Source: Brevinematales bacterium (GTDB lineage Bacteria; Spirochaetota; Brevinematia; Brevinematales; GWF1-51-8). From it: a stretch of 64,000 bases of DNA. The stretch lies in the NCBI GenBank assembly GCA_013177895.1, contig JABLXV010000018.1, positions 1 through 64,000 on the forward strand, written 5' to 3'. The notes under the pieces were generated by a model. It had not been told where the DNA came from. It ran no database searches and was given only the letters and a program-made list of their open reading frames with translations. The translations under genes and the position numbers were made by a program. Positions 1 to 64,000 of the stretch are shown here, piece after piece. Within the stretch, counting starts at the first letter, position 1. Each line of letters begins with the position of its first letter.

Positions 1-296
1 GCTTTGAAATTTATCAAGGAGGCGCTTGCAGGCAAACGCTTTGAAATTTATCAAGGAGGCGCTTGCAGGCAAACGCTTTGAAATTTATCAAGGAGGCGCT
101 TGCAGGCAAACGCTTTGAAATTTATCAGGGAGGCGCTCGCAGGCAAACGCTTTGAAATTTATCAGGGAGGCGCTTGCAGGCAAACGCTTTGAAATTTATC
201 AGGGAGGCGCTCGCAGGCAAACGCTTTGAAATTTATCAGGGAGGCGCTCGCAGGCAAACGCTTTGAAATTTATCAGGGAAGCGCTCGCTAGCAAAA
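1..296. repeat. 37-bp tandem repeat, eight copies
   Basis: Eight head-to-tail units of 37 bp begin at 1, 38, 75, 112, 149, 186, 223 and 260, each starting GCTTTGAAATTTATCA. The first three units carry AAGGAGGCGCTTGC, later ones drift to CAGGGAGGCGCTCGC, and the last is the most degenerate. The array runs off the left edge, so the true copy number is unknown. The second half of each unit is an imperfect inverted repeat (GCGCTTGC, AG, GCAAACGC), giving one hairpin per unit. A 37-bp period is not a multiple of three and I see no long open frame through it, so it is not a protein repeat. Confidence 0.95.
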
Positions 297-435
297 GTCA
301 ATATTTTCATTCATGCGTCCACAGGTATGGATATCTGCTGAACAGGAGGATTATTAATTTCCCCGACTGTGCGGTAAAAGGTGCGTCATGTGCAATAGCC
401 GAATGCACATTATGCACAATTAATGTGCGTAATTC
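297..435. other. purA downstream region with TGCACA motifs and one DnaA-box-like site
   Basis: This non-coding stretch holds a dense cluster of TGCACA/TGTGCA motifs between about 388 and 430, including AATGCACA at 402-409 and TTATGCACA at 410-418, the latter an exact match to the general bacterial DnaA-box consensus TTATNCACA. The motifs form overlapping inverted repeats. A single box is weak evidence for any DnaA role, and it may be a terminator-like structure for purA or a regulator site. Confidence 0.4.
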
Positions 436-1710
<1,275 letters not shown>

Positions 1711-1732
1711 CTATATACGAAATTGAACTCTT

Positions 1733-2728
1733 CTAATTGAAATAACTGATGTCGATAGCGAACCCGACCGCCGGGAAATCATGCCCGAACGCCTTGAAGA
1801 GCTGGTCGTAACGCCCCCCGTTCGCGACCGCGTAGCCGACCTGATCGACATATCCCTCTATCGTCGTGGACGTGTAGTACGAAAAATCCTTGACCAGCCC
1901 GAGGTCGACGATGACGTTCTTTTTGACGCTTTTATCGAGCTTATCGATGATGCTCATCAGGCGGTCGGTATAGATACTGAACCCGAGCTCGGAAAAATCC
2001 TTGAGCCGTTCCAGCACCTTTTTAGGAGTACCGACCATATACGGGAGATGCAGCAGGATGGATTTATACTGGCTGATACCCTCTACATTATCGAGGATCA
2101 GCCCCAGGGAAGTAATATCCTTACGGATGAACGACGCGTTGACGGCGTCGATCTGGTGCTGGTTGAGCTTGAGCTGCGACAGGATATGGGAATAGAGCTT
2201 CACGTCGCCCAGCACGATGCGGTAATTTTTCCGCACCATAGCGAGAGCTTCGCCCAGCAGGTTGATCGCCTCGACATCGGCGTCTATCCCCGGTTCGCCG
2301 ATAAACTCCAGTCCGACCTGCCGGAGCTGGCGGGGCTTCCCGGCATGCAGGGGCTGTTCGCGGAATACGTCCCCGCGGTAATAGAACTTCAGCGGAAGGT
2401 CTTCCTTTTTATGCTTCATGCTGACCATACGCGCAATCGGCGTGGTCATATCGTAACGGAGCGAGAGCAGTTTACCGTCCTTATCCTTGAAGCTGAACGA
2501 TTTGCGGGCGATACTGTATCCGCTCCCTTTTTCGAACGTCTCGTAATACTCGAAGATGGGCGGGATGACCTTGCCGTAACCGTGCGCCCGGAAGATGTTG
2601 GAAATCGACTGGATCTGGTCGTCGATAAGGTTGCCGCGCGCGTCGCTGAGAAACGTTATCCCGTCGGGAAGCCCGATCGGGTCGGTATCCGATTCATACA
2701 GCATATATTCGAGATATTGATTAGTCAT
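1733..2728 (-). CDS. hisZ: ATP phosphoribosyltransferase regulatory subunit
   Basis: HisZ is a catalytically inactive histidyl-tRNA-synthetase paralogue that partners short-form HisG in the first step of histidine biosynthesis. The 331-residue protein has the class II synthetase fold signatures: RYDMTTPIAR near residue 95 and the motif-2-like FYYRGDVFR segment near residue 115. It lacks the C-terminal anticodon-binding domain of true HisRS. The start has GGAG seven bases upstream. No hisG is visible in the window, so its partner must lie elsewhere. It follows lnt by 12 bases and is probably co-transcribed with it. Confidence 0.85.
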   Translation of the reverse strand: MTNQYLEYMLYESDTDPIGLPDGITFLSDARGNLIDDQIQSISNIFRAHGYGKVIPPIFEYYETFEKGSGYSIARKSFSFKDKDGKLLSLRYDMTTPIARMVSMKHKKEDLPLKFYYRGDVFREQPLHAGKPRQLRQVGLEFIGEPGIDADVEAINLLGEALAMVRKNYRIVLGDVKLYSHILSQLKLNQHQIDAVNASFIRKDITSLGLILDNVEGISQYKSILLHLPYMVGTPKKVLERLKDFSELGFSIYTDRLMSIIDKLDKSVKKNVIVDLGLVKDFSYYTSTTIEGYVDQVGYAVANGGRYDQLFKAFGHDFPAVGFAIDISYFN

Positions 2729-2740
2729 AAGCTGCTCCTC

Positions 2741-4342
2741 TTAAACATTTTCCTTACCGGGCTCGTGCTTCACCCCGAATACGGCGAATGCCATTCCGGC
2801 AAGCGCGAGGATGGCGACGATATACGGGAATAAGTATCCGAACCGGACATACAGCGTCACAATCTGCTCGTCGATGACCGGTACGTCGGCGACATAGAAT
2901 CCCTGCTGGTAGATCGGCACAGGCGAAATATCCATCGACCCGTTGGGCATCACCACACCGGAAACCCCGGTGTTGACCGCGCGCGCGATAGGACGTCTGA
3001 CCGCTATCGCTACCCCCGCGACTCCTGCGATATGCTGCCACAACGGGAACGGCCCGCCGATCTGGAAACGGTACGCCCATCCGTCGTTAGTGGAATTCAG
3101 GAAATAGTTCACCCCTTTCAGGATAAACTTGCGCGCGAGGATGGAGAAAATATCCTCGAAGCAGATCATTACCGCGAACTTTCCCTTACGCCCGGCGAAT
3201 ATAACAAAATCCTTCGCGGGGGCATAGCTCGCCGCCCCGAGGGATTCGATCATTGTTTTCAGCGGCGGTATCAGATAATAGTACGGGAGCCATTCGCCGA
3301 ACGGGGTCAGGTGAATCTTGCAGTAGGTCTTGTATCCCGGGATGCGCGGATCGATATAATCGACCGAGTTATAGTTATGCCCGTCCGTCCCCTTCTCGGG
3401 GTGCGCGAACAGGATAGGGGTATCGAATTCGAAGGGCATCGAGATGAACCGCATATTAAAACGGTTGATCTCAGCGTCCGCCCCGTACTGCTGCATATAG
3501 ACCCATACGCTGTTGCGGAGCATTGTCTCCGACCATACGATAATGTCGGGGTCTTTGAGCGCGGCTTCGGCGTTGAGAGTCCACAGCTTCCCGTAGGTCT
3601 CCCCCATCGTGCCCCACCAGTCGTCGAACGAGCCGGTATTCGGCTGCATCAGCGCGATCTTCGCCTGTTCGGACTTTTTCGCGATGTCGTCGTAGTAGTG
3701 ATAGGTGATAATACCATAGACCAGATTGGCGGCCATAACCGCGCCGACGACTATCAGAAGCGCGCGGTGTTTTACAATCGCCTCGCCGAGCTTTTTCGTT
3801 TCTATCCACGAATGAATCACTTCGGCGAGCACCGAGTTGACGAGCAGGATCAGGAAACTGACGCCGTACACGCCCCAGATATCGGCGCTCTGCAGGACGT
3901 ACAGGCTCTGCCACTGCGTATCGCCGATCAGGTTCCATTGGAACCCGACATACCCGGTAGACCGCAATAATTCGTTGGCGACCCAGAATACCGGGAGCGC
4001 GAATACCCGCAGTTTCGGGAGCTTCTTCGCGACGAACGCGATGCAGAAGAAGAAAAACGCGTTATAGAGGGAGTATGCGGGCACCAGGAACGGCAGACTG
4101 ATCTCGTGGAACGCCATCAGCCAGAACAGGGTCATTACCCAGAAAAGCAGGCTGTAGAAAAATGAATAAAAGACGGTTTTATTGTAAGGCTGCCGGTAGG
4201 CGAACACGAGTACCGGGACGAAGATGATCCAGATGAGAAACGACATATTATATGTCGGGAAACAGAACGCGTAGCCCACCGCCCACGCCAGCCAGATGAC
4301 ATGAGGCCAGAGCTTGGAGCTTTTCTGGAAAATAGGTCGCAT
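2741..4342 (-). CDS. lnt: Apolipoprotein N-acyltransferase
   Basis: Lnt adds the third acyl chain to the N-terminal cysteine of lipoproteins at the periplasmic face of the inner membrane. The 533-residue protein has about six N-terminal membrane helices, a nitrilase-type domain and a last C-terminal helix. The catalytic triad is visible as Glu in VWSET (about 270), Lys in KIHLTPFGEW (about 344) and Cys in MICFED (about 392), close to the E. coli positions. AAGGAG precedes the ATG. Its presence agrees with the many lipobox proteins in this window, including the serpin and caspase-like lipoproteins. Confidence 0.93.
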   Translation of the reverse strand: MRPIFQKSSKLWPHVIWLAWAVGYAFCFPTYNMSFLIWIIFVPVLVFAYRQPYNKTVFYSFFYSLLFWVMTLFWLMAFHEISLPFLVPAYSLYNAFFFFCIAFVAKKLPKLRVFALPVFWVANELLRSTGYVGFQWNLIGDTQWQSLYVLQSADIWGVYGVSFLILLVNSVLAEVIHSWIETKKLGEAIVKHRALLIVVGAVMAANLVYGIITYHYYDDIAKKSEQAKIALMQPNTGSFDDWWGTMGETYGKLWTLNAEAALKDPDIIVWSETMLRNSVWVYMQQYGADAEINRFNMRFISMPFEFDTPILFAHPEKGTDGHNYNSVDYIDPRIPGYKTYCKIHLTPFGEWLPYYYLIPPLKTMIESLGAASYAPAKDFVIFAGRKGKFAVMICFEDIFSILARKFILKGVNYFLNSTNDGWAYRFQIGGPFPLWQHIAGVAGVAIAVRRPIARAVNTGVSGVVMPNGSMDISPVPIYQQGFYVADVPVIDEQIVTLYVRFGYLFPYIVAILALAGMAFAVFGVKHEPGKENV

Positions 4343-4416
4343 GCTTCACTCCTTAGAGAATTATTATACCTTCATTTCCGATTTTCCACAACTCCCGTAT
4401 CGATATATAATACCGT

Positions 4417-4878
4417 TTAACCGGACGGAGGAAATAATACCGACAGGGTATGTTTCGATACCGGCAGTTCCGCGGTATTCCCCACATCCGTTTGTTCAAA
4501 GTACCACTGAGGAACCTGATAGAAATGCCCGTTTACCCTGAGATAAAAAAACTTTTTACTGCGGCCGGGCTTGATTTGTTTCGCGGAAATTACGCCCGAG
4601 ACCGTGAGCTTTAATTTATCGAGAAGGTCGAGCCGCAGGTTTTTTATCAGCCGGATGTAGTAGATAATGAGACAGGCGTACAAGACGAAAAAAACTCCAA
4701 AGCAGATTATAAGCGCGGGTATATCGGACAGGACGCCGAAGATGAGCATTACCGCCCATATCATCTGGAATACCATGAAAAATATCAGGAGACCCTTGCT
4801 TGTCTTATATTTTTTCTCAATAATGATTTGTTCTTCAGGAGACATCGGCTGAAGCGGAGATTGGTAGGAATCAATCAC
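4417..4878 (-). CDS. Two-helix membrane protein, paralogue 1 of 5
   Basis: I do not recognise the family. The protein has a short N-terminus ending in QPMSPEEQ, two adjacent hydrophobic segments (about residues 30-75), and a C-terminal domain of about 75 residues. I chose GTG at 4878: it overlaps the upstream stop by 8 bases, has CGGGG seven bases upstream, and gives exactly the N-terminal length of the four neighbouring paralogues. An upstream in-frame ATG at 4908 would put the start deep inside the preceding gene. The C-terminal FY..EQD..EIH pattern of the paralogues is worn here (GNTAELPVSKHTL). Length is 153 aa. Confidence 0.75.
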   Translation of the reverse strand: MIDSYQSPLQPMSPEEQIIIEKKYKTSKGLLIFFMVFQMIWAVMLIFGVLSDIPALIICFGVFFVLYACLIIYYIRLIKNLRLDLLDKLKLTVSGVISAKQIKPGRSKKFFYLRVNGHFYQVPQWYFEQTDVGNTAELPVSKHTLSVLFPPSG

Positions 4879-5392
4879 GGGCTTTCCCCGATATATCAAC
4901 GGTTTCATAGAATTTAAGTTCCTTCCGCTTGGAAAGGTCGTTGATGCCGAGCATGGTCCTCGATACGCGCGCGACATGAATCTCCATCATATCCCGTTCG
5001 GATACCGTTTCGTAAAACTCCTTCGGTATATAGTAATTCCTTTTATTGATGGTGACATAATGCGAGGCGACTCCCTTATTATAGACCACGTATGTCTTGT
5101 CCGCGCTGCCGTGGAGAACGGTTTTCACCTGTCCCGATAAGTCCCGCGTATATAAGGAGATGTTTACCGCGAAGACAAACGAGATAAGGAGCGAGAAGAA
5201 CAGGATGATACCCGTCCATACCCCGAGGTGGGGAACAGGGAAGAAAAATCCCGCCGTGAAAATCCCCGACAGGATGAGGGCAATCGGTAAGGAGACCCGC
5301 ACGACTTTTTTCGCATGCTGTAATTTCTTTTCGATAAATATCCTTTCCTCGGGAAGAAACGTCTGGTCGATTGATCCGTCGTCATAATACAT
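4871..5392 (-). CDS. Two-helix membrane protein, paralogue 2 of 5
   Basis: This 173-residue protein shares the layout of its neighbours: short N-terminus with TFLPEERIFIEKKL, two hydrophobic helices (about residues 30-75), then a soluble domain containing NYYIPKEFYETVSERD, MEIHVARVSRTML and INDLSKR. The consensus across the set is an aromatic-rich strand, FYD/E..xxEQD, a V/M-EIH strand, and a SK..L..I..LS tail. The function is unknown; the last domain could face the cytoplasm or periplasm. GAGGGT precedes the ATG. The gap to the next upstream paralogue is 9 bases, so they form one operon. Confidence 0.8.
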   Translation of the reverse strand: MYYDDGSIDQTFLPEERIFIEKKLQHAKKVVRVSLPIALILSGIFTAGFFFPVPHLGVWTGIILFFSLLISFVFAVNISLYTRDLSGQVKTVLHGSADKTYVVYNKGVASHYVTINKRNYYIPKEFYETVSERDMMEIHVARVSRTMLGINDLSKRKELKFYETVDISGKARD

Positions 5393-5401
5393 AGCTACCC
5401 T

Positions 5402-5902
5402 CTAAATAATTTTATCATACTGTGTCACAGTCATTTTCCGGGAAACATTCCTGATACTGAAAACCACCTTCGAATGACCGGCGAGATGGATTTCGACCAT
5501 GTCTTGTTCGGACGAGACATCGTAAAACTCCTGAGTCACGGAATAATTTTTTCGATGGACGTCGATAAAATAGCTTTGGATAGTGGAACGGGCGAACGTG
5601 TGCTTCTTCCCGATCATGCCGTGTATCACGGATTTCATGTTGGACGCGATATCCCCGCGATAATTGAGGATATTTACCGTCAGCGCGGCGGTCAGGAGCA
5701 GGAGGAAAAAGAGCGGGACTCCCGCTATCACGATCATGTGATACGAGGGGATGACGACCCCGGCGATTACGATTGCGGACAGCACGGCGGATATAATCGA
5801 TGTGATACGGATTGCCGAGCGGGACGTCCGGGAAAGTTTCTCAAGAAGCAGTAGTTCCTCCGGCATCATGGGCTGTACTGACGAACCGGTATTATCGTTC
5901 AT
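5402..5902 (-). CDS. Two-helix membrane protein, paralogue 3 of 5
   Basis: The 166-residue protein begins with a short polar segment ending in VQPMMPEELLLLEKL, followed by two hydrophobic helices and the shared C-terminal domain (NYSVTQEFYDVSSEQD, VEIHLAGHSKVVFSI, NVSRK). It is the clearest match to paralogues 2 and 4. GGAG lies seven bases upstream of the ATG. No catalytic residues stand out, and there is no signal peptide. I cannot assign a function. Confidence 0.8.
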   Translation of the reverse strand: MNDNTGSSVQPMMPEELLLLEKLSRTSRSAIRITSIISAVLSAIVIAGVVIPSYHMIVIAGVPLFFLLLLTAALTVNILNYRGDIASNMKSVIHGMIGKKHTFARSTIQSYFIDVHRKNYSVTQEFYDVSSEQDMVEIHLAGHSKVVFSIRNVSRKMTVTQYDKII

Positions 5903-5923
5903 TGCCGCTCCGTTTGTATTTAT

Positions 5924-6415
5924 TTAATGATAAAACTTCTGTACACAATTACGGGAAAGATCGTACAGGCTGAGAAGCGTTTTAGAACACCGCGCGAAAT
6001 GCACCTCCAGTAAATCCTGTTCCTCGATAGTATCATACAGCGCTTTCACTACTTCGAGCCGGTATCCCTTCATTTTTACATGAAAAGATATCGTCCCTTT
6101 CCGGTATTCCGTATATTTTTTATCGACGGGCCACTGGAAAACGATTTTCATTCCGTTTACTAAATCTATCCTGTATTTAATGGATTTGACGATCATCATT
6201 GCGATAAAAAGAAAGAGGAATCCCGCCGGGAAACCCGCCAATCCGGTGAGACGAAACTCCCGGATAAATATTCCGTATACCCCGAGCGCCGACAACGGTA
6301 GGACGATAGCAAGAGAAATAACGATTACCTGACGCGCGAGACGGACAAGATTCTTAATATGGGTTAACTCCTCGGGAAGCATCGGCTGGCTGTAATAGTC
6401 GTTGAATGCATTCAT
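5924..6415 (-). CDS. Two-helix membrane protein, paralogue 4 of 5
   Basis: The 163-residue protein has N-terminal YSQPMLPEELTHIKNL, two hydrophobic helices, and a C-terminal domain with GYRLEVVKALYDTIEEQD, LEVHFARCSKTLLSL and YDLSRN, matching paralogues 2 and 3 position by position. The spacing to paralogue 3 is 21 bases. Function is unknown. Conservation of an acidic EQD followed by an EVH/EIH strand in three of the five copies marks the most likely functional site. Confidence 0.8.
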   Translation of the reverse strand: MNAFNDYYSQPMLPEELTHIKNLVRLARQVIVISLAIVLPLSALGVYGIFIREFRLTGLAGFPAGFLFLFIAMMIVKSIKYRIDLVNGMKIVFQWPVDKKYTEYRKGTISFHVKMKGYRLEVVKALYDTIEEQDLLEVHFARCSKTLLSLYDLSRNCVQKFYH

Positions 6416-6502
6416 ACGTTATCCCGGATAGTTCTCTGCGAACGTAATATTTATTCTCATCATCCAGTGAAACCGTCATCACGCAAATCTGACGGGCGGG
6501 GG

Positions 6503-6964
6503 TCAGGGCAGTTTCTTAAACCCTACCGGGATAAGGGAATTGCATGCAAGGAAGAGGTCGATGCGGTCTCCCTTCTTCAGGGCGTCGGTCATTTCGCGGA
6601 AACCGAACCGCGTTTTCCCGTTCATGCGGAATACATACTTCGGACCTTTTCCATACGATACATAGATATCTTCCAGAACACCCGTCTCGGCTGCCATCAT
6701 TTTTTCATCAGCGTCTTTTTTCAGTTTCGAGTACTTGGAACTGAAGACAATGCCGACTATCAGGTAGGCGAGTATCGGAAGTCCGCCCATGAAGACCAGA
6801 ATAAAGTTCCGGGAGATCGCTCCGTATGCGATCATACCGCCGAAAAAGACGGTGAGAACCGCGTAGAGAATATACATGAGGCGGAGCTTTTTAATCTCCC
6901 TCTCAAGTTTCTCAACTTCATCTTCGGACATAGGAATTTTGTGATACATCGTATCGTCAGTCAT
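6503..6964 (-). CDS. Two-helix membrane protein, paralogue 5 of 5 (most divergent)
   Basis: This 153-residue protein is first in the operon. It keeps the N-terminal KIPMSEDEVEKLEREI, two hydrophobic helices and a soluble tail, but the tail (TRFGFREMTDALKKGD, RIDLFLACNSLIPVGF) is only distantly like the others. GGGGG lies five bases before the ATG. It probably represents the oldest duplicate or one under different selection. Function is unknown. Confidence 0.78.
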   Translation of the reverse strand: MTDDTMYHKIPMSEDEVEKLEREIKKLRLMYILYAVLTVFFGGMIAYGAISRNFILVFMGGLPILAYLIVGIVFSSKYSKLKKDADEKMMAAETGVLEDIYVSYGKGPKYVFRMNGKTRFGFREMTDALKKGDRIDLFLACNSLIPVGFKKLP

Positions 6965-7009
6965 AGTACCCCCGTAATAATAGATTTATTGTGTGAGGGA
7001 AGATGTTTC

Positions 7010-9316
7010 TTATTCCGCCGCGCGTATACCGGTGGAGGTATCGTTCGTGCTGGAAATATTTTCGTTCAGTACTTCGACAAGCTTGATATTCTCTTCCATC
7101 ACGCCGCGAATACCGCTCATCGACTTTTCCAGTTCTATCTGCATATTTTTCTGATTGGTCAGCATATCGATAATCGAGTTGAACGAGTCCCCGAAACCCT
7201 GCATCGTCTCGACTATCTGATTATTTTCGGCGACATCTTCCTCGGTCAATTTTTTTATGGTGAGGGCGTCCTCGTAGAGATGCACCGCCGCGCCGGTAAT
7301 CCCGGAGAAATCCTCGCGCTGTTTCACAATCATCTCGTTAACCTGGTTAATCATCCGCGCGGATTGACGGGCGCTTTCGATAATCGTCTGGATTGCCGCG
7401 GATACCTGATCGGAAAGTTCCATACTGGTCGAAACCGTTTTCGCGAGTTCCTTGATTTTCTTGACGCTGGATTCGAGATTGACCTTCGTTTCCCGTGAAA
7501 GATTCCGCATCTCCTTGGCGACCACCGAGAATCCCTCGCCGGCACGCCCCGCCTTGACCGCCTCGATAGAAGCGTTGATAGCGAGAGTACTGCTCCGGTC
7601 GGTGATCTCCTCCATCGTCTTGAGGACGTTCAGGATAAACGACGAGTATTCCGAAATCTTTCCGATAGCCTTTCTGGAATCGTTCAGGACTTCGACGCTC
7701 CGTTCGGCGAGCTGGGCAAGCTCCTGCGCCACGCGGTTGGTATCGGTCACCGAAGCGGATACGTCGACCGACTGGCGCTCGTTACTGGCGATAGTAGCCT
7801 TGACCTGCCCGATCAGCGAGGTCTGGTTCTCGATCGCTTTCGGGACGCGTTCGCCAGACATCCTGATCATCTCGGTTATCCCTTCGATAAGGCTCTTGAT
7901 ATCGATAAATTTATTATGCATGATTTCAGTGATCTGGCTCGTGCTGCTCTCGTACCATTCAAGCAGGTCTGACGAGCTTTCTATATTGTTGTTCAGCTTA
8001 CCGCTGGTGTTGCTCAGGTTTTCCGATATCATTTTCAGGTTTTCTATCAGCTTGGAGAGGGTTTTATTCCGTTCCACGATTGCGACCGAATGGACAAGCG
8101 ACTCCTCGTAAATTTTTACCTGCTCGCGGGCTTGTATGGAGAACAGGGTGAATACCAGCAGGAGGTATCCGTAAGGATTCAGCCATGCGAACGGGGTTTT
8201 ACTGGCCCAGAGATAGATAAAATCGTGAACGCTTGCCGCGATCAGCAAAAATAAGGAGCTCAGTATGATAATAACATCCGCGCGTCTCTCGGGTTTTCGG
8301 ATGATTGCGATGATCGAAAGGGTGATAGTGAAAAAGAGCATCGGCAGGATGACGAAGTAGGTGGTCAGATTGAAGTACTCGCTTACCGATTGCTTAGTAG
8401 GCATAAATAAGGTAACCAGCGTAAAGAGGGCAAGCGGGATAAATATGAGCAGTTTTATCAGATTCTTTTTCTTCAGATATCCCGTGAACTCCAGGAGAAA
8501 TAGCGCGAGGGTGAGCGACGAGAGCGGCAGTCCCGTGCGGGAAAATTGTTCCAGAATAACCTCGGCGCTGAAATTATACGATAGCGCGATATTGATCTGA
8601 CCTATGGAATAAAACAGGGAAAGAAGCGAAATGTAGAGATACTTCATATCCCGTTTTTTCATCCCCAGAAACAATAGAAGGAAGTAAGTGAATAAAATGA
8701 ATCCGATAACAACAGCCGCTTGTACCAGATGGGTTGTAAAAAGATTGCGGAGGAATATCCATGAATCGATGTCCTGATAAGTAGAAATAAACAGTTCGGC
8801 AAGCGGGTAGTGCTCGAAGATGGGGAAACCCTGCGCCTGGAATACATTCGGCTCGCCGCTTCCGTATTTTAATAGTCCGTCGGGCAGAAACACCTCGCTG
8901 AAGCCGTATATCAGCGATGTATAATGATTCGTCGTGATAGAACCTTTTTTAAATATGAGAGAACCGTTGAGGTAAAATTTGACCGGCCAATCGATATTTC
9001 CCACGAAGAGGCAGAGCTCCTCCCCTTTCAGCGATTCGTCGATCTCGAACTGCATTTCGAATGTGAACATACTGCGTTTATATTCGGGATTCTTTTTCAA
9101 CGTATCGCAGTCATACGGGTGATAGCTTGGGTCGCTGACGGGAACCGCTAAATAATCCGCCGCCTTCGACAGATCAAATTCTTTTTCCATGATGTAAAAA
9201 TTGGTGAGAGGGAAACGGGTTTCCAATGTAGTGAGCTTCGGAATGGTATATGCTGTATTGGCGAGAATCACGCCGGCAAATGTTAGAATGATAAATATGG
9301 ATGCCCGGAATCGCAT
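7010..9316 (-). CDS. 7TM-DISM receptor with methyl-accepting chemotaxis signalling domain
   Basis: Residues 1-25 form a signal/anchor helix. An extracytoplasmic beta-rich domain (about 30-190) of the 7TMR-DISM type follows, then seven membrane helices (about 195-400), then a long coiled-coil cytoplasmic region. The conserved MCP hairpin tip (AINASIEAVKAGRAGEGFSVVAKE) is near residues 575-600, so it should talk to CheA/CheW. No HAMP domain is evident. I chose ATG at 9316 because GGGGG lies five bases upstream and a promoter places transcription start near 9338; an in-frame ATG at 9343 and the longer frame to 9373 lack ribosome-binding sites. Length is 768 aa. Confidence 0.85.
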   Translation of the reverse strand: MRFRASIFIILTFAGVILANTAYTIPKLTTLETRFPLTNFYIMEKEFDLSKAADYLAVPVSDPSYHPYDCDTLKKNPEYKRSMFTFEMQFEIDESLKGEELCLFVGNIDWPVKFYLNGSLIFKKGSITTNHYTSLIYGFSEVFLPDGLLKYGSGEPNVFQAQGFPIFEHYPLAELFISTYQDIDSWIFLRNLFTTHLVQAAVVIGFILFTYFLLLFLGMKKRDMKYLYISLLSLFYSIGQINIALSYNFSAEVILEQFSRTGLPLSSLTLALFLLEFTGYLKKKNLIKLLIFIPLALFTLVTLFMPTKQSVSEYFNLTTYFVILPMLFFTITLSIIAIIRKPERRADVIIILSSLFLLIAASVHDFIYLWASKTPFAWLNPYGYLLLVFTLFSIQAREQVKIYEESLVHSVAIVERNKTLSKLIENLKMISENLSNTSGKLNNNIESSSDLLEWYESSTSQITEIMHNKFIDIKSLIEGITEMIRMSGERVPKAIENQTSLIGQVKATIASNERQSVDVSASVTDTNRVAQELAQLAERSVEVLNDSRKAIGKISEYSSFILNVLKTMEEITDRSSTLAINASIEAVKAGRAGEGFSVVAKEMRNLSRETKVNLESSVKKIKELAKTVSTSMELSDQVSAAIQTIIESARQSARMINQVNEMIVKQREDFSGITGAAVHLYEDALTIKKLTEEDVAENNQIVETMQGFGDSFNSIIDMLTNQKNMQIELEKSMSGIRGVMEENIKLVEVLNENISSTNDTSTGIRAAE

Positions 9317-9344
9317 GAGACCCCCAAAATTCTTAATTCCCATT

Positions 9345-9373
9345 ATTGTAAATCCAGCTAGGGATTTTCGCAA
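9345..9373 (-). promoter_or_regulatory. Promoter for the 7TM-DISM receptor
   Basis: On the minus strand TTGCGA (9373-9368) and TACAAT (9350-9345) are separated by 17 bases, a good sigma-70-like pair. It supports the downstream ATG at 9316 as the true start. Confidence 0.55.
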
Positions 9374-9388
9374 GTAAAGCGGGGCTAC

Positions 9389-10021
9389 TCAGTACAGGAA
9401 CTGAGTGTTATATAAATCCGACAGGCCGAATAGGGGAATGATAAAATCGCGCAGCCCCATCGTCAGGATTGTCGATAACGCGATAAACGGGATGAGCGGG
9501 ATGCGGTCTTTTTTCTTCAGGATTGCATAGCGCAGGACGGCGTAGATCAGCGCGGTAACCCCCGTGAACAGGAAGACGATCATAGTCTCCGCGAGGGTGA
9601 GGAGTAACGCGCATCCGGCGAATACGATCACGTCGCCGATACCGATGCCCTTCCGGCGGGTGACGAGATAGGGGATAAATAAAAGCAGGAATCCCGCCGC
9701 GGCGGAGATAATATTGTTCACCAGCGGGAGGGGAAGAAATATCCGCACCGTGAGCGCGGATACTCCGAACGCCGCGATCTGCCAGTCGGGCACGGAGAGG
9801 TTTTTGATGTCTTCGAGCGATAGAAGCGCCATATTAAAATAGAATGCCATGAAAGGGATGAATACGATCAGGGGGAGATTACGGAAAAGGAGGAAAAATA
9901 ACGCGGATAAGAAAATTGCGCCGATAACGCAAAAAACGAGAGTTCCCCTCCCGTTTTTATAGTAATAATTCAAAATCAAGAACAACCCCACTCCCAATAC
10001 CGAAGAAAGAATCAATTCCAT
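9389..10021 (-). CDS. Prepilin-peptidase-like (A24) membrane protein
   Basis: Family A24 aspartic peptidases cleave leader peptides of type IV prepilins in the inner membrane. This 210-residue protein is almost entirely hydrophobic (about seven helices). It carries the two expected aspartate motifs: SLEDIKNLSVPDW near residue 70, matching the D...xxPD pattern, and the GIGIGDV motif (GxGD) near residue 128. It lacks the N-terminal cysteine-rich methylase domain of full PilD. Its ATG overlaps the stop of the preceding small gene by one base, so it is translationally coupled. No pilin genes are visible here. Confidence 0.72.
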   Translation of the reverse strand: MELILSSVLGVGLFLILNYYYKNGRGTLVFCVIGAIFLSALFFLLFRNLPLIVFIPFMAFYFNMALLSLEDIKNLSVPDWQIAAFGVSALTVRIFLPLPLVNNIISAAAGFLLLFIPYLVTRRKGIGIGDVIVFAGCALLLTLAETMIVFLFTGVTALIYAVLRYAILKKKDRIPLIPFIALSTILTMGLRDFIIPLFGLSDLYNTQFLY

Positions 10022-10335
10022 TATTTGTTCTTCGCAAGCATCTCGCGTTCTTTCTTTACAACCTCGACCATCCTCTCAATCGCTTCGCTCTTGCCGCGCG
10101 AGCCCATCATGAGAAGCAGTTCTTTCATATCGGTCGAGCTCATGACGAACTTTGTCATATCCATCGGTTCTACCTCAGGCTTTTTTTCCTGTTCTTCTTT
10201 CTCGGGAACAGCCTGCTGTAATTTCTGCTCGACTTCTTTCTTGGCTTCGGCCTTGATCTCAATCTTTTTCTCGTACTCGGCTTTCGCGTCGTGCTGAGGC
10301 ATACCCGGACTCAATCCGTTGATATTCATTTCCAT
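10021..10335 (-). CDS. Small charged protein of unknown function
   Basis: The 104-residue product is rich in Lys and Glu, with a predicted helical stretch (AEYEKKIEIKAEAKKEVEQKL), a Pro-Glu linker, and a C-terminal helix pair (STDMKELLLMMGSRGKSEAIERM). There is no signal peptide or membrane segment. GGAGGG precedes the ATG at ideal spacing, so it is a real gene. It lies between mazG and the A24 peptidase, coupled to the latter. I recognise no family. Confidence 0.7.
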   Translation of the reverse strand: MEMNINGLSPGMPQHDAKAEYEKKIEIKAEAKKEVEQKLQQAVPEKEEQEKKPEVEPMDMTKFVMSSTDMKELLLMMGSRGKSEAIERMVEVVKKEREMLAKNK

Positions 10336-10419
10336 AATTCCCTCCTTGGAAAAATGGTACGTACAAAAACTGTTAACTCATTATATATATCGATTGATTC
10401 TACCGGATTCTTTAGCGTT

Positions 10420-11079
10420 TTATGACTTCTTTTTCAAATACTCCGTCATAACTTGTTCTGTTGCCGAACGAATCAGGTGTGCGGTGTCGATTTTGCGGAC
10501 GAAGCATTCCACAAGGAGGGTTTTCATCAGGCGGGATACGGTATCGTTATTGAGGTCGGATACGGCGCCGGCGCATGCCTGTTCCAACGGGGTATCCTCG
10601 AAGCTCTTCAGATCGCCGCCGTTCCTTTCAATCTTATGCAATACCTTAAAGAAACGCTGTATTTCCGGCAGCGAACGCGGAACCCCGTCGAATATCCCCT
10701 TATCGAGATTCTTCTTCTCGTTCTGCTTGATCGCCTCCCAGTTCTTCAGGATATCCGGGATACCGTCGACGGAATGGTCGCCGAATACATGGGGATGCCG
10801 CCGGACGAGTTTTTCGCCGATCAGCGCGAGCACCTCGGACACCGTAAATCTCCCTTCCTGTTCGCCGAGATAGGCGAGAAACATCCCGAGGAATATCAGG
10901 TCGCCGAGCTCCTCGCGGAGGTCCTCGGTATGGTCGCGGTCGATCGAATCGACCACTTCATACGTCTCCTCGATCAGGCTGTCGCGCATCGTGGCGAGGG
11001 TCTGCTCCTTATCCCACGGGCATCCGTTCTCGCTGCGGAGCGTGCGGATAATTTCCAGTAGTGCGTCGAATTCTTTCAT
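10420..11079 (-). CDS. mazG: Nucleoside triphosphate pyrophosphohydrolase
   Basis: MazG hydrolyses non-canonical or excess NTPs to NMP and PPi. The N-terminal half shows the typical CPWDKEQT motif, the EETYEVVDSI helix and the EELGDLIFLGMF metal-binding helix, then RRHPHVFG. The usual second domain is partial and replaced by a C-terminal helical tail (about residues 165-219) that I do not recognise. Its ATG overlaps the nusB stop by four bases (ATGA), indicating coupling. Length is 219 aa. Confidence 0.88.
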   Translation of the reverse strand: MKEFDALLEIIRTLRSENGCPWDKEQTLATMRDSLIEETYEVVDSIDRDHTEDLREELGDLIFLGMFLAYLGEQEGRFTVSEVLALIGEKLVRRHPHVFGDHSVDGIPDILKNWEAIKQNEKKNLDKGIFDGVPRSLPEIQRFFKVLHKIERNGGDLKSFEDTPLEQACAGAVSDLNNDTVSRLMKTLLVECFVRKIDTAHLIRSATEQVMTEYLKKKS

Positions 11080-11615
11080 GCGCTGCCCGTCCTCTTGATC
11101 TTGAATTTTTTCTTCGGCGCCGGTACGGCGGGATGAATCTTGTCCATCAGGAAATTCCGCCGGAAGCGGAGTTTGACGTTATGCAGGATACCGTTGATGT
11201 ATTTATACGTGTTATCGTCGCTGAACTCGTTCGCGAGCTCGTTGCACTCGAAGATGGTGACCTCGCACGGGATATCGAAACGGTACATAAGGGAATAGAC
11301 CCCGAGACGCAGAATAGCCTTGTCCACAGGGAGAAGGCGGTCGAATTTCCAGTTCACCAAAAATTCCTCGATTTGCCTGTCGATCCGCGGCAGATTGGAT
11401 AACGTCCCGCTGACCATCTCCCGCGCGAAATGGTAGACCTCGCGCTTGATGGATTCGGGGATGACCGGAAGCACGTCGTCCTTCTCGAACAGCGACGCTT
11501 CCTCATACCAGTCGAACGAATCTATACCGGAAAACGCCTCGATATCGATATCGTAGGCGTACAGGGTGAAAAACGCTAAAAGACGGCTATAATCCCGGAT
11601 ATTGACGGATTCCAT
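11076..11615 (-). CDS. nusB: Transcription antitermination factor NusB
   Basis: NusB binds boxA RNA with NusE (S10) in rRNA antitermination. The 179-residue protein has the all-helical pattern, ending in KFDRLLPVDKAILRLGVYSL and the ECNELANEFSDDNTYKYINGIL segment typical of the family (normally ...AKKFSTE.S..FVNGVL). The gene sits between ribH and mazG; ribH-nusB adjacency is common in bacteria. The ribosome-binding site is weak, consistent with coupling to ribH seven bases upstream. Confidence 0.9.
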   Translation of the reverse strand: MESVNIRDYSRLLAFFTLYAYDIDIEAFSGIDSFDWYEEASLFEKDDVLPVIPESIKREVYHFAREMVSGTLSNLPRIDRQIEEFLVNWKFDRLLPVDKAILRLGVYSLMYRFDIPCEVTIFECNELANEFSDDNTYKYINGILHNVKLRFRRNFLMDKIHPAVPAPKKKFKIKRTGSA

Positions 11616-11621
11616 AATAAC

Positions 11622-12086
11622 TTATTTCATGTCCTTATATAAATTTGCCATTTCGACAGCAGTCATTAGCGACGTATAGCCCTTGTTGCCCATTTTTACC
11701 CCGGCGCGGTCGATAGCCTGCTCGAGGTCGCCCGCGGTGACAATACCGTACACGACCGGGATACCGCCCTCGGAGGAAAGCTCCATAATCGCCTTGGCGG
11801 AATTCCCCGCGACGTAATCGAAATGCGGGGTTTCTCCCTGTATGATGACGCCTACGCAGATCAGCGCGTCGTACTTCCCTGCCAGCATGAGCTTGCGGGC
11901 GACTCCCGCGATCTCGTATGCCCCGGGCACGCGGTACACGTCCATATTCTCGTCCTTTCCGCCCAGTTGATAGAACGCGTCTTTCGCGCCTTCCACCAGT
12001 CGGTCGCCGACGAACGAATTGAACTTACCGAGTATGACGCCGATTTTCAGGCCGGCCGCATCCAATTTACCTTCGTATGTTTTCAT
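11622..12086 (-). CDS. ribH: 6,7-dimethyl-8-ribityllumazine synthase
   Basis: RibH condenses the pyrimidine product of RibD with dihydroxybutanone phosphate to form lumazine, the penultimate step of riboflavin synthesis. The 154-residue protein shows RVPGAYEI, CVGVIIQGETPHFDYV with the catalytic His, and the PVVYGIVT strand. GGAGG precedes the ATG. The other riboflavin gene here, ribD, is 36 kb away at 48581, so the pathway is split; ribBA and ribE are not in the window. Confidence 0.95.
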   Translation of the reverse strand: MKTYEGKLDAAGLKIGVILGKFNSFVGDRLVEGAKDAFYQLGGKDENMDVYRVPGAYEIAGVARKLMLAGKYDALICVGVIIQGETPHFDYVAGNSAKAIMELSSEGGIPVVYGIVTAGDLEQAIDRAGVKMGNKGYTSLMTAVEMANLYKDMK

Positions 12087-12100
12087 CCGATCCTCCGCGC

Positions 12101-13186
12101 CTATTTATCCGAATTGATAAAAGTATTATACTGCTTTAGGTAATTTTGGTCAAACAGTGTGACAAGGATTTGACCGGTTTTTATCTTCTTAATGACATAA
12201 TTCCGCAGCATCTTCATCCGGTAGTCGTTTTTGAGAATCAGGTCGATCTGCGATTGCCCGTTGGGGTCCTTCATCGCCTTGACCTCGTCGTAGGTCATCG
12301 GTTTATCCTTCTCGCGCTTAATGATCTTCATCACGATATATACCGGGTACTTCGTATTTTTCAGCTTGATGGGCTGGGGGATATAGAACGCTTTCCCTTC
12401 TTTGATCTTGATGGTCTCGGTCGCCGTGATCTGGATTTTCTCCTCGAACGCGACACCGAGTATCTCCATCGGGTATTTCCCGTCCTTAACGAGTTCGTAG
12501 GCGTACTTCAGGCCGCTGTGCCCGGAGTAGGAAGTGAAGTTCATCGATTTGTACTTATCGAATATATACTGCGCGTTATCGCTTTTACTCAGGTACGCCG
12601 CTATCGCTTTCATATTATTCTCGAACTTCGTCAACTGCGCGAGAGTATCGTCAACCGGATGCGCGGCGAATACGATAAAGTCCAGCTTGGCGGGCGCGAT
12701 AAACTTATCCTTGTTCTTCTCGAAGTACTGCTTCCGTTGCTCTTCCGTGATCTCGATATTCAGGTTGGTCTTGAGGTTTTCCTCGTAGAAAAACAGGTTA
12801 TCGATGATCTGCTCCTTCTCCATCAGCAGGATGAACTGGTCGGGAAAATCGTTATAGAGCTTCAAACGCAACTGCTGGGACTCGCTGTTCGTGATATTGG
12901 TGATCGCCCCGAGCACGAGCTGGGGGTCGGTTTGCAGTTTGATATTGGGATTCTTTTCGGCGATACCCTTGAGGCCGTAGAGGAAAAGGAGCTCGTCGAA
13001 TACGGTGTCCATCGTGGTTTTCGGGTCGCCGCTGGATTTCTCGAACTCGTAGAAACGCTCCACATCGTAGTAGGTCAGCGAGCTGTTCCCGATAGTCATA
13101 ATCACCCAGTTGACGGAAATCCCGTCTGCGGAGTAACTGACCAGGAACGCGGACAGGAGCAGTGCAACAATCAACGCTTTTTTCAT
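12101..13186 (-). CDS. SurA-like periplasmic chaperone / PpiC-type protein
   Basis: A signal peptide (residues 1-19, cleaved near SYS-AD) leads into a SurA_N-like helical region: VIMTIGNSSLTYYDVERFYEF near residue 30 resembles the ...VNGEPIT..D... start of such chaperones. EITEEQRKQYFEKNKDKF near residue 145 is the typical linker before a parvulin domain. The parvulin domain itself is worn and probably inactive. It likely escorts outer-membrane proteins in the periplasm. It lies directly upstream of ribH (14-base gap), with a good GGAG site. Confidence 0.65.
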   Translation of the reverse strand: MKKALIVALLLSAFLVSYSADGISVNWVIMTIGNSSLTYYDVERFYEFEKSSGDPKTTMDTVFDELLFLYGLKGIAEKNPNIKLQTDPQLVLGAITNITNSESQQLRLKLYNDFPDQFILLMEKEQIIDNLFFYEENLKTNLNIEITEEQRKQYFEKNKDKFIAPAKLDFIVFAAHPVDDTLAQLTKFENNMKAIAAYLSKSDNAQYIFDKYKSMNFTSYSGHSGLKYAYELVKDGKYPMEILGVAFEEKIQITATETIKIKEGKAFYIPQPIKLKNTKYPVYIVMKIIKREKDKPMTYDEVKAMKDPNGQSQIDLILKNDYRMKMLRNYVIKKIKTGQILVTLFDQNYLKQYNTFINSDK

Positions 13187-13237
13187 CTATATCTCCTCGG
13201 AAATATCTATTTTACGCGATATCAGTAACAGACATAA

Positions 13238-13300
13238 TCGTCATTGCGAGCCCGCGCTTCAATTTTTCAATATGCGGGAGGAAGCATCTGTTTTTGTCAT
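13238..13300. repeat. Partial copy of the dispersed GTCATTGCGA core
   Basis: The murI/surA-like gap contains CGTCATTGCGAGCCCGCG, then an inverted GCGGGAGGAAGCATCTG. It matches the core of the MITE-like family described at 53524 and 61651 (GTCATTGCGA ... AAGCAATCT) in degraded form. Confidence 0.5.
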
Positions 13301-13306
13301 CGTTCT

Positions 13307-14110
13307 TTACTTGACGCTTACTTCCTCGAAATCGATCTTCATCCCCAGTATCCGGTTCGCGAGATCGTTCAGCTTCGGCGTGATATCGGTCGCGAAGAAA
13401 CGGTGCATCGGCGGTTTCCCGTCCTTCGGTATCAGCGCCAGCATCTGGTGCGAGTCCAGCAGGCTATGGATATCCCGCGCGGTGGATAACGCCGAATCCA
13501 CCAGTTTCACTCCGGGGAGTATCTCGGCGATAATCTCCTTGATCAGCGGATAATGGGTGCACCCGAGTATCAATGTATCCGAGCCCTGTTCCTTGAATTC
13601 CTTCAGGTACTCCGCCGCGATCAGCCGGGTGGCATCGTGATCGATAAAAAATTCCTCGATCAGCGGGACAAATAACGGGCACGGCCGGGACGAAATCTGG
13701 CATTCCGGCTCCATCGCCTTCAGCATATCGGGATAAACATTGCTCTTGATAGTCCGGTTCGTGCCGATCACGCCGATCTTCTTGTTCCGGGTGGCGAATA
13801 TCGCGCCCTTCACCGCCGGTTCGATCACCCCTACAATAGGGAGCTGGTAGCTCGATTTAAGGTGCTCGAGCGCGACCGAGCTCGCGGTATTGCATGCCAC
13901 CACGAGGAGCTTAATGTCGTGCGTCAGCAGAAAGTCGGTGTTGTCCACCGAGTACCGCTGAACGATTTCCGCGGACTTGTCCCCGTAGGGAAGGTTCGCG
14001 GTGTCGCCGAGGTAGATGATGGTCTCGTTGGGGAGAAGGTTCATCACCTCTTTCGCGACAGTCAGGCCCCCGACGCCGGAGTCGAATATACCTATCGGCC
14101 GTTTATCCAT
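13307..14110 (-). CDS. murI: Glutamate racemase
   Basis: MurI makes D-glutamate for peptidoglycan. The 267-residue protein carries both catalytic cysteines in family motifs: VACNTASSVALE near residue 73 and LGCTHYPLI near residue 183, plus the N-terminal IFDSGVGGLTVAKEV substrate loop. Its start overlaps the end of cimA by eight bases. A C-terminal segment (PPMHRFFATDIT) is normal for the family. Confidence 0.95.
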   Translation of the reverse strand: MDKRPIGIFDSGVGGLTVAKEVMNLLPNETIIYLGDTANLPYGDKSAEIVQRYSVDNTDFLLTHDIKLLVVACNTASSVALEHLKSSYQLPIVGVIEPAVKGAIFATRNKKIGVIGTNRTIKSNVYPDMLKAMEPECQISSRPCPLFVPLIEEFFIDHDATRLIAAEYLKEFKEQGSDTLILGCTHYPLIKEIIAEILPGVKLVDSALSTARDIHSLLDSHQMLALIPKDGKPPMHRFFATDITPKLNDLANRILGMKIDFEEVSVK

Positions 14111-15692
14111 TGTAAACGTCGTCCTCCTCGTGCTCGAGTCTCATCAATATATAGTTCATGCTCTCGACCAGCGCTTCCCAGCTTGCCTGGATGATATTGC
14201 CGGACACCCCGACCGTACCCCATTCATAGCTGTGGTAACGGAAGGTGATGAGCACGCGGGTCACGGCGGCGGTACCCGACGAGGGGTCGAGTATGCGCAC
14301 CTTATAATCCATTAGATGAATATCTTTCACGACAGGATAGAAAACCGACAGGGCAAGTTTCAGCGCGGTATCGAGCGCGTTAACAGGCCCGTCGCCCTCG
14401 GCGACCGTCAGTTCCTCCAACTCGCCCACCCTGATCTTCACAGTCCCTTCGACGACCGGCTCTACGCCGTCGCGGAAGAAGGTGAGCATCTTGTAGGAAT
14501 GTACCTGGAAACGTTCCTTGAACTGCCCGGTGAGTTTCTTCACCAGTATCTCGAACGACGCGTCCGCGCCCTCGAATTCGTACCCGGTATTCTCAAGCTC
14601 CTTGATGTGCCGCGAGAGTTCGGAGATTTTATCGGCGGTTATTTCGAGGCCGAGCTCCTGCACCTTCGCCAGAATATTGGACTTACCCGCCTGTTCGGAT
14701 ATCAGGATACGCCTGCGGTTACCGACCAGTTCGGGAAGGATATGCTCGTAAGTGCGGGGATTCTTCTGCACCGCGTTGACATGCACTCCCGCCTTATGCG
14801 CGAACGCGGAAATCCCCACGAAGGGCTGCTTCGTCTCGGGGTTCATATTCGCTATCTCGTAGATATACCGCGACGTTTCCTCGAGCCGCTTCAGGTGAGC
14901 CGGGTCGATATGTTTCGCGGAATAGCCCATCTTCAGCACTAGGTTCGGGATGATGGAGCACAGGTTGGCGTTACCGGTACGTTCGCCGATACCGTTCATA
15001 GTGCCCTGCACCTGCACCGCGCCCGACAGGATCGCCTCGAGACTGTTCGCGACAGCGAGGTCTCCGTCGTTATGCGCGTGTATACCCAAAGGAGCCTTGA
15101 TGACCGATTTCACTTTCTTGATAATGTCCGCTATCTGGTGCGGCAGCGAACCGCCGTTGGTGTCGCAGAGCACGAGGTTGTCCGCGCCTCCTCGGACGGC
15201 GGCCTCGAGCACCTTGATCGCGTAATCGGGGTTTTCTTTATACCCGTCGAAAAAATGTTCCGCGTCGAAGAACAGTTCGCGCCCGGAATCCTTGAGATAA
15301 GAGACCGAGTCGTAGATCATTTCGAGGTTTTCTTCGAGCGCTATGTTGAATACGTCGCGCACATGCAGGTCCCACGCCTTCCCGAAGATGGTGACTGTCG
15401 GGGTTTTCGCGGCGAGCAGTTCCTTGATGTTGTTATCCTCGATCACTTTATTCTTGGCGTGACGGGTACTGCCGAACGCGGCTATTTTCGTATTCTTCAG
15501 TTCGACCTTGCGGATTTCCTGGAAGAACGCCTTATCCTTGGGGAGAGCGCCCGGCCATCCGCATTCGATATAATCGATTCCGAATTCATCCAGCTTCTTG
15601 GCAATGGAGATCATATCAATCATCGAGAAATTGATTCCTTCAGCTTGCTTGCCGTCACGTAAAGTCGTGTCATAGATGACTACTTTAGACAT
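14103..15692 (-). CDS. cimA: (R)-citramalate synthase
   Basis: CimA condenses pyruvate with acetyl-CoA to citramalate, feeding a threonine-independent isoleucine route. The 529-residue protein starts with IYDTTLRDGKQAEGINFS, the HMGL-like metal/substrate motif, with HAHNDGDLAVANSLEAILSGA near residue 205 and AFAHKAGVH near residue 300. The C-terminal LeuA-type regulatory domain (about 390-520) is present. IPMS homologues are the alternative, but YIECGWPGALPKD and the overall length fit CimA. The start at 15692 has GGAGG five bases upstream; an in-frame ATG at 15704 lies on the ribosome-binding site itself. Confidence 0.9.
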   Translation of the reverse strand: MSKVVIYDTTLRDGKQAEGINFSMIDMISIAKKLDEFGIDYIECGWPGALPKDKAFFQEIRKVELKNTKIAAFGSTRHAKNKVIEDNNIKELLAAKTPTVTIFGKAWDLHVRDVFNIALEENLEMIYDSVSYLKDSGRELFFDAEHFFDGYKENPDYAIKVLEAAVRGGADNLVLCDTNGGSLPHQIADIIKKVKSVIKAPLGIHAHNDGDLAVANSLEAILSGAVQVQGTMNGIGERTGNANLCSIIPNLVLKMGYSAKHIDPAHLKRLEETSRYIYEIANMNPETKQPFVGISAFAHKAGVHVNAVQKNPRTYEHILPELVGNRRRILISEQAGKSNILAKVQELGLEITADKISELSRHIKELENTGYEFEGADASFEILVKKLTGQFKERFQVHSYKMLTFFRDGVEPVVEGTVKIRVGELEELTVAEGDGPVNALDTALKLALSVFYPVVKDIHLMDYKVRILDPSSGTAAVTRVLITFRYHSYEWGTVGVSGNIIQASWEALVESMNYILMRLEHEEDDVYNG

Positions 15693-15761
15693 TTTGACCT
15701 CCATTCGTTTATTTGATGACCTAAATTATATCCGTTTTTCTTGTAACTGTCAAAAGATAGG

Positions 15762-15790
15762 TTGACTTGAATGCAAAATAGCGTTATAAT
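15762..15790 (+). promoter_or_regulatory. Sigma-70-like promoter for lemA
   Basis: TTGACT (15762-15767) and TATAAT (15785-15790) are 17 bases apart, about 42 bases before the lemA ATG, which has GGAGGG at 15822-15827. Confidence 0.75.
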
Positions 15791-15831
15791 AGAAGCAAGG
15801 TTTTGTGAAAAGACCGTAAACGGAGGGTATT

Positions 15832-16395
15832 ATGGCAATTATTCTTATTATTGCAATCGGTATTCCGGTACTGCTGATTCTATGGGCGGTAGTGACCTTC
15901 AATAAAATGGTCGCCCTGCGGAATTCTACCGAAAGCGCGTGGAGCGATGTCGACGTACTGCTCCGCAAACGTTACGACCTGATTCCCAATCTGGTCAGCA
16001 CTATCAAGGGTTATACCAAGCACGAGAGCGAAACCCTCGAGAAGGTCATTCAGGCGCGCAACCAGGCGATCAATATCAAGGCCGACGACGTCAAACAGCA
16101 GATCGAGGCGCAGAATATGCTGACCCAGACCCTTCGGAGTATCTACTCTCTCACCGAGAGTTATCCCGACCTCAAGGCGGACAAGCAGTTCAACGAACTG
16201 ATGGGGCAGCTCCAGCAGATCGAGACCGAGATCGAGCGTTCGAGACGTTACTATAACGCGGTCGTGCGCGATTATAACAATGTGACCCAGATGTTCCCCG
16301 GCGCGATGATCGCGGGTATGGGCGGGTTTGTCAAGAAGCCGTACTATGAGATCGAGTCGGTGACGATGCGCGAAGGGGTCAAGGTCGAGTTTTAA
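15832..16395 (+). CDS. lemA: LemA family protein
   Basis: The 187-residue protein has a single N-terminal membrane helix (residues 2-22) followed by a long helical domain. The signature NKMVALRNSTESAWSDVDVLLRKRYDLIPNLV (about 24-55) is diagnostic of LemA. Family members are membrane-anchored with the helical bundle outside the cytoplasm; the function is not settled. Usually a TPM-domain or M48 peptidase gene follows, but here lemA is followed by a terminator and stands alone. Confidence 0.93.
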   Translation: MAIILIIAIGIPVLLILWAVVTFNKMVALRNSTESAWSDVDVLLRKRYDLIPNLVSTIKGYTKHESETLEKVIQARNQAINIKADDVKQQIEAQNMLTQTLRSIYSLTESYPDLKADKQFNELMGQLQQIETEIERSRRYYNAVVRDYNNVTQMFPGAMIAGMGGFVKKPYYEIESVTMREGVKVEF

Positions 16396-16465
16396 TAAGT
16401 AAAAAGTTACAAGTTACAAGTTACAAGTTACAAGTGGAAAGAAAGGCATAAAATTCAAATAATAG

Positions 16466-16500
16466 CCGTCCGTGGGAATTATCCCGCGGGCGGTTTTTTT
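16466..16500 (+). terminator. Rho-independent terminator after lemA
   Basis: CCGTCCGTGGG (16466-16476) pairs with CCCGCGGGCGG (16483-16493) around loop AATTAT with two G-U pairs, followed by seven T residues. Confidence 0.85.
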
Positions 16501-16650
16501 ACACCCCATCGAGTGTGCAGGGGGTAGCGGTGCGCAGGATTTAGGATTTCACCGCGAACGGAGTGAAGCGGTCTATGATAGATTCTCTCTACGCTTTGCT
16601 TAGGGCGCCCGGATTATTGTGTTCATTCGCAGTTTTTTTAGCACAGATAT

Positions 16651-16679
16651 TTGACATGACGCCCCGCCGGGATTACAAT
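16651..16679 (+). promoter_or_regulatory. Promoter for the ankyrin protein
   Basis: A consensus TTGACA (16651-16656) lies 17 bases before TACAAT (16674-16679), and the start codon follows 33 bases later. Confidence 0.75.
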
Positions 16680-16712
16680 AGCTTCAAATGTAATGATTGA
16701 AGGATTGGGATA

Positions 16713-17630
16713 ATGAAGAAATTTATGGTGGTACTACTATTATTTATTCCGGCTTTTTTATTCCCCGCGGATAATCTCCTCGATGCCGCGAAGGAAGGGG
16801 ATGCCTCGTTTATAAAAAGTTATAAGGGTGATATCGACGCCCCGCGTGACAGACACGGATGGACGGCGTTGATGATCGCTATTCAGAACGGGCATACCGG
16901 GATGGTTAAAACCCTGATTTCCGCGAAAGCCGATGTAAATTTGACTGATAAAGACGGATGGACCGCTCTGATGTACGCGGCGGAGAAAGGAGATCCCGAA
17001 GCAGTAAAGGCTTTATTAGAGGCGAAGGCGAAAGTAAACGTTTTTAGTCTTGACGGCGTTACCCCGCTGTTGATGGCGGCAGGCAGCGGTAATCCCGATG
17101 TCGTAAATTTATTGATTGGGGCTCATGCCGATATCGACGCTACCAATCATGCCGGGAATACGCCATTGATGGCGGCGGCAGTAAGAGGATATACCGGGAT
17201 AGCAGGTACTTTAATTGATGCGGGAGCTAATGTCAACGCGGTTGCGGAAGTCGGTATGACGCCGTTGATGTATGCCGTGCAATTCGGGCAAAACGACATG
17301 GTCAACCTGCTGATCGAGAAAAAAGCTGATGTTAACGCTGTCACTAAGAGCGGCGGATCCTCGCTTATGATGGCGGCGAATAAAGGAAATTCCGGCATAG
17401 TCGCCGCTCTTATTAAAGCAAATGCAAAGGTGAATGCTGTGAATAATATCGGATGGACCGCTCTGATGTATGCGGTTCAGAACGGTAATATAAAAACACT
17501 ACAGATGCTGCTCGACGCGAAGGTCGATATCAATGCGGTTTCTATCGACGGTAAGACGGCGTTAGGCTATGCAAAACAAAAAAAAGATTCCGCAATTATA
17601 GATATTCTAATGAAAGCCGGGGCTAAATAA
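16713..17630 (+). CDS. Secreted ankyrin-repeat protein
   Basis: The 305-residue protein has a signal peptide (MKKFMVVLLLFIPAFLFPA) and then a capping helix and about eight 33-residue ankyrin repeats, each with a xGxTALMxAAxxGxxxxVxxLLxAxADVNA pattern. The repeats fill the protein, so it is a pure protein-binding solenoid exported to the periplasm or beyond. No enzymatic domain is present. It has its own promoter and is probably monocistronic. Partners cannot be read from the sequence. Confidence 0.9.
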   Translation: MKKFMVVLLLFIPAFLFPADNLLDAAKEGDASFIKSYKGDIDAPRDRHGWTALMIAIQNGHTGMVKTLISAKADVNLTDKDGWTALMYAAEKGDPEAVKALLEAKAKVNVFSLDGVTPLLMAAGSGNPDVVNLLIGAHADIDATNHAGNTPLMAAAVRGYTGIAGTLIDAGANVNAVAEVGMTPLMYAVQFGQNDMVNLLIEKKADVNAVTKSGGSSLMMAANKGNSGIVAALIKANAKVNAVNNIGWTALMYAVQNGNIKTLQMLLDAKVDINAVSIDGKTALGYAKQKKDSAIIDILMKAGAK

Positions 17631-17713
17631 AAAATACCAAACGGATAGATACCGCCGGGAGAATCCTGCCGATAATTGGGTGATTCGATTTCTTCATTAT
17701 CGCGGAGAAGAAT

Positions 17714-18055
17714 ATGCCCCCGATCGTATGGACGATCCTTCTACTGATTTGTTCCAACGTGTTTATGACGTTCGCGTGGTACTCCCACCTGAAGAATCTC
17801 CACGATAAACCGTGGTGGATCGCCGCGATCGCGAGCTGGGGTATCGCGCTGTTCGAGTATATGCTGCAGGTGCCCGCGAACCGGATCGGCTACACGGTGC
17901 TAGACCTGCCGAAGCTGAAGATCCTGCAGGAGGTAATCACCCTCGCGGTGTTCGTCCCGTTCGCGATATTCTACATGGATCAGCCGATCAAGCTGAACTA
18001 CCTCTGGGCGGCGTTATGCCTGATGGGCGCGGTGTTCTTCATATTCCGGGGATAG
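17714..18055 (+). CDS. DMT-superfamily DUF486 membrane protein
   Basis: The 113-residue protein has four predicted helices and the conserved FAWYSHLK, SWGIALFEYMLQVPANRIGY and QPIKLNYLWA segments of the DUF486 family, a small branch of the drug/metabolite transporter superfamily with no established substrate. GGAG precedes the ATG. Its 3' end overlaps that of the convergent iron-sulfur gene by 17 bases. Confidence 0.85.
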   Translation: MPPIVWTILLLICSNVFMTFAWYSHLKNLHDKPWWIAAIASWGIALFEYMLQVPANRIGYTVLDLPKLKILQEVITLAVFVPFAIFYMDQPIKLNYLWAALCLMGAVFFIFRG

Positions 18056-18725
18056 TCCCCAGCGCGTTCGGGCAAACCTTCCGGCAGATAAAGCACTTCT
18101 TGAGGTTATATCCCTTTTTATTTTTGAAATTCGATAGCGGGCGGCAGTCTTTCTGCTTAACAGTCGTGCCGTCGAGCGCATGCGCGGGACAGTTGTCGAT
18201 ACAAAGTCTGCACCCGTCGGGGCATTTCATATCGAGCACTTCGTCCGGTTCGAGATCGATACCGAGGAGGATCGCGCCGAGTTGGATCATATTCCCGTAA
18301 CGGGGGTTGATCAGCAGGGTGTTATTCCCGAGGTAGCCGAGTCCCGCGAGGCGTCCGGCGTGCCGGAGCGACAGGATCGCCCTGCCGTAACTGTTCTCCG
18401 CTTCCCAGTACTCGTAGGGGTCGTCGGTCGGAACCATCACGTTCGGGATACCCTTATCCTGTAACGCGAGGGAGAGCGCCAGGACGAGACGATCCGTTTC
18501 CTGCATGACGATATTATTGATTTGGGTATAGGGGACGCAGCTTTCCGCGTTCAGGCATTCGTGGGGGACACGTTTCGCGACCACCGCTACCGAACGGCAC
18601 TTGGAATAAATATCCCTCGGGCGGAATCCCTCCGGCGCGCCCGCGAACCGTTCTTCCGAGGCAATCCCGCACAGGTCCGCGCCCATATCGAGGGCGAGCT
18701 GTTTTATCTGTTTACTATCCATCAT
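18039..18725 (-). CDS. QueG-like 4Fe-4S protein (epoxyqueuosine-reductase-related)
   Basis: This 228-residue protein shows two cysteine clusters: CPDGCRLCIDNCP near residue 175 and CFICRKVCP near residue 212, the ferredoxin-type part of the COG1600 family. The N-terminal half has the corrinoid-binding-like region (GADLCGIASEERF, SYGRAILSLRHAGRLAGLGYLG). It is much shorter than QueG (usually over 350 aa) and lacks the C-terminal HEAT repeats, so the substrate may differ; such short forms are common in anaerobes. It starts 15 bases after a 59-residue gene. Confidence 0.75.
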   Translation of the reverse strand: MMDSKQIKQLALDMGADLCGIASEERFAGAPEGFRPRDIYSKCRSVAVVAKRVPHECLNAESCVPYTQINNIVMQETDRLVLALSLALQDKGIPNVMVPTDDPYEYWEAENSYGRAILSLRHAGRLAGLGYLGNNTLLINPRYGNMIQLGAILLGIDLEPDEVLDMKCPDGCRLCIDNCPAHALDGTTVKQKDCRPLSNFKNKKGYNLKKCFICRKVCPNALGTIPGI

Positions 18726-18740
18726 ATAGATTCGCTTTCT

Positions 18741-18920
18741 TTATAAAGACGATTGACGGTGTTCGGCCGGATGTTCCCTGTTATGATAGCGAATACTCAT
18801 TCCCTTTAAATCTTCTCTAATGAAATCGGAATAGTGTTCGTATCCGCTGTTCAGGAAATCACGATGCGTTTTTTCCTTCATCTGAAAAACTTCGTTTATA
18901 TATTTTTCATAATCAGTCAT
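18741..18920 (-). CDS. 59-residue protein, below usual gene-length cut-offs
   Basis: An open frame starting MTDYEKYINEVFQMK and ending PAEHRQSSL has GGAGG nine bases before its ATG. The product is soluble, charged and probably helical (MKEKTHRDFLNSGYEHYSDF). It lies 39 bases after the proteasome-fold gene and 15 bases before the QueG-like gene on the same strand, so the three may form an operon. I recognise no family. The strong ribosome-binding site and tight packing make it credible. Confidence 0.65.
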   Translation of the reverse strand: MTDYEKYINEVFQMKEKTHRDFLNSGYEHYSDFIREDLKGMSIRYHNREHPAEHRQSSL

Positions 18921-18959
18921 CGAAAAATACCTCCCTAGGAATAATACAAAAATATTTTC

Positions 18960-19739
18960 CTATGCAATATCTTCTGGCCATGGTAAAGAAAGAACATCAG
19001 CACCGCCACCCACCATTCGCTTACCTTCTGGGTAAAAAGCCTCATAATATGCACCATACATAAGAACTTGCATCCTTACATGTTTAGTCCATTCATCTAA
19101 TTTGTTTGGAATACTATGTTTAGGATGCAATTTACATAAAAGATCGAATGATGAACGAATCGCAGATTCTAGAGTATTAAATGTAATTAAATCAACAGAT
19201 TGATGAAACCAACATGGGTTAAAGTTCTTTGCCCTAACCTTTAATACTTGTCTTATTTCAAAAGATTCTATCGAAGGAAAATATCTCCAAAATTCTTCTG
19301 TACATGTGAATGATTTTTTAGCATTTATATATCCGAATTGACCTATATCTACATTTCTTATATACCAGATTCTTGGAATAATTATTCCTTGATTATTTTT
19401 TTCAAAACCAGCAATGTGAACAATCATCTCCACCGCTGGATTTATTCCTTCATCTTTGATGCGTTGTTCTTCTATTTCTATAGATAGTTTATTTGCTAAT
19501 TCTTCTAGAGAATTATAACCCTTGAATTCTTCTTTTTTACTCTCTAACCATTTCTCAAATAACAAACCGTCAACTTGCAAATTTCCAACTACTCCAATAA
19601 TGGTTTTATCATCTGGCCAATAAAAGATTTTTGGTCCTTTCATTTCTTGATCAGTTTGACCATTTTTATAGGCTGTGAAGTTTCGATCTGCTCCAAAAAT
19701 AATTCCTTCGGAAAGAACCTGAATAATTAAAACTGACAT
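18960..19739 (-). CDS. Proteasome-fold (Ntn-hydrolase-like) protein, AT-rich
   Basis: The N-terminus reads as a proteasome beta-type strand pair: VLIIQVLSEGIIFGADRNFT (residues 3-22) against the usual ...G(V)(V)LAADRRAT, then GPKIFYWPDDKTIIGVVGNLQVDG against ...KI..I.....AG..AD. If Met1 is removed, Ser2 takes the place of Thr1, Asp18 equals Asp17, and Lys37 (or Lys34) equals Lys33 after a short loop insertion. The middle and C-terminal parts (to residue 259) are less recognisable. The gene is visibly AT-rich beside its 50% GC neighbours, suggesting transfer. Activity is an inference. Confidence 0.6.
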   Translation of the reverse strand: MSVLIIQVLSEGIIFGADRNFTAYKNGQTDQEMKGPKIFYWPDDKTIIGVVGNLQVDGLLFEKWLESKKEEFKGYNSLEELANKLSIEIEEQRIKDEGINPAVEMIVHIAGFEKNNQGIIIPRIWYIRNVDIGQFGYINAKKSFTCTEEFWRYFPSIESFEIRQVLKVRAKNFNPCWFHQSVDLITFNTLESAIRSSFDLLCKLHPKHSIPNKLDEWTKHVRMQVLMYGAYYEAFYPEGKRMVGGGADVLSLPWPEDIA

Positions 19740-19777
19740 AATTCTACCTACTACTTTATTTCTATATTTAAAATTGC

Positions 19778-21379
19778 CTATTCCCAGTACAGTATCCTGT
19801 ACTCCTGCTTCTTGACGGGATTCCCGTTCGCGTCCGACGTCTCGATCAGGACAAGATTCCCCTTCGCGTCGTAGGTATAGATATCGAAGCCCTCGAGCTG
19901 AGAGCCGGGCGAGTACTCCTTCTTCGTGATCAGCCGTCCCTTGTTGTTATACCATAGCAGGTATCCGTATTCGATATCCCCGGCGGGAGTGATCTTCCGT
20001 TCCTCCATCACCTGCCCCTGATGATTGAAAATATACTGGTAGGTGTACTCCAGCATATTGTCCTGATTGTACTTTTTTTCCTTGGCGAGCTTGCCCTCGG
20101 GGGTATAAAGGTACTCGATACGGTACTGCATCTTCCCGTCCGGGCCCGCGCAGGTGAGCTCCTGCGACTTTCCCGCGGGGTTGTTGACATACTTATAGGT
20201 GGAGTCGATCTTACCGTCGGGGTCGTAGTCCGTCTCGAGAGTCAGGAAACCCTTCGCGTCGTAGGCGTATACGTAACGGTATCCCTTGCTGTTATCGGGG
20301 TAGACCTCGTTCTGCTCGGTCAGGTTTCCCTTCGCGTCGTAGGTGTATTTCAGGGTATATTCGACTTGGGTTTTCTCGTTGTAATAAACCTCGTCGGTTA
20401 TCTTGTTTTTCTGGTTAAGGATATATTTCGTGAACCCGTCGAGCTTTCCCTCCGGCGTGAAACGGTATTTCTGGATGAGGTTGCCGTTCGCGTCGTACAG
20501 GAATTTATGCACGGTCGAGTAGACTCCGCCCTTATAGGTATAGGAGTACAGGACTTTCAGCTCGTCGCCGGAGTAATGGTACATCGTCGCATAGTCGACC
20601 TTTCCCCCGTTGAGGATATGGGCTTTTTCGACGATGTTTTTCTGCGAGTTATAAGCGTAATTCATAATATCCTTGAGCGTCCCGTTGTAATCGTAGACCT
20701 TCACGGAGGTCACATTATTCGCCGAGTCGTAGGTATAGACGTTCTTCTCGGTCAGCTTGGGCTTATTATCGAACTGGCTCTTATAGAACGATGTTTTCTC
20801 GAGGACGCATCCGCTCGCGTCGCATACATACTCCTGCTTATAGGTCAGCGCTTCGCCGTTCTCGTAGGTGTTCTCCTCGAGCAGGTTACCGCTTCCATCA
20901 TAGAGGTACTTCAGGTCGAGGGCTTTTTCCTTGCCGTCCTTGGTGACAATCACTTTCTTTTCGGTAAGTTTCCCGTTTGCGTTATAGGTGTAAAGGATGG
21001 AGGTTTTCGTTTTGGATGCGCCGTTGTCGATCGCGACCGACAGGAATTCACGGTTGGTGTTCAGCACGAAACGGCAGAGGTAATGCGACTGGTCGTAAAA
21101 TTTCCCCTCGACCGTGATCATCGTGCGGTTCGCGTCGTAGGTCACTGTAAAATTCCCGGTGGGGTCTTTTATCTCCGAAATCCACCCGTGCAGGTCGAAC
21201 TTGTAGACCGTGGAGAACGATGACGCGGGGTCGCCGTCCGACCACTGCTTGATCGTGCCCGCGTAACGCTTCATCAGTATCCGGTACAGGTCGCCGTATG
21301 CGTCGGGGACGATAGCGAAACCGCGCGCGGACAACAGGAACGCCGCCGCAGTCAGAATAAGGACAGGGAATTTTTTCAT
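19778..21379 (-). CDS. Secreted YD-repeat protein
   Basis: A signal peptide (MKKFPVLILTAAAFLLSARG) is followed by about 18 repeats of roughly 20-25 residues built on YxYDAxGNLxEEKxYxxDGK, the RHS/YD-repeat type pattern. Length is 533 aa. It has none of the RHS core-end or toxin C-terminus, so it is a plain beta-filament-like surface or periplasmic protein rather than an RHS toxin. The ATG at 21379 has AAGGAG at correct spacing; the longer frame to 21406 does not add a sensible start. Confidence 0.85.
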   Translation of the reverse strand: MKKFPVLILTAAAFLLSARGFAIVPDAYGDLYRILMKRYAGTIKQWSDGDPASSFSTVYKFDLHGWISEIKDPTGNFTVTYDANRTMITVEGKFYDQSHYLCRFVLNTNREFLSVAIDNGASKTKTSILYTYNANGKLTEKKVIVTKDGKEKALDLKYLYDGSGNLLEENTYENGEALTYKQEYVCDASGCVLEKTSFYKSQFDNKPKLTEKNVYTYDSANNVTSVKVYDYNGTLKDIMNYAYNSQKNIVEKAHILNGGKVDYATMYHYSGDELKVLYSYTYKGGVYSTVHKFLYDANGNLIQKYRFTPEGKLDGFTKYILNQKNKITDEVYYNEKTQVEYTLKYTYDAKGNLTEQNEVYPDNSKGYRYVYAYDAKGFLTLETDYDPDGKIDSTYKYVNNPAGKSQELTCAGPDGKMQYRIEYLYTPEGKLAKEKKYNQDNMLEYTYQYIFNHQGQVMEERKITPAGDIEYGYLLWYNNKGRLITKKEYSPGSQLEGFDIYTYDAKGNLVLIETSDANGNPVKKQEYRILYWE

Positions 21380-21426
21380 AGACTCTCCTTCCCGGAAAGA
21401 TATCATGCTTTTATTGATTTGTAAAA

Positions 21427-22248
21427 CTAATCTTTTATCACCGCGCCGATCTTTTTACCGTTACCCCATATCACAACCGTGTTGGATGTTATCAGCAGTT
21501 CCATCGTCGATTTGAGAGGGGGTATCGATGCGGTAATCTTGTCCTCCGACACGGTGAACGGGTATCCGGTATAGTATGCCTGCTCCGGCAGGGTGATAAT
21601 AATCCGTTTCCCGTTATATTTACCGAGCCCCACAGTGAAACTTCCCCCGGCGGCCCATGCCCGTATCCCGAGGAATCCCACCACCCCGGTGTACACCCCG
21701 CTCCATTTCGACGGGATGACCGAGTACGCATCGAATCCCGATACGCGGGTGAAGCTGCCGGTCTCGGCGCCGTTCTCGGCGACTATCAGCGCGCCGTCGG
21801 TGAAACTGAACACAGTCGATCCCTTCGACCCCTTCACGGTGACGCTGTCGCGGGTGATAACCGGATGGACGCCCTGGTAGAGATAATACTCGGGTATAGT
21901 AATCATATGGGGGATATTTTTATAGTAATAACCGACCGAGTAGGTGATACTCCCGTTAGCGACCAGTATTTTTGTCGAAGCGCCGTTTAATTTACCGGAG
22001 TAGACACCGTTCCATTTAGCCGGAACGCTCTGGAGATGCTCTTCCTCGGGGATGACCAGTTTCGCGGACGGTTCGCCGACATAGGCATTTCCGGGCTTTT
22101 TATTCTTGGAATACTTGATGTACTTCGAAACCTGTTTGAAAACCCATCCGGGCATTTCGGAGCCCCAGAAGGGACGGAGCGAGACCAGACCAAGTGTGAG
22201 TAGAACGAATGTAAAGATTATTGCGAGTAGAGCCGTGGGCTTTTTCAT
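21427..22248 (-). CDS. Membrane-anchored protein with two repeated beta-domains
   Basis: Residues 1-25 form a signal anchor. Two homologous domains follow: the first begins PAKWNGVYSGKLNG near residue 73 and the second PSKWSGVYTGVVG near residue 178, each with SITYSVGYYYKNIPHMITIPE-like or SFTVGLGKYNGKRIIITLPE-like strands and a ...YYLYQGVHPV/AYYTGYPF turn. The internal duplication is clear; the fold is probably beta. I recognise no named family. Start at 22248 (MKKPTALLAI) gives a clean signal sequence; an in-frame ATG at 22275 is possible. It precedes the YD-repeat gene by 48 bases. Confidence 0.7.
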   Translation of the reverse strand: MKKPTALLAIIFTFVLLTLGLVSLRPFWGSEMPGWVFKQVSKYIKYSKNKKPGNAYVGEPSAKLVIPEEEHLQSVPAKWNGVYSGKLNGASTKILVANGSITYSVGYYYKNIPHMITIPEYYLYQGVHPVITRDSVTVKGSKGSTVFSFTDGALIVAENGAETGSFTRVSGFDAYSVIPSKWSGVYTGVVGFLGIRAWAAGGSFTVGLGKYNGKRIIITLPEQAYYTGYPFTVSEDKITASIPPLKSTMELLITSNTVVIWGNGKKIGAVIKD

Positions 22249-22342
22249 ATACAGTCCCCGATTGTTATACTCCATTATAACACCGGAGCGTGAAAAAGGC
22301 AACCCGACGCATGCCGCACCGGGGGATTTCCCGGATAAATGT

Positions 22343-22370
22343 TTGACACGCCGGATTTCTTCATTATAAT
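22343..22370 (+). promoter_or_regulatory. Promoter for the Omp85-like gene
   Basis: TTGACA (22343-22348) and TATAAT (22365-22370) are 16 bases apart, both perfect hexamers. Confidence 0.8.
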
Positions 22371-22396
22371 GATGACACTATGAAAAGGAGGATATG

Positions 22397-23638
22397 ATGA
22401 AGCGGATTCTTCTATCGGTGCTCATAACGGCGGGTTTTACAGGTATAGCCGCCGCTCAGGATACGAATGCGGTTCAGCCCGCGCAGGCGACGAATACGAA
22501 TACAGGGATTCCCGAGGCGGGCGTAGCGTTCAAGCCGTTCCCGTTGGTTTTCTATGATGCGGACGCGGGATTCGGATTCGGCGTAAGCGTATCGCTTTTC
22601 GGGTACGACGGCAAATCGAAAGAATATCTCTGGAAGATTTATTCCGAGTTTACTTATACCCTGAAGGGACAGATGGACCCGGATATCCGTTTCGATATAC
22701 CCGCGTTATGGATAGCGGGACAACCGTTCCGCGTGCAGGGTATGGGTGAATATATATTCGCGCTCGCCGAGAACTTCTACGGTTACGCGAACTCCATCGT
22801 CGATCCCGCGATGACGCTCGGGTATACCAACCTGACGAACTACCTCTTCGAGCAGAAACATCCCTATCTCTATTTCACCATCAGTACTCCGTTGGCATGG
22901 GGGAAATCGTTCGGCTATGATAAGACGTTCGATCTGCTGATAGGGACTTATATAGAAGGATATAGCTTTACCAGCAACTCGACGCAGCCGGTCAAGCATC
23001 CCTCCTACCTGCTGACATCCCAGCCTTATGGTTTCGCCGGCGGGACAGTCTGGTCGATGATGGTCGGCTTCCGTTTCGATAACCGCGACTTCGAGCCGAA
23101 CCCTCATTCGGGGACATATAACGAAATTATGGCGGAGTTCGCCCTCGCCGGGATATATAATTACTCCCGCCTGACATTCAAGCATTCCGCGTACTTCGAC
23201 CCGTTCCCGTCCTATAAGCGTCTCGTGATCGCGGAACGTCTGATGGTCGACCAGCTTTTCGGCGATGTACCGTTCTTCAAGGCGCAGAAATTCGGCGGGG
23301 TACAGTCGTTCGACGGTATCGGCGGGAACGATACGATGCGCGGTATCCCTAAGTACCGTTTTATCGACAACCTGAAAATGGTATTTTCGCCTGAAATCCG
23401 CTGGCGCTTCCTCGACTTCGGGCCGTTCCTCTGGGATATGTGGCATCTCGAACTCGTACTGTTCTCCGATATCGGAGGGGCATGGCGTGATTTCGCGGCG
23501 CTGAATCTCAGTGAAATCCAGGTAACATACGGCGCGGGTTTACGTATCCTCTGGGGCGAAGACTTTATTATCGCCGCCGACTTCGGATTCTGGAGAGACC
23601 AGATGGGCATGTATATCGGTTTCGACCATCAATTTTAA
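22397..23638 (+). CDS. Omp85/BamA-type outer-membrane barrel protein
   Basis: A signal peptide (KRILLSVLITAGFTGIAAA) and a short Asn/Thr-rich linker lead into a beta-barrel resembling the surface-antigen D15 domain. GGVQSFDGIGGNDTMRGIPKYRF near residue 303 matches the conserved G.....xRGY...R strand-lid motif of Omp85 proteins, and the last residues (MYIGFDHQF) end in an aromatic as outer-membrane barrels do. There are no POTRA domains, so it is a short barrel-only member (about 413 aa). ATG at 22397 is better spaced from AAGGAGG than the ATG at 22394. Confidence 0.75.
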   Translation: MKRILLSVLITAGFTGIAAAQDTNAVQPAQATNTNTGIPEAGVAFKPFPLVFYDADAGFGFGVSVSLFGYDGKSKEYLWKIYSEFTYTLKGQMDPDIRFDIPALWIAGQPFRVQGMGEYIFALAENFYGYANSIVDPAMTLGYTNLTNYLFEQKHPYLYFTISTPLAWGKSFGYDKTFDLLIGTYIEGYSFTSNSTQPVKHPSYLLTSQPYGFAGGTVWSMMVGFRFDNRDFEPNPHSGTYNEIMAEFALAGIYNYSRLTFKHSAYFDPFPSYKRLVIAERLMVDQLFGDVPFFKAQKFGGVQSFDGIGGNDTMRGIPKYRFIDNLKMVFSPEIRWRFLDFGPFLWDMWHLELVLFSDIGGAWRDFAALNLSEIQVTYGAGLRILWGEDFIIAADFGFWRDQMGMYIGFDHQF

Positions 23639-23644
23639 AACATC

Positions 23645-23670
23645 AAGCCCCCTCAATGGGGGCTTTTTTT
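23645..23670 (+). terminator. Terminator after the Omp85-like gene
   Basis: AAGCCCCC pairs with GGGGGCTT around TCAAT, followed by a T tract. Confidence 0.85.
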
Positions 23671-23848
23671 ATGATGACAAATTGCATTGTCATTGCGATG
23701 CCCCCAAAGGGGGTAAAGCAATCTATTTTAATAATGTGTATCATTTTATATAGACTGCTTCGTCACAATATTCCCTGTCTACCTTCGGTAGAAGGCAGGC
23801 TCGCAGTGACAGAAAATGGTAAGAATTGCGACTTCGTCAACACGACCC
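23671..23848. repeat. MITE-like element copy a
   Basis: Non-coding, mosaic repeat: it contains the core GTCATTGCGATG...TAAAGCAATCTATTTT, a second inverted core (TAGACTGCTTCGTCACAAT), the palindrome CTACCTTCGGTAGAAGG, CGCAGTGACAG, and the terminal CTTCGTCAACACGACCC. The same blocks recur at 28812, 53524 and 53720. Confidence 0.7.
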
Positions 23849-23877
23849 GAAATGGGGGTTTTTTATAGGAGCGGAGC

Positions 23878-24636
23878 ATGAACGACGGAAAAACAAGGTT
23901 CTCGAACCGGGTGGATAACTATGCGAAACACCGCCCGGGCTATCCCGCGGAGGCGGTCGATTACTTGTTCAGCGAAGCCGGGTTCGCGTCCGGGTCGGCG
24001 GTCGCGGATATGGGCGCGGGGACGGGGATATTCACCCGTATCCTATTGGAGCGCGGCGCGAAGGTGTACGCGGTCGAGCCGAACGCGGAAATGCTCGCGC
24101 AGGCGGAGAATGACCTTTCGGGGATAGCGGGGTTTATCCCGGTGCACGCGCCCGCCGAGGAGACAGGCCTCGATAGCGGAATCGTCGATTTTATCACCGC
24201 CGCGCAGGCGTTCCACTGGTTCGATTTCGACGGAGCGAAGCGGGAGTTCGCGAGAATCCTGAAGCCCGGCGGGAAGGCCGTCCTGATATGGAACGACCGT
24301 GTGACCGAGGGGGATAGTTTCGGTAAGGAGTATGACGGCTTATTACAGCGGTATGTATACCGTTATGATACCCTCGTGCATAAGCGGTTCAGTATCGGCG
24401 ATTTTGCCGGGCTTTTTGCGGACGGTGTATTTCGCACCGCCGTATTCGACAATTCGCAGGAGTTCGATTTCGACGGGATGAGGGGGCGGATGTTGTCCAG
24501 TTCGTATGCGCCGCTCGAGGGGGAAACGAATTATGAGGAGATTATGGCAGGCCTGCGGGAGATATTCGAACGGAATCAGTCCGGCGGGAAGGTGAAATTA
24601 AAATATCAGACTCAGCTATTCTGGGGGGAAGTTTAG
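23878..24636 (+). CDS. Class I SAM-dependent methyltransferase
   Basis: The 252-residue protein has motif I VADMGAGTGIFTRIL (about residues 42-55), the acidic VEPNAEMLAQA at the end of strand 2, and FHWFDFDGAKREFARILKPGGKAVLIWND for motifs III-IV, all typical of a UbiE/Tam-like small-molecule methyltransferase. The substrate cannot be read. TAGGAG precedes the ATG. It stands alone between repeat-rich intergenic segments. Confidence 0.88.
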   Translation: MNDGKTRFSNRVDNYAKHRPGYPAEAVDYLFSEAGFASGSAVADMGAGTGIFTRILLERGAKVYAVEPNAEMLAQAENDLSGIAGFIPVHAPAEETGLDSGIVDFITAAQAFHWFDFDGAKREFARILKPGGKAVLIWNDRVTEGDSFGKEYDGLLQRYVYRYDTLVHKRFSIGDFAGLFADGVFRTAVFDNSQEFDFDGMRGRMLSSSYAPLEGETNYEEIMAGLREIFERNQSGGKVKLKYQTQLFWGEV

Positions 24637-24653
24637 ACACACCCTGGTCATGC

Positions 24654-24701
24654 TGAGCGAGTCGAAGCATGAGCGAGTCGAAGCATGAGCGAGTCGAAGC
24701 A
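24654..24701. repeat. Three 16-bp tandem units (TGAGCGAGTCGAAGCA)
   Basis: Units at 24654, 24670 and 24686 are identical. They expand one arm of the palindromic intergenic motif CATGCTGAGC...GTCGAAGCATG. The same unit with one base changed occurs four times at 37282. Confidence 0.9.
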
Positions 24702-24749
24702 TGAGCGCTTGCCCCGCGCTCATCGCGGGGAGTCGAAGGAAAATAAAGC

Positions 24750-24953
24750 CTACCTGTCCACCACGAACGCGATTTTACAATGGGCTTTATAGTTGACGAC
24801 CTTACCGTCCTTGACATCGGCCTTAAATCCGAGGACGTCCACACCGGTGATTTCCTTTACCGTCTTGGATGCTTCGGCTACGGCGTTGGAAGCGGCGTCC
24901 TCCCAGCTCTTTTTCGATTCGGCGAGAATTTCGATGACTTTTATTATCGGCAT
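24750..24953 (-). CDS. Dodecin-family flavin-storage protein
   Basis: The 67-residue protein matches dodecin: MPIIKVIEILAESKKSWEDA start, an amphipathic helix AASNAVAEASKTVKEITGV, and C-terminal beta strands with FKADVKDGKVVNYKAHCKIAFVVD. Dodecins form hollow dodecamers that bind flavins and buffer free riboflavin or FMN. AAGGAGG lies eight bases before the ATG; the upstream in-frame extension lacks one. Confidence 0.9.
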   Translation of the reverse strand: MPIIKVIEILAESKKSWEDAASNAVAEASKTVKEITGVDVLGFKADVKDGKVVNYKAHCKIAFVVDR

Positions 24954-25074
24954 ATCGGCCTCCTTATTACTAATGAAATTGTAGGATATTTTTTCTGTAA
25001 TTGCAAGCGAAATAGTGGTTAATATTGAATTTCTACCCATATTCCTTCCGAAAATGAATGAAATGAATGGACTA

Positions 25075-25103
25075 TTGACAATCATTGGGAGTTGATATAT
25101 AGT
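25075..25103 (+). promoter_or_regulatory. Promoter for the GAF/HATPase gene
   Basis: TTGACA (25075-25080) lies 17 bases upstream of TATAGT (25098-25103). Confidence 0.7.
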
Positions 25104-25139
25104 TTATTCGTCGATTTGTTATGGTTAAAAGGAGCAGGT

Positions 25140-26900
25140 ATGCCGAAAAAGTCTAAGTCCGGGACGACGGGAAGCGACACCCGGGACCTGATGAAAAAAA
25201 TCATTGAGAAAGAGAACGAGATAAAGCGTCTGAACAGTATTATGAAGACGAAGGACGATTATATCACGCATCTCGAAAAAGTTTCCGAGGCATACAACGC
25301 CCTTGCCACATTGGCGACGAAGGAACGGAAAGAAGCGGACGAAATAATACAGGCTCAGGAATTGATACGCGAGTATATGGTGAAGGAGATTAAGAACGCG
25401 GAGGATGTGATCCATGCGCACGAGAGTCTCCACGGGCTCGCGGTCAAGGAAAAAATCCAGGCCGAGGCTACCATCAAGGCGCTCGAGAATGTCGAGATAC
25501 TCAGCGATCAGGAGAAATTGGAACGCGAACGGGTGATCGAGGCTCAGCAGAAAATTCTTGAACTCTCCGACCATGAAAAACGTTCCGCGGCGGACACGAT
25601 CAAGGCGCGGGAAAATCTCCAATACCTGACCGATATCGAACGGCAGGAGGCTCAGCAGATTATTCAGGCCCGCGAGCATCTGTCGGAACTGACTATGATG
25701 GAGTTGTCCCAGCGCGATACCGCGTTACGGAATGTCCTCGAGATCAATCATTCTATCAGTTCGCTGACCGAAGCGGATATCCTGTTCGATAAAATTCTCC
25801 GCAGTCTCGTACAGTCCCTGAACGCCCAACGGGGTATCCTGTTTATCTCGAACGATGTGGAACTGCACCCGGAGAGTCTGTACCGTCTGGAACTTCGCGA
25901 CCTTTCGAAAAAATCGTTCCGGTTCTCGTCGGGGGTGATCGACGAGGTGATCCGCACCAGAAAAAGTAAGATGATCGTCAACCAGAAGGTACGTATCGGG
26001 CGGAAAAATTACAATATTTCCATATTATGCGTTCCCCTGATCTATGAAAATAAGTCGCTGGGGGTAATCTACCTCGATACGGTATCCGATAACGAGACGT
26101 TCAAGCACCTCGACCTCGAGGTCGCGGAAATATTCTCGTCCCAGGCGTCAATCTCGGTAAACAATATCGCGCTTTACAACCGTATCCGTTTACAGAACGA
26201 CGAGCTGCTCAAGCTCATCAATCTCAAGACCCAGTTTATGAGCCATGTCTCCGAGTACCTTGCCCATCCGGTGGAGAATATCCAGAAACAGCTCCAGAAG
26301 CTGATCGACGATACGACGATGAGTCCCGATGTAAAGCAGAAGGCGCTTCTGAGGATACTCGCGCAGGTCAATAAATTCGATAACACGGTCAATAAAGTAC
26401 TGACTATCGCGTCGATCGAGCAGGAAGTGAACGACCTGTTCGCCGACAGGGTGAATTTCGCGCGGTTGTGCCGCGAAATCATCGACCGCCACAGCGAAGA
26501 ACGCGAGAAGCGGAAGGTGACGGTTACGATGAATTTCTCGCCCGAATTCCAGAATTTCCTCGGGAACGAGACGGTTATTCGGACGATACTCGACGAACTG
26601 ATTTCCAACGCTATCTTCTATAATAAACCAAACGGGATAGTCGATATCCGGGGTTACCAGAAGGACGATTTCCTCACGGTGGATGTTATCGATACCGGGC
26701 AGGGGATTAAAGATAAAGACCTCGATAATATATTCGCGCAGTTTTACCGAACCGAAGAATCCGCGGCGTTTAACGAATGGGGCGCCGGACTCGGGCTATA
26801 TATGGTAAAAACGTTCATCGGGTACTATGGGGGTTCGGTTAAACTCAAGAGTAAATACGGGAGAGGCAGTACCTTCAGTATCTCATTCCTGATTCACTGA
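25140..26900 (+). CDS. GAF-domain histidine-kinase-like protein lacking the phospho-acceptor His
   Basis: Residues 1-190 are a long coiled coil made of degenerate ~22-residue repeats (pattern ..Ixx.E.L..L...E+..A...I.A.). A GAF domain follows (about 200-355), then a dimerisation helix (about 360-430) and a HATPase_c domain (about 450-585) with N box LDELISNAIFYN, DTGQGI, IFAQFYR and GAGLGLYMV all intact. At the H box the canonical VSHELRTP reads VSEYLAHP: Glu372 replaces the His. ATP can probably bind, but self-phosphorylation at that site cannot occur. AAGGAG precedes ATG 25140. Next gene is PTS enzyme I. Length is 586 aa. Confidence 0.85.
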   Translation: MPKKSKSGTTGSDTRDLMKKIIEKENEIKRLNSIMKTKDDYITHLEKVSEAYNALATLATKERKEADEIIQAQELIREYMVKEIKNAEDVIHAHESLHGLAVKEKIQAEATIKALENVEILSDQEKLERERVIEAQQKILELSDHEKRSAADTIKARENLQYLTDIERQEAQQIIQAREHLSELTMMELSQRDTALRNVLEINHSISSLTEADILFDKILRSLVQSLNAQRGILFISNDVELHPESLYRLELRDLSKKSFRFSSGVIDEVIRTRKSKMIVNQKVRIGRKNYNISILCVPLIYENKSLGVIYLDTVSDNETFKHLDLEVAEIFSSQASISVNNIALYNRIRLQNDELLKLINLKTQFMSHVSEYLAHPVENIQKQLQKLIDDTTMSPDVKQKALLRILAQVNKFDNTVNKVLTIASIEQEVNDLFADRVNFARLCREIIDRHSEEREKRKVTVTMNFSPEFQNFLGNETVIRTILDELISNAIFYNKPNGIVDIRGYQKDDFLTVDVIDTGQGIKDKDLDNIFAQFYRTEESAAFNEWGAGLGLYMVKTFIGYYGGSVKLKSKYGRGSTFSISFLIH

Positions 26901-26969
26901 TATAAGCGCGCATTTTCGGGCATATTTCCCGCTTATACCGATTCATATTCATTTCCGTAATTGCGGTAT

Positions 26970-26998
26970 TTGATATTCTTATGAAATTCTGTTATAAT
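26970..26998 (+). promoter_or_regulatory. Promoter for ptsI
   Basis: TTGATA (26970-26975) and TATAAT (26993-26998), 17 bases apart, put transcription start near 27005. Confidence 0.7.
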
Positions 26999-27024
26999 AT
27001 GATAGATTTTTAATGGAGGATATA

Positions 27025-28812
27025 TTGTATTCCTTACGGGGTATTCCCATATCGAAAGGAATCGCTATAGGAAATGTGCTGATCCGGCATGATGTAATGA
27101 AAAGCGTGCATTATAACGCGCGGATTGACGATTTGCAGGTCGATTCCGAAGTCAAGCGTTATCGTGACGCTATCGCCAAGGTGCGTGAGGAAATCGAATC
27201 CCTCAAGAAGCGAAATCCCGAGCAGATGAACCAGCAGAACGCCCAGATCATCGATTTCTACTCTCTCCTTCTCGACGAGGATCTTTTCAATAAACAAGTA
27301 CCCGATACGATAAAGAACCAGTTGTATCCCGCCGATGTGGCGATGGTATACGAACTGGAAAACATCAAGCGCGAGTTCGACAAGCTGGAGAACGAATATT
27401 TCCAGAGCCGTTACCTCGATTTTAAGGCGATTGCCGACCGTATTCTGCGGAAGTTGTTCGGCGATATCGATCTTTCCGCGATACAGGAACCGATCATTCT
27501 GGTGGCCGAGGAAGTTTCCGCCGCCGAAGTACTCCATATCCCTAAGGATTATGTGCTGGGCATTGCTACCGAATCCGGCGGTACGACATCCCATGCCGCG
27601 ATTATCGCGGAATCATTGGAAATCCCGGCGGTATTCGGTATTAAGGACCTTCTCTCCTATGTGAAAAAGAAGGACCAGATAGTGGTCGACGGCTATAAAG
27701 GGATGGTGATCATCGACCCCGACGAGAACACCCGCGGGGATTACCAGCATATCAAGGCCGCATACAACGCAAAAGAAAAGGAAATCTTCCAGGTCGTCGC
27801 GCTCCCGTCGAAGACCTACGACGGCGAGGATGTGCAGATATACGCTAATGTCTCCAATAACATGGATTTGAATATAGCCCGGCGGCATGGCGCCGAGGGT
27901 ATCGGGCTTTTTCGTACCGAGCTGGCGTTTATCGCGGCTCAAAAGTTTCTTTCCGAAGTCGAACAGTTCGAACTCTACAAGGAATTCCTCCTGCTGTTCC
28001 AGGAGAAGGATGTGGTCATACGCACCCTCGATATCGGCGGCGACAAGTTCTTTATTAACGATAATGTACCGCGCGACCCGAACCCCTTCCTCGGATGGCG
28101 GTCAACCCGGGTGTTCCTGAAGGAAGTGGATAAGTTCAAGCAGCAGCTCCGGGCGATTATCCGCGCGAGCGTGTTTAACGATAACGTGAAAATTATGATA
28201 CCGATGATATCCTGCGTGGACGAAGTCCGCAGGGTTAAGGAAATATTCAAGCAGTGCGAGAGCGAAGTGAAGAGCGAGGGGAAACCGTTCAAGTATAACA
28301 TCCCGGTCGGTATTATGATAGAAATACCGTCGGCGGCGCTCCTGTCCGACAAGCTCTCGAAGGAAGCCGCGTTTTTCAGTATCGGTACCAACGATCTGGT
28401 TCAGTACACGCTCGCGGTGGACAGGAACAACCAGTCGGTGGCGAAGTTCTATCAGCCGCTCAACCCCGCTGTGCTGTATCTCATCCGCCTCACTATCCAT
28501 AACGCCCGCCGGAATCATATCCCGCTATCGGTATGCGGCGAGATCGCGCGTAATCCGTTGTATATCCGTCTCCTCCTCGGCATGGGGCTGCGCAAGTTCA
28601 GTATCAACCCCGCGTATATCCCGCTGGTCAAGTCCATCATTATCAAGTCTAATTCCAAGGACACCCAGGTATTATGGGACAGCGTGAAGAATAAAAGCAC
28701 CCCGCAGGAGATCGAGGATATCCTCAAGACCGACCTCAAGCGGAATCTTCTCGAGATCTACGAATCCTATTTCTATGACGAGAAGCGCGACTGGAAAGGC
28801 CTGCAGATTTAG
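27025..28812 (+). CDS. ptsI: PEP-protein phosphotransferase (PTS enzyme I)
   Basis: Enzyme I transfers phosphate from PEP to HPr. The N-terminal half has the HPr-binding helical region, and GGTTSHAAIIAESLEIPAVFG near residue 190 holds the active-site His; the C-terminal TIM barrel keeps LFRTELAF, GGDKF, WRSTR, MIPM and SIGTNDLVQY. Length (about 595 aa) is normal. An ATG lies at 27013, but it is only 8 bases after the predicted transcript start and has no ribosome-binding site. The TTG at 27025 sits five bases after GGAGG and gives the usual short N-terminus, so I chose it. HPr is not in the window. Confidence 0.93.
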   Translation: MYSLRGIPISKGIAIGNVLIRHDVMKSVHYNARIDDLQVDSEVKRYRDAIAKVREEIESLKKRNPEQMNQQNAQIIDFYSLLLDEDLFNKQVPDTIKNQLYPADVAMVYELENIKREFDKLENEYFQSRYLDFKAIADRILRKLFGDIDLSAIQEPIILVAEEVSAAEVLHIPKDYVLGIATESGGTTSHAAIIAESLEIPAVFGIKDLLSYVKKKDQIVVDGYKGMVIIDPDENTRGDYQHIKAAYNAKEKEIFQVVALPSKTYDGEDVQIYANVSNNMDLNIARRHGAEGIGLFRTELAFIAAQKFLSEVEQFELYKEFLLLFQEKDVVIRTLDIGGDKFFINDNVPRDPNPFLGWRSTRVFLKEVDKFKQQLRAIIRASVFNDNVKIMIPMISCVDEVRRVKEIFKQCESEVKSEGKPFKYNIPVGIMIEIPSAALLSDKLSKEAAFFSIGTNDLVQYTLAVDRNNQSVAKFYQPLNPAVLYLIRLTIHNARRNHIPLSVCGEIARNPLYIRLLLGMGLRKFSINPAYIPLVKSIIIKSNSKDTQVLWDSVKNKSTPQEIEDILKTDLKRNLLEIYESYFYDEKRDWKGLQI

Positions 28813-29036
28813 GGCTTGTTAAAGAAGACTGAGATTCAACTATTTTCCGTCACTGCGATGAGCAAAGCGAAGAAGCAGTCAATCTAACAATATACACTAT
28901 AACAGATAGATTGCTTCAGCTATGGTTCGGCATCCCGCTGAACGCGGGACCTGTCTACCTTCTACCGAAGGTAGAAGGCAGGCAAGCGCTCACCATGACG
29001 CCTCGCGATGACAAAACAGCGTTTGTCAACACACCT
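28812..29036. repeat. MITE-like element copy b
   Basis: Opens GGGCTTGTTAAAGAA and closes with inverted TTTGTCAACACACC. Between are CCGTCACTGCGATGAGCAAAG, GAAGCAGTCAATCT, AGATTGCTTCAGC, the palindrome TCTACCTTCTACCGAAGGTAG, and CGCGATGACA. It fills the convergent ptsI/metalloprotease gap. Confidence 0.7.
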
Positions 29037-29047
29037 ATTAGTAGCGG

Positions 29048-30211
29048 CTACTTTCCTGTCAGCGGGTTATAGTAATCGAAGAAAGCGGGATATATCGCAG
29101 ACATTTCCTTCTTTATTTTATCAAATTTTTTCTTCAGGTAAGGATCGTTCTCAATCCATTTTATCGCATCGGAGTATTCGGCGGGAGTCATCATAGCCGC
29201 GAAAATCTCCGCGCGATCCTGATATATATCGTTCATACTATACCCGTTAAGAAAACCCTCTTGGGGATGTTCCTTAAATGTGTTGATATCCGTCAGATTA
29301 TAAGGCGATTTATCGGAATATTTCGTGCCCGGCGCGTTCAGGGCTTTCCACTCCTGTAGAAGATTGGGATTGTATTTCCAGTTATCGATATAGTGCATGA
29401 ATTCATGCGCGAACACATGCGACACCCAACTTTCGGAAAGGTTGACTGTGATAAATATCAATTTCTCGCTGAAGTCAAAATGTCCCCCGACGGGCTGGTC
29501 GAGAAAAATGATTTCCTTTACAAACACGACGCCTTTCAACCCGGTTTTTTTAATAAACTCCGGGGGATAGCGTTTGAGGGCAAGAATCAACGCCGGGAAA
29601 TATTTTTCGGTAAGTTTTTCCTTATCCGCATCGGCCAGATTTTTATAAGAACCGGTTTCTTTTACTTTATATCCCGCGTTAAAATCTCCATACAGTATAT
29701 CTAACCCATATAACGATTCGATTTCTTTAATCCCGCCGGTATGCCATTTCTTCAGGTTTTCCTTCGACTCACCGCCAGGATTCTTTGATTTCAGGTTGAG
29801 CGTGATTTCTTTTACCTTTCGGATAGACATGAACTGCTCCATAGTGTCCATCCGCAATACCTGAAAGATAGCATATACCGGAAAATTTCCTTCCCCGAAT
29901 ACCGCGAGCATCTCAGCCTCGGAAATTTCCAGTTCGAGTATATCGCGGGAATAAGAATTGTCCTTCATCACGATGTATTCCAGAGAATACACGGTAAGTT
30001 TGCGCTGATCGTCGTGGAGAACAAACTGCGCCATGACGGTTTTTCCTTTAAGTCCCGTTAGTTTCAGGTTTTTCACTATAACCTGATACCCATAGCCGTC
30101 TTTCTTCGTCAGTTTTACATTTTCAAGTATCTGCACATCGCCTACCGTGGCTTCGGAATACCCCGATGTCAGTGTAGTCAGAAGAATATAACATATGAGT
30201 ATATATTTCAT
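29048..30211 (-). CDS. Secreted HExxH zinc metalloprotease-like protein
   Basis: A signal peptide (residues 1-19) and an N-terminal beta-rich region (to about 150) precede a catalytic domain. The zinc motif VFAHEFMHYIDN lies near residue 270, and DRAEIFAAMM near residue 337 supplies the likely third zinc ligand Glu, as in gluzincins of the lethal-factor type. Length is 387 aa. A good promoter lies upstream, and GGGGAGG precedes the ATG. It is divergent from the sensor/serpin/caspase cluster, so it could add to an extracytoplasmic proteolysis neighbourhood, though no direct link is visible. Confidence 0.72.
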   Translation of the reverse strand: MKYILICYILLTTLTSGYSEATVGDVQILENVKLTKKDGYGYQVIVKNLKLTGLKGKTVMAQFVLHDDQRKLTVYSLEYIVMKDNSYSRDILELEISEAEMLAVFGEGNFPVYAIFQVLRMDTMEQFMSIRKVKEITLNLKSKNPGGESKENLKKWHTGGIKEIESLYGLDILYGDFNAGYKVKETGSYKNLADADKEKLTEKYFPALILALKRYPPEFIKKTGLKGVVFVKEIIFLDQPVGGHFDFSEKLIFITVNLSESWVSHVFAHEFMHYIDNWKYNPNLLQEWKALNAPGTKYSDKSPYNLTDINTFKEHPQEGFLNGYSMNDIYQDRAEIFAAMMTPAEYSDAIKWIENDPYLKKKFDKIKKEMSAIYPAFFDYYNPLTGK

Positions 30212-30237
30212 ACGATCCTCCCCTCACATCAGTTTAC

Positions 30238-30265
30238 ATTATAACAAAGCTGAGTAAAAATGCAA
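30238..30265 (-). promoter_or_regulatory. Promoter for the metalloprotease gene
   Basis: On the minus strand TTGCAT (30265-30260) and TATAAT (30243-30238) are 16 bases apart. Confidence 0.6.
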
Positions 30266-30374
30266 ATAATGGAATCATTCACGGTTAAACATTAAAAAAA
30301 ATATTGACATTCAACTCCTTTTGGGTTAAAGTATGTAGAAAGGGATGAGCAGGGAAAATTTATCTGGGGGCCGC

Positions 30375-32366
30375 ATGAGACAGTTATTCTCTCGTATCGT
30401 AACCGGATGGTTTCTTCTATTGTTGCCTTTCGCATCTATTACCGCCGCCGATGGGCATAAAGAAATCCTGATCGTCCATTCCTATAGCCAGGGGCTTGAG
30501 TGGACGGACAATATCACGATGGGTATTCTATCCACCCTTGCGAACTCCGAGTACTCCGGCATCATGTTCCATATCGAATATCTCGATACTAAAAGCTATT
30601 TTTCCCCCGGATACATCAACCAGCTTTTCGATATATTTCAGAAGAAATTCAAAGATAAGCATTTCGACGTGATTATCTCTTCCGATGACGATGCGTTTAA
30701 CTTCCTGTTAGACCACCAATCCTTATTATTCCCGAATACCCCGGTCGTTTTCTGCGGCGTGAATTATCTCGATCCCGCGAAACTGCGGAATAAACCGTTA
30801 TTCACCGGTATCGAGGAAAAGTACGACCTTGAGGGAACTATCAGCCTGATGCTCAAACTGCATCCGCTCGCGAAAGAGATATTTGTCGTAAACGATAAAA
30901 CCACCACAGGGGTGGGCAACCTCAAACGTCTGGAGGAGGTAATGCCGTTATTTACGGCGCAGGTTGAATTTGTGTTTTCGGATGATATGGTAATGAAAGA
31001 CCTGCTGAAAAAGCTCAGCGAGCTGACGCCGGATACGCTTGTTCTTCTGCTTACCTATAACCGCGATAAAGCCGGGGTGAATTATAGTTATACCGAGGGC
31101 GGCGAAATAATATCCAAGGCCAGCCCCGTCCCGGTATATGTGGTATGGGATTTTTATCTCGGTAAGGGCGTCGTGGGCGGACTGGTGACCAGCGGATTCC
31201 TACAGGGGAAAATGGCCGCGCAGATGGCGATTAAAATTTTAAACGGCGAAAGCGTGACCAATATTCCCGTGGTACAGGAAGACGTCAACCAGTATATGTT
31301 CGATTACGAGCAGTTGATGAAATTTTTTATCCCTCTATCCGAAATACCCGGACAGAGCGTGATTATCAATCGGCCGCTTTCGTTCTATGAGCAGAATAAA
31401 GTTCTGGTCTGGGTGATCGGCGCTGGGATATTCGGGCTCCTTGCCGCGCTCGGGATACTCTATATCGTCCAGCTGCGGACGCGCAAGGCCTATCTTCATA
31501 GCCAAGACCGTTATCAAAAGCTTGCGCAGGCCTCCCATGAGGGGATAGTCCTGCATATGGATCAGAAGATTATCGACGTGAACGACAGTTACGCCAGAAT
31601 GACCGGCTATAAAGTGCAGGAAATGATGGGGATGAATATTTATAAGATTATCGCCGCCGACGACCGGGAACGGGTATCGAAACTGATCGAGGGGGGCTTC
31701 GATGAACCCTTCGAACTGAAACTGCTCCGTAAGGACGGTTCCATATTCTGGGCCGAGGCGAACGGACGGAATATGAAGTACAAGGGCGGGGTTCTCCGGG
31801 TCGCCGCCGTAAGGGATATTACCGACGAGAAAAAGTCGAAGGAGGCGATGAAGCGCTGGTTCGATTTCGAACGGACGGTTTCCTCGGTTCTTTCGCATTA
31901 TATAGGGATTACGGATATCGACGCGGCGATTAACGCGTCTCTGGCGGAGCTCGGGCTTTTTATCAAGGCCGACCGCGTCTATGTATTCATGATTAATACC
32001 GACGGGAGCACGATGGATAATACGCATGAATGGTGCGCCGCCGGGGTGGATAAACAGATCGATAATCTGAAGAATATGAGCGTGGAATCTTTCCCGTGGT
32101 GGGACGACCGCATCAAGCACGGTGAAAGTATACTGATCGAGGATGTTTCTCTTCTTCCCGCGGAGGCTGTCGCCGAAAAAGAGATACTGGAGGCGCAGGG
32201 TATCCTTGCATTGGTTGTGGTTCCCATACGTCGCGGTAAAAATGTCGTCGGTTTCGTCGGGGTCGATAATACCAAAACGACGGGGACATGGAGCGACGAT
32301 TATATCGCGATACTCCGGCTTTTCGCCGAAGTATTGGGAAAAGTGTTGTCGACTACCGGGAAGTGA
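30375..32366 (+). CDS. Membrane sensor: periplasmic-binding domain, PAS and GAF, no output domain
   Basis: A signal peptide (MRQLFSRIVTGWFLLLLPFAS) leads to an ABC-substrate-binding-like extracytoplasmic domain (about 30-325; EILIVHSYSQGLEWTDN, VIISSDDDAF, PVVFCGVNY), a membrane helix (about 341-367), a PAS domain (about 378-480) and a GAF domain (about 499-660). The protein stops right after the GAF, with no kinase, GGDEF or MCP domain. Length is 663 aa. ATG 30375 has GGGGG four bases upstream; ATG 30345 lies against the purine run and near the promoter. The next gene, a serpin, starts 20 bases later. Confidence 0.82.
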   Translation: MRQLFSRIVTGWFLLLLPFASITAADGHKEILIVHSYSQGLEWTDNITMGILSTLANSEYSGIMFHIEYLDTKSYFSPGYINQLFDIFQKKFKDKHFDVIISSDDDAFNFLLDHQSLLFPNTPVVFCGVNYLDPAKLRNKPLFTGIEEKYDLEGTISLMLKLHPLAKEIFVVNDKTTTGVGNLKRLEEVMPLFTAQVEFVFSDDMVMKDLLKKLSELTPDTLVLLLTYNRDKAGVNYSYTEGGEIISKASPVPVYVVWDFYLGKGVVGGLVTSGFLQGKMAAQMAIKILNGESVTNIPVVQEDVNQYMFDYEQLMKFFIPLSEIPGQSVIINRPLSFYEQNKVLVWVIGAGIFGLLAALGILYIVQLRTRKAYLHSQDRYQKLAQASHEGIVLHMDQKIIDVNDSYARMTGYKVQEMMGMNIYKIIAADDRERVSKLIEGGFDEPFELKLLRKDGSIFWAEANGRNMKYKGGVLRVAAVRDITDEKKSKEAMKRWFDFERTVSSVLSHYIGITDIDAAINASLAELGLFIKADRVYVFMINTDGSTMDNTHEWCAAGVDKQIDNLKNMSVESFPWWDDRIKHGESILIEDVSLLPAEAVAEKEILEAQGILALVVVPIRRGKNVVGFVGVDNTKTTGTWSDDYIAILRLFAEVLGKVLSTTGK

Positions 32367-32385
32367 CCGGGGAGGTGCCGTTAAC

Positions 32386-33489
32386 GTGAATCAACCCGGG
32401 AGTTTCCAAAAGGTATCGTCCGTAGCATCCGTGTTATGGGATAACCTGCCGGAAAGTGGAAATAGCGGAAACATAGTCTTTTCCCCGTTCGGTATCTATC
32501 TTCTTCTCGCCGCCCTGAACGAGGGCGCGTCCGGAAAGACGGCGGAAATCCTGTCCGCGTTCCTCGGTATCGGTTCGCCCGAACCTGTCCGCGCGGAGGC
32601 CGTCCGCTTTTTTACGTTTCCATCGCGACGGACAAGCGAGTCCCTCCTCACTATTGCCAATCTGTTCCTGATAAAAAACACTTTTAACGTTTCCGAAAAT
32701 TTCCTCTTGACCATCCGGGAATATTACCGGTTTTATGCCGAACGTTCGGCGTTCGATAGCGCGGTATTAACGACGGTCAACAAATGGGCGTCCGAAAATA
32801 CGGGCGGCAGGATAAACGAGGTTCTGCGCGCGCTAACCCCGGACGAGGTGATGGTTCTGGTCAACTCGATCCTCTTCACCGGGCAGTGGGAGACCCCGTT
32901 TCAAAGCGGCGCGACCCGTCAGGGGAATTTTACCAATCTTGACGGGACTATCTCCGGGGCGAATATGATGTTCCTGCGCGACGAAATGGAGTATTATCAT
33001 TGCGCGGATTATTCCGCGGTCCGGCTGAAATATACGGGCGGGCGTTTCTCGATGATTTTTCTGCTCCCGGAGGCGGACGCATCCGGCGGCGGGATATTTT
33101 CAACCGTGCTAAGCGACGGTATCCCGTTCCCCAAGGGCGGGAGTTACGGCGAGCTCCGGGCTCCGCGTATCGGGCTATCGAACGAAATAAACGCGGATGA
33201 AATATTAAAAAAAGCCGGACTGGCGAATCTGTTCTCGCCGGACGCGAACCTGACCGGGATTAATCCCGACGGTATGCTGAACGCGAACCGGGTTATCCAG
33301 CGGAATAGCCTGTCTGTCGACGAAGCGGGCACTATCGCGGCTTCGGTTACCGCGGCGACAGTGGCGTTCCGGGGGATGAATCCCCGCAAGCCGGACTTCT
33401 CGATAACCTGCGACCGGACGTATTACCTGTTATTACGGGACGAAGTTTTCGGCGTTCCGCTGATCGCGGCGAGGGTCGCCGAAATGTAA
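32386..33489 (+). CDS. Serpin 1, no signal peptide, predicted P1 arginine
   Basis: Serpins are suicide inhibitors that trap proteases cleaving their reactive loop. This 367-residue protein has the fold markers (FSPFGIYLLLAALNEGASGKTAEIL near the N-terminus, VLVNSILFTGQWETPF, SMIFLLPEA) and an inhibitory hinge, DEAGTIAASVTAATVAF, with small residues. Counting from Gly315 (P15), P1 is Arg329 and P1' is Gly330, predicting a trypsin-like or Arg-specific target. GTG 32386 has GGAGG 10 bases upstream; no signal peptide can be found in frame, so it appears cytoplasmic. It is 20 bases from the sensor and 64 from serpin 2. Confidence 0.85.
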   Translation: MNQPGSFQKVSSVASVLWDNLPESGNSGNIVFSPFGIYLLLAALNEGASGKTAEILSAFLGIGSPEPVRAEAVRFFTFPSRRTSESLLTIANLFLIKNTFNVSENFLLTIREYYRFYAERSAFDSAVLTTVNKWASENTGGRINEVLRALTPDEVMVLVNSILFTGQWETPFQSGATRQGNFTNLDGTISGANMMFLRDEMEYYHCADYSAVRLKYTGGRFSMIFLLPEADASGGGIFSTVLSDGIPFPKGGSYGELRAPRIGLSNEINADEILKKAGLANLFSPDANLTGINPDGMLNANRVIQRNSLSVDEAGTIAASVTAATVAFRGMNPRKPDFSITCDRTYYLLLRDEVFGVPLIAARVAEM

Positions 33490-33552
33490 CACCGCTATGT
33501 TATCGGCGGCGGGAAAGTACGTATTATGATTAAGTACAATAATGGAGGAATT

Positions 33553-34770
33553 ATGAAAAAGATATTCGCGGGCGTATTCGCCGCCGTGATGGCGATGGGA
33601 TTGATGACGGGATGTCAGGATGGCGCTACTGTCTCACCCGAATGGAAGTCGGTTAAACTGGACGCGAAAGTCCTCAAGGGCCAGCAGGAATTCGGGTGGA
33701 ATCTCCTCAAGAAGCTGTATTCCGCGAAGCCGGACGGGAATATCATCCTTTCGCCGGTATCGGTATCGTTCGCGTTATCCTGCGCGCTCGACGGCGCGTC
33801 GGGGGAGACTCTCGCGCAGATGAAAGCCGTGATGGGGATGCAGGATGCTTCGGCGGCGGGTATCCATACCAATATCGGGTTCCTGATGTACAGCCTGCTG
33901 AACCGCGACCCGGAAGTCCTGTTATCGATCGCGAACTCCCTGTGGGTGATGAAGGGCGATTCGCTTATGGAGGACTACAGGAAATCGGTTAAAACTTTCT
34001 ACAACGCCGAGACGGCGGTGATCGATCCCAGCGACGCCGGAATGGTCGGGCGTATCAACGATTGGGTAAAGGGCGCGACGAAGGGAATGATCGATTCGAT
34101 CATCGGCCAGATACCCGACGGGTTGAGCGTGCTGATTCTCAACGCGGTCTATTTCAAGGGTGTGTGGGCTCAGCCGTTTCCCGTGGGGATGACCGCCGAT
34201 CTGCCGTTTACCTGCTTCGATAAGACGAAAAAAACGACGAAAATGATGTATATGCAGGCGAAACTCCCGTACTATGAGGAGAAGGGCTTCCAGTCGGTGT
34301 CGATGGACTACGGGAAGGGGAAATTCGCGATGGCGGTCGTGCTCCCCGCGCAGGGAACCGATATGGCCGCGTTTATCAACTCTTTCGGCGCGGATAAATG
34401 GAACACGGTTATCGCCGGGATGGGGATTGTTAAGGTCGAGATGGGGATGCACCGTTTTACCGCCGAATCCGACCTCGGACTGAACGATACCATGATGGCG
34501 CTCGGAATGCCCGCCGCATTCGGGGGAGGCTTCGATAAAATGGTCGCCGGGGAGAACCTCTTCATCTCAGTGATCAAGCAGAAAGCGAAGATCATAGTGA
34601 ACGAGCAGGGAAGCGAGGCGTCGGCGGTCACCGCGATACAGATTACGAAATCCTCAGTGGAGGCTCCCGAAAAGATGTACCGCATGATATGCGACCGCCC
34701 GTTCCTTTACGCGATCGTCGACCGTGAGACGGGTATCCCGCTGTTCATGGGAGTGATGGGCAATCCGTAA
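33553..34770 (+). CDS. Serpin 2, lipoprotein
   Basis: The 405-residue serpin has a lipoprotein signal ending in GLMTGC (Cys21), so it should be membrane-anchored in the envelope. Serpin markers include ILSPVSVSFALSCALDGASGETLAQM, VLILNAVYFKGVWAQPF and the C-terminal DRPFLYAIVDRETGIPLFMG. The reactive loop starts at Gly353 (P15) with SEASAVTAIQITKSS; aligned without gaps to serpin 1, P1 is Ser367 with Lys366 beside it, so the target residue is uncertain. GGAGG precedes ATG 33553. The duplicated serpins share an identical 53-residue distance from the hinge Gly to the C-terminus. Confidence 0.9.
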   Translation: MKKIFAGVFAAVMAMGLMTGCQDGATVSPEWKSVKLDAKVLKGQQEFGWNLLKKLYSAKPDGNIILSPVSVSFALSCALDGASGETLAQMKAVMGMQDASAAGIHTNIGFLMYSLLNRDPEVLLSIANSLWVMKGDSLMEDYRKSVKTFYNAETAVIDPSDAGMVGRINDWVKGATKGMIDSIIGQIPDGLSVLILNAVYFKGVWAQPFPVGMTADLPFTCFDKTKKTTKMMYMQAKLPYYEEKGFQSVSMDYGKGKFAMAVVLPAQGTDMAAFINSFGADKWNTVIAGMGIVKVEMGMHRFTAESDLGLNDTMMALGMPAAFGGGFDKMVAGENLFISVIKQKAKIIVNEQGSEASAVTAIQITKSSVEAPEKMYRMICDRPFLYAIVDRETGIPLFMGVMGNP

Positions 34771-34782
34771 TAATGAACGGAC

Positions 34783-34811
34783 TTGACAAAATAATCAATT
34801 AACGATATTAT
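34783..34811 (+). promoter_or_regulatory. Promoter for the caspase-like gene
   Basis: TTGACA (34783-34788) and TATTAT (34806-34811) are 17 bases apart, between serpin 2 and the peptidase, so the peptidase may also be transcribed separately from its predicted inhibitors. Confidence 0.7.
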
Positions 34812-34844
34812 CAAATCTGAGGTGTTTCCAACGGAGGAGCGGGT

Positions 34845-36242
34845 ATGCTGAGAAAAAGCGGAGGGATATTCTTATCAATAATACTGATCGGGCTATTATC
34901 GGGCTGTCCCGGGAAATCCTCCGTGCCCAAAGCGGGCGGGTCCGCTGTCCTGAAAGCGGTTCTGATTATGGAGGACGATTACGACGACCCGGGATTGAAC
35001 AATATCGCCGACAGCGTTCGCGCCGACTTCTCCTATATATCGAAACTGCTGGACGTGCTGGAAAAGTACGGGGTCATCAATGTCGATAAGATTGTTCTGC
35101 GCGGAGCCGACGCTACCAAGGACAATATCGTCAAGGTGCTGAAGAAGCTCAAGCTGAATAAAAACGACGTGCTGATGGTGTATTTTTCCGGGCACGGCGG
35201 GATGGAGAATGGACAGTTGTTCCTCGAAACCGCCGATATCGAGCAGCTTTACCGCGGCGAACTGGAGGAAATAGTCGAGGCGAAGGATGCCAAGCTCAAG
35301 CTCGTATTTACCGATGCGTGCAGCAGTTCCATCGACGGGTTGATCGCTGTCAAGACCCTCGGCGGGATCAACAAGGCGAACAAACAGCAGGCGCTCGTGG
35401 AAATCTATAAAAACCTGTTCCTGAACCATGAGGGGATGCTCTATATGACCGCCGCCTCCGAGGGCGAGTACGCATGGTCGGGCGACCGCGGCGGGGCGTT
35501 TACCGAATCCCTGATATACGAGACTCTCCTCCAGAACCCCAAACCGACATGGGAAGAAGTATGCAAGTCCGCGAAGAAAAAGACGCAGGATAAATTCCAG
35601 AAGATGGTCAGCATGGGGCTGATCGATTCCGCGACGTTGAAGGATATGAAAAATGACGGGATCAAGAACCAGACGCCGAAGGTTTATTCCATGCCCGTCC
35701 TCAAAAACGAAGTGACGGTTGACGAGGGGAAAATTGACGATTACCAGGATGTGGACAAAGAGGAAAAGTCGGATATAAAAATCAAGAATATCTCCGGTAA
35801 GGCGGTGACCTTCTATTTCGACAACAACACATCGGAGGATAATTGGGATTTCGGGAATACCGAGGAAATCAACCTTGCGTCCGGCAAGTCCACCGACTTA
35901 TACTCGGATAACGATAAAGCGGTGGTGTTCTTCATCATCGGCGAGGACGAGGGAAACTTCTTCGAGCTGAACTCCGGGAATTATCTCATCGACTATGCTA
36001 AAAAGGGCGAACTCGGGATATTCTACGACGAGGGAGAATCGGCCGATGACAATCAGGGCGGCGATAAGGACGACTTCTGGATATGGGATAGTGTCGATGA
36101 GGACGGCGATAATAGCGACGAGATCGATAATATCAAGAGCGAGGACGAGTGGGATTGGAGTACCGACGATTATAACGATAATTCCGGTGATAATAACGAT
36201 AGCGATGACGACGGCGGTACGGATCATTTCTTCGGGAAATAG
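34845..36242 (+). CDS. Caspase-fold (C14, orthocaspase-like) lipoprotein peptidase
   Basis: A lipoprotein signal ends in LLSGC (Cys21). The C14 domain (about 35-250) has the catalytic His117 in MVYFSGHGG and Cys159 in VFTDACSSS, both with normal surroundings. Asp157, two residues before the Cys, is the position that lines the S1 pocket of Arg/Lys-specific metacaspases. A second region (about 290-390) has beta-type strands, and the last 75 residues are very rich in Asp, Asn and Ser, possibly calcium binding. GGAGGAG precedes the ATG. It follows two serpins, one also a lipoprotein. Length is 465 aa. Confidence 0.88.
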   Translation: MLRKSGGIFLSIILIGLLSGCPGKSSVPKAGGSAVLKAVLIMEDDYDDPGLNNIADSVRADFSYISKLLDVLEKYGVINVDKIVLRGADATKDNIVKVLKKLKLNKNDVLMVYFSGHGGMENGQLFLETADIEQLYRGELEEIVEAKDAKLKLVFTDACSSSIDGLIAVKTLGGINKANKQQALVEIYKNLFLNHEGMLYMTAASEGEYAWSGDRGGAFTESLIYETLLQNPKPTWEEVCKSAKKKTQDKFQKMVSMGLIDSATLKDMKNDGIKNQTPKVYSMPVLKNEVTVDEGKIDDYQDVDKEEKSDIKIKNISGKAVTFYFDNNTSEDNWDFGNTEEINLASGKSTDLYSDNDKAVVFFIIGEDEGNFFELNSGNYLIDYAKKGELGIFYDEGESADDNQGGDKDDFWIWDSVDEDGDNSDEIDNIKSEDEWDWSTDDYNDNSGDNNDSDDDGGTDHFFGK

Positions 36243-36270
36243 CCGCTTGATGTAATAAAAGGGGGAAGGA

Positions 36271-36684
36271 ATGACTTTGTCGAGGCGGGGAGAATTGTTA
36301 TTACAGACTACTTTAAAATCCATTGAGGAAGAGTTGGAGAAATTCAGCCGGATACGGACTAAGGCGTACTATCCCGCTGCGGGGGAATCGGGGGTTCGGA
36401 CTATCGAATACCGGGATATTGTGGACAAGCTGGTCGTCAGTTTCGATTTAAAGGATCCCCACAGCGACCGCCGTAATGAGTACAGCACTTATATCTACGA
36501 CCTCGGGATGAAAATCCTTCACCTGAAAACCCAGATCGAATCTCCTTATACCTATATTATCGCGGAGCAGACGGGCGATAACGGGCTCCGGTTATTCGTC
36601 AACGATATGAACCTGAAAATTTCTATCGTGAAGAATTATGTTTACCGTGACAAAAAACTCGTATACATCAATGATGGTAATTAG
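36271..36684 (+). CDS. Unknown small protein downstream of the caspase-like gene
   Basis: The 137-residue protein is soluble and charged, with an N-terminal helix (LLLQTTLKSIEEELEKFSRI) and later beta-type segments (VDKLVVSFDLKD, YTYIIAEQT, LRLFVNDMNLKI). It has neither signal peptide nor membrane segment. GGGGGAAGGA precedes the ATG, and the gene is 28 bases after the peptidase, so it probably belongs to the same transcript. I recognise no family. Confidence 0.75.
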   Translation: MTLSRRGELLLQTTLKSIEEELEKFSRIRTKAYYPAAGESGVRTIEYRDIVDKLVVSFDLKDPHSDRRNEYSTYIYDLGMKILHLKTQIESPYTYIIAEQTGDNGLRLFVNDMNLKISIVKNYVYRDKKLVYINDGN

Positions 36685-36702
36685 ATGGATTGATGCTGCG
36701 TT

Positions 36703-37137
36703 CTAACGCGCGTCGGACTTGACCATCCGTACCGAACTGGGCCTGAATCCCATCCCGCTCCAGAAACGGTGGGCGTCGCCGTCATGCTGGGAAATATCCA
36801 GCGTCAGCGTCGATTGCTTCGGAAGGTACTCGTCCGCCAGTTTGCGGAATATCGCTTCCGGTACGCCCGGTTCATTATAGCCGGGATGGATATAAAAATC
36901 GCTGATTGTCGTCGTCATCGAATCGAGATTGACCGGGTCTGCCTCGTCGTAAAACACGCTGTACCCGGCAAGTACGCCGTCCTTCTCGATAATCACCACG
37001 CTCCATCCGCCCATAATTTTACCGATGAGCTCTTTTTCCAGAATAATCCGGTTGGTTCCGTCGAAGGATTCGGCTTCGCGGAACTCGGCCAGTATCGGCG
37101 CGTCGGATAAACGCGCGGGCCTGAGTTTGATATTCAT
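36703..37137 (-). CDS. GNAT-family N-acetyltransferase
   Basis: The 144-residue protein has the GNAT layout: IKLRPARLSDAPILAEF at the N-terminus, the VVIIEKDGVLAGYSVFYD strand, DFYIHPGYNEPGVPEAIFRKLAD as motif A, and the HRFWSGMGFRPSSVRM ending. The GxGxxG/A pyrophosphate loop is worn (GYNEPGVP). The acceptor substrate is unknown. GAGG precedes the ATG; it converges on the preceding plus-strand gene. Confidence 0.8.
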   Translation of the reverse strand: MNIKLRPARLSDAPILAEFREAESFDGTNRIILEKELIGKIMGGWSVVIIEKDGVLAGYSVFYDEADPVNLDSMTTTISDFYIHPGYNEPGVPEAIFRKLADEYLPKQSTLTLDISQHDGDAHRFWSGMGFRPSSVRMVKSDAR

Positions 37138-37281
37138 AGATTTCCTCTCCCTTGTTTGGGTTATAAGGGTACGGCAGCCCCTGTTCGAGGGGACGCCTGC
37201 AATAATATAAACATATTTTTAGGATACGGCAAGTCATTCAGCGCGGCCTCAGGGGAGGCGGATGACAAATCCCCGTCATGC

Positions 37282-37345
37282 TGAGCCAGTCGAAGCATGA
37301 GCCAGTCGAAGCATGAGCCAGTCGAAGCATGAGCCAGTCGAAGCA
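37282..37345. repeat. Four 16-bp tandem units (TGAGCCAGTCGAAGCA)
   Basis: Identical units at 37282, 37298, 37314 and 37330. This differs from the array at 24654 by one base (C for G at position 6), and both arrays run into the same flank, TGAGCGCTTG. Confidence 0.9.
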
Positions 37346-37354
37346 TGAGCGCTT

Positions 37355-37555
37355 GGGGCTGTTTCAAAAGTGTATTTTTACCTGTAATGTTTTATCACCG
37401 CGAGCGGCAGACAGGGAACGAAGAGACGAAGCAGTCTGTTTAATTCTTTATGGGTTATTTAAATAGATTACTTCACCCCGCGCATCGAAAATATATTGCA
37501 GCGCGGGGTTCGCAATGACAAGCCTTCTCTAATATAGGACTTTTGGGAAAACCCC
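37355..37555. repeat. MITE-like element copy c
   Basis: Opens GGGGCTGTTTCAAAAGTG and closes with the inverted counterpart CTTTTGGGAAAACCCC. Inside are CACCGCGAGCGG, GACGAAGCAGTCTG, TAGATTACTTCAC and TTCGCAATGACAAG, the family core in inverted pairs. Confidence 0.65.
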
Positions 37556-37582
37556 GTCGAAGCATGAGCGCTTGCACCGCGT

Positions 37583-38440
37583 TTATCGCAGATGTCCCCG
37601 CGGCGGGTGGTTTCCGGGCATAACGGATTGCATTTGCTGAAGCAGAAGGAGATGTTCCGGCATAATTTCGCCGTCGGGGATCATCCCGTCCAGAGCGGAG
37701 TCGTGGGAAAGGAACACGAGAAGATTCGGGTCGGCCTGCATCCATGCCCGCGTCAGTACGATTTGCTCGATATAGGCGGACGGGTCGTCTGCGGTATGAT
37801 ACGGCGGAAACTGCATCCCGGCCAGCCCCTCGACCAAGTCCCCCGCGAACAGGAGGCGGAAACCGCCGTAGTGCGCGAGAAACGATAGCCCGCCATAGGT
37901 ATGTCCCGGAGTAGAGAGTACCGTGATATCGGGACAACCGGGCAATTCGGCGTGCGGGAACGGATAATACCCGTCGAGGAAATCCACCGGGCGGAATACG
38001 GCGATATTCCGGTGCGCGAGATGGCGTTTGATATACGCGCGGCGCGCGCTCATCGGCCGCATCGCGTCGCGAAGTTCCGTGTCATGGATATATACCGTTT
38101 CGGGGCGGAGTGTGTCGAGGTTGCCGGTATGGTCGGAGTGGAGATGGGTCATGCAGACGATATGACGCGACGCGCGGGGGAAAAGCCCTGCTAGACGGGG
38201 TATGCGTTCGGGGCGGTACGACGATTCCCGGGCATGCCCCATCGGGTAACGCCTGGCGTCCAGACCCGAGTCGAAATAGACGACCGTATCGCCGAACCCG
38301 GCTGCATAGATAATCACAGGAATCCGTACCGGGTCGTCCGGGCGCATCCGGTACTGCGCGAGACCCGCCGCGCTCAGCCTGTCGGCGGCGCGGATAGTCA
38401 GGTATCCGGTGTTGAGTTTATAGAGCGTTAGTTCCGCCAT
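37583..38440 (-). CDS. Metallo-beta-lactamase-fold hydrolase
   Basis: The protein has the MBL zinc site: MTHLHSDHTGN (HxHxDH) near residue 101, STPGHTYGG, LLFAGDLV and a final LSHDS His. The layout resembles the AHL-lactonase/glyoxalase-II-like branch, but the substrate is unknown. Two starts are possible: ATG at 38440 (285 aa), which I report, or TTG at 38452, which follows the upstream stop directly (TAGGATTG) and could be reached by coupling. No signal peptide. Confidence 0.82.
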   Translation of the reverse strand: MAELTLYKLNTGYLTIRAADRLSAAGLAQYRMRPDDPVRIPVIIYAAGFGDTVVYFDSGLDARRYPMGHARESSYRPERIPRLAGLFPRASRHIVCMTHLHSDHTGNLDTLRPETVYIHDTELRDAMRPMSARRAYIKRHLAHRNIAVFRPVDFLDGYYPFPHAELPGCPDITVLSTPGHTYGGLSFLAHYGGFRLLFAGDLVEGLAGMQFPPYHTADDPSAYIEQIVLTRAWMQADPNLLVFLSHDSALDGMIPDGEIMPEHLLLLQQMQSVMPGNHPPRGHLR

Positions 38441-38454
38441 CGGCGCGGCCAATC

Positions 38455-39156
38455 CTAGTACGCGAAGATGATATTCATCAGAACGCCCGGGGACTTATTC
38501 GCCTCCCACGCCTTCATCAATGCCTCCGCGACCTGCGGGTCGTTCTGGAGTTTATAGATAACGGGAGGAACCTCGCCGTTCACCTCGATCGATTTCGAAA
38601 GCAGGGCGTCGGTCAGGTATTTCTTGGAATGCATCGCCGATTGCGGCGATACCGCGTTTATCTCTCCGTCGAGATACCCTTGCATAATGATTTCCGCGAC
38701 GTCCTTTTTATCGATATTAAACGCTTTGGATAGCACGTCGAGATTGTGCCCGTTGATACGCGCGGCTTCGTCTATCAGGAGGCTGATTTCCGCCTGCTGA
38801 TTCTGGGGCGGGGTGACATTCTTCACGGTGGTAATGATTCCGGTGACAATCAGGCTGACTCCCGCGATAATCAGGATGACCGCGAGCGTGGTGCTGAGGC
38901 TTCCCGACGTATCGGAGTAACGGGTGGTGGCGTCGCTGGACGCCTGGGTGGAGGACTGGCTGGCTTCCTCGCTCGACGCCCGGCACGAACCGTCGGTCGA
39001 CGACTCGGAGGAGGATTGCACCGAACTGTCGACGGAGGATTTCGACGACGCCTGCGCCGAAGAATCCTCTCCGATCAGCGCGTATAAATTCGTCCCACAG
39101 AGTACGAATGCGTTAAAAAACGCGAGAATTAACCCGATACATATTCCCTTTCTCAT
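38455..39156 (-). CDS. Exported Ser-rich protein with C-terminal domain shared by the neighbour
   Basis: The 233-residue protein has a signal sequence, a low-complexity Ser/Gln/Asp stretch (about 30-85), one membrane helix (LAVILIIAGVSLIVTGIITTV, about 90-110) and a C-terminal domain (about 120-233) with INGHNLDVLSKAFNIDK, AEIIMQGYLDGEINAVSPQS, LLSKSIEVNGE and a final MNIIFAY. That domain is repeated in the 39357 gene. I recognise no family. The Ser-rich part may be a wall or periplasm spacer. GGAGGG precedes the ATG. Confidence 0.75.
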   Translation of the reverse strand: MRKGICIGLILAFFNAFVLCGTNLYALIGEDSSAQASSKSSVDSSVQSSSESSTDGSCRASSEEASQSSTQASSDATTRYSDTSGSLSTTLAVILIIAGVSLIVTGIITTVKNVTPPQNQQAEISLLIDEAARINGHNLDVLSKAFNIDKKDVAEIIMQGYLDGEINAVSPQSAMHSKKYLTDALLSKSIEVNGEVPPVIYKLQNDPQVAEALMKAWEANKSPGVLMNIIFAY

Positions 39157-39252
39157 TTAGACCCTCCAAATTAACTCTCTCTATATAATATGTTTCTAAA
39201 TATTTAAAATTTCAATAAATTCTGAAAAGATTTGCATAATTCCTTCAAAGCA

Positions 39253-39281
39253 TTTTATCAGGGCAATCGACAATTGTCAAC
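39253..39281 (-). promoter_or_regulatory. Promoter between the Ser-rich paralogues
   Basis: On the minus strand TTGACA (39281-39276) and TAAAAT (39258-39253) are 17 bases apart and lie just after the terminator of the upstream paralogue, so the two genes are separately transcribed. Confidence 0.7.
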
Positions 39282-39303
39282 TTCAATCTGCTTCGGGTGC
39301 GTA

Positions 39304-39335
39304 TAAAAAACGGCGGGACTAAACCAGCCCCGCCG
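39304..39335 (-). terminator. Terminator after the 39357 gene
   Basis: On the minus strand CGGCGGG pairs with CCCGCCG around an 11-base loop, followed by seven T residues. Confidence 0.8.
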
Positions 39336-39356
39336 GGAATATTTACCGGAGAATTG

Positions 39357-39959
39357 TCAGAACGCGAAAACCATACTCATAATTTCAGCGGGAGATTTGT
39401 GATTCTCCATCGCGGTCATAATCGCCTGGAGTTTCGCGGGATCGTCATGGAGTTTCTCGATAATCGTCGAATGAGCCCCGTTTATCTCGATCGATTTCGA
39501 GAGAAGGGTCTCCGAGAGATACGCCATCGATGCGTCGGCGGATTCGGGGGTCAGGGCGGAAACTTTCCGGTCGATATATCCCTGCATAATAATCTCCGCG
39601 ATTGTCGTCTTATCGAGAGCGTAAACTTTGGACAGCACGTCGAGATTATGGCCGTTCATACGCGCGGCTTCGTCGACCAGGATACTCACTTCCACCTGCG
39701 GGTTCGGCTTCTTTTCTCCGCCGGTTCCCGTGGTGGTACAAATACCCCACACGATCAGACCCGCCGCGCCTAAGACGACAAGGATAAGCAGGGTATAGGT
39801 CACGCTTACCGACGGTTCCGAGGCCTGGCCGGATGATTGCCCGGATGATTGTCCCGAAGATTGGGCGGAGGTATCCGCGAACGATGCGAACACCGGCACG
39901 ACCGACGCAGTATTGAGCATTCCCAGTATCAGCCCGAACGATATCCATTTCTTTATCAT
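39357..39959 (-). CDS. Exported protein paralogous to the 38455 gene
   Basis: The 200-residue protein has a signal peptide (to about residue 25), an SSGQSSGQSSGQ spacer, a membrane helix (YTLLILVVLGAAGLIVWGIC) and the same C-terminal domain as its neighbour: MNGHNLDVLSKVYALDKTTIAEIIMQGYID, LLSKSIEINGA and final MSMVFAF. The tetrad SGQS repeat is shorter than in the paralogue. GGAGG precedes the ATG. Function is unknown. Confidence 0.75.
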   Translation of the reverse strand: MIKKWISFGLILGMLNTASVVPVFASFADTSAQSSGQSSGQSSGQASEPSVSVTYTLLILVVLGAAGLIVWGICTTTGTGGEKKPNPQVEVSILVDEAARMNGHNLDVLSKVYALDKTTIAEIIMQGYIDRKVSALTPESADASMAYLSETLLSKSIEINGAHSTIIEKLHDDPAKLQAIMTAMENHKSPAEIMSMVFAF

Positions 39960-40050
39960 GTTTCACCTCCAAATGCCTGATGGACGGTTAAAAAATAGTT
40001 ACATTTAATAAATTGTTTATATATAGTATTACCCGTTTTTCAGGGATTTC

Positions 40051-40070
40051 AATACTCAAATCGGAGTATT
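40051..40070 (-). terminator. Hairpin terminator after the 40071 lipoprotein gene
   Basis: AATACTC and GAGTATT pair around CGATTT directly after the stop codon. An almost identical hairpin ends the divergent gene at 43507. Confidence 0.55.
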
Positions 40071-40643
40071 TTACCCGTTCGAGACAGTACTATCGGTCAA
40101 AAACCCGAGGGGTGAGGGTATTTTCGAGAAATCGCCCGTGAAAATCAGCTTGTATTGCAGGTAAATAAACCCCTCCGTGTCGCCCCCGATCATGCCCTTA
40201 TTCTTTTTCAGCAGGTCGAGCCAACGATCCTTATAATAACGGTTCTTTACCCATTCCCGCGAGTTGAGCGCGAGTATGAACATTTCGGGATGCTCGCCGA
40301 AAAAGTCGAGGATTTTCCGGTCGTCGTCGGGCGACGTGTAATAATACAGCAGGGTAACCGCTCCGAGAAACTCGGGACTGGCGTTCGTCCCGTAGTCGTC
40401 GATCAGCTTCAGTACGCGCTCCAAGCCATTTTCCGCGCCGGGCTTGAGGAACGAATCCACCGCCTTTCGCGTCTCCATCGCCAGTTTGAACATCGCCGGG
40501 TCGGCGTTCGTCTGATACACGAACGAGTTAAAGTCCGGGTTGAATCCCGCGTTACGGAAGTCCCATACTTTTTTCAAATCCTCCGCCGTGTTGGAGCACC
40601 CTATCAGTATAAAAAAAACGAGAATGAACGGGATTGTTTTCAT
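40071..40643 (-). CDS. Lipoprotein of unknown function
   Basis: The 190-residue protein has a lipoprotein signal (MKTIPFILVFFILIGC; lipobox ILIGC, Cys16) and a helical body with VWDFRNAGFNPDFNSFVYQTNAD and HPEMFILALNSREWVKNRYYKD. It could be a divergent helical repeat. No family recognised. It has a consensus promoter just upstream and is divergent from the DUF4105-barrel gene. Confidence 0.8.
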   Translation of the reverse strand: MKTIPFILVFFILIGCSNTAEDLKKVWDFRNAGFNPDFNSFVYQTNADPAMFKLAMETRKAVDSFLKPGAENGLERVLKLIDDYGTNASPEFLGAVTLLYYYTSPDDDRKILDFFGEHPEMFILALNSREWVKNRYYKDRWLDLLKKNKGMIGGDTEGFIYLQYKLIFTGDFSKIPSPLGFLTDSTVSNG

Positions 40644-40663
40644 AGTATTTCCATATTTTTCTG

Positions 40664-40692
40664 ATTATATTACGATTATTATGATTTGTCAA
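40664..40692 (-). promoter_or_regulatory. Promoter for the 40071 lipoprotein gene
   Basis: On the minus strand TTGACA (40692-40687) and TATAAT (40669-40664) are perfect hexamers 17 bases apart. Confidence 0.8.
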
Positions 40693-40770
40693 GTAGTCTT
40701 TAAATTCCCCAAGTATAAAAAGTTCTTGCGGGAATCGATGGTCTGATATAAGATATATGCGGAGGCTCCA

Positions 40771-43506
40771 TTGAAGAGACGGGTCGTTTTATACGCATGG
40801 ATATTTCTCATCTGCCGGTTCGTCCCGGCGTTTCCGCAGGAATGGGATACGTCGGGCCTGATCGATAAAATCGCCGCGGATACCCCGTTACGGATAGTCG
40901 ATAACCCGCAGTGCCCGTGGACGAAGCAGGAGCTCGAAGCGGCGCTCGCGTTGTTCGACAAACTCCCCGAGGAATACCGTGCGATGATGCCCGTGACGCT
41001 CAAGAAGACGGTCAAGCCCCTCCCCGGCGGGCATTCATGGAAGGATAAATGCGCCGTCGACCTCTGGGGGCGCGCGGTCGAGCTGAACCTTGTCTACGAA
41101 CTGCCTCTGCCTTGCACCGAGACCAACCTTTACCTCGGCGGTTTTTTCAGCCTGAGTATCGACAACCCCGTCCACCTGACAAACCGCCCCCCGGGCGTCG
41201 AGTTTTATAAATGGTGGGAACCTGTTCCGTACCAAATCACCTCCGACCCCGGCGCGGTCGCCCCGACTGTCCAGCGTCTCCTGCTCTACTGCCTGTCCCG
41301 CCTCCTCGACAGCGGGCACGGTTACAGCGATCAGGACGGATGGCGGATACTGGGGCGATTCTCCGGCCTCGACCTCCTCGGTAACTCCACCGAGAATCAG
41401 AAGATCGAGGGGTTTGTCTGCAAGGAGGGGATGGCGAGCCCGTGGGAGGATTTCGCGACATTCGCGGTGGAATTCTTCCTCCCGACCGGTTACCCCGACC
41501 CCGCGATGCATTTAATCAACCGTCTCCCGTGTAAATACGCCTATTTCCGCGCGCTCTTCCAGTCGATGCCCGACCCGCAGAAGGGGATGGTTTCCCCGTT
41601 CTGCTACTCGAACTGGATTAATCCCGCCGACGTCGATCATATCGAGCTCCTCTACGCCACACCGGTCGCGTCGTCCGCGGTGAACCTCGCGGGGCATATC
41701 CTCCTGATGATCCAGAAGAAGGGCGAGGGGGATGTGCAGGGTATATCGAAATGCATCAGCTTTGTCGCTAACGTTTACCACTACGGCAAGACCAAGGATC
41801 AGGGGCTGGTGTTTATGTTCAGGGGGATATTCGGCGCGTACCCGTCCATGATACAGGAGGAGACGTTCGCCGAGGTAATCACCCGCGCGCAGGTGCTCGA
41901 GAAACGGCATATCTACCGTATCAATCTGGTGCTCTCCCCGCAGGAGCTCGAGTACCTGATTATGCGGCTATGGGAGATGCGGAATACGTACAGCACGCCG
42001 TACCTGTTCTTCAACCGGAACTGCGGGACGCTGATCGTCGATCTGGTGAACGAGGTTTTCCCGCCGGGGAAGAAGGCCGCGATGGGGGAGCTTTTCGGGA
42101 TGCCGAATAATCTCTGCGCGAAACTCTACTCGCTCGACCGCCTGTCGGGGTTCGTCTACCCCGAGTTCTGGAACAACACCACGATCGCGCGCTTCGCGAC
42201 CATGCGGAACGCCGAAATCCGTGAAAAATATCTCCTGTTGATGAAGCCGTTCGCGCCGCAGACGGACGCGCTCGTTAAAATATTCGCCGATACGGTCTCG
42301 CGGGTGACGAATATCGACCGCGAGGAGGCGTATGACGCGTTGGTAGAGCACTACCTCGGAATTTATACGATGCAGACGCAGGGGTACGGCACAGCGCTTC
42401 CCAAGGAGTATTTCGACGCCGGGAGGCTTCTGCTCAAGTACCTGATCTATTCGCTCGACCGCGAGCGCTATCTGGGCTCTCCCGCCGTGCAGGCGAAGAT
42501 CGCGAATAATGCGATTGTCGATGCGGTTATCCGAAACATATTCAAAATGAGGCTGTTCCTGATGCAGAACAACGCCGACGATCCCGATCCGTCCTACGAG
42601 ATACAGCAGGAGTTCGAGGATTATTCGGTGGAGTACCGGAAAAAGGGGTCGTATGTATCGAACGCGTACCCGCTGAAAATCACCCTCGCGGGATTCCAGA
42701 GCGGGGGAGTGAATTACCTGTCGCTCGGGTTCAAGATGGGCTTCCTCTCGCAGAAAATGGGCGATCAGGGGATATTCGCGATGCGGAACGACGTCACATT
42801 GGAGCTCGGGACGTATGAGATGATACCCTATGCGTCGTTCGGCGCGATCGGGAGCGGGTTCGCGTCCGCGCCGCTTCTCTACGGGAGCCGATTCACCCTG
42901 CTGAAGCTGGAGCAGGCGATGAGCGGGACCGACGTGGATTATAACGGGTGGTTCCTGCCCGGGTTCGGCTTTACCCTGTGGGATAGTTTCTACAATATCG
43001 TGCCGGGCATAAAAAGCGAGATTAACGCGGTGGATATCCTGCTCAGCCTGTATGTCTTCGAAATTAACAATTTCGAGCATTTTCTCAGCATTGGTATCAA
43101 GGGCGGATTTTCTTATGTGTACGACAGCGCGGACAACCTCCAGCGCTATCTGGACGTCACCCCGAGGCTGGAGGCAAAATTCTACCTCTTCGGGAACTCC
43201 CAGAACATCGTGCGGCTGACCTCCGAATTGCAATACCGTTTCGGGTATTTTTTCGAGCCGTACATCGGATTCACCGATACCGTCCCGGTGATCTGGCGAA
43301 CCGAGTTGACGTTCAGCTTCGGGCTGGGGAAGTACCGGAACGAAATCCTGTCGGTGGGGGGATGGTACGAACGGAAATGGACGGACGGGGCCGCCGGAGC
43401 GGGTATTTTCACATCGGAGGAATCGTTCGGGATCGCCGTCTCGATGAAATGGGACAATTTTTCCTTCGGTATCGATCTATATCATTTTCTGAACGCCGTA
43501 TTCTAA
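40771..43506 (+). CDS. DUF4105 protein with C-terminal outer-membrane-barrel-like region
   Basis: The 911-residue protein has a signal sequence, a helical front part, an Lnb/DUF4105-type region with SPWEDFATFAVEFF near residue 223 and the FFNRNCGTLIVDLV motif (conserved Asn and Cys) near residue 410, and a beta-rich final 270 residues (LSLGFKMGFLSQKMG, FSFGLGKYRNE) ending in aromatic-rich strands. DUF4105 domains face the periplasm; some act in lipoprotein N-acylation (Lnb), but Lnt is already present here, so the role is open. The TTG start has GGAGG five bases upstream. Confidence 0.78.
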   Translation: MKRRVVLYAWIFLICRFVPAFPQEWDTSGLIDKIAADTPLRIVDNPQCPWTKQELEAALALFDKLPEEYRAMMPVTLKKTVKPLPGGHSWKDKCAVDLWGRAVELNLVYELPLPCTETNLYLGGFFSLSIDNPVHLTNRPPGVEFYKWWEPVPYQITSDPGAVAPTVQRLLLYCLSRLLDSGHGYSDQDGWRILGRFSGLDLLGNSTENQKIEGFVCKEGMASPWEDFATFAVEFFLPTGYPDPAMHLINRLPCKYAYFRALFQSMPDPQKGMVSPFCYSNWINPADVDHIELLYATPVASSAVNLAGHILLMIQKKGEGDVQGISKCISFVANVYHYGKTKDQGLVFMFRGIFGAYPSMIQEETFAEVITRAQVLEKRHIYRINLVLSPQELEYLIMRLWEMRNTYSTPYLFFNRNCGTLIVDLVNEVFPPGKKAAMGELFGMPNNLCAKLYSLDRLSGFVYPEFWNNTTIARFATMRNAEIREKYLLLMKPFAPQTDALVKIFADTVSRVTNIDREEAYDALVEHYLGIYTMQTQGYGTALPKEYFDAGRLLLKYLIYSLDRERYLGSPAVQAKIANNAIVDAVIRNIFKMRLFLMQNNADDPDPSYEIQQEFEDYSVEYRKKGSYVSNAYPLKITLAGFQSGGVNYLSLGFKMGFLSQKMGDQGIFAMRNDVTLELGTYEMIPYASFGAIGSGFASAPLLYGSRFTLLKLEQAMSGTDVDYNGWFLPGFGFTLWDSFYNIVPGIKSEINAVDILLSLYVFEINNFEHFLSIGIKGGFSYVYDSADNLQRYLDVTPRLEAKFYLFGNSQNIVRLTSELQYRFGYFFEPYIGFTDTVPVIWRTELTFSFGLGKYRNEILSVGGWYERKWTDGAAGAGIFTSEESFGIAVSMKWDNFSFGIDLYHFLNAVF

Positions 43507-43526
43507 AAATACTCCGATTGAGGTAT
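43507..43526 (+). terminator. Hairpin after the DUF4105-barrel gene
   Basis: AATACTCCGATTGAGGTATT forms a stem directly after the stop codon and is nearly the same sequence as the minus-strand hairpin at 40070-40051. Confidence 0.5.
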
Positions 43527-43618
43527 TGAATGATTACCGTATTTATACTAAAATATTTATCATATTGTTCAGAGGTGCTTTATATAAATCCGGGGCTTTT
43601 AAATTTCCGGGTTCTATG

Positions 43619-43647
43619 AAACCGTCCTTAACCGGACGGTTTTTTTA
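43619..43647 (+). terminator. Rho-independent terminator
   Basis: ACCGTCC (43621-43627) pairs with GGACGGT (43634-43640), extended by AA/TT, followed by a seven-T run. Confidence 0.85.
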
Positions 43648-43676
43648 TTTACAAAACAGCGCATCATATTTATAAT
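43648..43676 (+). promoter_or_regulatory. Promoter for the YjbR-like gene
   Basis: TTTACA (43648-43653) and TATAAT (43671-43676) lie 17 bases apart, directly after the preceding terminator. Confidence 0.6.
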
Positions 43677-43703
43677 AATTCCTGAATGTAGCGGGAGCGT
43701 GCT

Positions 43704-44060
43704 ATGACGTTTATGGAAATCAGGGATGCATGCCTCAGAAAGGGATACGCGGTCGAGGGGATGCCGTTCGGGCCGGAGGCTCTCGTATACAAGGTCTCGA
43801 CGAAGATGTTCGCCCTGCTGTCGGAGGAAGGGAATATCCCGCGGCTCTCGCTGAAATGCGACCCGTATCTCGCGCAGGACTACCGCGAACGGTACCCGTC
43901 GGTAATCCCGGGGTATCACTTCAACAAGCGGCACTGGAACACGGTGATATGCGACGGGACTGTGCCGGACGCGGAAATCCTGAAGATGCTGGATCATTCT
44001 TACGATCTGGTGTACAGGAGTCTTAGTAAGAGTGAAAGGGATAGTCTGACGAAGGGATGA
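43704..44060 (+). CDS. MmcQ/YjbR family protein
   Basis: The 118-residue protein follows the YjbR layout: MEIRDACLRKGYAVEGMPFGPEALVYKV, KMFALLSEEGNIPRLSLKCDP, and YPSVIPGYHFNKRHWNTVICDG, ending in a DHSYDLVYRSL helix. The family has a CyaY-like fold and is often annotated as DNA-binding; the function is not firmly known. GGGAG precedes the ATG. Confidence 0.88.
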   Translation: MTFMEIRDACLRKGYAVEGMPFGPEALVYKVSTKMFALLSEEGNIPRLSLKCDPYLAQDYRERYPSVIPGYHFNKRHWNTVICDGTVPDAEILKMLDHSYDLVYRSLSKSERDSLTKG

Positions 44061-44067
44061 TCGAGAG

Positions 44068-44391
44068 TCAGCCCGTCATCTCATCGAGAAAAAACACCCC
44101 GATATACTTTTTGTCTTTCTCCTTATAATAACGGATGATTTGTCCCCTGAATGCGTTACCGGGGGTAGGTTCCTCCGATAGGTAATGAAATTCCGCGATT
44201 TTACCCCTGTCCTCTTTATGAATCTCCCCCCTGTACTTTTTATCCACCTCCAGAAATCCGCCGTTGCCGGACAGATTTTTTATCAGGCAAACGATCGTGC
44301 GGTTATCGAGCTTCATTCTGAGATACTGGTAAACCTGAAAACGGGGGAAAGTCCTTTTTTCTTCCAGTTCGGTAGCTCTAAAGATATTCAT
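44068..44391 (-). CDS. PilZ-domain protein
   Basis: The 107-residue protein carries both c-di-GMP-contact motifs of PilZ domains: KRTFPR (RxxxR) near residue 13 and NLSGNGG ((D/N)xSxxG) near residue 40. The remainder (FRGQIIRYYKEKDKKYIGVFFL) completes the barrel. It is a single-domain adaptor with no attached effector. GGAGGAG precedes the ATG. A GGDEF cyclase is at 52674. Confidence 0.82.
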   Translation of the reverse strand: MNIFRATELEEKRTFPRFQVYQYLRMKLDNRTIVCLIKNLSGNGGFLEVDKKYRGEIHKEDRGKIAEFHYLSEEPTPGNAFRGQIIRYYKEKDKKYIGVFFLDEMTG

Positions 44392-44493
44392 CGAGCTGCT
44401 CCTCCATCCGGTTTTTAATATTTCCGGTAAAAGTATAGGCAGTCTCTGTTAATAGGTGATTAGACGCGGGTTAAGAATAGAAGAAATTATGAA

Positions 44494-45285
44494 TTATGAG
44501 GAATGGGTGATTTGTTCCTCGCCGGGGAATTTACCGGATTTCACGTCGCCGATATAGCTCTGCACTGCGGAAAGAATCGAACCGTGAAGGTCGGCGTATT
44601 TTTTATTATGTTTCAGGTTCGTATCGGGATCCATCCCGAGCATATCGGTGATAACCAGCACCTGCCCGTCGGTAAAACGCCCCGCGCCGATGCCGATAGT
44701 GGGAATCCCTACCGAACCGGTGACCGCCTTCGCGGCTTCCTCGGTCGTGCCCTCGATAACCATCGCGAACGCGCCCGCTTTTTCGAGCGCCTGGGCGTCC
44801 ATAATGAGCTTATCGGTCTCTTCGACCGTCTTACCCACGATACGGTAGCCGTAACGGTTCACCGACTGCGGGAGCAGCCCGATGTGCCCCATCACGGGGA
44901 TACCGATAGAGGTCATCGCGACGATCAGTTCGCCGCGTTCCGCGCCGCCCTCGAGCTTGATAGCGTTCGCGCCGCTCTCCTTCATAAATCTCCCCGCGTT
45001 AAATACCCCCACGTCCAGCGACGTACCGTAGCTGAGGAACGGCATATCCGCGACTATGAACGACTGCATCGCGCCGTTGCGTACCGAACGGACATGGTGG
45101 ATAACGTCCTCCATAGTAACCGGGAGGGTGTTCGAGTATCCCATGAACGCGGTCCCGAGGGAATCGCCCACCAGAAGGATATCCACCCCTGCGTTTTCCA
45201 GAATCTTCGCGGTAAGGTAATCGTACACGGTCAGCATGACGATTTTTTCTTTATTCTTCGAGGAAATTATTTTCGATACGGTCAA
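44494..45285 (-). CDS. panB: 3-methyl-2-oxobutanoate hydroxymethyltransferase
   Basis: PanB adds a hydroxymethyl group from methylene-THF to ketoisovalerate, the first step of pantothenate synthesis. The 263-residue protein has VGDSLGTAFMGYSNTLPVTMEDV, the ADMPFLSYG loop, AIKLEGG and GHIGLLPQSVNRYGGYR-like (here NRYGYRIVGKT) segments. The start is TTG, with GAGGAT eight bases upstream. No panC or panD is nearby. Confidence 0.95.
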   Translation of the reverse strand: MTVSKIISSKNKEKIVMLTVYDYLTAKILENAGVDILLVGDSLGTAFMGYSNTLPVTMEDVIHHVRSVRNGAMQSFIVADMPFLSYGTSLDVGVFNAGRFMKESGANAIKLEGGAERGELIVAMTSIGIPVMGHIGLLPQSVNRYGYRIVGKTVEETDKLIMDAQALEKAGAFAMVIEGTTEEAAKAVTGSVGIPTIGIGAGRFTDGQVLVITDMLGMDPDTNLKHNKKYADLHGSILSAVQSYIGDVKSGKFPGEEQITHSS

Positions 45286-45299
45286 GGGATTATCCTCAG

Positions 45300-45791
45300 T
45301 TACATCGATTTTTTAGAAATGATCTTCCATTTACCGTCGAACTGCCGCAGGAGATAGTTCACATAGATCTCGGAGAAGGGCTTCACGGTTGTCCCCGGCT
45401 GAACGACCGGTTTTCCGCCTTGCTTTGCCTGGTCTATCTTGACCCGCCACTTGGTGTAGACAATCGCGAGGATATCGGCGTTATTGGTGTATATTTCTTC
45501 TTTCAGTATTTCGAAAAACTCGATCTTTTTCGATTCGCTCATAATAATACCGAGCGCGGCGGAATTGGTTCTTATCATATCGATAGTCATCTGGGTGCGT
45601 TTCTTTTCGGATAGCTCGGTGATTTCCAGAAGCTGTTCGAAATCGCTGTTCGCGAGCATCTTATTCGCGGCCTTTACCACACTGGTGGGACTTTTCGCAT
45701 CATAATCGATCTTTTCCTTGATCTTCAGATAGACCAGCGCGGGAAACATGGCGATTATAGTCATGGCGACGAAAATCTTTCTAAAATTCAT
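45300..45791 (-). CDS. Membrane-anchored protein with lumazine-binding/DUF4878-like layout
   Basis: The 163-residue protein has an N-terminal anchor helix (FVAMTIIAMFPALVYL) and then a small alpha/beta domain: SPTSVVKAANKMLANSDFEQLLEIT, a helical stretch, and final strands IYVNYLLRQFDGKWKIISK. This resembles NTF2-like DUF4878 lipoproteins but lacks a lipobox. It is 14 bases upstream of panB and divergent from the 45910 gene. Function is unknown. Confidence 0.6.
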   Translation of the reverse strand: MNFRKIFVAMTIIAMFPALVYLKIKEKIDYDAKSPTSVVKAANKMLANSDFEQLLEITELSEKKRTQMTIDMIRTNSAALGIIMSESKKIEFFEILKEEIYTNNADILAIVYTKWRVKIDQAKQGGKPVVQPGTTVKPFSEIYVNYLLRQFDGKWKIISKKSM

Positions 45792-45846
45792 TTGCGGCTC
45801 CTAAAACCTTTTCGATACTCAATATATCGAATATATTACAAAAAAC

Positions 45847-45875
45847 TTGATTTTTCAAGCGGAAAATAATAAAGT
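45847..45875 (+). promoter_or_regulatory. Promoter for the 45910 gene
   Basis: TTGATT (45847-45852) and TAAAGT (45870-45875) are 17 bases apart. Confidence 0.5.
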
Positions 45876-45909
45876 ATTAGGTGAAAAATTATTAAGCAAG
45901 GAGAACTTT

Positions 45910-46668
45910 ATGGCAGACAAGAAAGGACCCGGCGCAATACTCTATATTATTATCGCTTTCGTCGTCGGTCTCGGAGCGGGATTCGGTCTTACCAAACTTT
46001 TAGGGGGAGCGGTCTCCGGGGGGATTAAGACGGATAAAATCATGGTTCAATTGAATAAGACGTCCGATGTCGGCAGCGACTGGCTGGTAAAAATCGACGA
46101 TTATGCGATATCCAAGTCCGAATTCGAAGACTCGTACAATCTGCTGAAAAGCACTTCTCCCCAGTTCGCCGGGTTATCGCCCCAGGATGAAGCGAAGCTG
46201 AAATGGCAGTATTTCGAAAGTATGATCGACGAATATATCGTTACGCTTCAGGCGGTCAATAAGGGTAATATGAACATAAAGACGGCAAATCTCCTGATCA
46301 ATTCGTCCGCGAGACAGTCGATCTACACCCTTTACCTGAAGGACAATCTGCCTCTCGAGAGCAGCTTCAACCCGACCGATCAGGAAATCGAGCAATTCTA
46401 CCAGCAGTATAAGGACCAGTTTAAGAAGTCCGGTTACAACGCCGAGCAGATCAAACAGGTCGCTATCGAAAACGTCAAGAAGCTGAAACTCCAGCAGTGG
46501 ATGATGAGCTTTATCACCCATATCAAGGAAGGCTATAAGATCGAACGTAACTTCGACGCGATGAAGGCGCTCGGGATTACCGAGATGGGTATGGAAGGCG
46601 GGATGGGCGGCGGCGCAGGCCAGATGCTCCCGTCGCAGGGTATGCCTCAGCAGCCGATGCCTAAATAA
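45910..46668 (+). CDS. Membrane-anchored SurA_N-like protein
   Basis: One N-terminal anchor helix (AILYIIIAFVVGLGAGFGLTKLL) precedes a helical extracytoplasmic domain with WLVKIDDYAISKSEFEDSYN and DQEIEQFYQQYKDQFKK, the pattern of SurA/PrsA-type chaperone N-domains. There is no parvulin domain, and the tail is a Met/Gly/Pro/Gln-rich low-complexity segment. AAGGAG precedes ATG 45910. Length is 252 aa. It probably holds or recruits exported proteins; this is an inference. Confidence 0.65.
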   Translation: MADKKGPGAILYIIIAFVVGLGAGFGLTKLLGGAVSGGIKTDKIMVQLNKTSDVGSDWLVKIDDYAISKSEFEDSYNLLKSTSPQFAGLSPQDEAKLKWQYFESMIDEYIVTLQAVNKGNMNIKTANLLINSSARQSIYTLYLKDNLPLESSFNPTDQEIEQFYQQYKDQFKKSGYNAEQIKQVAIENVKKLKLQQWMMSFITHIKEGYKIERNFDAMKALGITEMGMEGGMGGGAGQMLPSQGMPQQPMPK

Positions 46669-46687
46669 TCATAGACATTTTTATACC

Positions 46688-46717
46688 AAGGGGGCTCGTC
46701 GAGCCCTCTTTTTTTTT
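46688..46717 (+). terminator. Terminator after the 45910 gene
   Basis: AGGGGGCTCG pairs with CGAGCCCTCT with one G-U pair, followed by a long T tract. Confidence 0.85.
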
Positions 46718-46805
46718 ATAGTAATAAATAGTGGAAAAGAGGACTGTTTCCAGCCCTCTTTTTTATAGTAATAAATAGTGGAAAAGAGGACTGTTTCCAG
46801 CCCTC
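46712..46805. repeat. Perfect 47-bp tandem duplication carrying a terminator hairpin
   Basis: 46712-46758 and 46759-46805 are identical. Each contains AAGAGGACTG, TTTC, CAGCCCTCTT, a terminator-like hairpin with one mismatch and a following T run. It sits between convergent genes (the 45910 gene and dnaA). Confidence 0.9.
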
Positions 46806-46864
46806 TTTGAAATGTCAACGGTGAATTAAACTGATTTTAGCCGCAGTCGCCTCAGACGCAGCGG

Positions 46865-48205
46865 CTATTTACGCGCGCTGTTGTAAAACTGAGAGATTAT
46901 ATCCTCGATCTCCCGTTTGACCTTCTTGCGGCTCTTGAGGAGTCCGCCGATCTTCTGGGACGACCGCATAACTGTAGTGTGCGCTTTCCCTCCAAAAAAC
47001 TGCCCGATTTCGGTGAGTGAGAGCGAGGTGTACTCCGTGGCGAGATACATAGCGATCTGCCGGGGATAGGTGATGCTCTCCATTCGTTTCGGCGACTTGA
47101 GGTCGTTGATACTGACCCCGAAGAACTTGCTGACTACTTTCTGGATATCGGTAATCGTCAGGTTTTTGGGGGCTTCGATCTTTATCTTATCGCGGAGGAT
47201 GTCCTTGGTAAGGTCCAGCGATATATCTTTCTTTTTCAGGCTGGAGTAGGCGATGACCTTTGTGAGCGAGCCCTCGAGGGTACGGATATCCGAATCGATA
47301 TGCTCGGAGATATAGTCCACCACGTTATCGGGTATCTGGATATTGTCCTCTTTGGCTTTCTCGAGCAGGATTGCCTTGCGGGTCTCGTAGTCGGGGATTT
47401 TTATCTCGACCGTCAGGCCGGAGTCGAAACGGGTGCGGAGGCGTTCCTCGATAGCCTGGAGGCTCTTCGGGGGCTGGTCGCACGCGAAAACCATCTGCCT
47501 GCGGTCATGGAACAGTTCGTTGAATGTATGGAAAAGCTCGCTGAGCGTGGACGCCTTATTCTGGAGGAACTGGATATCGTCCATCAGGAGGACGTCGATA
47601 TTACGGTATTTTTCGCGGAAACGGCTCCGGGTGGACTGCTTATCGTCGCGCACGGCCTCGACGAATTCGTTGGTGAACGCTTCGCTTGTGATATAGAGGA
47701 TTTTCAAATCGGGCTTCTCGGCGAGTATTTTATGCGCGATAGCCTGGAGGAGGTGGGTTTTCCCGAGCGCGACGTTGCCGTAGATGAACAACGGGTTATA
47801 GCTGACACCGGGGAATTTGGCGACATTCAGCGCCGCCGCGTGCGCGAAGTCGTTAGAGTTCCCGACCACGTAATGTTCGAACGTATATTTAGGGTTCAGG
47901 GTCATGGGGTAAATATTCTGCTTCTGTACCTTCCGTCCGCGCTCCTTCGCTTCGGTGAAAGATTTTTCGTTTACCACTTCGATGCGGAAATGGTAATTCC
48001 GCTCGAAGAGCGTTTTTGAGATGGCCTGCGCGGAAAGCAGGAAGTTCTCGGAGAACCAACCCTTGGTAAATTCATCTGGCGCGCATAGTACTATGGTGTC
48101 GTCGTTCAAAATCTCCCGGAACTCAATTTTCCCCAGAATGGCGCTGTTTAATTGAGAATCGGTGGATTTTGATAGCTCGCTATAAATACTCGGCCAAATT
48201 TCCAT
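46865..48205 (-). CDS. dnaA: Chromosomal replication initiator DnaA
   Basis: The 446-residue protein has DnaA domain I, a short linker, the AAA+ domain and domain IV. Walker A reads GNVALGKTHLL where most DnaA have GGVGLGKTHLL; Walker B LLMDDIQFL is normal. The DNA-binding signature reads TSLSLTEIGQFFGGKAHTTVMRS, close to the usual SL..IG..FGGRDHTTV but with KAH in place of RDH. Those changes to the box-reading loop could go with altered DnaA boxes. GAGAGGGG precedes the ATG. Confidence 0.96.
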   Translation of the reverse strand: MEIWPSIYSELSKSTDSQLNSAILGKIEFREILNDDTIVLCAPDEFTKGWFSENFLLSAQAISKTLFERNYHFRIEVVNEKSFTEAKERGRKVQKQNIYPMTLNPKYTFEHYVVGNSNDFAHAAALNVAKFPGVSYNPLFIYGNVALGKTHLLQAIAHKILAEKPDLKILYITSEAFTNEFVEAVRDDKQSTRSRFREKYRNIDVLLMDDIQFLQNKASTLSELFHTFNELFHDRRQMVFACDQPPKSLQAIEERLRTRFDSGLTVEIKIPDYETRKAILLEKAKEDNIQIPDNVVDYISEHIDSDIRTLEGSLTKVIAYSSLKKKDISLDLTKDILRDKIKIEAPKNLTITDIQKVVSKFFGVSINDLKSPKRMESITYPRQIAMYLATEYTSLSLTEIGQFFGGKAHTTVMRSSQKIGGLLKSRKKVKREIEDIISQFYNSARK

Positions 48206-48264
48206 AATCCCCTCTCAGAAAGTATTGATTAAACCCAACCCTTTTACCCATCTTAACCGCAATA

Positions 48265-48294
48265 ATTATAATCTCTTTTGCAACCCTAACGCAA
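48265..48294 (-). promoter_or_regulatory. Promoter for dnaA
   Basis: On the minus strand TTGCGT (48294-48289) and TATAAT (48270-48265) are 18 bases apart. Confidence 0.5.
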
Positions 48295-48455
48295 AGAAAA
48301 GTAAAATTGTTACAGGGTAAGTACTTAGAGGGTGTAAAAAATTGAGCAAAACCGGTTATTTTAATTCTATGTGGTATAACGAATTATAAGTAACCTTTAT
48401 CTGCTTAACCTATAAGTACTTAACTTTTTACCCGAACACATTCCCCTTCCGTTTA

Positions 48456-48484
48456 TTGCTAAAAAAAAGATAATTTCTTAAAAT
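48456..48484 (+). promoter_or_regulatory. Promoter for ribD
   Basis: TTGCTA (48456-48461) and TAAAAT (48479-48484) are 17 bases apart, placing the transcript start near 48491. Confidence 0.5.
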
Positions 48485-48530
48485 ATATAGCTTTAGAAAA
48501 TTTGTCGCTCATTTAAAAGTTTCGCACAGC

Positions 48531-48549
48531 AATGCACACGCTGTGCATT
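48531..48549. promoter_or_regulatory. Perfect palindrome in the ribD leader
   Basis: AATGCACA, spacer CGC, TGTGCATT: an 8-bp perfect inverted repeat 31 bases before the ribD start. It may be an operator or an RNA hairpin. AATGCACA also occurs at 402-409. Confidence 0.55.
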
Positions 48550-48580
48550 AAGAATGTCGGAATAATGGAGAATTTTTTTT

Positions 48581-49663
48581 ATGTTTGAGAGAATTTATTT
48601 TGAGGAAGCCCTCAAACTCGCCCATTCGGTAAAAGGATCGACTTCTCCCAACCCCGCGGTCGGCGCGATAGTCGTAAAGGACGATTCGATAGTCGGCAGA
48701 GGCGCCACCCGGCAGGCGGGTAAGGAGCACGCCGAGGTGCTCGCTATCCGCGACGCGGGGAAAAAGTGCCCCGGCTCCACCATGTACATCACACTCGAAC
48801 CGTGCGTCCTCTTCCCCGGTAAGCATACCGCATCCTGCGCGCAGGCGATTATCGACGCGGGGATTACCGAGGTGATTATCGGGATGCGCGACCCCAACCC
48901 CTATGTCAACGGTAAGGGTATCGAACTCCTTGAAAAAGCGGGAGTGTCCACCAAAATCCTGCACGAACGGGAGAGCGAGCTCCGCGAGCTCAACGAGGAT
49001 TTCTTCAAGTATATCAGCACCGGTATCCCGTTCGTCTACGCGAAGTACGCGATGACTCTCGACGGGAATATCGCCAATATCGACGGGGATTCCCGATGGG
49101 TGAGCGGCGAGGAGAGTCTCAAATGGGTGCACAATTTCCGCAACAGGGTCGACGCGATTATGGTCGGGATAGGCACTGTTAAGAAGGACAATCCGCGCCT
49201 GAATGTCCGGCTTGTCCCTCTGGTCAAGAATCCCATGCGGGTGATAATCGACCCCAACGGGGAGACTCCCGACGGGTATCATGTCATGTCCGGCGAGGAG
49301 TCGAGCCTGTTTATTATTTCTCCCGCCGCGTCGAAGGAGTTCCGGGAGTTGTGCGGGCGGAACGGCAAACGTTTCGCGGAATTTCCCGCCCCGTTCGATA
49401 TGCGCGAAGTCGTTGCGTACCTCGGTAAAACGGAGGGGATAGAGTCCCTGTTTATCGAAGGCGGGGGACGGCTGTTTTACAGCGCACTCCAGGCGGGGAT
49501 TATCGATAAGGTGTACGCGCTGATCGCCCCGAAAATCCTCGGCGGTAAGGGTATCCAGCCGTTCGAGGGAGGGACGAAAATTCCCATGAGCCGCGCCCTA
49601 AGACTAAAGGACATTTCTGTCGAAAATATAGAAGGAGACGTACTGATTAAGGGGTATCTATGA
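48581..49663 (+). CDS. ribD: Bifunctional riboflavin-biosynthesis deaminase/reductase
   Basis: RibD deaminates the pyrimidine product of GTP cyclohydrolase II and reduces its ribose. The N-terminal deaminase has HAEV (about residue 50) and TLEPCVLFPGKHTASCAQA; the two zinc cysteines are 10 residues apart rather than the usual 8. The C-terminal reductase has YAKYAMTLDGNIA, DSRWVSG, VDAIMVGIGT and SLFIEGGGRLF. Length is 360 aa. GGAG lies upstream. The next gene overlaps its stop by four bases. Confidence 0.95.
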   Translation: MFERIYFEEALKLAHSVKGSTSPNPAVGAIVVKDDSIVGRGATRQAGKEHAEVLAIRDAGKKCPGSTMYITLEPCVLFPGKHTASCAQAIIDAGITEVIIGMRDPNPYVNGKGIELLEKAGVSTKILHERESELRELNEDFFKYISTGIPFVYAKYAMTLDGNIANIDGDSRWVSGEESLKWVHNFRNRVDAIMVGIGTVKKDNPRLNVRLVPLVKNPMRVIIDPNGETPDGYHVMSGEESSLFIISPAASKEFRELCGRNGKRFAEFPAPFDMREVVAYLGKTEGIESLFIEGGGRLFYSALQAGIIDKVYALIAPKILGGKGIQPFEGGTKIPMSRALRLKDISVENIEGDVLIKGYL

Positions 49664-50751
49664 TTTTTCACCGCGACCCGAAGAAATCCTTTGCGCACGC
49701 GAAACATCTTTTCGACCTGGCGGATTTTAATGAGGCGGCGAAGTCGTTTCAACGGTCGTGGAATGCCCAGCGTTCGGAAAAATCCCTTTCCTATCTCATG
49801 CTGACCCATCTCCTCCGTTCCGACTTCAAATCCATCGCGCGCCTGATGAACGAGCGGGAATTCTACGGCGGGTTCTCGTGGTACACCCTGTTCTGGTGCC
49901 GTTTCCTGACCGGGGATTTCTACGAGCTCGACGATATCCTCGATACGATGCTGGAATGCGATAACTACTTCGTCCGCGCCTTTGCGCTCTATGAGATCAT
50001 CAAACGCCGCAAATCGCGGGAACATCGCGCGAATGCCGGCCGTTACCTGCATCAGGCGGGATTGTCCTACGAGATGCCGATCGAGGAATACCGCGCGTCC
50101 CTCTATACCGAACTGATTCACGAACGTTACGATTCCGCGCTGTCGGAGGTTCGCAAGCTCATCATCGAGTTTCCCAGACAGCCCGAGGTGTATATCGATC
50201 TCTTCGAGGTGATGAACCGGACGGGGGATAAGGAGTTATTGAAGGAACTGATTTATGATAAAGCGGTACAGACGCATGCCCGGAACGATTACCGCCTGAT
50301 GTACCTGATCTCGCGGGCGTTTTACTCGGCGGGCGATACGGAGAACGCGAAACTCGCGCTGAAGACCCTGACCGGGCTTTTCCGCTCGAATCCGGTGTTC
50401 TATTATAACCTCGGGAATATCTATTTCCGTCAGCGGAACTTCGGGAGCGCGGTCGAGCATTATAAGAAGGCCATCGAGTTCGCCCCGTTATTCGAACGCG
50501 CCCACTTCAACCTGGGGACTCTTTACCTCAAGGCGGGGTATCTGATAGACGCGGAACGGTCGCTCGAGGAGGCTGTCAGGCTCAGGAAAAAGCCGGATAA
50601 TCTGAACAATCTGACCGCATGTTACATATCGGGTAAAAGGCTCGAAGACGCCTACGAATTCCTGCAGAGTCTGTCGAATGTCGACCGCGGCTTCAGGGAA
50701 CGCTCCATAGAGCTTAAAAACCAGATAAAACAGGTACTCGTCCTGACGTAA
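49660..50751 (+). CDS. TPR-repeat protein
   Basis: The 363-residue protein has no signal peptide and is built of TPR-like helical pairs; the clearest are NPVFYYNLGNIYFRQRNFGSAVEHYKKAIEFAP and FERAHFNLGTLYLKAGYLIDAERSLEEAVRL near residues 250-310. The N-terminal part (HAKHLFDLADFNEAAKSFQRSW) is a degenerate repeat. It is coupled to ribD through ATGA. It is probably a cytoplasmic scaffold; the partner is unknown. Confidence 0.82.
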   Translation: MIFHRDPKKSFAHAKHLFDLADFNEAAKSFQRSWNAQRSEKSLSYLMLTHLLRSDFKSIARLMNEREFYGGFSWYTLFWCRFLTGDFYELDDILDTMLECDNYFVRAFALYEIIKRRKSREHRANAGRYLHQAGLSYEMPIEEYRASLYTELIHERYDSALSEVRKLIIEFPRQPEVYIDLFEVMNRTGDKELLKELIYDKAVQTHARNDYRLMYLISRAFYSAGDTENAKLALKTLTGLFRSNPVFYYNLGNIYFRQRNFGSAVEHYKKAIEFAPLFERAHFNLGTLYLKAGYLIDAERSLEEAVRLRKKPDNLNNLTACYISGKRLEDAYEFLQSLSNVDRGFRERSIELKNQIKQVLVLT

Positions 50752-50754
50752 CGC

Positions 50755-52113
50755 CTATTCCCCGCCGATCAGCACGTCGTCGATCAGGATATGCGGGCTT
50801 CCCAGCCCCACCGGGAGCGGAGACTGTCCGCCCTTACCGCATCCGCCAAGCCCCCCGAATATCTTCAAATCGTCGCCGATCATCTTGATATTCTTCAACG
50901 TGGAGAATACGTTACCCGTCAGTACGACGTCGCGGAGGAGTTCGGCGATCTTGCCGTTACGTATCCGGTAGGCATACGCCGCGGAGAACGTGAACATCTC
51001 GTCGTCCGTCATCCCGCCGATATCGTCGCACGCGTAGATACCGTCGTCGATGGACGCGAGCATCCCGTCGAACGAGGCCGAGCCGTTCTCGATAAACGTG
51101 TTCGTCATGCGGACGATAGGCTGGAACGCCGAATTGATGGCGCGGGCGTTACCCGAAGGGGGCTCGTTCATCTTCGCGGCGGTCTCGCGGGAATGGAGCC
51201 GCCCGGTGAGGATGCCGTTTTTGATGAGGTAGTTCTTCCGGGCGGGGATGCCCTCGTCGTCGTACGGCGTGTATCCCGCGTAACCCGGCAGGGAACCGTC
51301 GTCAACGATATTCAGGTATTCCGGGCCGAACTCCTTTCCCATCAGGAGAATATCCTTGAGGCGCGGGTTCTCGTAGAGGCGGTCGGATTCCGAGAGGTGG
51401 CCGAACGCTTCATGGACGAACGTGCCCGCGAGCATGGGGTTCAGGAGGACGCGGTACTTACCGGCCTTCACCTTTTTCGCGTCGAGGAGTTTCAGCGCGC
51501 GCTCCTTGATCTCCATGATGCGGTCATCGAGGCCGATGACGTTCTCGTAGCCCGCGCACCCTCCGACCGTATCGAACGCGAACTGGACGTTGGTACCGTC
51601 GCGCGCGAGAGCCTTCCAGACTATCCCCGTGAATGTGCGGAGTTTCCTGATAGCGGAACCGTCGGTGTTCACGAAATACCGTTCGACGCGGCTGTCCACA
51701 TACCGCACGGCGGTATTGGCGATCTTCGGGTGCTTCATCAGGTCGTTATATTTGCGGATCAGGTCGTTCTTTTCCTCGAGCGGCACCGTTACCGGGTCGA
51801 TTTTGTATTCCGTTGCCGTTTCGACTATGACGGGATGGTGATCGGTGTATATTTCCGATTTACCGCGCCCCACCAGTTCGGCGTTGCGCTCGGCGGCGGG
51901 GATATAGGCATCGAAGTCGGGGAGATTGAACGATACGAAACCCCACCCGTTATTCTTCAGCACGCGGGCGTTCCCGCCGGACGTCTTGGCGTTGCCGATC
52001 CGTTCGATATTATCGTTAGAGTAGGCGATCTCGCAGCTCTCGCTTTTTTCGAAATGCAGTTCGCCGTAATCGGCACGGATGGCGGAAATTTTATCTTTCA
52101 TCATATCCAGCAT
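50755..52113 (-). CDS. tldD: TldD/PmbA family metalloprotease
   Basis: TldD proteins are zinc metalloproteases that, with TldE, process small peptides in other bacteria. The 452-residue protein has the metal motif FVHEAFGHLSESD (HExxxH) near residue 235 and the C-terminal zinc-region segment LGGCGKGGQSPLPVG with Cys. GGAG precedes the ATG. No TldE (PmbA) partner is adjacent, so it may act alone or with a partner elsewhere. Confidence 0.92.
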   Translation of the reverse strand: MLDMMKDKISAIRADYGELHFEKSESCEIAYSNDNIERIGNAKTSGGNARVLKNNGWGFVSFNLPDFDAYIPAAERNAELVGRGKSEIYTDHHPVIVETATEYKIDPVTVPLEEKNDLIRKYNDLMKHPKIANTAVRYVDSRVERYFVNTDGSAIRKLRTFTGIVWKALARDGTNVQFAFDTVGGCAGYENVIGLDDRIMEIKERALKLLDAKKVKAGKYRVLLNPMLAGTFVHEAFGHLSESDRLYENPRLKDILLMGKEFGPEYLNIVDDGSLPGYAGYTPYDDEGIPARKNYLIKNGILTGRLHSRETAAKMNEPPSGNARAINSAFQPIVRMTNTFIENGSASFDGMLASIDDGIYACDDIGGMTDDEMFTFSAAYAYRIRNGKIAELLRDVVLTGNVFSTLKNIKMIGDDLKIFGGLGGCGKGGQSPLPVGLGSPHILIDDVLIGGE

Positions 52114-52170
52114 GGCAGGCTCCGTTGTTTGATAATGATATTCTAGCCTTTTTCAGGCGGATTGTAAATA

Positions 52171-52200
52171 AAAAAACAGGCTGCTGCCAGCCTGTTTTTT
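52171..52200. terminator. Bidirectional terminator
   Basis: ACAGGCTG (52176-52183) pairs with CAGCCTGT (52188-52195) around CTGC, with an A run before and a T run after, so it can work on both strands. It separates the coiled-coil gene from tldD. Confidence 0.85.
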
Positions 52201-52217
52201 ATATAAATTTTTTTCGG

Positions 52218-52460
52218 TTACTTCTGGCGATTGCAAAGTTCGTCGACTTCCTTTTCGAGCTTCGTCACGATTTCTTCGAGCTTATTGATTTTATGGGAGA
52301 CGCTATGAAAACCTTCCAGTACTTCCTTGCTGATCTTTTTCAGACTTTCTTCAATGGTATCGATGTGGGTACGGGTATTCAGAACGCGGTATTCTACCAC
52401 ATCCATTTCTTCTTTAATCGACTTAATTTTATTCATTACTTCGTCAAGGCTTTGAATCAT
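52218..52460 (-). CDS. Small coiled-coil protein
   Basis: The 80-residue protein is one continuous heptad-repeat helix (MIQSLDEVMNKIKSIKEE ... KINKLEEIVTKLEKEVDEL) with no membrane segment. GGAGGG precedes the ATG, and a terminator follows the stop, so it is a monocistronic real gene. No family can be named from a coiled coil alone. Confidence 0.78.
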   Translation of the reverse strand: MIQSLDEVMNKIKSIKEEMDVVEYRVLNTRTHIDTIEESLKKISKEVLEGFHSVSHKINKLEEIVTKLEKEVDELCNRQK

Positions 52461-52616
52461 AATATTTTCCCTCCATATATTTCGGTAGCATAATAATAAT
52501 ACAAACTAAATAAAATATCAAGGAATTATTTATTACCGGGTATATACCGGTGTAGAAAACATATAAATTATATATAAATAAAATTAGATTAACCGATATT
52601 AAAAATACCCTAAACG

Positions 52617-52645
52617 TTGTGGTTTATTCGGCGTTACTTTATAAT
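52617..52645 (+). promoter_or_regulatory. Promoter for the GGDEF gene
   Basis: TTGTGG (52617-52622) and TATAAT (52640-52645) are 17 bases apart; translation starts at 52674. Confidence 0.6.
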
Positions 52646-52673
52646 ATCGTTCTGGGTGGATGGAGGAAGAGGG

Positions 52674-53519
52674 ATGGAAATTAATCCGATGCTCAAGGAT
52701 GTAATTCTGAACATTCTCAATGAGGAATACCTGAAGGGCGGGGAAATTCTTCACGATATCAAACGGGTCTATGATAACTGCATACCGAAGGAAAAAAACC
52801 AGTTTTATTCGATGCTGCTCTTTTTTCTGACCCATCTCGAGTTTAAAGAGGACGAGGCGAAAAAGCACTGGGAGAAAATCCTCGAACGGTATTATTACTT
52901 CGAGCGGCTTCTTCGCCGCGATATCAGCCTCCGGCTGGCGATAGTCGATTATTTTACCTCGGATTACCGTCTACTGAAAAACCCCATCATCATCGAAATG
53001 TTCCTTTATGAAGTCACCGAGAAAAACGCGCTGATGGACGAACTGACGGGATTGTATAATTACCGTTATCTCCAGCGCGCGCTTGACGCCGAGCGCAAGC
53101 GTTCCACGCGGTACAAACTCCCGTTCAGCCTCGTATTCATGGATTTGGATAACCTGAAGAGTATCAACGATAATTTCGGGCACTCGATGGGAGATCATGC
53201 GCTTCGCTGCGTCTCGGAAACTATCCGCCTGCATAAACGCTCCGAGGATATCGCCTGCCGCTACGGGGGTGACGAATTTATCATGCTGCTGCCGCAGACC
53301 CTTCGCGACGGCGCATTGGAATGCGTCAACCGGATCAAGCAGGCTATCGAGCAGCATTGCGATAAAGGCGATTTCCACCTTACCCTGAGCGCGGGGATCG
53401 CGGAATATCCCGCCGATTCGGATAATCCCGAGCAACTGATACAACTCGCGGATCAGGCGCTATATCAGGCGAAATGTATGGGTAAGAATTCCGTCGTCTG
53501 TAAAATAGAGCCGTGCTAA
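52674..53519 (+). CDS. Cytoplasmic GGDEF diguanylate cyclase
   Basis: The 281-residue protein has a helical N-terminal region (about 1-115) of unknown type and a C-terminal GGDEF domain: DELTGLYNYRYLQ, VFMDLDNLKSINDNFGHSMGD and the intact signature RYGGDEFIMLLP. It should make c-di-GMP. There is no RxxD inhibitory site five residues before GGDEF (the segment is EDIACRYGGDEF). No membrane helix. GGAGG lies seven bases before ATG 52674. Confidence 0.92.
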   Translation: MEINPMLKDVILNILNEEYLKGGEILHDIKRVYDNCIPKEKNQFYSMLLFFLTHLEFKEDEAKKHWEKILERYYYFERLLRRDISLRLAIVDYFTSDYRLLKNPIIIEMFLYEVTEKNALMDELTGLYNYRYLQRALDAERKRSTRYKLPFSLVFMDLDNLKSINDNFGHSMGDHALRCVSETIRLHKRSEDIACRYGGDEFIMLLPQTLRDGALECVNRIKQAIEQHCDKGDFHLTLSAGIAEYPADSDNPEQLIQLADQALYQAKCMGKNSVVCKIEPC

Positions 53520-53523
53520 CGAA

Positions 53524-53695
53524 GGGGCTGTTGACGAACTCATAATGTCATTACGATGCCGCGCTACAAAGATTATTGAAGCGCGGTAAAAGCAATCTAT
53601 TTTATTAATGGCTATAATAATATATAGACTGCTTCTTCGCTATGCTCATCGCAGTGACGGAAAATAATAAAAATTCCGTCTTTGTTAACATGCCC
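53524..53695. repeat. MITE-like element copy d
   Basis: Opens GGGGCTGTTGACGAACTC and closes with inverted TTTGTTAACATGCCC. The core GTCATTACGATGCCGCGCTACAAAG...GCGCGGTAAAAGCAATCT is the near-identical inverse of 61651-61704; CTGCTTCTTCGCTATGCTCATCGCAGTGACGG follows. This is the clearest complete copy. Confidence 0.8.
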
Positions 53696-53719
53696 ACGAA
53701 GAAGAGGGCGGTTTCATTA

Positions 53720-53920
53720 GGGCTTGTGACGAAGTGTTTCTTGTCATTGTCTACCTTCTACCTGCGGTAGAAGGTAGACAAATCCCGCATTCAACGGGAT
53801 ACCCAACCATAGTCGAAAGAATCTGTTATATACCATATAAGGAAAAAAGCAGACTGCTTCTTCGCTATGCTTATCGCAGTGACGGAAAACGGTTCAATTT
53901 TCGCCTTCGGCAACTATCCC
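53720..53920. repeat. MITE-like element copy e
   Basis: Opens GGGCTTGTGACGAAGTG, contains CTACCTTCTACC/GGTAGAAGGTAG, an inverted CCCGC...GCGGG-type block, and CTGCTTCTTCGCTATGC...GCAGTGACGG, the same final block as copy d, 240 bases away. Confidence 0.65.
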
Positions 53921-54049
53921 ATTACCACAGTATTTTTGACAATATCGCGGCAATCATGGGATTTATCGTCTAAATAATCTTACTTTATTCTCCCATACCC
54001 CGGGGATTTGCGGTTTATTGAAATGACCATAATTACATTCTTTTTATCC

Positions 54050-54078
54050 TTGAGTTTTTTTAATTTTTTTTCTATAAT
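54050..54078 (+). promoter_or_regulatory. Promoter for glgP
   Basis: TTGAGT (54050-54055) and TATAAT (54073-54078) are 17 bases apart. Confidence 0.65.
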
Positions 54079-54108
54079 TATTCCTTACTTCTTATCGGGA
54101 GCTGTCAG

Positions 54109-56559
54109 ATGAAAATCGACAAGAAAAAGTTTAAAGAAGAAATCATTCAAAAACTGAAAATGCGTTTCGGGAAAACTCTCGAATGCGCTACCAAGCGTGA
54201 GATATTCGACGCGACTTGTTACGCCACGATGATCTATATCACGGATAACTGGGTCGAGACACGCGAGACCTACGAGAAGAACAATGTCAAGCAGGCATAC
54301 TACCTTTCCGCCGAGTACCTGATGGGACGCGCGCTAGGGAACAACTTGGTCAATCTCCTGATACAGGAGGATGTCGCGTCCGTACTCAAGGAGATTAATT
54401 TCGATTATAACGAGATAGAGGATACCGAGTTCGACGCCGGCCTCGGGAACGGGGGTCTCGGCCGTCTCGCGGCATGTTTCCTCGATTCGCTCGCCACATT
54501 GGAACTTCCCGGGCACGGTTACGGTATCCGTTACCGTTACGGGATGTTCGAGCAGAAGATTATCAACGGCTATCAGGTGGAATATCCCGATAAATGGCTC
54601 CGTTACGGCGACCCGTGGTCGATCCGCTGCGACGACGACGCCGTCGATGTGACGTTCGGCGGGCATGTCGAAATCGTTCCCGACGAGAAGGGACGTTCGC
54701 ACTTCACGACGGTGGATGCGGAAATTATCCGCGCGACCCCGTTCGATACCCCTGTGGTGGGTTTCGGCGTGAAGACGGTGAACACCCTGCGTCTCTGGGA
54801 CGCGTCCTCGCCGGAGGATTTCGATCTCCAGTTGTTCAACGACGGGCAGTATCTCAAAGCTGTGGAGAAGGCGAATGTCGCGAAGGATATTTCGCGCGTC
54901 CTTTATCCCAACGACCATACCGAGCCCGGAAAACGCCTGCGCCTCCGCCAGCAGTACTTCTTTGTCTCGGCGAGCCTGCAGGACCTGATCCGCAAATATA
55001 AAAAACGTCACGGGGACGACTTCTCGAAGTTCTCCGACGAGATCGCTATACAGATGAACGATACCCATCCGGTGGTGGCCGTGCCCGAACTCATGCGCCT
55101 CTTAATGGATATCCAGGGGATGGAGTGGGATCAGGCGTGGGGGATTATGAATAAGACCTGCGCGTTTACGAACCATACGATTATGACGGAAGCGCTCGAG
55201 AAATGGGATGTGACCTTGTTCTGCAACCTCCTGCCGCGTATCTACCAGATTATCGAGGAGATCAACCGCCGTCTGACGGACAAGGTTCGCAGGAAATATC
55301 CCAACGATTACGCGCGCCACCAGCGTATGGCGATTATCGGGAACGGCGTCATCAATATGGCGGCGCTCGCGATAGAGGGCGGCCACAAGGTCAACGGCGT
55401 CGCCGCGCTGCATACGGAAATCCTGAAAGCGGATACCCTCAAGGACTGGTATGAGCTCTATCCTGAAAAGTTCTGCAATAAGACGAACGGTGTGACCCAG
55501 CGCCGCTGGCTCCTCAAGTCCAATCCCGAGCTCGCGAAGCTCATCAACGAGAAGATCGGCGACGGGTGGATCACCGATATGTCCAAGCTCAAGAAACTGG
55601 AGGAGTTTGCCGGAGATAAGGATTTCCAGAAAAAGTTCTGGGAGATCAAGCTCGACAGCAAAAAACTTCTCGCGGAGTATATCAAGAAGAACAACGCGAT
55701 AATTGTAGACCCCGAGTCGATTTTCGACATACAGGTCAAGCGTCTGCACGAGTATAAGCGACAGCTTCTCAACGTCATGCATATCATGTACCTTTATAAT
55801 AAGATCAAGGCAAACCCGAAGATCGACATCTATCCGAGGACGTTTATTTTCAGCGCGAAAGCCGCGTCGGGATACCGCCGCGCGAAGCTGATTATCAAGC
55901 TCATCAACTCGGTCGCCGAGAAGATCAACAACGACCCCGATGCGAACGGCAAGCTCAAAGTGGTATTTCTCGCGAATTACCGTGTCTCTCTCGCGGAAAT
56001 GATTTTCCCCGCGTCGGACGTATCCGAACAGATTTCCACCGCCGGGAAAGAGGCGAGCGGCACCGGTAATATGAAGTTCATGATGAACGGGGCGCTCACC
56101 CTCGGCACGATGGACGGCGCGAATATCGAGATAGTCGAAGAGGCCGGGCAGGAAAACGCGTTCATCTTCGGTCTCCTCGCGGATCAGGTGGCGGAGCTCA
56201 ATGATAACGGCTATAACCCGTGGGAAATCTATAACGCCAATCCCGAGCTGCATAAAGTGATCGACCAGCTGGTCGACGGGACATACAACCCCCGCGAAGG
56301 GCACGAGATTTTCCGCGAACTGTTCGACTACCTGATGAACGGGGTCGACGGCAACCGCGCCGACCAGTACTATGTCCTCAAGGATTTCGCGGAGTATGTG
56401 AAGGCGCAGGAAGCGATCGATAAGAACTTCCGCGACAGGGATTCGTGGGTGAAGAAGGCGATTATCAATGTCGCGCGGAGCGGGAGATTTTCCAGCGACC
56501 GCACCATCCTCGAGTACGCGAAGGAAATATGGGGCATCAAGAAGATGACCGTTAAATAA
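54109..56559 (+). CDS. glgP: Glycogen/maltodextrin phosphorylase
   Basis: This enzyme releases glucose-1-phosphate from alpha-1,4-glucans using pyridoxal phosphate. The 816-residue protein has the family hallmarks: AYYLSAEYLMGRAL near residue 63, LGNGGLGRLAACFLDS, the RLHEYKRQLLNVMHI segment, and EASGTGNMKFMMNGALTLGTMDGANIEI holding the PLP lysine near residue 650. It stands alone, with its own promoter and terminator; no other glycogen gene is in the window. Confidence 0.97.
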   Translation: MKIDKKKFKEEIIQKLKMRFGKTLECATKREIFDATCYATMIYITDNWVETRETYEKNNVKQAYYLSAEYLMGRALGNNLVNLLIQEDVASVLKEINFDYNEIEDTEFDAGLGNGGLGRLAACFLDSLATLELPGHGYGIRYRYGMFEQKIINGYQVEYPDKWLRYGDPWSIRCDDDAVDVTFGGHVEIVPDEKGRSHFTTVDAEIIRATPFDTPVVGFGVKTVNTLRLWDASSPEDFDLQLFNDGQYLKAVEKANVAKDISRVLYPNDHTEPGKRLRLRQQYFFVSASLQDLIRKYKKRHGDDFSKFSDEIAIQMNDTHPVVAVPELMRLLMDIQGMEWDQAWGIMNKTCAFTNHTIMTEALEKWDVTLFCNLLPRIYQIIEEINRRLTDKVRRKYPNDYARHQRMAIIGNGVINMAALAIEGGHKVNGVAALHTEILKADTLKDWYELYPEKFCNKTNGVTQRRWLLKSNPELAKLINEKIGDGWITDMSKLKKLEEFAGDKDFQKKFWEIKLDSKKLLAEYIKKNNAIIVDPESIFDIQVKRLHEYKRQLLNVMHIMYLYNKIKANPKIDIYPRTFIFSAKAASGYRRAKLIIKLINSVAEKINNDPDANGKLKVVFLANYRVSLAEMIFPASDVSEQISTAGKEASGTGNMKFMMNGALTLGTMDGANIEIVEEAGQENAFIFGLLADQVAELNDNGYNPWEIYNANPELHKVIDQLVDGTYNPREGHEIFRELFDYLMNGVDGNRADQYYVLKDFAEYVKAQEAIDKNFRDRDSWVKKAIINVARSGRFSSDRTILEYAKEIWGIKKMTVK

Positions 56560-56574
56560 TAGGTGAATTATACG

Positions 56575-56605
56575 GAGCCGCGTTGACAAGCGCGGCTCTT
56601 TTTAT
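56575..56605 (+). terminator. Terminator after glgP
   Basis: GAGCCGCG (56575-56582) pairs with CGCGGCTC (56591-56598), followed by a T-rich tail. Confidence 0.85.
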
Positions 56606-56633
56606 TTATAATAGTATCAGCGGGGAAAGTATC

Positions 56634-56927
56634 GTGAAAAATTTTTCGGAAATTAAGCTGGCGCTTGAGCAAAATAAAATCAGGCTCGCGGAAGAATATC
56701 ATGTCAGCAGTATCGGAATATTCGGTTCGGTAGTCCGCGGAGAGCAAAAAGAATCCAGCGATGTGGATATCCTTGTCGAATTTTCAAAACCCATCAGTCT
56801 GTTCAAGTTTCTTGAATTGGAAGAGACTCTCACAGGTTTATTGGGGCGGAAGGTCGACCTTGTATCGAAAAAATCCCTGAAACCGAACATCGGAAAAAAC
56901 ATCCTCCGCGAGGTATGTAATATATAG
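56634..56927 (+). CDS. MNT-domain nucleotidyltransferase (MntA-type)
   Basis: The 97-residue protein has the minimal nucleotidyltransferase core GSVVRGEQKESSDVDILVEF (GSxxRG...SDxDxxV) and the C-terminal RKVDLVSKKSL strand. MntA proteins are usually antitoxins that modify a HEPN toxin (HepT). No HEPN-type gene follows; the next gene is an unrelated membrane protein. The GTG at 56634 is preceded by GGGGAAAG. It may be an orphan remnant or act alone. Confidence 0.85.
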   Translation: MKNFSEIKLALEQNKIRLAEEYHVSSIGIFGSVVRGEQKESSDVDILVEFSKPISLFKFLELEETLTGLLGRKVDLVSKKSLKPNIGKNILREVCNI

Positions 56928-56976
56928 CGCTTTCAACATGTTTCATGCGCTTGCATTCGCGGGGTGGAACGGAAGT

Positions 56977-57005
56977 TTGATTTATTTTTTTTGTTCCGTT
57001 AGAAT
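56977..57005 (+). promoter_or_regulatory. Promoter for the 57012 gene
   Basis: TTGATT (56977-56982) and TAGAAT (57000-57005) are 17 bases apart, putting the transcript start close to 57012. Confidence 0.5.
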
Positions 57006-57011
57006 CATTGC

Positions 57012-57704
57012 ATGTGGGGAACGAATTTTTACCTTATCAACTATAATCTTCTAAATCCTGAAATGAATTGTCTAGAAATCGTTTTTGGAATAATAACTAC
57101 GTTAGCAACATTTACTATGGCAGTTTTTACTATAATTCTTGCCGGAGTAAATAAAAAATTAGCGAAGATCGAGCAGGAAAGACATGAAGAAGAATTAGCG
57201 ACGAAAATTGAATTAGTAGGCTTTTATATTGATGATCTAAAATCATATATAAAAAAACGTGAAAACAATAATATGGATGTTACATATAAATTAATGATAA
57301 TAGGAAAATATGTAGTTAAAAATTTAGGGAAAAGATGTGTTCCTTTAGTAAAAGTAATAGAAAAAAGAAAAAATGAAAAAAATCCAAGTGAAATAACTTT
57401 TACATTAGATGGACAAAAAGAACAAGAAATAAAATTTATTATAGAATCAATGTACTCAAAAAATCATGATGAACTTGGAAAATTCCAAAAAATTTGGGAA
57501 CAACTTCGAACAAGAGATGAAAACCGAGAGTTTCCAGAGAGTCTTGAAAAAGACGAATTATTAGAAAAATTAAAAATCTTCAATGTAGTAACAACAGCAA
57601 TCAATATGATCATAAGTATAAAAAATTACAGAGAAACAATTCGATATAAATTATATTATTCCCTAATTGAGAATAAAAAGATTATTACTAAATTGAAAAA
57701 GTAA
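57012..57704 (+). CDS. AT-rich one-helix membrane protein of unknown function
   Basis: The product has one hydrophobic helix (FGIITTLATFTMAVFTIILAGV) and a long charged helical cytoplasmic part with many Lys and Glu (up to 230 aa). The gene is far more AT-rich than its surroundings and uses AT-rich codons, indicating transfer. Transcription probably begins near 57012, so an internal ATG at 57063 (MNCLEIVFG) may be the real start; neither has a clear ribosome-binding site. No family recognised. Its position next to an orphan antitoxin-like gene is suggestive but unproven. Confidence 0.65.
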   Translation: MWGTNFYLINYNLLNPEMNCLEIVFGIITTLATFTMAVFTIILAGVNKKLAKIEQERHEEELATKIELVGFYIDDLKSYIKKRENNNMDVTYKLMIIGKYVVKNLGKRCVPLVKVIEKRKNEKNPSEITFTLDGQKEQEIKFIIESMYSKNHDELGKFQKIWEQLRTRDENREFPESLEKDELLEKLKIFNVVTTAINMIISIKNYRETIRYKLYYSLIENKKIITKLKK

Positions 57705-57714
57705 CAAGCATAAT

Positions 57715-57746
57715 AAAAAGAGGGCCCGATGAGCCCTCTTTTTATT
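57715..57746 (+). terminator. Terminator after the 57012 gene
   Basis: AAAAAGAGGGC pairs with GCCCTCTTTTT around CCGATGA. Symmetric A and T runs would allow use from both sides, including for the convergent gene at 57808. Confidence 0.88.
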
Positions 57747-57807
57747 TATAATGTTTGGTAAACACTTTACATTGAGACTAACCCCTCGACTGCGCCCGGG
57801 GCAGTGA

Positions 57808-59430
57808 CTATTTCTTCAGCTTCTTATCGATATATTTTCTATAATAGAGCAGTTTGCTGTCACCGGGGAAACGCCCCAGCGCCTCGGCGCAAATCTTGTC
57901 CGCGCTCGCGTACTTCTCCGCGTCGATCTCGGAGTATATCCATGCGATATACAGCACCTTGAGGTTATCGAGGATATTCTTGTTGTCGGCCTGGTAGGTG
58001 AGCGCGATCTTGAGGTACTTCGCGGAGTTCTCGTAATCCTTCTTGTCGGCGTACACGTTCGCCTGATTCCCCGCGATATAGATGGCGTTGTTTTTCAGCA
58101 CGCTCGACTTCGGGAGGAGTTTGATCGCCTTGTCGATAATATGGAGTCCGTCGTCGGGCAAGCCGCCCTCGTATTTATTGATGGCGACCTTGGAATAATA
58201 GTTCTCGTAGATAGGGTCGAACTGCGTCCCGGATTTCAGCTTGTACCAGTTCAGGAACAATTCCTCCCCATCGGGATAATTATCGAGCTTGGTGATCAGC
58301 ATCTCGTACACGCTGTTGAACCCGTTCTGGGCGACGTTCTGGATATACTTCGAGTCGGGGTATTTCTTCGATACGTCCGCCGCGAGGGTAAGCGCCTTCT
58401 GGTAGTCCTTTTCGTTATTGATGAGGCTGTAGAGCACGCGGACATAGACATTTTCCTCGATATCGGGCATCTTAGCCCCGGATACCGTTTCGGACTTCTT
58501 GAGCGCGGCGAACGCGTCGTCGTATTTCTTGGCGTCCACCAGTTGGGAGAGATACCCGTCGAGCGCGGCGCGGTAGTTATTGATGATCTTCGTCTTATCG
58601 ACGCTCAGCTTGTCCATCGCCTCTTCGAGGATAGCCATCGCTTTGGCGAAGTCCTTCTTGTCGATAAGCTCGGCGGAGTAGTTGACGAACGCGCTCGCGG
58701 TGTTGGTCGCGATAATCGCGCTTCCGGGATAGATCGCCGCCGCTTTCAGCATATACTGGAACGCGTTATAGTTATCCTTCTTCTGGCTTGCGAAATATGC
58801 GCGGTTGACGTAAAGGAACGCTAAGAGGCCGATATTATCGATCTCGATACGGTCCTTCGCCTGCGAGGAATAGACCGCGCCGGTGAGTTTCTTCAAATTC
58901 GCCTGTATCTCAGGGTTGTTCGCCGCGTCGAACCCGTAGGGCGATGTTGCCTCGACCTCGATCTGGGTATTGATGGTCAGGATGGAGAACACGTGTTCCT
59001 GCGACGGGAGCACTATCGCCTTAGCGGTAATCCCCTGCGGTTCGAGAAGGATATTGTAGATGAGGGTGGACGATACGCAGTTGAACTGGTTGTTTTTCAG
59101 TACGTTCTCGAGCGTGGTCGCGTCAGCCACATACTTCTTCAGGATAGTTTTATGCATAAACTCGAATATTTTCTTCGCGAGCGCGCGTTTATCGGGGTCG
59201 GTGATCTTTTTACTTTCCGCGATAATATTATTGAGTTTCAGCAGGTTGTCCTCGGTGTATATCCCCGATGCGATCAATCCGCCCTCCGCGAGCGGGAACT
59301 GCGAGGGGTTCTGGAGGAACTGGGCTTCCTTGGAATCGGGGGCTACATCGATAAATTTCGATATATAGGCGCGGCCCGGTACGACGGATATGAAAACGAA
59401 AAGCATTAACGCGGATATCGTTCTTAACAT
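57808..59430 (-). CDS. Exported transglutaminase-like protein with TPR repeats
   Basis: A signal peptide (to about residue 21) precedes a transglutaminase-like core with Cys118 in QFNCVSSTLIYN, His146 in SQEHVFSIL and an acidic partner in EVEATSPYGFD. The remaining 350 residues are TPR-like helical repeats (NAFQYMLKAAAIYPGSAI, DYENSAKYLKIALTYQADN). Length is 540 aa. It probably works in the periplasm as a peptidase or cross-linker with a binding solenoid; the substrate is unknown. GAGGGT precedes the ATG. Confidence 0.72.
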   Translation of the reverse strand: MLRTISALMLFVFISVVPGRAYISKFIDVAPDSKEAQFLQNPSQFPLAEGGLIASGIYTEDNLLKLNNIIAESKKITDPDKRALAKKIFEFMHKTILKKYVADATTLENVLKNNQFNCVSSTLIYNILLEPQGITAKAIVLPSQEHVFSILTINTQIEVEATSPYGFDAANNPEIQANLKKLTGAVYSSQAKDRIEIDNIGLLAFLYVNRAYFASQKKDNYNAFQYMLKAAAIYPGSAIIATNTASAFVNYSAELIDKKDFAKAMAILEEAMDKLSVDKTKIINNYRAALDGYLSQLVDAKKYDDAFAALKKSETVSGAKMPDIEENVYVRVLYSLINNEKDYQKALTLAADVSKKYPDSKYIQNVAQNGFNSVYEMLITKLDNYPDGEELFLNWYKLKSGTQFDPIYENYYSKVAINKYEGGLPDDGLHIIDKAIKLLPKSSVLKNNAIYIAGNQANVYADKKDYENSAKYLKIALTYQADNKNILDNLKVLYIAWIYSEIDAEKYASADKICAEALGRFPGDSKLLYYRKYIDKKLKK

Positions 59431-59481
59431 AGTTCTACCCTCTCTGGTTTTATAATATTATAGTCATAAAACGCTCAATAT

Positions 59482-59955
59482 TCAAATATTCCTGACAGAT
59501 ATTTCGTTCTTCGGGGTATCGAACACCGTAAACACTCCCTGCAGGAGAACGGTGGCTATGATAAACGGGTCGATCAGCGGCAGGAACACGGGAATGCCCG
59601 CGATCATGGTAATCATCCCGCCGAGCGAGGCGATTACGGCTGCGAGGGCGACGATGCTCAGGATACGTATCCACAACTTTTCCGTACCGACCAGATAAAA
59701 TACCGAATAGAACATGCAGAACAGCATGAGGAAAATGAGCGACCATTCGTTCTGGTCGAGCAGCACCGACGCGAATGTCCCGCCGATCAGAAAAAGCCAG
59801 ATCCCGTCGATGAATGTGAGTTTCTTCATCAGGAACGAGATGAGCATCAGGCCGTAACCCAATACGGAATAATAAAATACGTAGGAACCGACGTTCAGGG
59901 AAAATGTCACGAGAGAGAGCAGAAGCCCGAGGGTAAATAAAAAGCGGAAACTCAC
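59482..59955 (-). CDS. Small polytopic membrane protein
   Basis: The 157-residue protein is almost entirely hydrophobic, with about five helices (FLFTLGLLLSLVTFSLNVG, GLMLISFLM, SLIFLMLFCMFYSVFYLVG, IVALAAVIASLGGMITMIAGI, PFIIATVLLQGVFTVF). The start is GTG and overlaps the pyrK stop by four bases, so it is translationally coupled. I recognise no family. Its link to pyrimidine synthesis, if any, is not apparent. Confidence 0.72.
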   Translation of the reverse strand: MSFRFLFTLGLLLSLVTFSLNVGSYVFYYSVLGYGLMLISFLMKKLTFIDGIWLFLIGGTFASVLLDQNEWSLIFLMLFCMFYSVFYLVGTEKLWIRILSIVALAAVIASLGGMITMIAGIPVFLPLIDPFIIATVLLQGVFTVFDTPKNEISVRNI

Positions 59956-60704
59956 GGCATCACCTCATTCCATCGAAACGTGGGGCCGTCCTTACAGCAG
60001 AGCTTTAATCTCCCGTCCGGCGCGGGAACACTGCATCCCTTGCACGCCCCAAACCCGCATCCCATATAGGTCTCCAGCGAGTAATAGGCGAGCGGGGGTT
60101 CGGGCTGCGCGGCGAAAACATCATTCAGCGCGGCAAACATCCCCTTCGGCCCGCAGGCGTAGAACGTATGCGCCGATAAGTCGAATTCCCTGAGCGCGTC
60201 GATAACCGTGCCGCGCGCGCCTTCGCTGCCGTCGTCGGTAGTAATAATCAGATCGCATACTTCCCTGAAATATTTGAGCGGCGGGAGGAGAGAACGGTCT
60301 CTCGCGCCGAGAATCATTTTCGGACGGGACAATCCCCGCGCGAAGTACAGGAACGGCGCCGCGCCGACGCCTCCCGCGATCAGCACGGGCGGTTTACCGG
60401 GATGGGGCGCGGGGAACGGGTTTCCGAGCGGGCCGAGTATACTTACCGTCCCGCCGGGTAGTTTCCCGGCAAGCGCGCGGGTACCCTTACCGCGCAGAAG
60501 CGCCATGATCGATAGCGTGTCTCCGTCGATATCATATATCCCGAACGGGCGGCGGAGCAGCGGGTCATAGCCGTCGCTGACCCGTATATTGACGAACTGC
60601 CCGGGACGGGACTCTGATGCAATCTTCGGCGCATTCAGCCTGAGCGTCAGGTAATTCCCGGTGAGGGTACTTTCCAGAATTCCAGCTTTTTCCTTGAATA
60701 TCAC
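59952..60704 (-). CDS. pyrK: Dihydroorotate dehydrogenase electron-transfer subunit-type flavoprotein
   Basis: PyrK carries FAD and a 2Fe-2S cluster and passes electrons from PyrD-type dehydrogenases to NAD. The 250-residue protein has the FAD-binding LLRRPFGIYDID, the NAD site IAGGVGAAPFLYFA, and the C-terminal cluster motif MGCGFGACKGCS...KLCCKDGP with four cysteines. The start is GTG, with AAGGAG upstream. No pyrD is adjacent, so a related ferredoxin-reductase role remains possible. Confidence 0.85.
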   Translation of the reverse strand: MIFKEKAGILESTLTGNYLTLRLNAPKIASESRPGQFVNIRVSDGYDPLLRRPFGIYDIDGDTLSIMALLRGKGTRALAGKLPGGTVSILGPLGNPFPAPHPGKPPVLIAGGVGAAPFLYFARGLSRPKMILGARDRSLLPPLKYFREVCDLIITTDDGSEGARGTVIDALREFDLSAHTFYACGPKGMFAALNDVFAAQPEPPLAYYSLETYMGCGFGACKGCSVPAPDGRLKLCCKDGPTFRWNEVMP

Positions 60705-60790
60705 TCGATGCTCCTTAGCGGAGAATATGATAACTCTTTTTCAGGTATAAGTCAAACAAGGAAAAATCCGCCCCGGGTACGAAAAAGTTA

Positions 60791-60818
60791 TTGACAATTC
60801 CGGGTTATCTGTTACAAT
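60791..60818 (+). promoter_or_regulatory. Promoter for the ComFB-domain gene
   Basis: TTGACA (60791-60796) and TACAAT (60813-60818) are 16 bases apart. Confidence 0.75.
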
Positions 60819-60855
60819 ATTCAGGGTGGTGATTTGATAGAAGAAAGGAGTCATA

Positions 60856-61524
60856 ATGCTGGAATTAAAAAACATCCTCGAAGATGTAGTTATGGATGTT
60901 ATCAACGATCTTGAAAATTCCAAGCAGGGGTCGATAACTCAGAACCAGAAGGTCGAATTGGCGTCGTATGTACTGAACAGGATTAAGCCGATGTACATAA
61001 CGAGCGACCGCGGGTTTACCAATATTGTCAACAAGTACAAGAACGATCCCCAATTCCTCGCGGATATAATGATACGTGTCGATGAAGCTCTCAAGCTGGT
61101 AAAGAAGACGAGCATCAGCGCGCAGAACGATCAGGACTTCGATAAATCCAAGCCGTATTTTATTTTCCCGAAAATCATCGGCAGGGTGATCTCCTCGCGG
61201 AGCATGATGCCGGTCGAGGATGCTACTGCGCAGTTGTTTATTAACGGGAAATTGTCCAAGATGGAATTTTCCGACTGGAATAATCCCGTGGTACTGAAAA
61301 AGGGTGACGACGGTTCGTACTCGTTCGCGCCCGCCCCTCAGCCCGCCGATAGCGCCGGTCAGACGACCCGTTTCGAGATAAAGATTCAGATTGAAAAAGA
61401 GGGGAAGGTCGACAGCAAGTTCCTCTCGCTCGAACTGAAATCCGACTTTATCCAGAATGTCCAGATTCAATTCAAGGAAAATGTCCTGCGGGTGGAAGAC
61501 TTCTACGTCGCGATGGAAAGCTAG
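60856..61524 (+). CDS. ComFB-domain protein with C-terminal extension
   Basis: The first 100 residues match the ComFB family: LKNILEDVVMDVINDLEN, VELASYVLNRIKPMYITSDRGF, and a helix to about residue 80. Members of this family have been reported to bind cyclic dinucleotides. The rest (about 100-222) is an unfamiliar domain with IIGRVISSRSMMPVEDATAQLF (carboxypeptidase-regulatory-like start) and beta-type strands; total length is about twice a normal ComFB. AAAGGAG precedes the ATG. Confidence 0.75.
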   Translation: MLELKNILEDVVMDVINDLENSKQGSITQNQKVELASYVLNRIKPMYITSDRGFTNIVNKYKNDPQFLADIMIRVDEALKLVKKTSISAQNDQDFDKSKPYFIFPKIIGRVISSRSMMPVEDATAQLFINGKLSKMEFSDWNNPVVLKKGDDGSYSFAPAPQPADSAGQTTRFEIKIQIEKEGKVDSKFLSLELKSDFIQNVQIQFKENVLRVEDFYVAMES

Positions 61525-61554
61525 TCGAACAAACCTGTTTATTGCCTTCTATAT

Positions 61555-61879
61555 TATGGGCAGTTCTAAAAACTTCATGGAAATGTAATGAATACGTATA
61601 ATTATCGAATAAAGAAGAAATTACTATGTAATTTATTAAATAACAATAGAATAGATTGCTTCTACCGCGCTTCAATAATCTTTGTAACGCGGCATCGCAA
61701 TGACAGGGTTATTTTCTTATTTGGTAATCTCTGAATTATTATTAAGGGCACTTCTAATAACCGCCGATTCTCGGCGGCAAGGTAGTGCCCATTGGGCGTA
61801 TTCTATAAAACTACAACGCCATTTGTTATAAATGTTATGAGTTTTTAGAACCGCCCTTAAGTTATTAGAACTGCCCATA
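61555..61879. repeat. MITE-like element copy f, outer inverted repeat
   Basis: TATGGGCAGTTCTAAAAAC (61555-61573) is matched by the inverse of 61861-61879 at 18 of 19 positions. It contains the family core AGATTGCTTCTACCGCGC...GCGGCATCGCAATGAC (61651-61704). Confidence 0.8.
61744..61858. repeat. Nested inner inverted repeat
   Basis: AAGGGCACTTCTAATAACC at 61744 faces GTTTTTAGAACCGCCCTT at 61841-61858. Inside is a strong hairpin, CCGCCGATTCTCGGCGG, bracketed by GGGCAC...GTGCCC. It is nested in the 61555-61879 element with related ends. Confidence 0.75.
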
Positions 61880-61904
61880 TATCAGTCACTATCAAATTCC
61901 CTGT

Positions 61905-63476
61905 CTATGGATTTTGCGTGTTACGGTTCTGCCCGATATTCGCGATAATATACGCCACCGCTTCCATATACCCGTTTTTCTTCGCCTCGTCGAGAAGATG
62001 CAGGCTATAGCGGCTCTCGTTGAAAATAGTCACTATCTTGCGGAGCGTCTCTTCTTCCTCGGGAGCCTCGTTGATTACCTTGTCGATATATTCCATCGGG
62101 CCGTAATAGAAACGGTAGGGGATGGTGTAACGGTTCAGGACGTCGATCATGCGGACGAACTCGCGGATGATCGTCTTGATCTCGTTCTTTTTCTCGTCGG
62201 GCAGCTCGTTGTCGATATTAAATAACGCGAATAACTGCTGGGCGACCGGGCTCGCGAGTTCGCGGTCGGAGATATTACTCTTGAATTTATGCAGTCCGAA
62301 GATCGCGAGGAAGAGCCTTCCTATTAAGACAAACAATCCGCCGAAGACCTGCAAAATGGTCTTTACCCGTTTATAACGCCGTATCATAAACTCGACGAAC
62401 GGCGAACGCTTTTTATAACGGTACGCCGCGCTGAGAATCCCGCCGATAATCGCGAGGATGAGATAAAACCCGATAAACCCGGCGAGGATATAGACCAGCG
62501 GCAGGAGAGTGCGCATCCCGGTAACCTCTTCCGCATCGGGGCCTTCCTTCACCGTCAGTTGGGCGTTGGTATCCTCGATATATACCCCGTTCGTATTGGT
62601 GACTGTCTGGGGTTTTACAACCGGTTTTACGGTGAAATTGATTTTCTGGATTCCCGACGTCTGCTCGGTTATGAAACTGTTCAGCGTCTTCGACTGGATG
62701 ATCTGGTAGTTCCACGGTATCAGGAGCGGGATGACGATCACCGGGATGAAGAACCATACGAATATCTTGTTCCATCGCGCGGTCATCGACTTAGGCACGT
62801 CGTATCCCAACAGCTTCCACTCCAGCACGGATTTCATCTGGTACAAAATGAGGTATACCCCGATTGCCGCGACTGTGAATACCAGGAACGCGAGGGAGTA
62901 TATCCATTTAGCGGATGGGTCGCGGAGGAGGGTGACAAAAATCACCAGTAGGAACAGGAGGCCGAGATTTCCCGCGCCACCGGCGAACCGTTCGATCTCC
63001 ATATGCTTTTTGCTGCCCGCGTACACTTCCTTGAGAAAGGACATAAATTTTTCTTTATCGGCGATCGAATCTTCCATCCGAATAATTTTATCAAGGCTGC
63101 TGAACTTATTATTGACCAGCAGGAATATCCCTAGAATCAGTATGTAAATAGTCACTCCCGTGATAGCGATACCGATATCGTCGAGGTTATAGAACGTTTT
63201 CGGGGGCAGGGCGAAAAGCAGGGCGAATTTCGCCGCGTAGATGGTAATCATAGAAGCGGTGAACGCCGCGAATATCGCGAAGACGGGAGAAAGTTTCTTC
63301 GAATGATAGAACAGTGTCAGGAAAAAGGACGCGACGACGATATATCCGATAACCCAAAGGTACTGCAGACCCGTATCGAGCAGGTAGATGCAGAAGGAGT
63401 AATAAATAAGCGTAACCGCTGCGGAGGTGTATAACCAGAGGAAGACGCGGTATATTTTACGGCTGGCAGTCCACAT
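61905..63476 (-). CDS. Polytopic membrane protein, DUF4129-like C-terminus
   Basis: The 523-residue protein has about seven membrane helices in two groups with an extracytoplasmic loop (about 270-320), then a cytoplasmic tail with RYTIPYRFYYGPMEYIDKVI near residue 460, resembling the R..TP.Ey motif of DUF4129 proteins. Such proteins are often encoded beside DUF58, MoxR-type ATPase and transglutaminase-like genes; here a DUF58 gene is directly upstream, one base away. Function is not established. AAGGAT precedes the ATG. Confidence 0.6.
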   Translation of the reverse strand: MWTASRKIYRVFLWLYTSAAVTLIYYSFCIYLLDTGLQYLWVIGYIVVASFFLTLFYHSKKLSPVFAIFAAFTASMITIYAAKFALLFALPPKTFYNLDDIGIAITGVTIYILILGIFLLVNNKFSSLDKIIRMEDSIADKEKFMSFLKEVYAGSKKHMEIERFAGGAGNLGLLFLLVIFVTLLRDPSAKWIYSLAFLVFTVAAIGVYLILYQMKSVLEWKLLGYDVPKSMTARWNKIFVWFFIPVIVIPLLIPWNYQIIQSKTLNSFITEQTSGIQKINFTVKPVVKPQTVTNTNGVYIEDTNAQLTVKEGPDAEEVTGMRTLLPLVYILAGFIGFYLILAIIGGILSAAYRYKKRSPFVEFMIRRYKRVKTILQVFGGLFVLIGRLFLAIFGLHKFKSNISDRELASPVAQQLFALFNIDNELPDEKKNEIKTIIREFVRMIDVLNRYTIPYRFYYGPMEYIDKVINEAPEEEETLRKIVTIFNESRYSLHLLDEAKKNGYMEAVAYIIANIGQNRNTQNP

Positions 63477-63477
63477 A

Positions 63478-64000
63478 TCATATCCTTAATAAGTTAATCA
63501 GGTTACCCTCGATTTCCGCGTAGAAGGACTGGAACCCGATATTCCACAGGCTCATATCTTTCTGGATTTCCGGGCCGAGGTTGATGAGGGTGACCGTATG
63601 CCCGGTGCGGCGGAATTCGAGGAGTTTGTACAGCGAGGCCTCGTCGAGACGCGGGGTTACGAGGTAGATACACGTGCCCCATTTCAGGTTCAGCGCGGAC
63701 AGGTCGAGAAGGTTCTGTAACGGCGTCTGCGCGGCAGGCTCCATGAGCGACAGGGTGGTCAGCAGCCTCGTGAAATGCGCGTCGCCCTTATTGATTTCCG
63801 AGACCACCTTCGTATCGATCCTGTCGATCCGGCAGTTCACCGCTAACGCGATCTCCTGCCTGTAGATGAAGAGATGCCGGATGAACGACGCGGATATTTC
63901 GATGGCCTGTTCCATATAGTATTCTTTATTCCTGAAGTTGTAATCGTTCTCAAAAAGGTTCAGTATCAGCATACTTCCCGCGGATATGGCGGGCTGATAG
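63478..64000 (-). CDS. DUF58 family protein, C-terminal part (runs off the window)
   Basis: The reading frame is open through position 64000, so the gene is truncated by the window edge; the visible part is about 173 residues. It shows the DUF58 C-terminal pattern: EYYMEQAIEISASFIRHLF, then ALAVNCRIDRIDTK, SLMEPAAQTPLQNLLDL and a von-Willebrand-like strand IYLVTPRLDEASL. An internal ATG at 63972 is not the likely start. DUF58 proteins usually follow a MoxR AAA+ ATPase gene, which would lie outside. Confidence 0.7.
   Translation of the reverse strand, partial: YQPAISAGSMLILNLFENDYNFRNKEYYMEQAIEISASFIRHLFIYRQEIALAVNCRIDRIDTKVVSEINKGDAHFTRLLTTLSLMEPAAQTPLQNLLDLSALNLKWGTCIYLVTPRLDEASLYKLLEFRRTGHTVTLINLGPEIQKDMSLWNIGFQSFYAEIEGNLINLLRI

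Follow-up and report, generated by a model that had tools for sequence, protein, structure and literature searches.

The gene cluster analyzed here is most plausibly read as a broad-purpose pair of serpins lying beside an independently expressed caspase-fold (C14) peptidase, in a neighbourhood restricted to one genus and not as a one-enzyme/one-inhibitor system; we place the probability of this reading at roughly 0.57. The window (the whole stretch of 64,000 nucleotides analyzed) is part of the genome of an uncultured Brevinematales spirochaete (3.6 Mb in 112 contigs; G000), where this cluster is the sole place with serpins. The nearest named relatives by serpin genes are Brevinematales bacterium DeMMO6_14 (G001) and Spirochaetes bacterium GWF1_51_8 (G003). 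The comparison of the locus rests on these three genomes; in a fourth congener (G002) the contig stops within the sensor gene. The features under discussion are the following.

30304..30332, + strand: sigma-70-like promoter (TTGACA-17-TAAAGT) ahead of the sensor-serA-serB unit, aligned in four congeneric genomes
30375..32366, + strand: sensor, 663 aa; PF04392 (ABC_sub_bind) ligand-binding domain, transmembrane segment, PAS, GAF
32386..33489, + strand: serA, a 367-aa serpin with a GTG start and without a signal peptide
33526..34770, + strand: serB, lipoprotein serpin of 414 aa, lipobox LMTGC
34783..34811, + strand: sigma-70-like promoter (TTGACA-17-TATTAT) between serB and C14, belonging to the C14 gene
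34845..36242, + strand: C14 peptidase, caspase-fold lipoprotein of 465 aa, PF00656 (E 1e-12), lipobox LLSGC
36271..36684, + strand: u137, protein of 137 aa
Other contigs of G000 (C24, C25, C44, C56, C48, C35, C80; L063-L065, L217-L220): seven other C14 genes, mostly with signal peptides

An earlier note on this DNA had described five same-direction genes; all are present on the forward strand, and its gene assignments hold up against open reading frames and Pfam: the membrane ligand sensor through its PF04392-PAS-GAF architecture, the serpin and the lipoprotein serpin through their domain matches and the serB lipobox, and the lipoprotein C14 peptidase through PF00656, its lipobox and an intact dyad (His117, codon 35193-35195; Cys159, codon 35319-35321) that is invariant in 13 homologues. 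The 137-residue protein, which the note called unknown, has no family match in Pfam, NCBIfam or PADLOC. The interpretation built upon these genes survives in part: identities, lipoprotein signals and dyad stand, while the claim that they form a regulatory system is not supported.

Shared transcription of serpins and peptidase, which the idea of a single expression unit implies, is called into question by the conserved promoter-like site between serB and C14. This site matches 11 of 12 consensus positions with a 17-nt spacer and occupies the aligned position in G000, G001 and G003, while the spacer has diverged, as one would expect if the promoter is functional; when each gap was shuffled 5000 times, only 5-9 shuffles reached its promoter score. 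Given the conservation of this putative promoter, the cell can probably express the C14 gene without expressing the serpins. No terminator was found in the serB-C14 gap, and read-through from serB into C14 may occur.

Comparison with the congeners provides a further line of evidence. The order sensor-serA-serB-C14 recurs in G003, where identity to G000 is 65% for the sensor, 46% for serA, 48% for serB and 72% for C14. G001, on the other hand, shows sensor-serA-serB followed by a C14 remnant and u137; about 350 N-terminal codons of the peptidase gene have been deleted and the remaining tail is frameshifted, yet both serpins are intact despite the loss of the peptidase domain. Relaxed selection on the G001 serpins was not seen: Tajima tests gave no sign that they evolve faster than those of G000 (p 0.48 and 0.23), and G000-G001 dN/dS is about 0.09-0.16, a rough figure because synonymous sites are near saturation. 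The loss may have happened too recently for the serpins to have decayed, and the three C14 paralogues that G001 retains could be serpin targets, thereby preserving a link between the two families. Of the gene order whose conservation the earlier note had proposed to test, sensor, serA, serB and C14 are all kept in G003; the peptidase is lost in G001, and most neighbouring genes are collinear as well. Almost all genes of the window have an in-order counterpart in G001, and in G003 most are collinear over about 36 kb, from about 17.7 kb to about 56 kb of the window, where the G003 contig ends. Because collinearity reaches far past the cluster in both genomes, we rejected gene order as a sign of coupling; cluster synteny is background and says little on function. 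What does inform is that G001 lost C14 and retained the two serpins. Among the other genes of the window, four tandem small proteins (4417-6964, - strand; 153-186 aa), several with similar N-termini, evolve fast among congeners, and two paralogous small proteins (38455-39156 and 39357-39959, - strand) carry Ser/Gln-rich repeats after a signal peptide, with two copies in G000, two in G001 and three in G003.

Serpins were found in 33 and C14 genes in 174 of the 393 Spirochaetota genomes surveyed. Outside the genus we inspected the flanks of about 160 serpin loci, comprising 30 from Spirochaetota, 78 obtained by scanning 84,980 species with a serpin profile and 55 from the phylum of a cyanobacterial match (one locus counted twice), mostly over 9-10 kb on each side and over shorter distances near contig ends. 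The profile search detected no C14 gene in these flanks, and the first C14 profile recovered 13 of 13 control C14s, none of which had been used in building it. The search for C14 genes near serpins that the earlier note had called for thus failed to find the pairing outside the genus, and a recurrent inhibitor-peptidase association fails both there and in G001, where the serpins lack the peptidase. A random locus of G000 has a chance of 0.022 of lying within 5 kb of any of its eight C14 genes, and serpin-C14 proximity by itself is only mildly unusual; since chance adjacency amounts to only about 0.02, some functional reason is nonetheless plausible.

Both serpins have complete domains. serA (Pfam Serpin, PF00079, E 6e-64, profile positions 4-368 of 370) was listed as a reading frame of 32143-33489 overlapping the sensor gene; its start is most probably the GTG at 32386, behind the Shine-Dalgarno sequence GGAGGTG, and from this likely start it has no signal peptide. 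The signal peptide is missing in all three genomes, and serA is predicted to be cytosolic. The gene begins 19 bp after the sensor gene in G000 and within about 20 bp of it in G001 and G003. Its reactive centre (FR/G) has Arg329 at P1 (codon 33370-33372) and Gly at P1', a bond conserved in 3/3 orthologues, including that of G001. P1 Arg occurs in only 6/167 other bacterial serpins (2 of 113 parsed loops plus 4 of 54 in a second phylum sample). That this residue is kept in G001, which lacks the cluster C14 but has the other three, points to C14s as a group or to Arg-specific enzymes of another kind more than to the cluster C14. The inhibitory hinge consensus is ExGTEAAAA (PMC8233489); the serA hinge, EAGTIAASV, has Ile/Met in place of Glu at P13 and is otherwise permissive. 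serA forms a deep, long branch in the tree (1.41 changes per column), and its orthologues are only 44-46% identical, yet they conserve the P1-P1' bond and the small hinge residues.

In serB (Serpin, E 6e-88), the hinge EQGSEASAV agrees with the consensus, and the reactive-centre loop (ITK/SS) places Lys375 (34648-34650) at nominal P2, within a Thr-Lys followed by Ser/Thr/Gly. Judging from these loops, serA and serB look fitted to Arg/Lys-type proteases. A recent tandem duplication giving rise to the pair has no support, the two falling in separate clades of the tree. Tandem serpins are common elsewhere (about a dozen loci in the 78-locus sample), and hence the pair requires no special explanation.

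The cluster peptidase continues beyond its catalytic part into a beta-rich domain and an Asp-rich tail and, like serB, has a lipobox in every genome where the gene is intact. Two acidic residues, D157 (two residues ahead of Cys159) and E208, are invariant in homologues and might hint at Arg/Lys cleavage specificity. Foldseek matched a model of the protein best to MALT1 (E 7e-8), caspases, AtMC9 and legumain; with a pLDDT of 64 and loose superpositions, the fold is assigned with moderate confidence as nearest to paracaspases, caspases and metacaspases. Several of these MALT1, caspase and metacaspase matches cleave after Arg. Fold and Arg-cutting relatives thus make the C14s chemically plausible serpin targets, and a P1-Arg serpin next to an enzyme of this type of fold is chemically sensible. 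The C14 load of G000 is high, for most C14-bearing Spirochaetota genomes in the survey show a single gene. Export signals are apparent by eye in 7/8 of its C14s, the eighth beginning at a contig edge with its N-terminus out of view; one is fused to a BamB-like beta-propeller (L217:2959-4854). The cluster C14 belongs to a genus-specific subfamily of four, the other three members being present in each well-assembled congener with intact dyads and with no serpin found nearby. The earlier note had regarded homologous peptidases without associated serpins as evidence against its proposal, and three such paralogues occur per genome. A role in defence was rejected, PADLOC returning just one weak, generic caspase model.

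Upstream, the sensor (orthologues 80% identical in G001, 65% in G003) ends directly after its GAF domain, and the domain search found PF04392, PAS and GAF only, with no kinase, cyclase or DNA-binding output domain. Its full-length paralogue (G000:C62) is a hybrid histidine kinase, with HisKA, HATPase and receiver domains beyond the GAF. The suggestion that the sensor gates expression or activity of the cluster is not sustained by a protein lacking an output domain. The spacer of its promoter-like site is partly conserved in four genomes (TTCAA..CTTT..GTTAAAGT), and the conserved piece is possibly an operator. Divergent from the sensor lies a gene for a secreted zinc metallopeptidase (29048-30211, - strand; HEFMH, PF15890 below cut-off), which is present in G003 and absent from G001 and G002; G001 is thus without both peptidases that flank the sensor-serpin unit. 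At the other end, u137 is one of a small group of uncharacterised proteins of about 137-190 aa, with members in several genera of the order (25-31% identity). A role as inhibitor or cofactor of C14 was rejected: u137 is absent next to C14 in G003, a relative in G007 is not near a C14, and the poor model of u137 gave no fold match.

We know of almost no natural serpin targets in free-living bacteria and of no established inhibitor of bacterial caspase homologues. In the Bfp-Bfi, SpeB-Spi and staphopain-staphostatin systems, as in the cluster, a cysteine peptidase gene adjoins inhibitor genes. Their inhibitors are dedicated and co-transcribed, however, whereas the cluster has a promoter-like site in between, serpins that persist without the peptidase, and a serpin and a C14 as inhibitor and enzyme. 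The Spi/staphostatin class has been proposed to act on protease folded before export. The Bfp C10 proteases of Bacteroides fragilis and some of the Bfi inhibitors are predicted lipoproteins, and one Bfi is predicted to be periplasmic (PMC2873492). AtSerpin1 and plant metacaspases likewise combine a serpin with a caspase-fold peptidase, but they are not gene neighbours and the inhibition is established by experiment, while that in the cluster is putative. AtSerpin1 carries Arg at P1. Its inhibition of AtMC9 and AtMC1 has been reported (PMC10609998). Among miropin and the Group T bacterial serpins, miropin (5ncs) is the best solved match of the serpin profile and serB shares the Lys-containing loop; serA differs in having Arg at P1 and no signal peptide. 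To our knowledge, no C14 neighbour has been described for miropin. A metacaspase operon with protease and protease-inhibition functions, thus resembling the cluster, has been reported in four Rhizobium strains, serpins being unmentioned (PMC3501461). Our literature search, largely confined to papers available without subscription, found none on bacterial serpin-metacaspase gene clusters.

In the reading that we favour, the cluster would comprise two head-to-tail transcription units, sensor-serA-serB with its own promoter and C14(-u137) with another. Both serpins probably inhibit proteases as suicide substrates, and serA (P1 Arg, cytosol) and serB (Lys at P2, envelope) would, from their predicted locations, quench Arg/Lys-directed proteolysis in two compartments. 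They probably have several targets, which might include prematurely folded or stray C14s of the cell itself, foreign trypsin-like enzymes or both; the cluster C14 would be an exported caspase-fold peptidase working independently of them. Most likely, then, the serpins protect cytosol and envelope from Arg/Lys-specific proteolysis in general. This overlaps with a purely outward defence, in which miropin-like serpins act on foreign serine or cysteine proteases of competitors or predators, with no part played by any C14. Most bacterial serpins occur alone or in tandem with no peptidase neighbour, and miropin, the closest solved structure, inhibits host and microbial proteases through several loop bonds (PMC8201313); serA, without a signal peptide in 3/3 genomes, would nevertheless meet such enzymes only upon lysis or through an unrecognised exit route, and we consider this alternative a genuine contender with the odds against it.

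A cis-encoded module of the kind proposed in the earlier note, modelled on staphostatin, Spi and Bfi acting on papain-like proteases, would have serB hold the mature peptidase in the envelope and serA guard the cytosol from peptidase folded before export. serB could indeed meet C14 in the envelope, both being predicted lipoproteins, and the adjacency kept in G000 and G003, the match of serA P1 Arg and serB Lys to an Arg/Lys peptidase, the paracaspase (MALT1) and plant metacaspase fold matches and the precedents of AtSerpin1 (PMC10609998) and of the co-transcribed, partly lipoprotein or periplasmic B. fragilis inhibitors (PMC2873492) all speak for it. An envelope orthocaspase under cis-encoded inhibitors is unlikely, however, when G001 retains the serpins without C14, the peptidase has its own conserved promoter-like site, the pairing is absent outside the genus, three paralogues lack serpins and serA is predicted in a different compartment from an enzyme whose specificity is putative. 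The least probable alternative, and a distinctly improbable one, makes serA a non-inhibitory, regulatory partner of the output-less sensor, leaving serB as the only inhibitor. The long branch, the missing P13 Glu, the predicted cytosolic location and the 19-bp gap would suit it; the P1 Arg-P1' Gly bond and small hinge residues, conserved at 44-46% identity, would be needless in a non-inhibitor.

If the serpins do not act on C14s, the locus is an ordinary one. With most C14s bearing export signals and serA predicted to be cytosolic, serA could reach only a C14 folded before export, or some other target. It is a tentative and somewhat doubtful possibility that the cytosolic P1-Arg serpin and its envelope companion together control the enlarged set of exported C14s of this genus; if true, this would be the first case of serpin-orthocaspase regulation in prokaryotes, parallel to what AtSerpin1 and metacaspases do in plants. 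Having a P1-Arg serpin, a lipoprotein serpin and eight C14s in a single genome, this spirochaete offers a compact test case for the action of serpins on bacterial caspase-fold enzymes.
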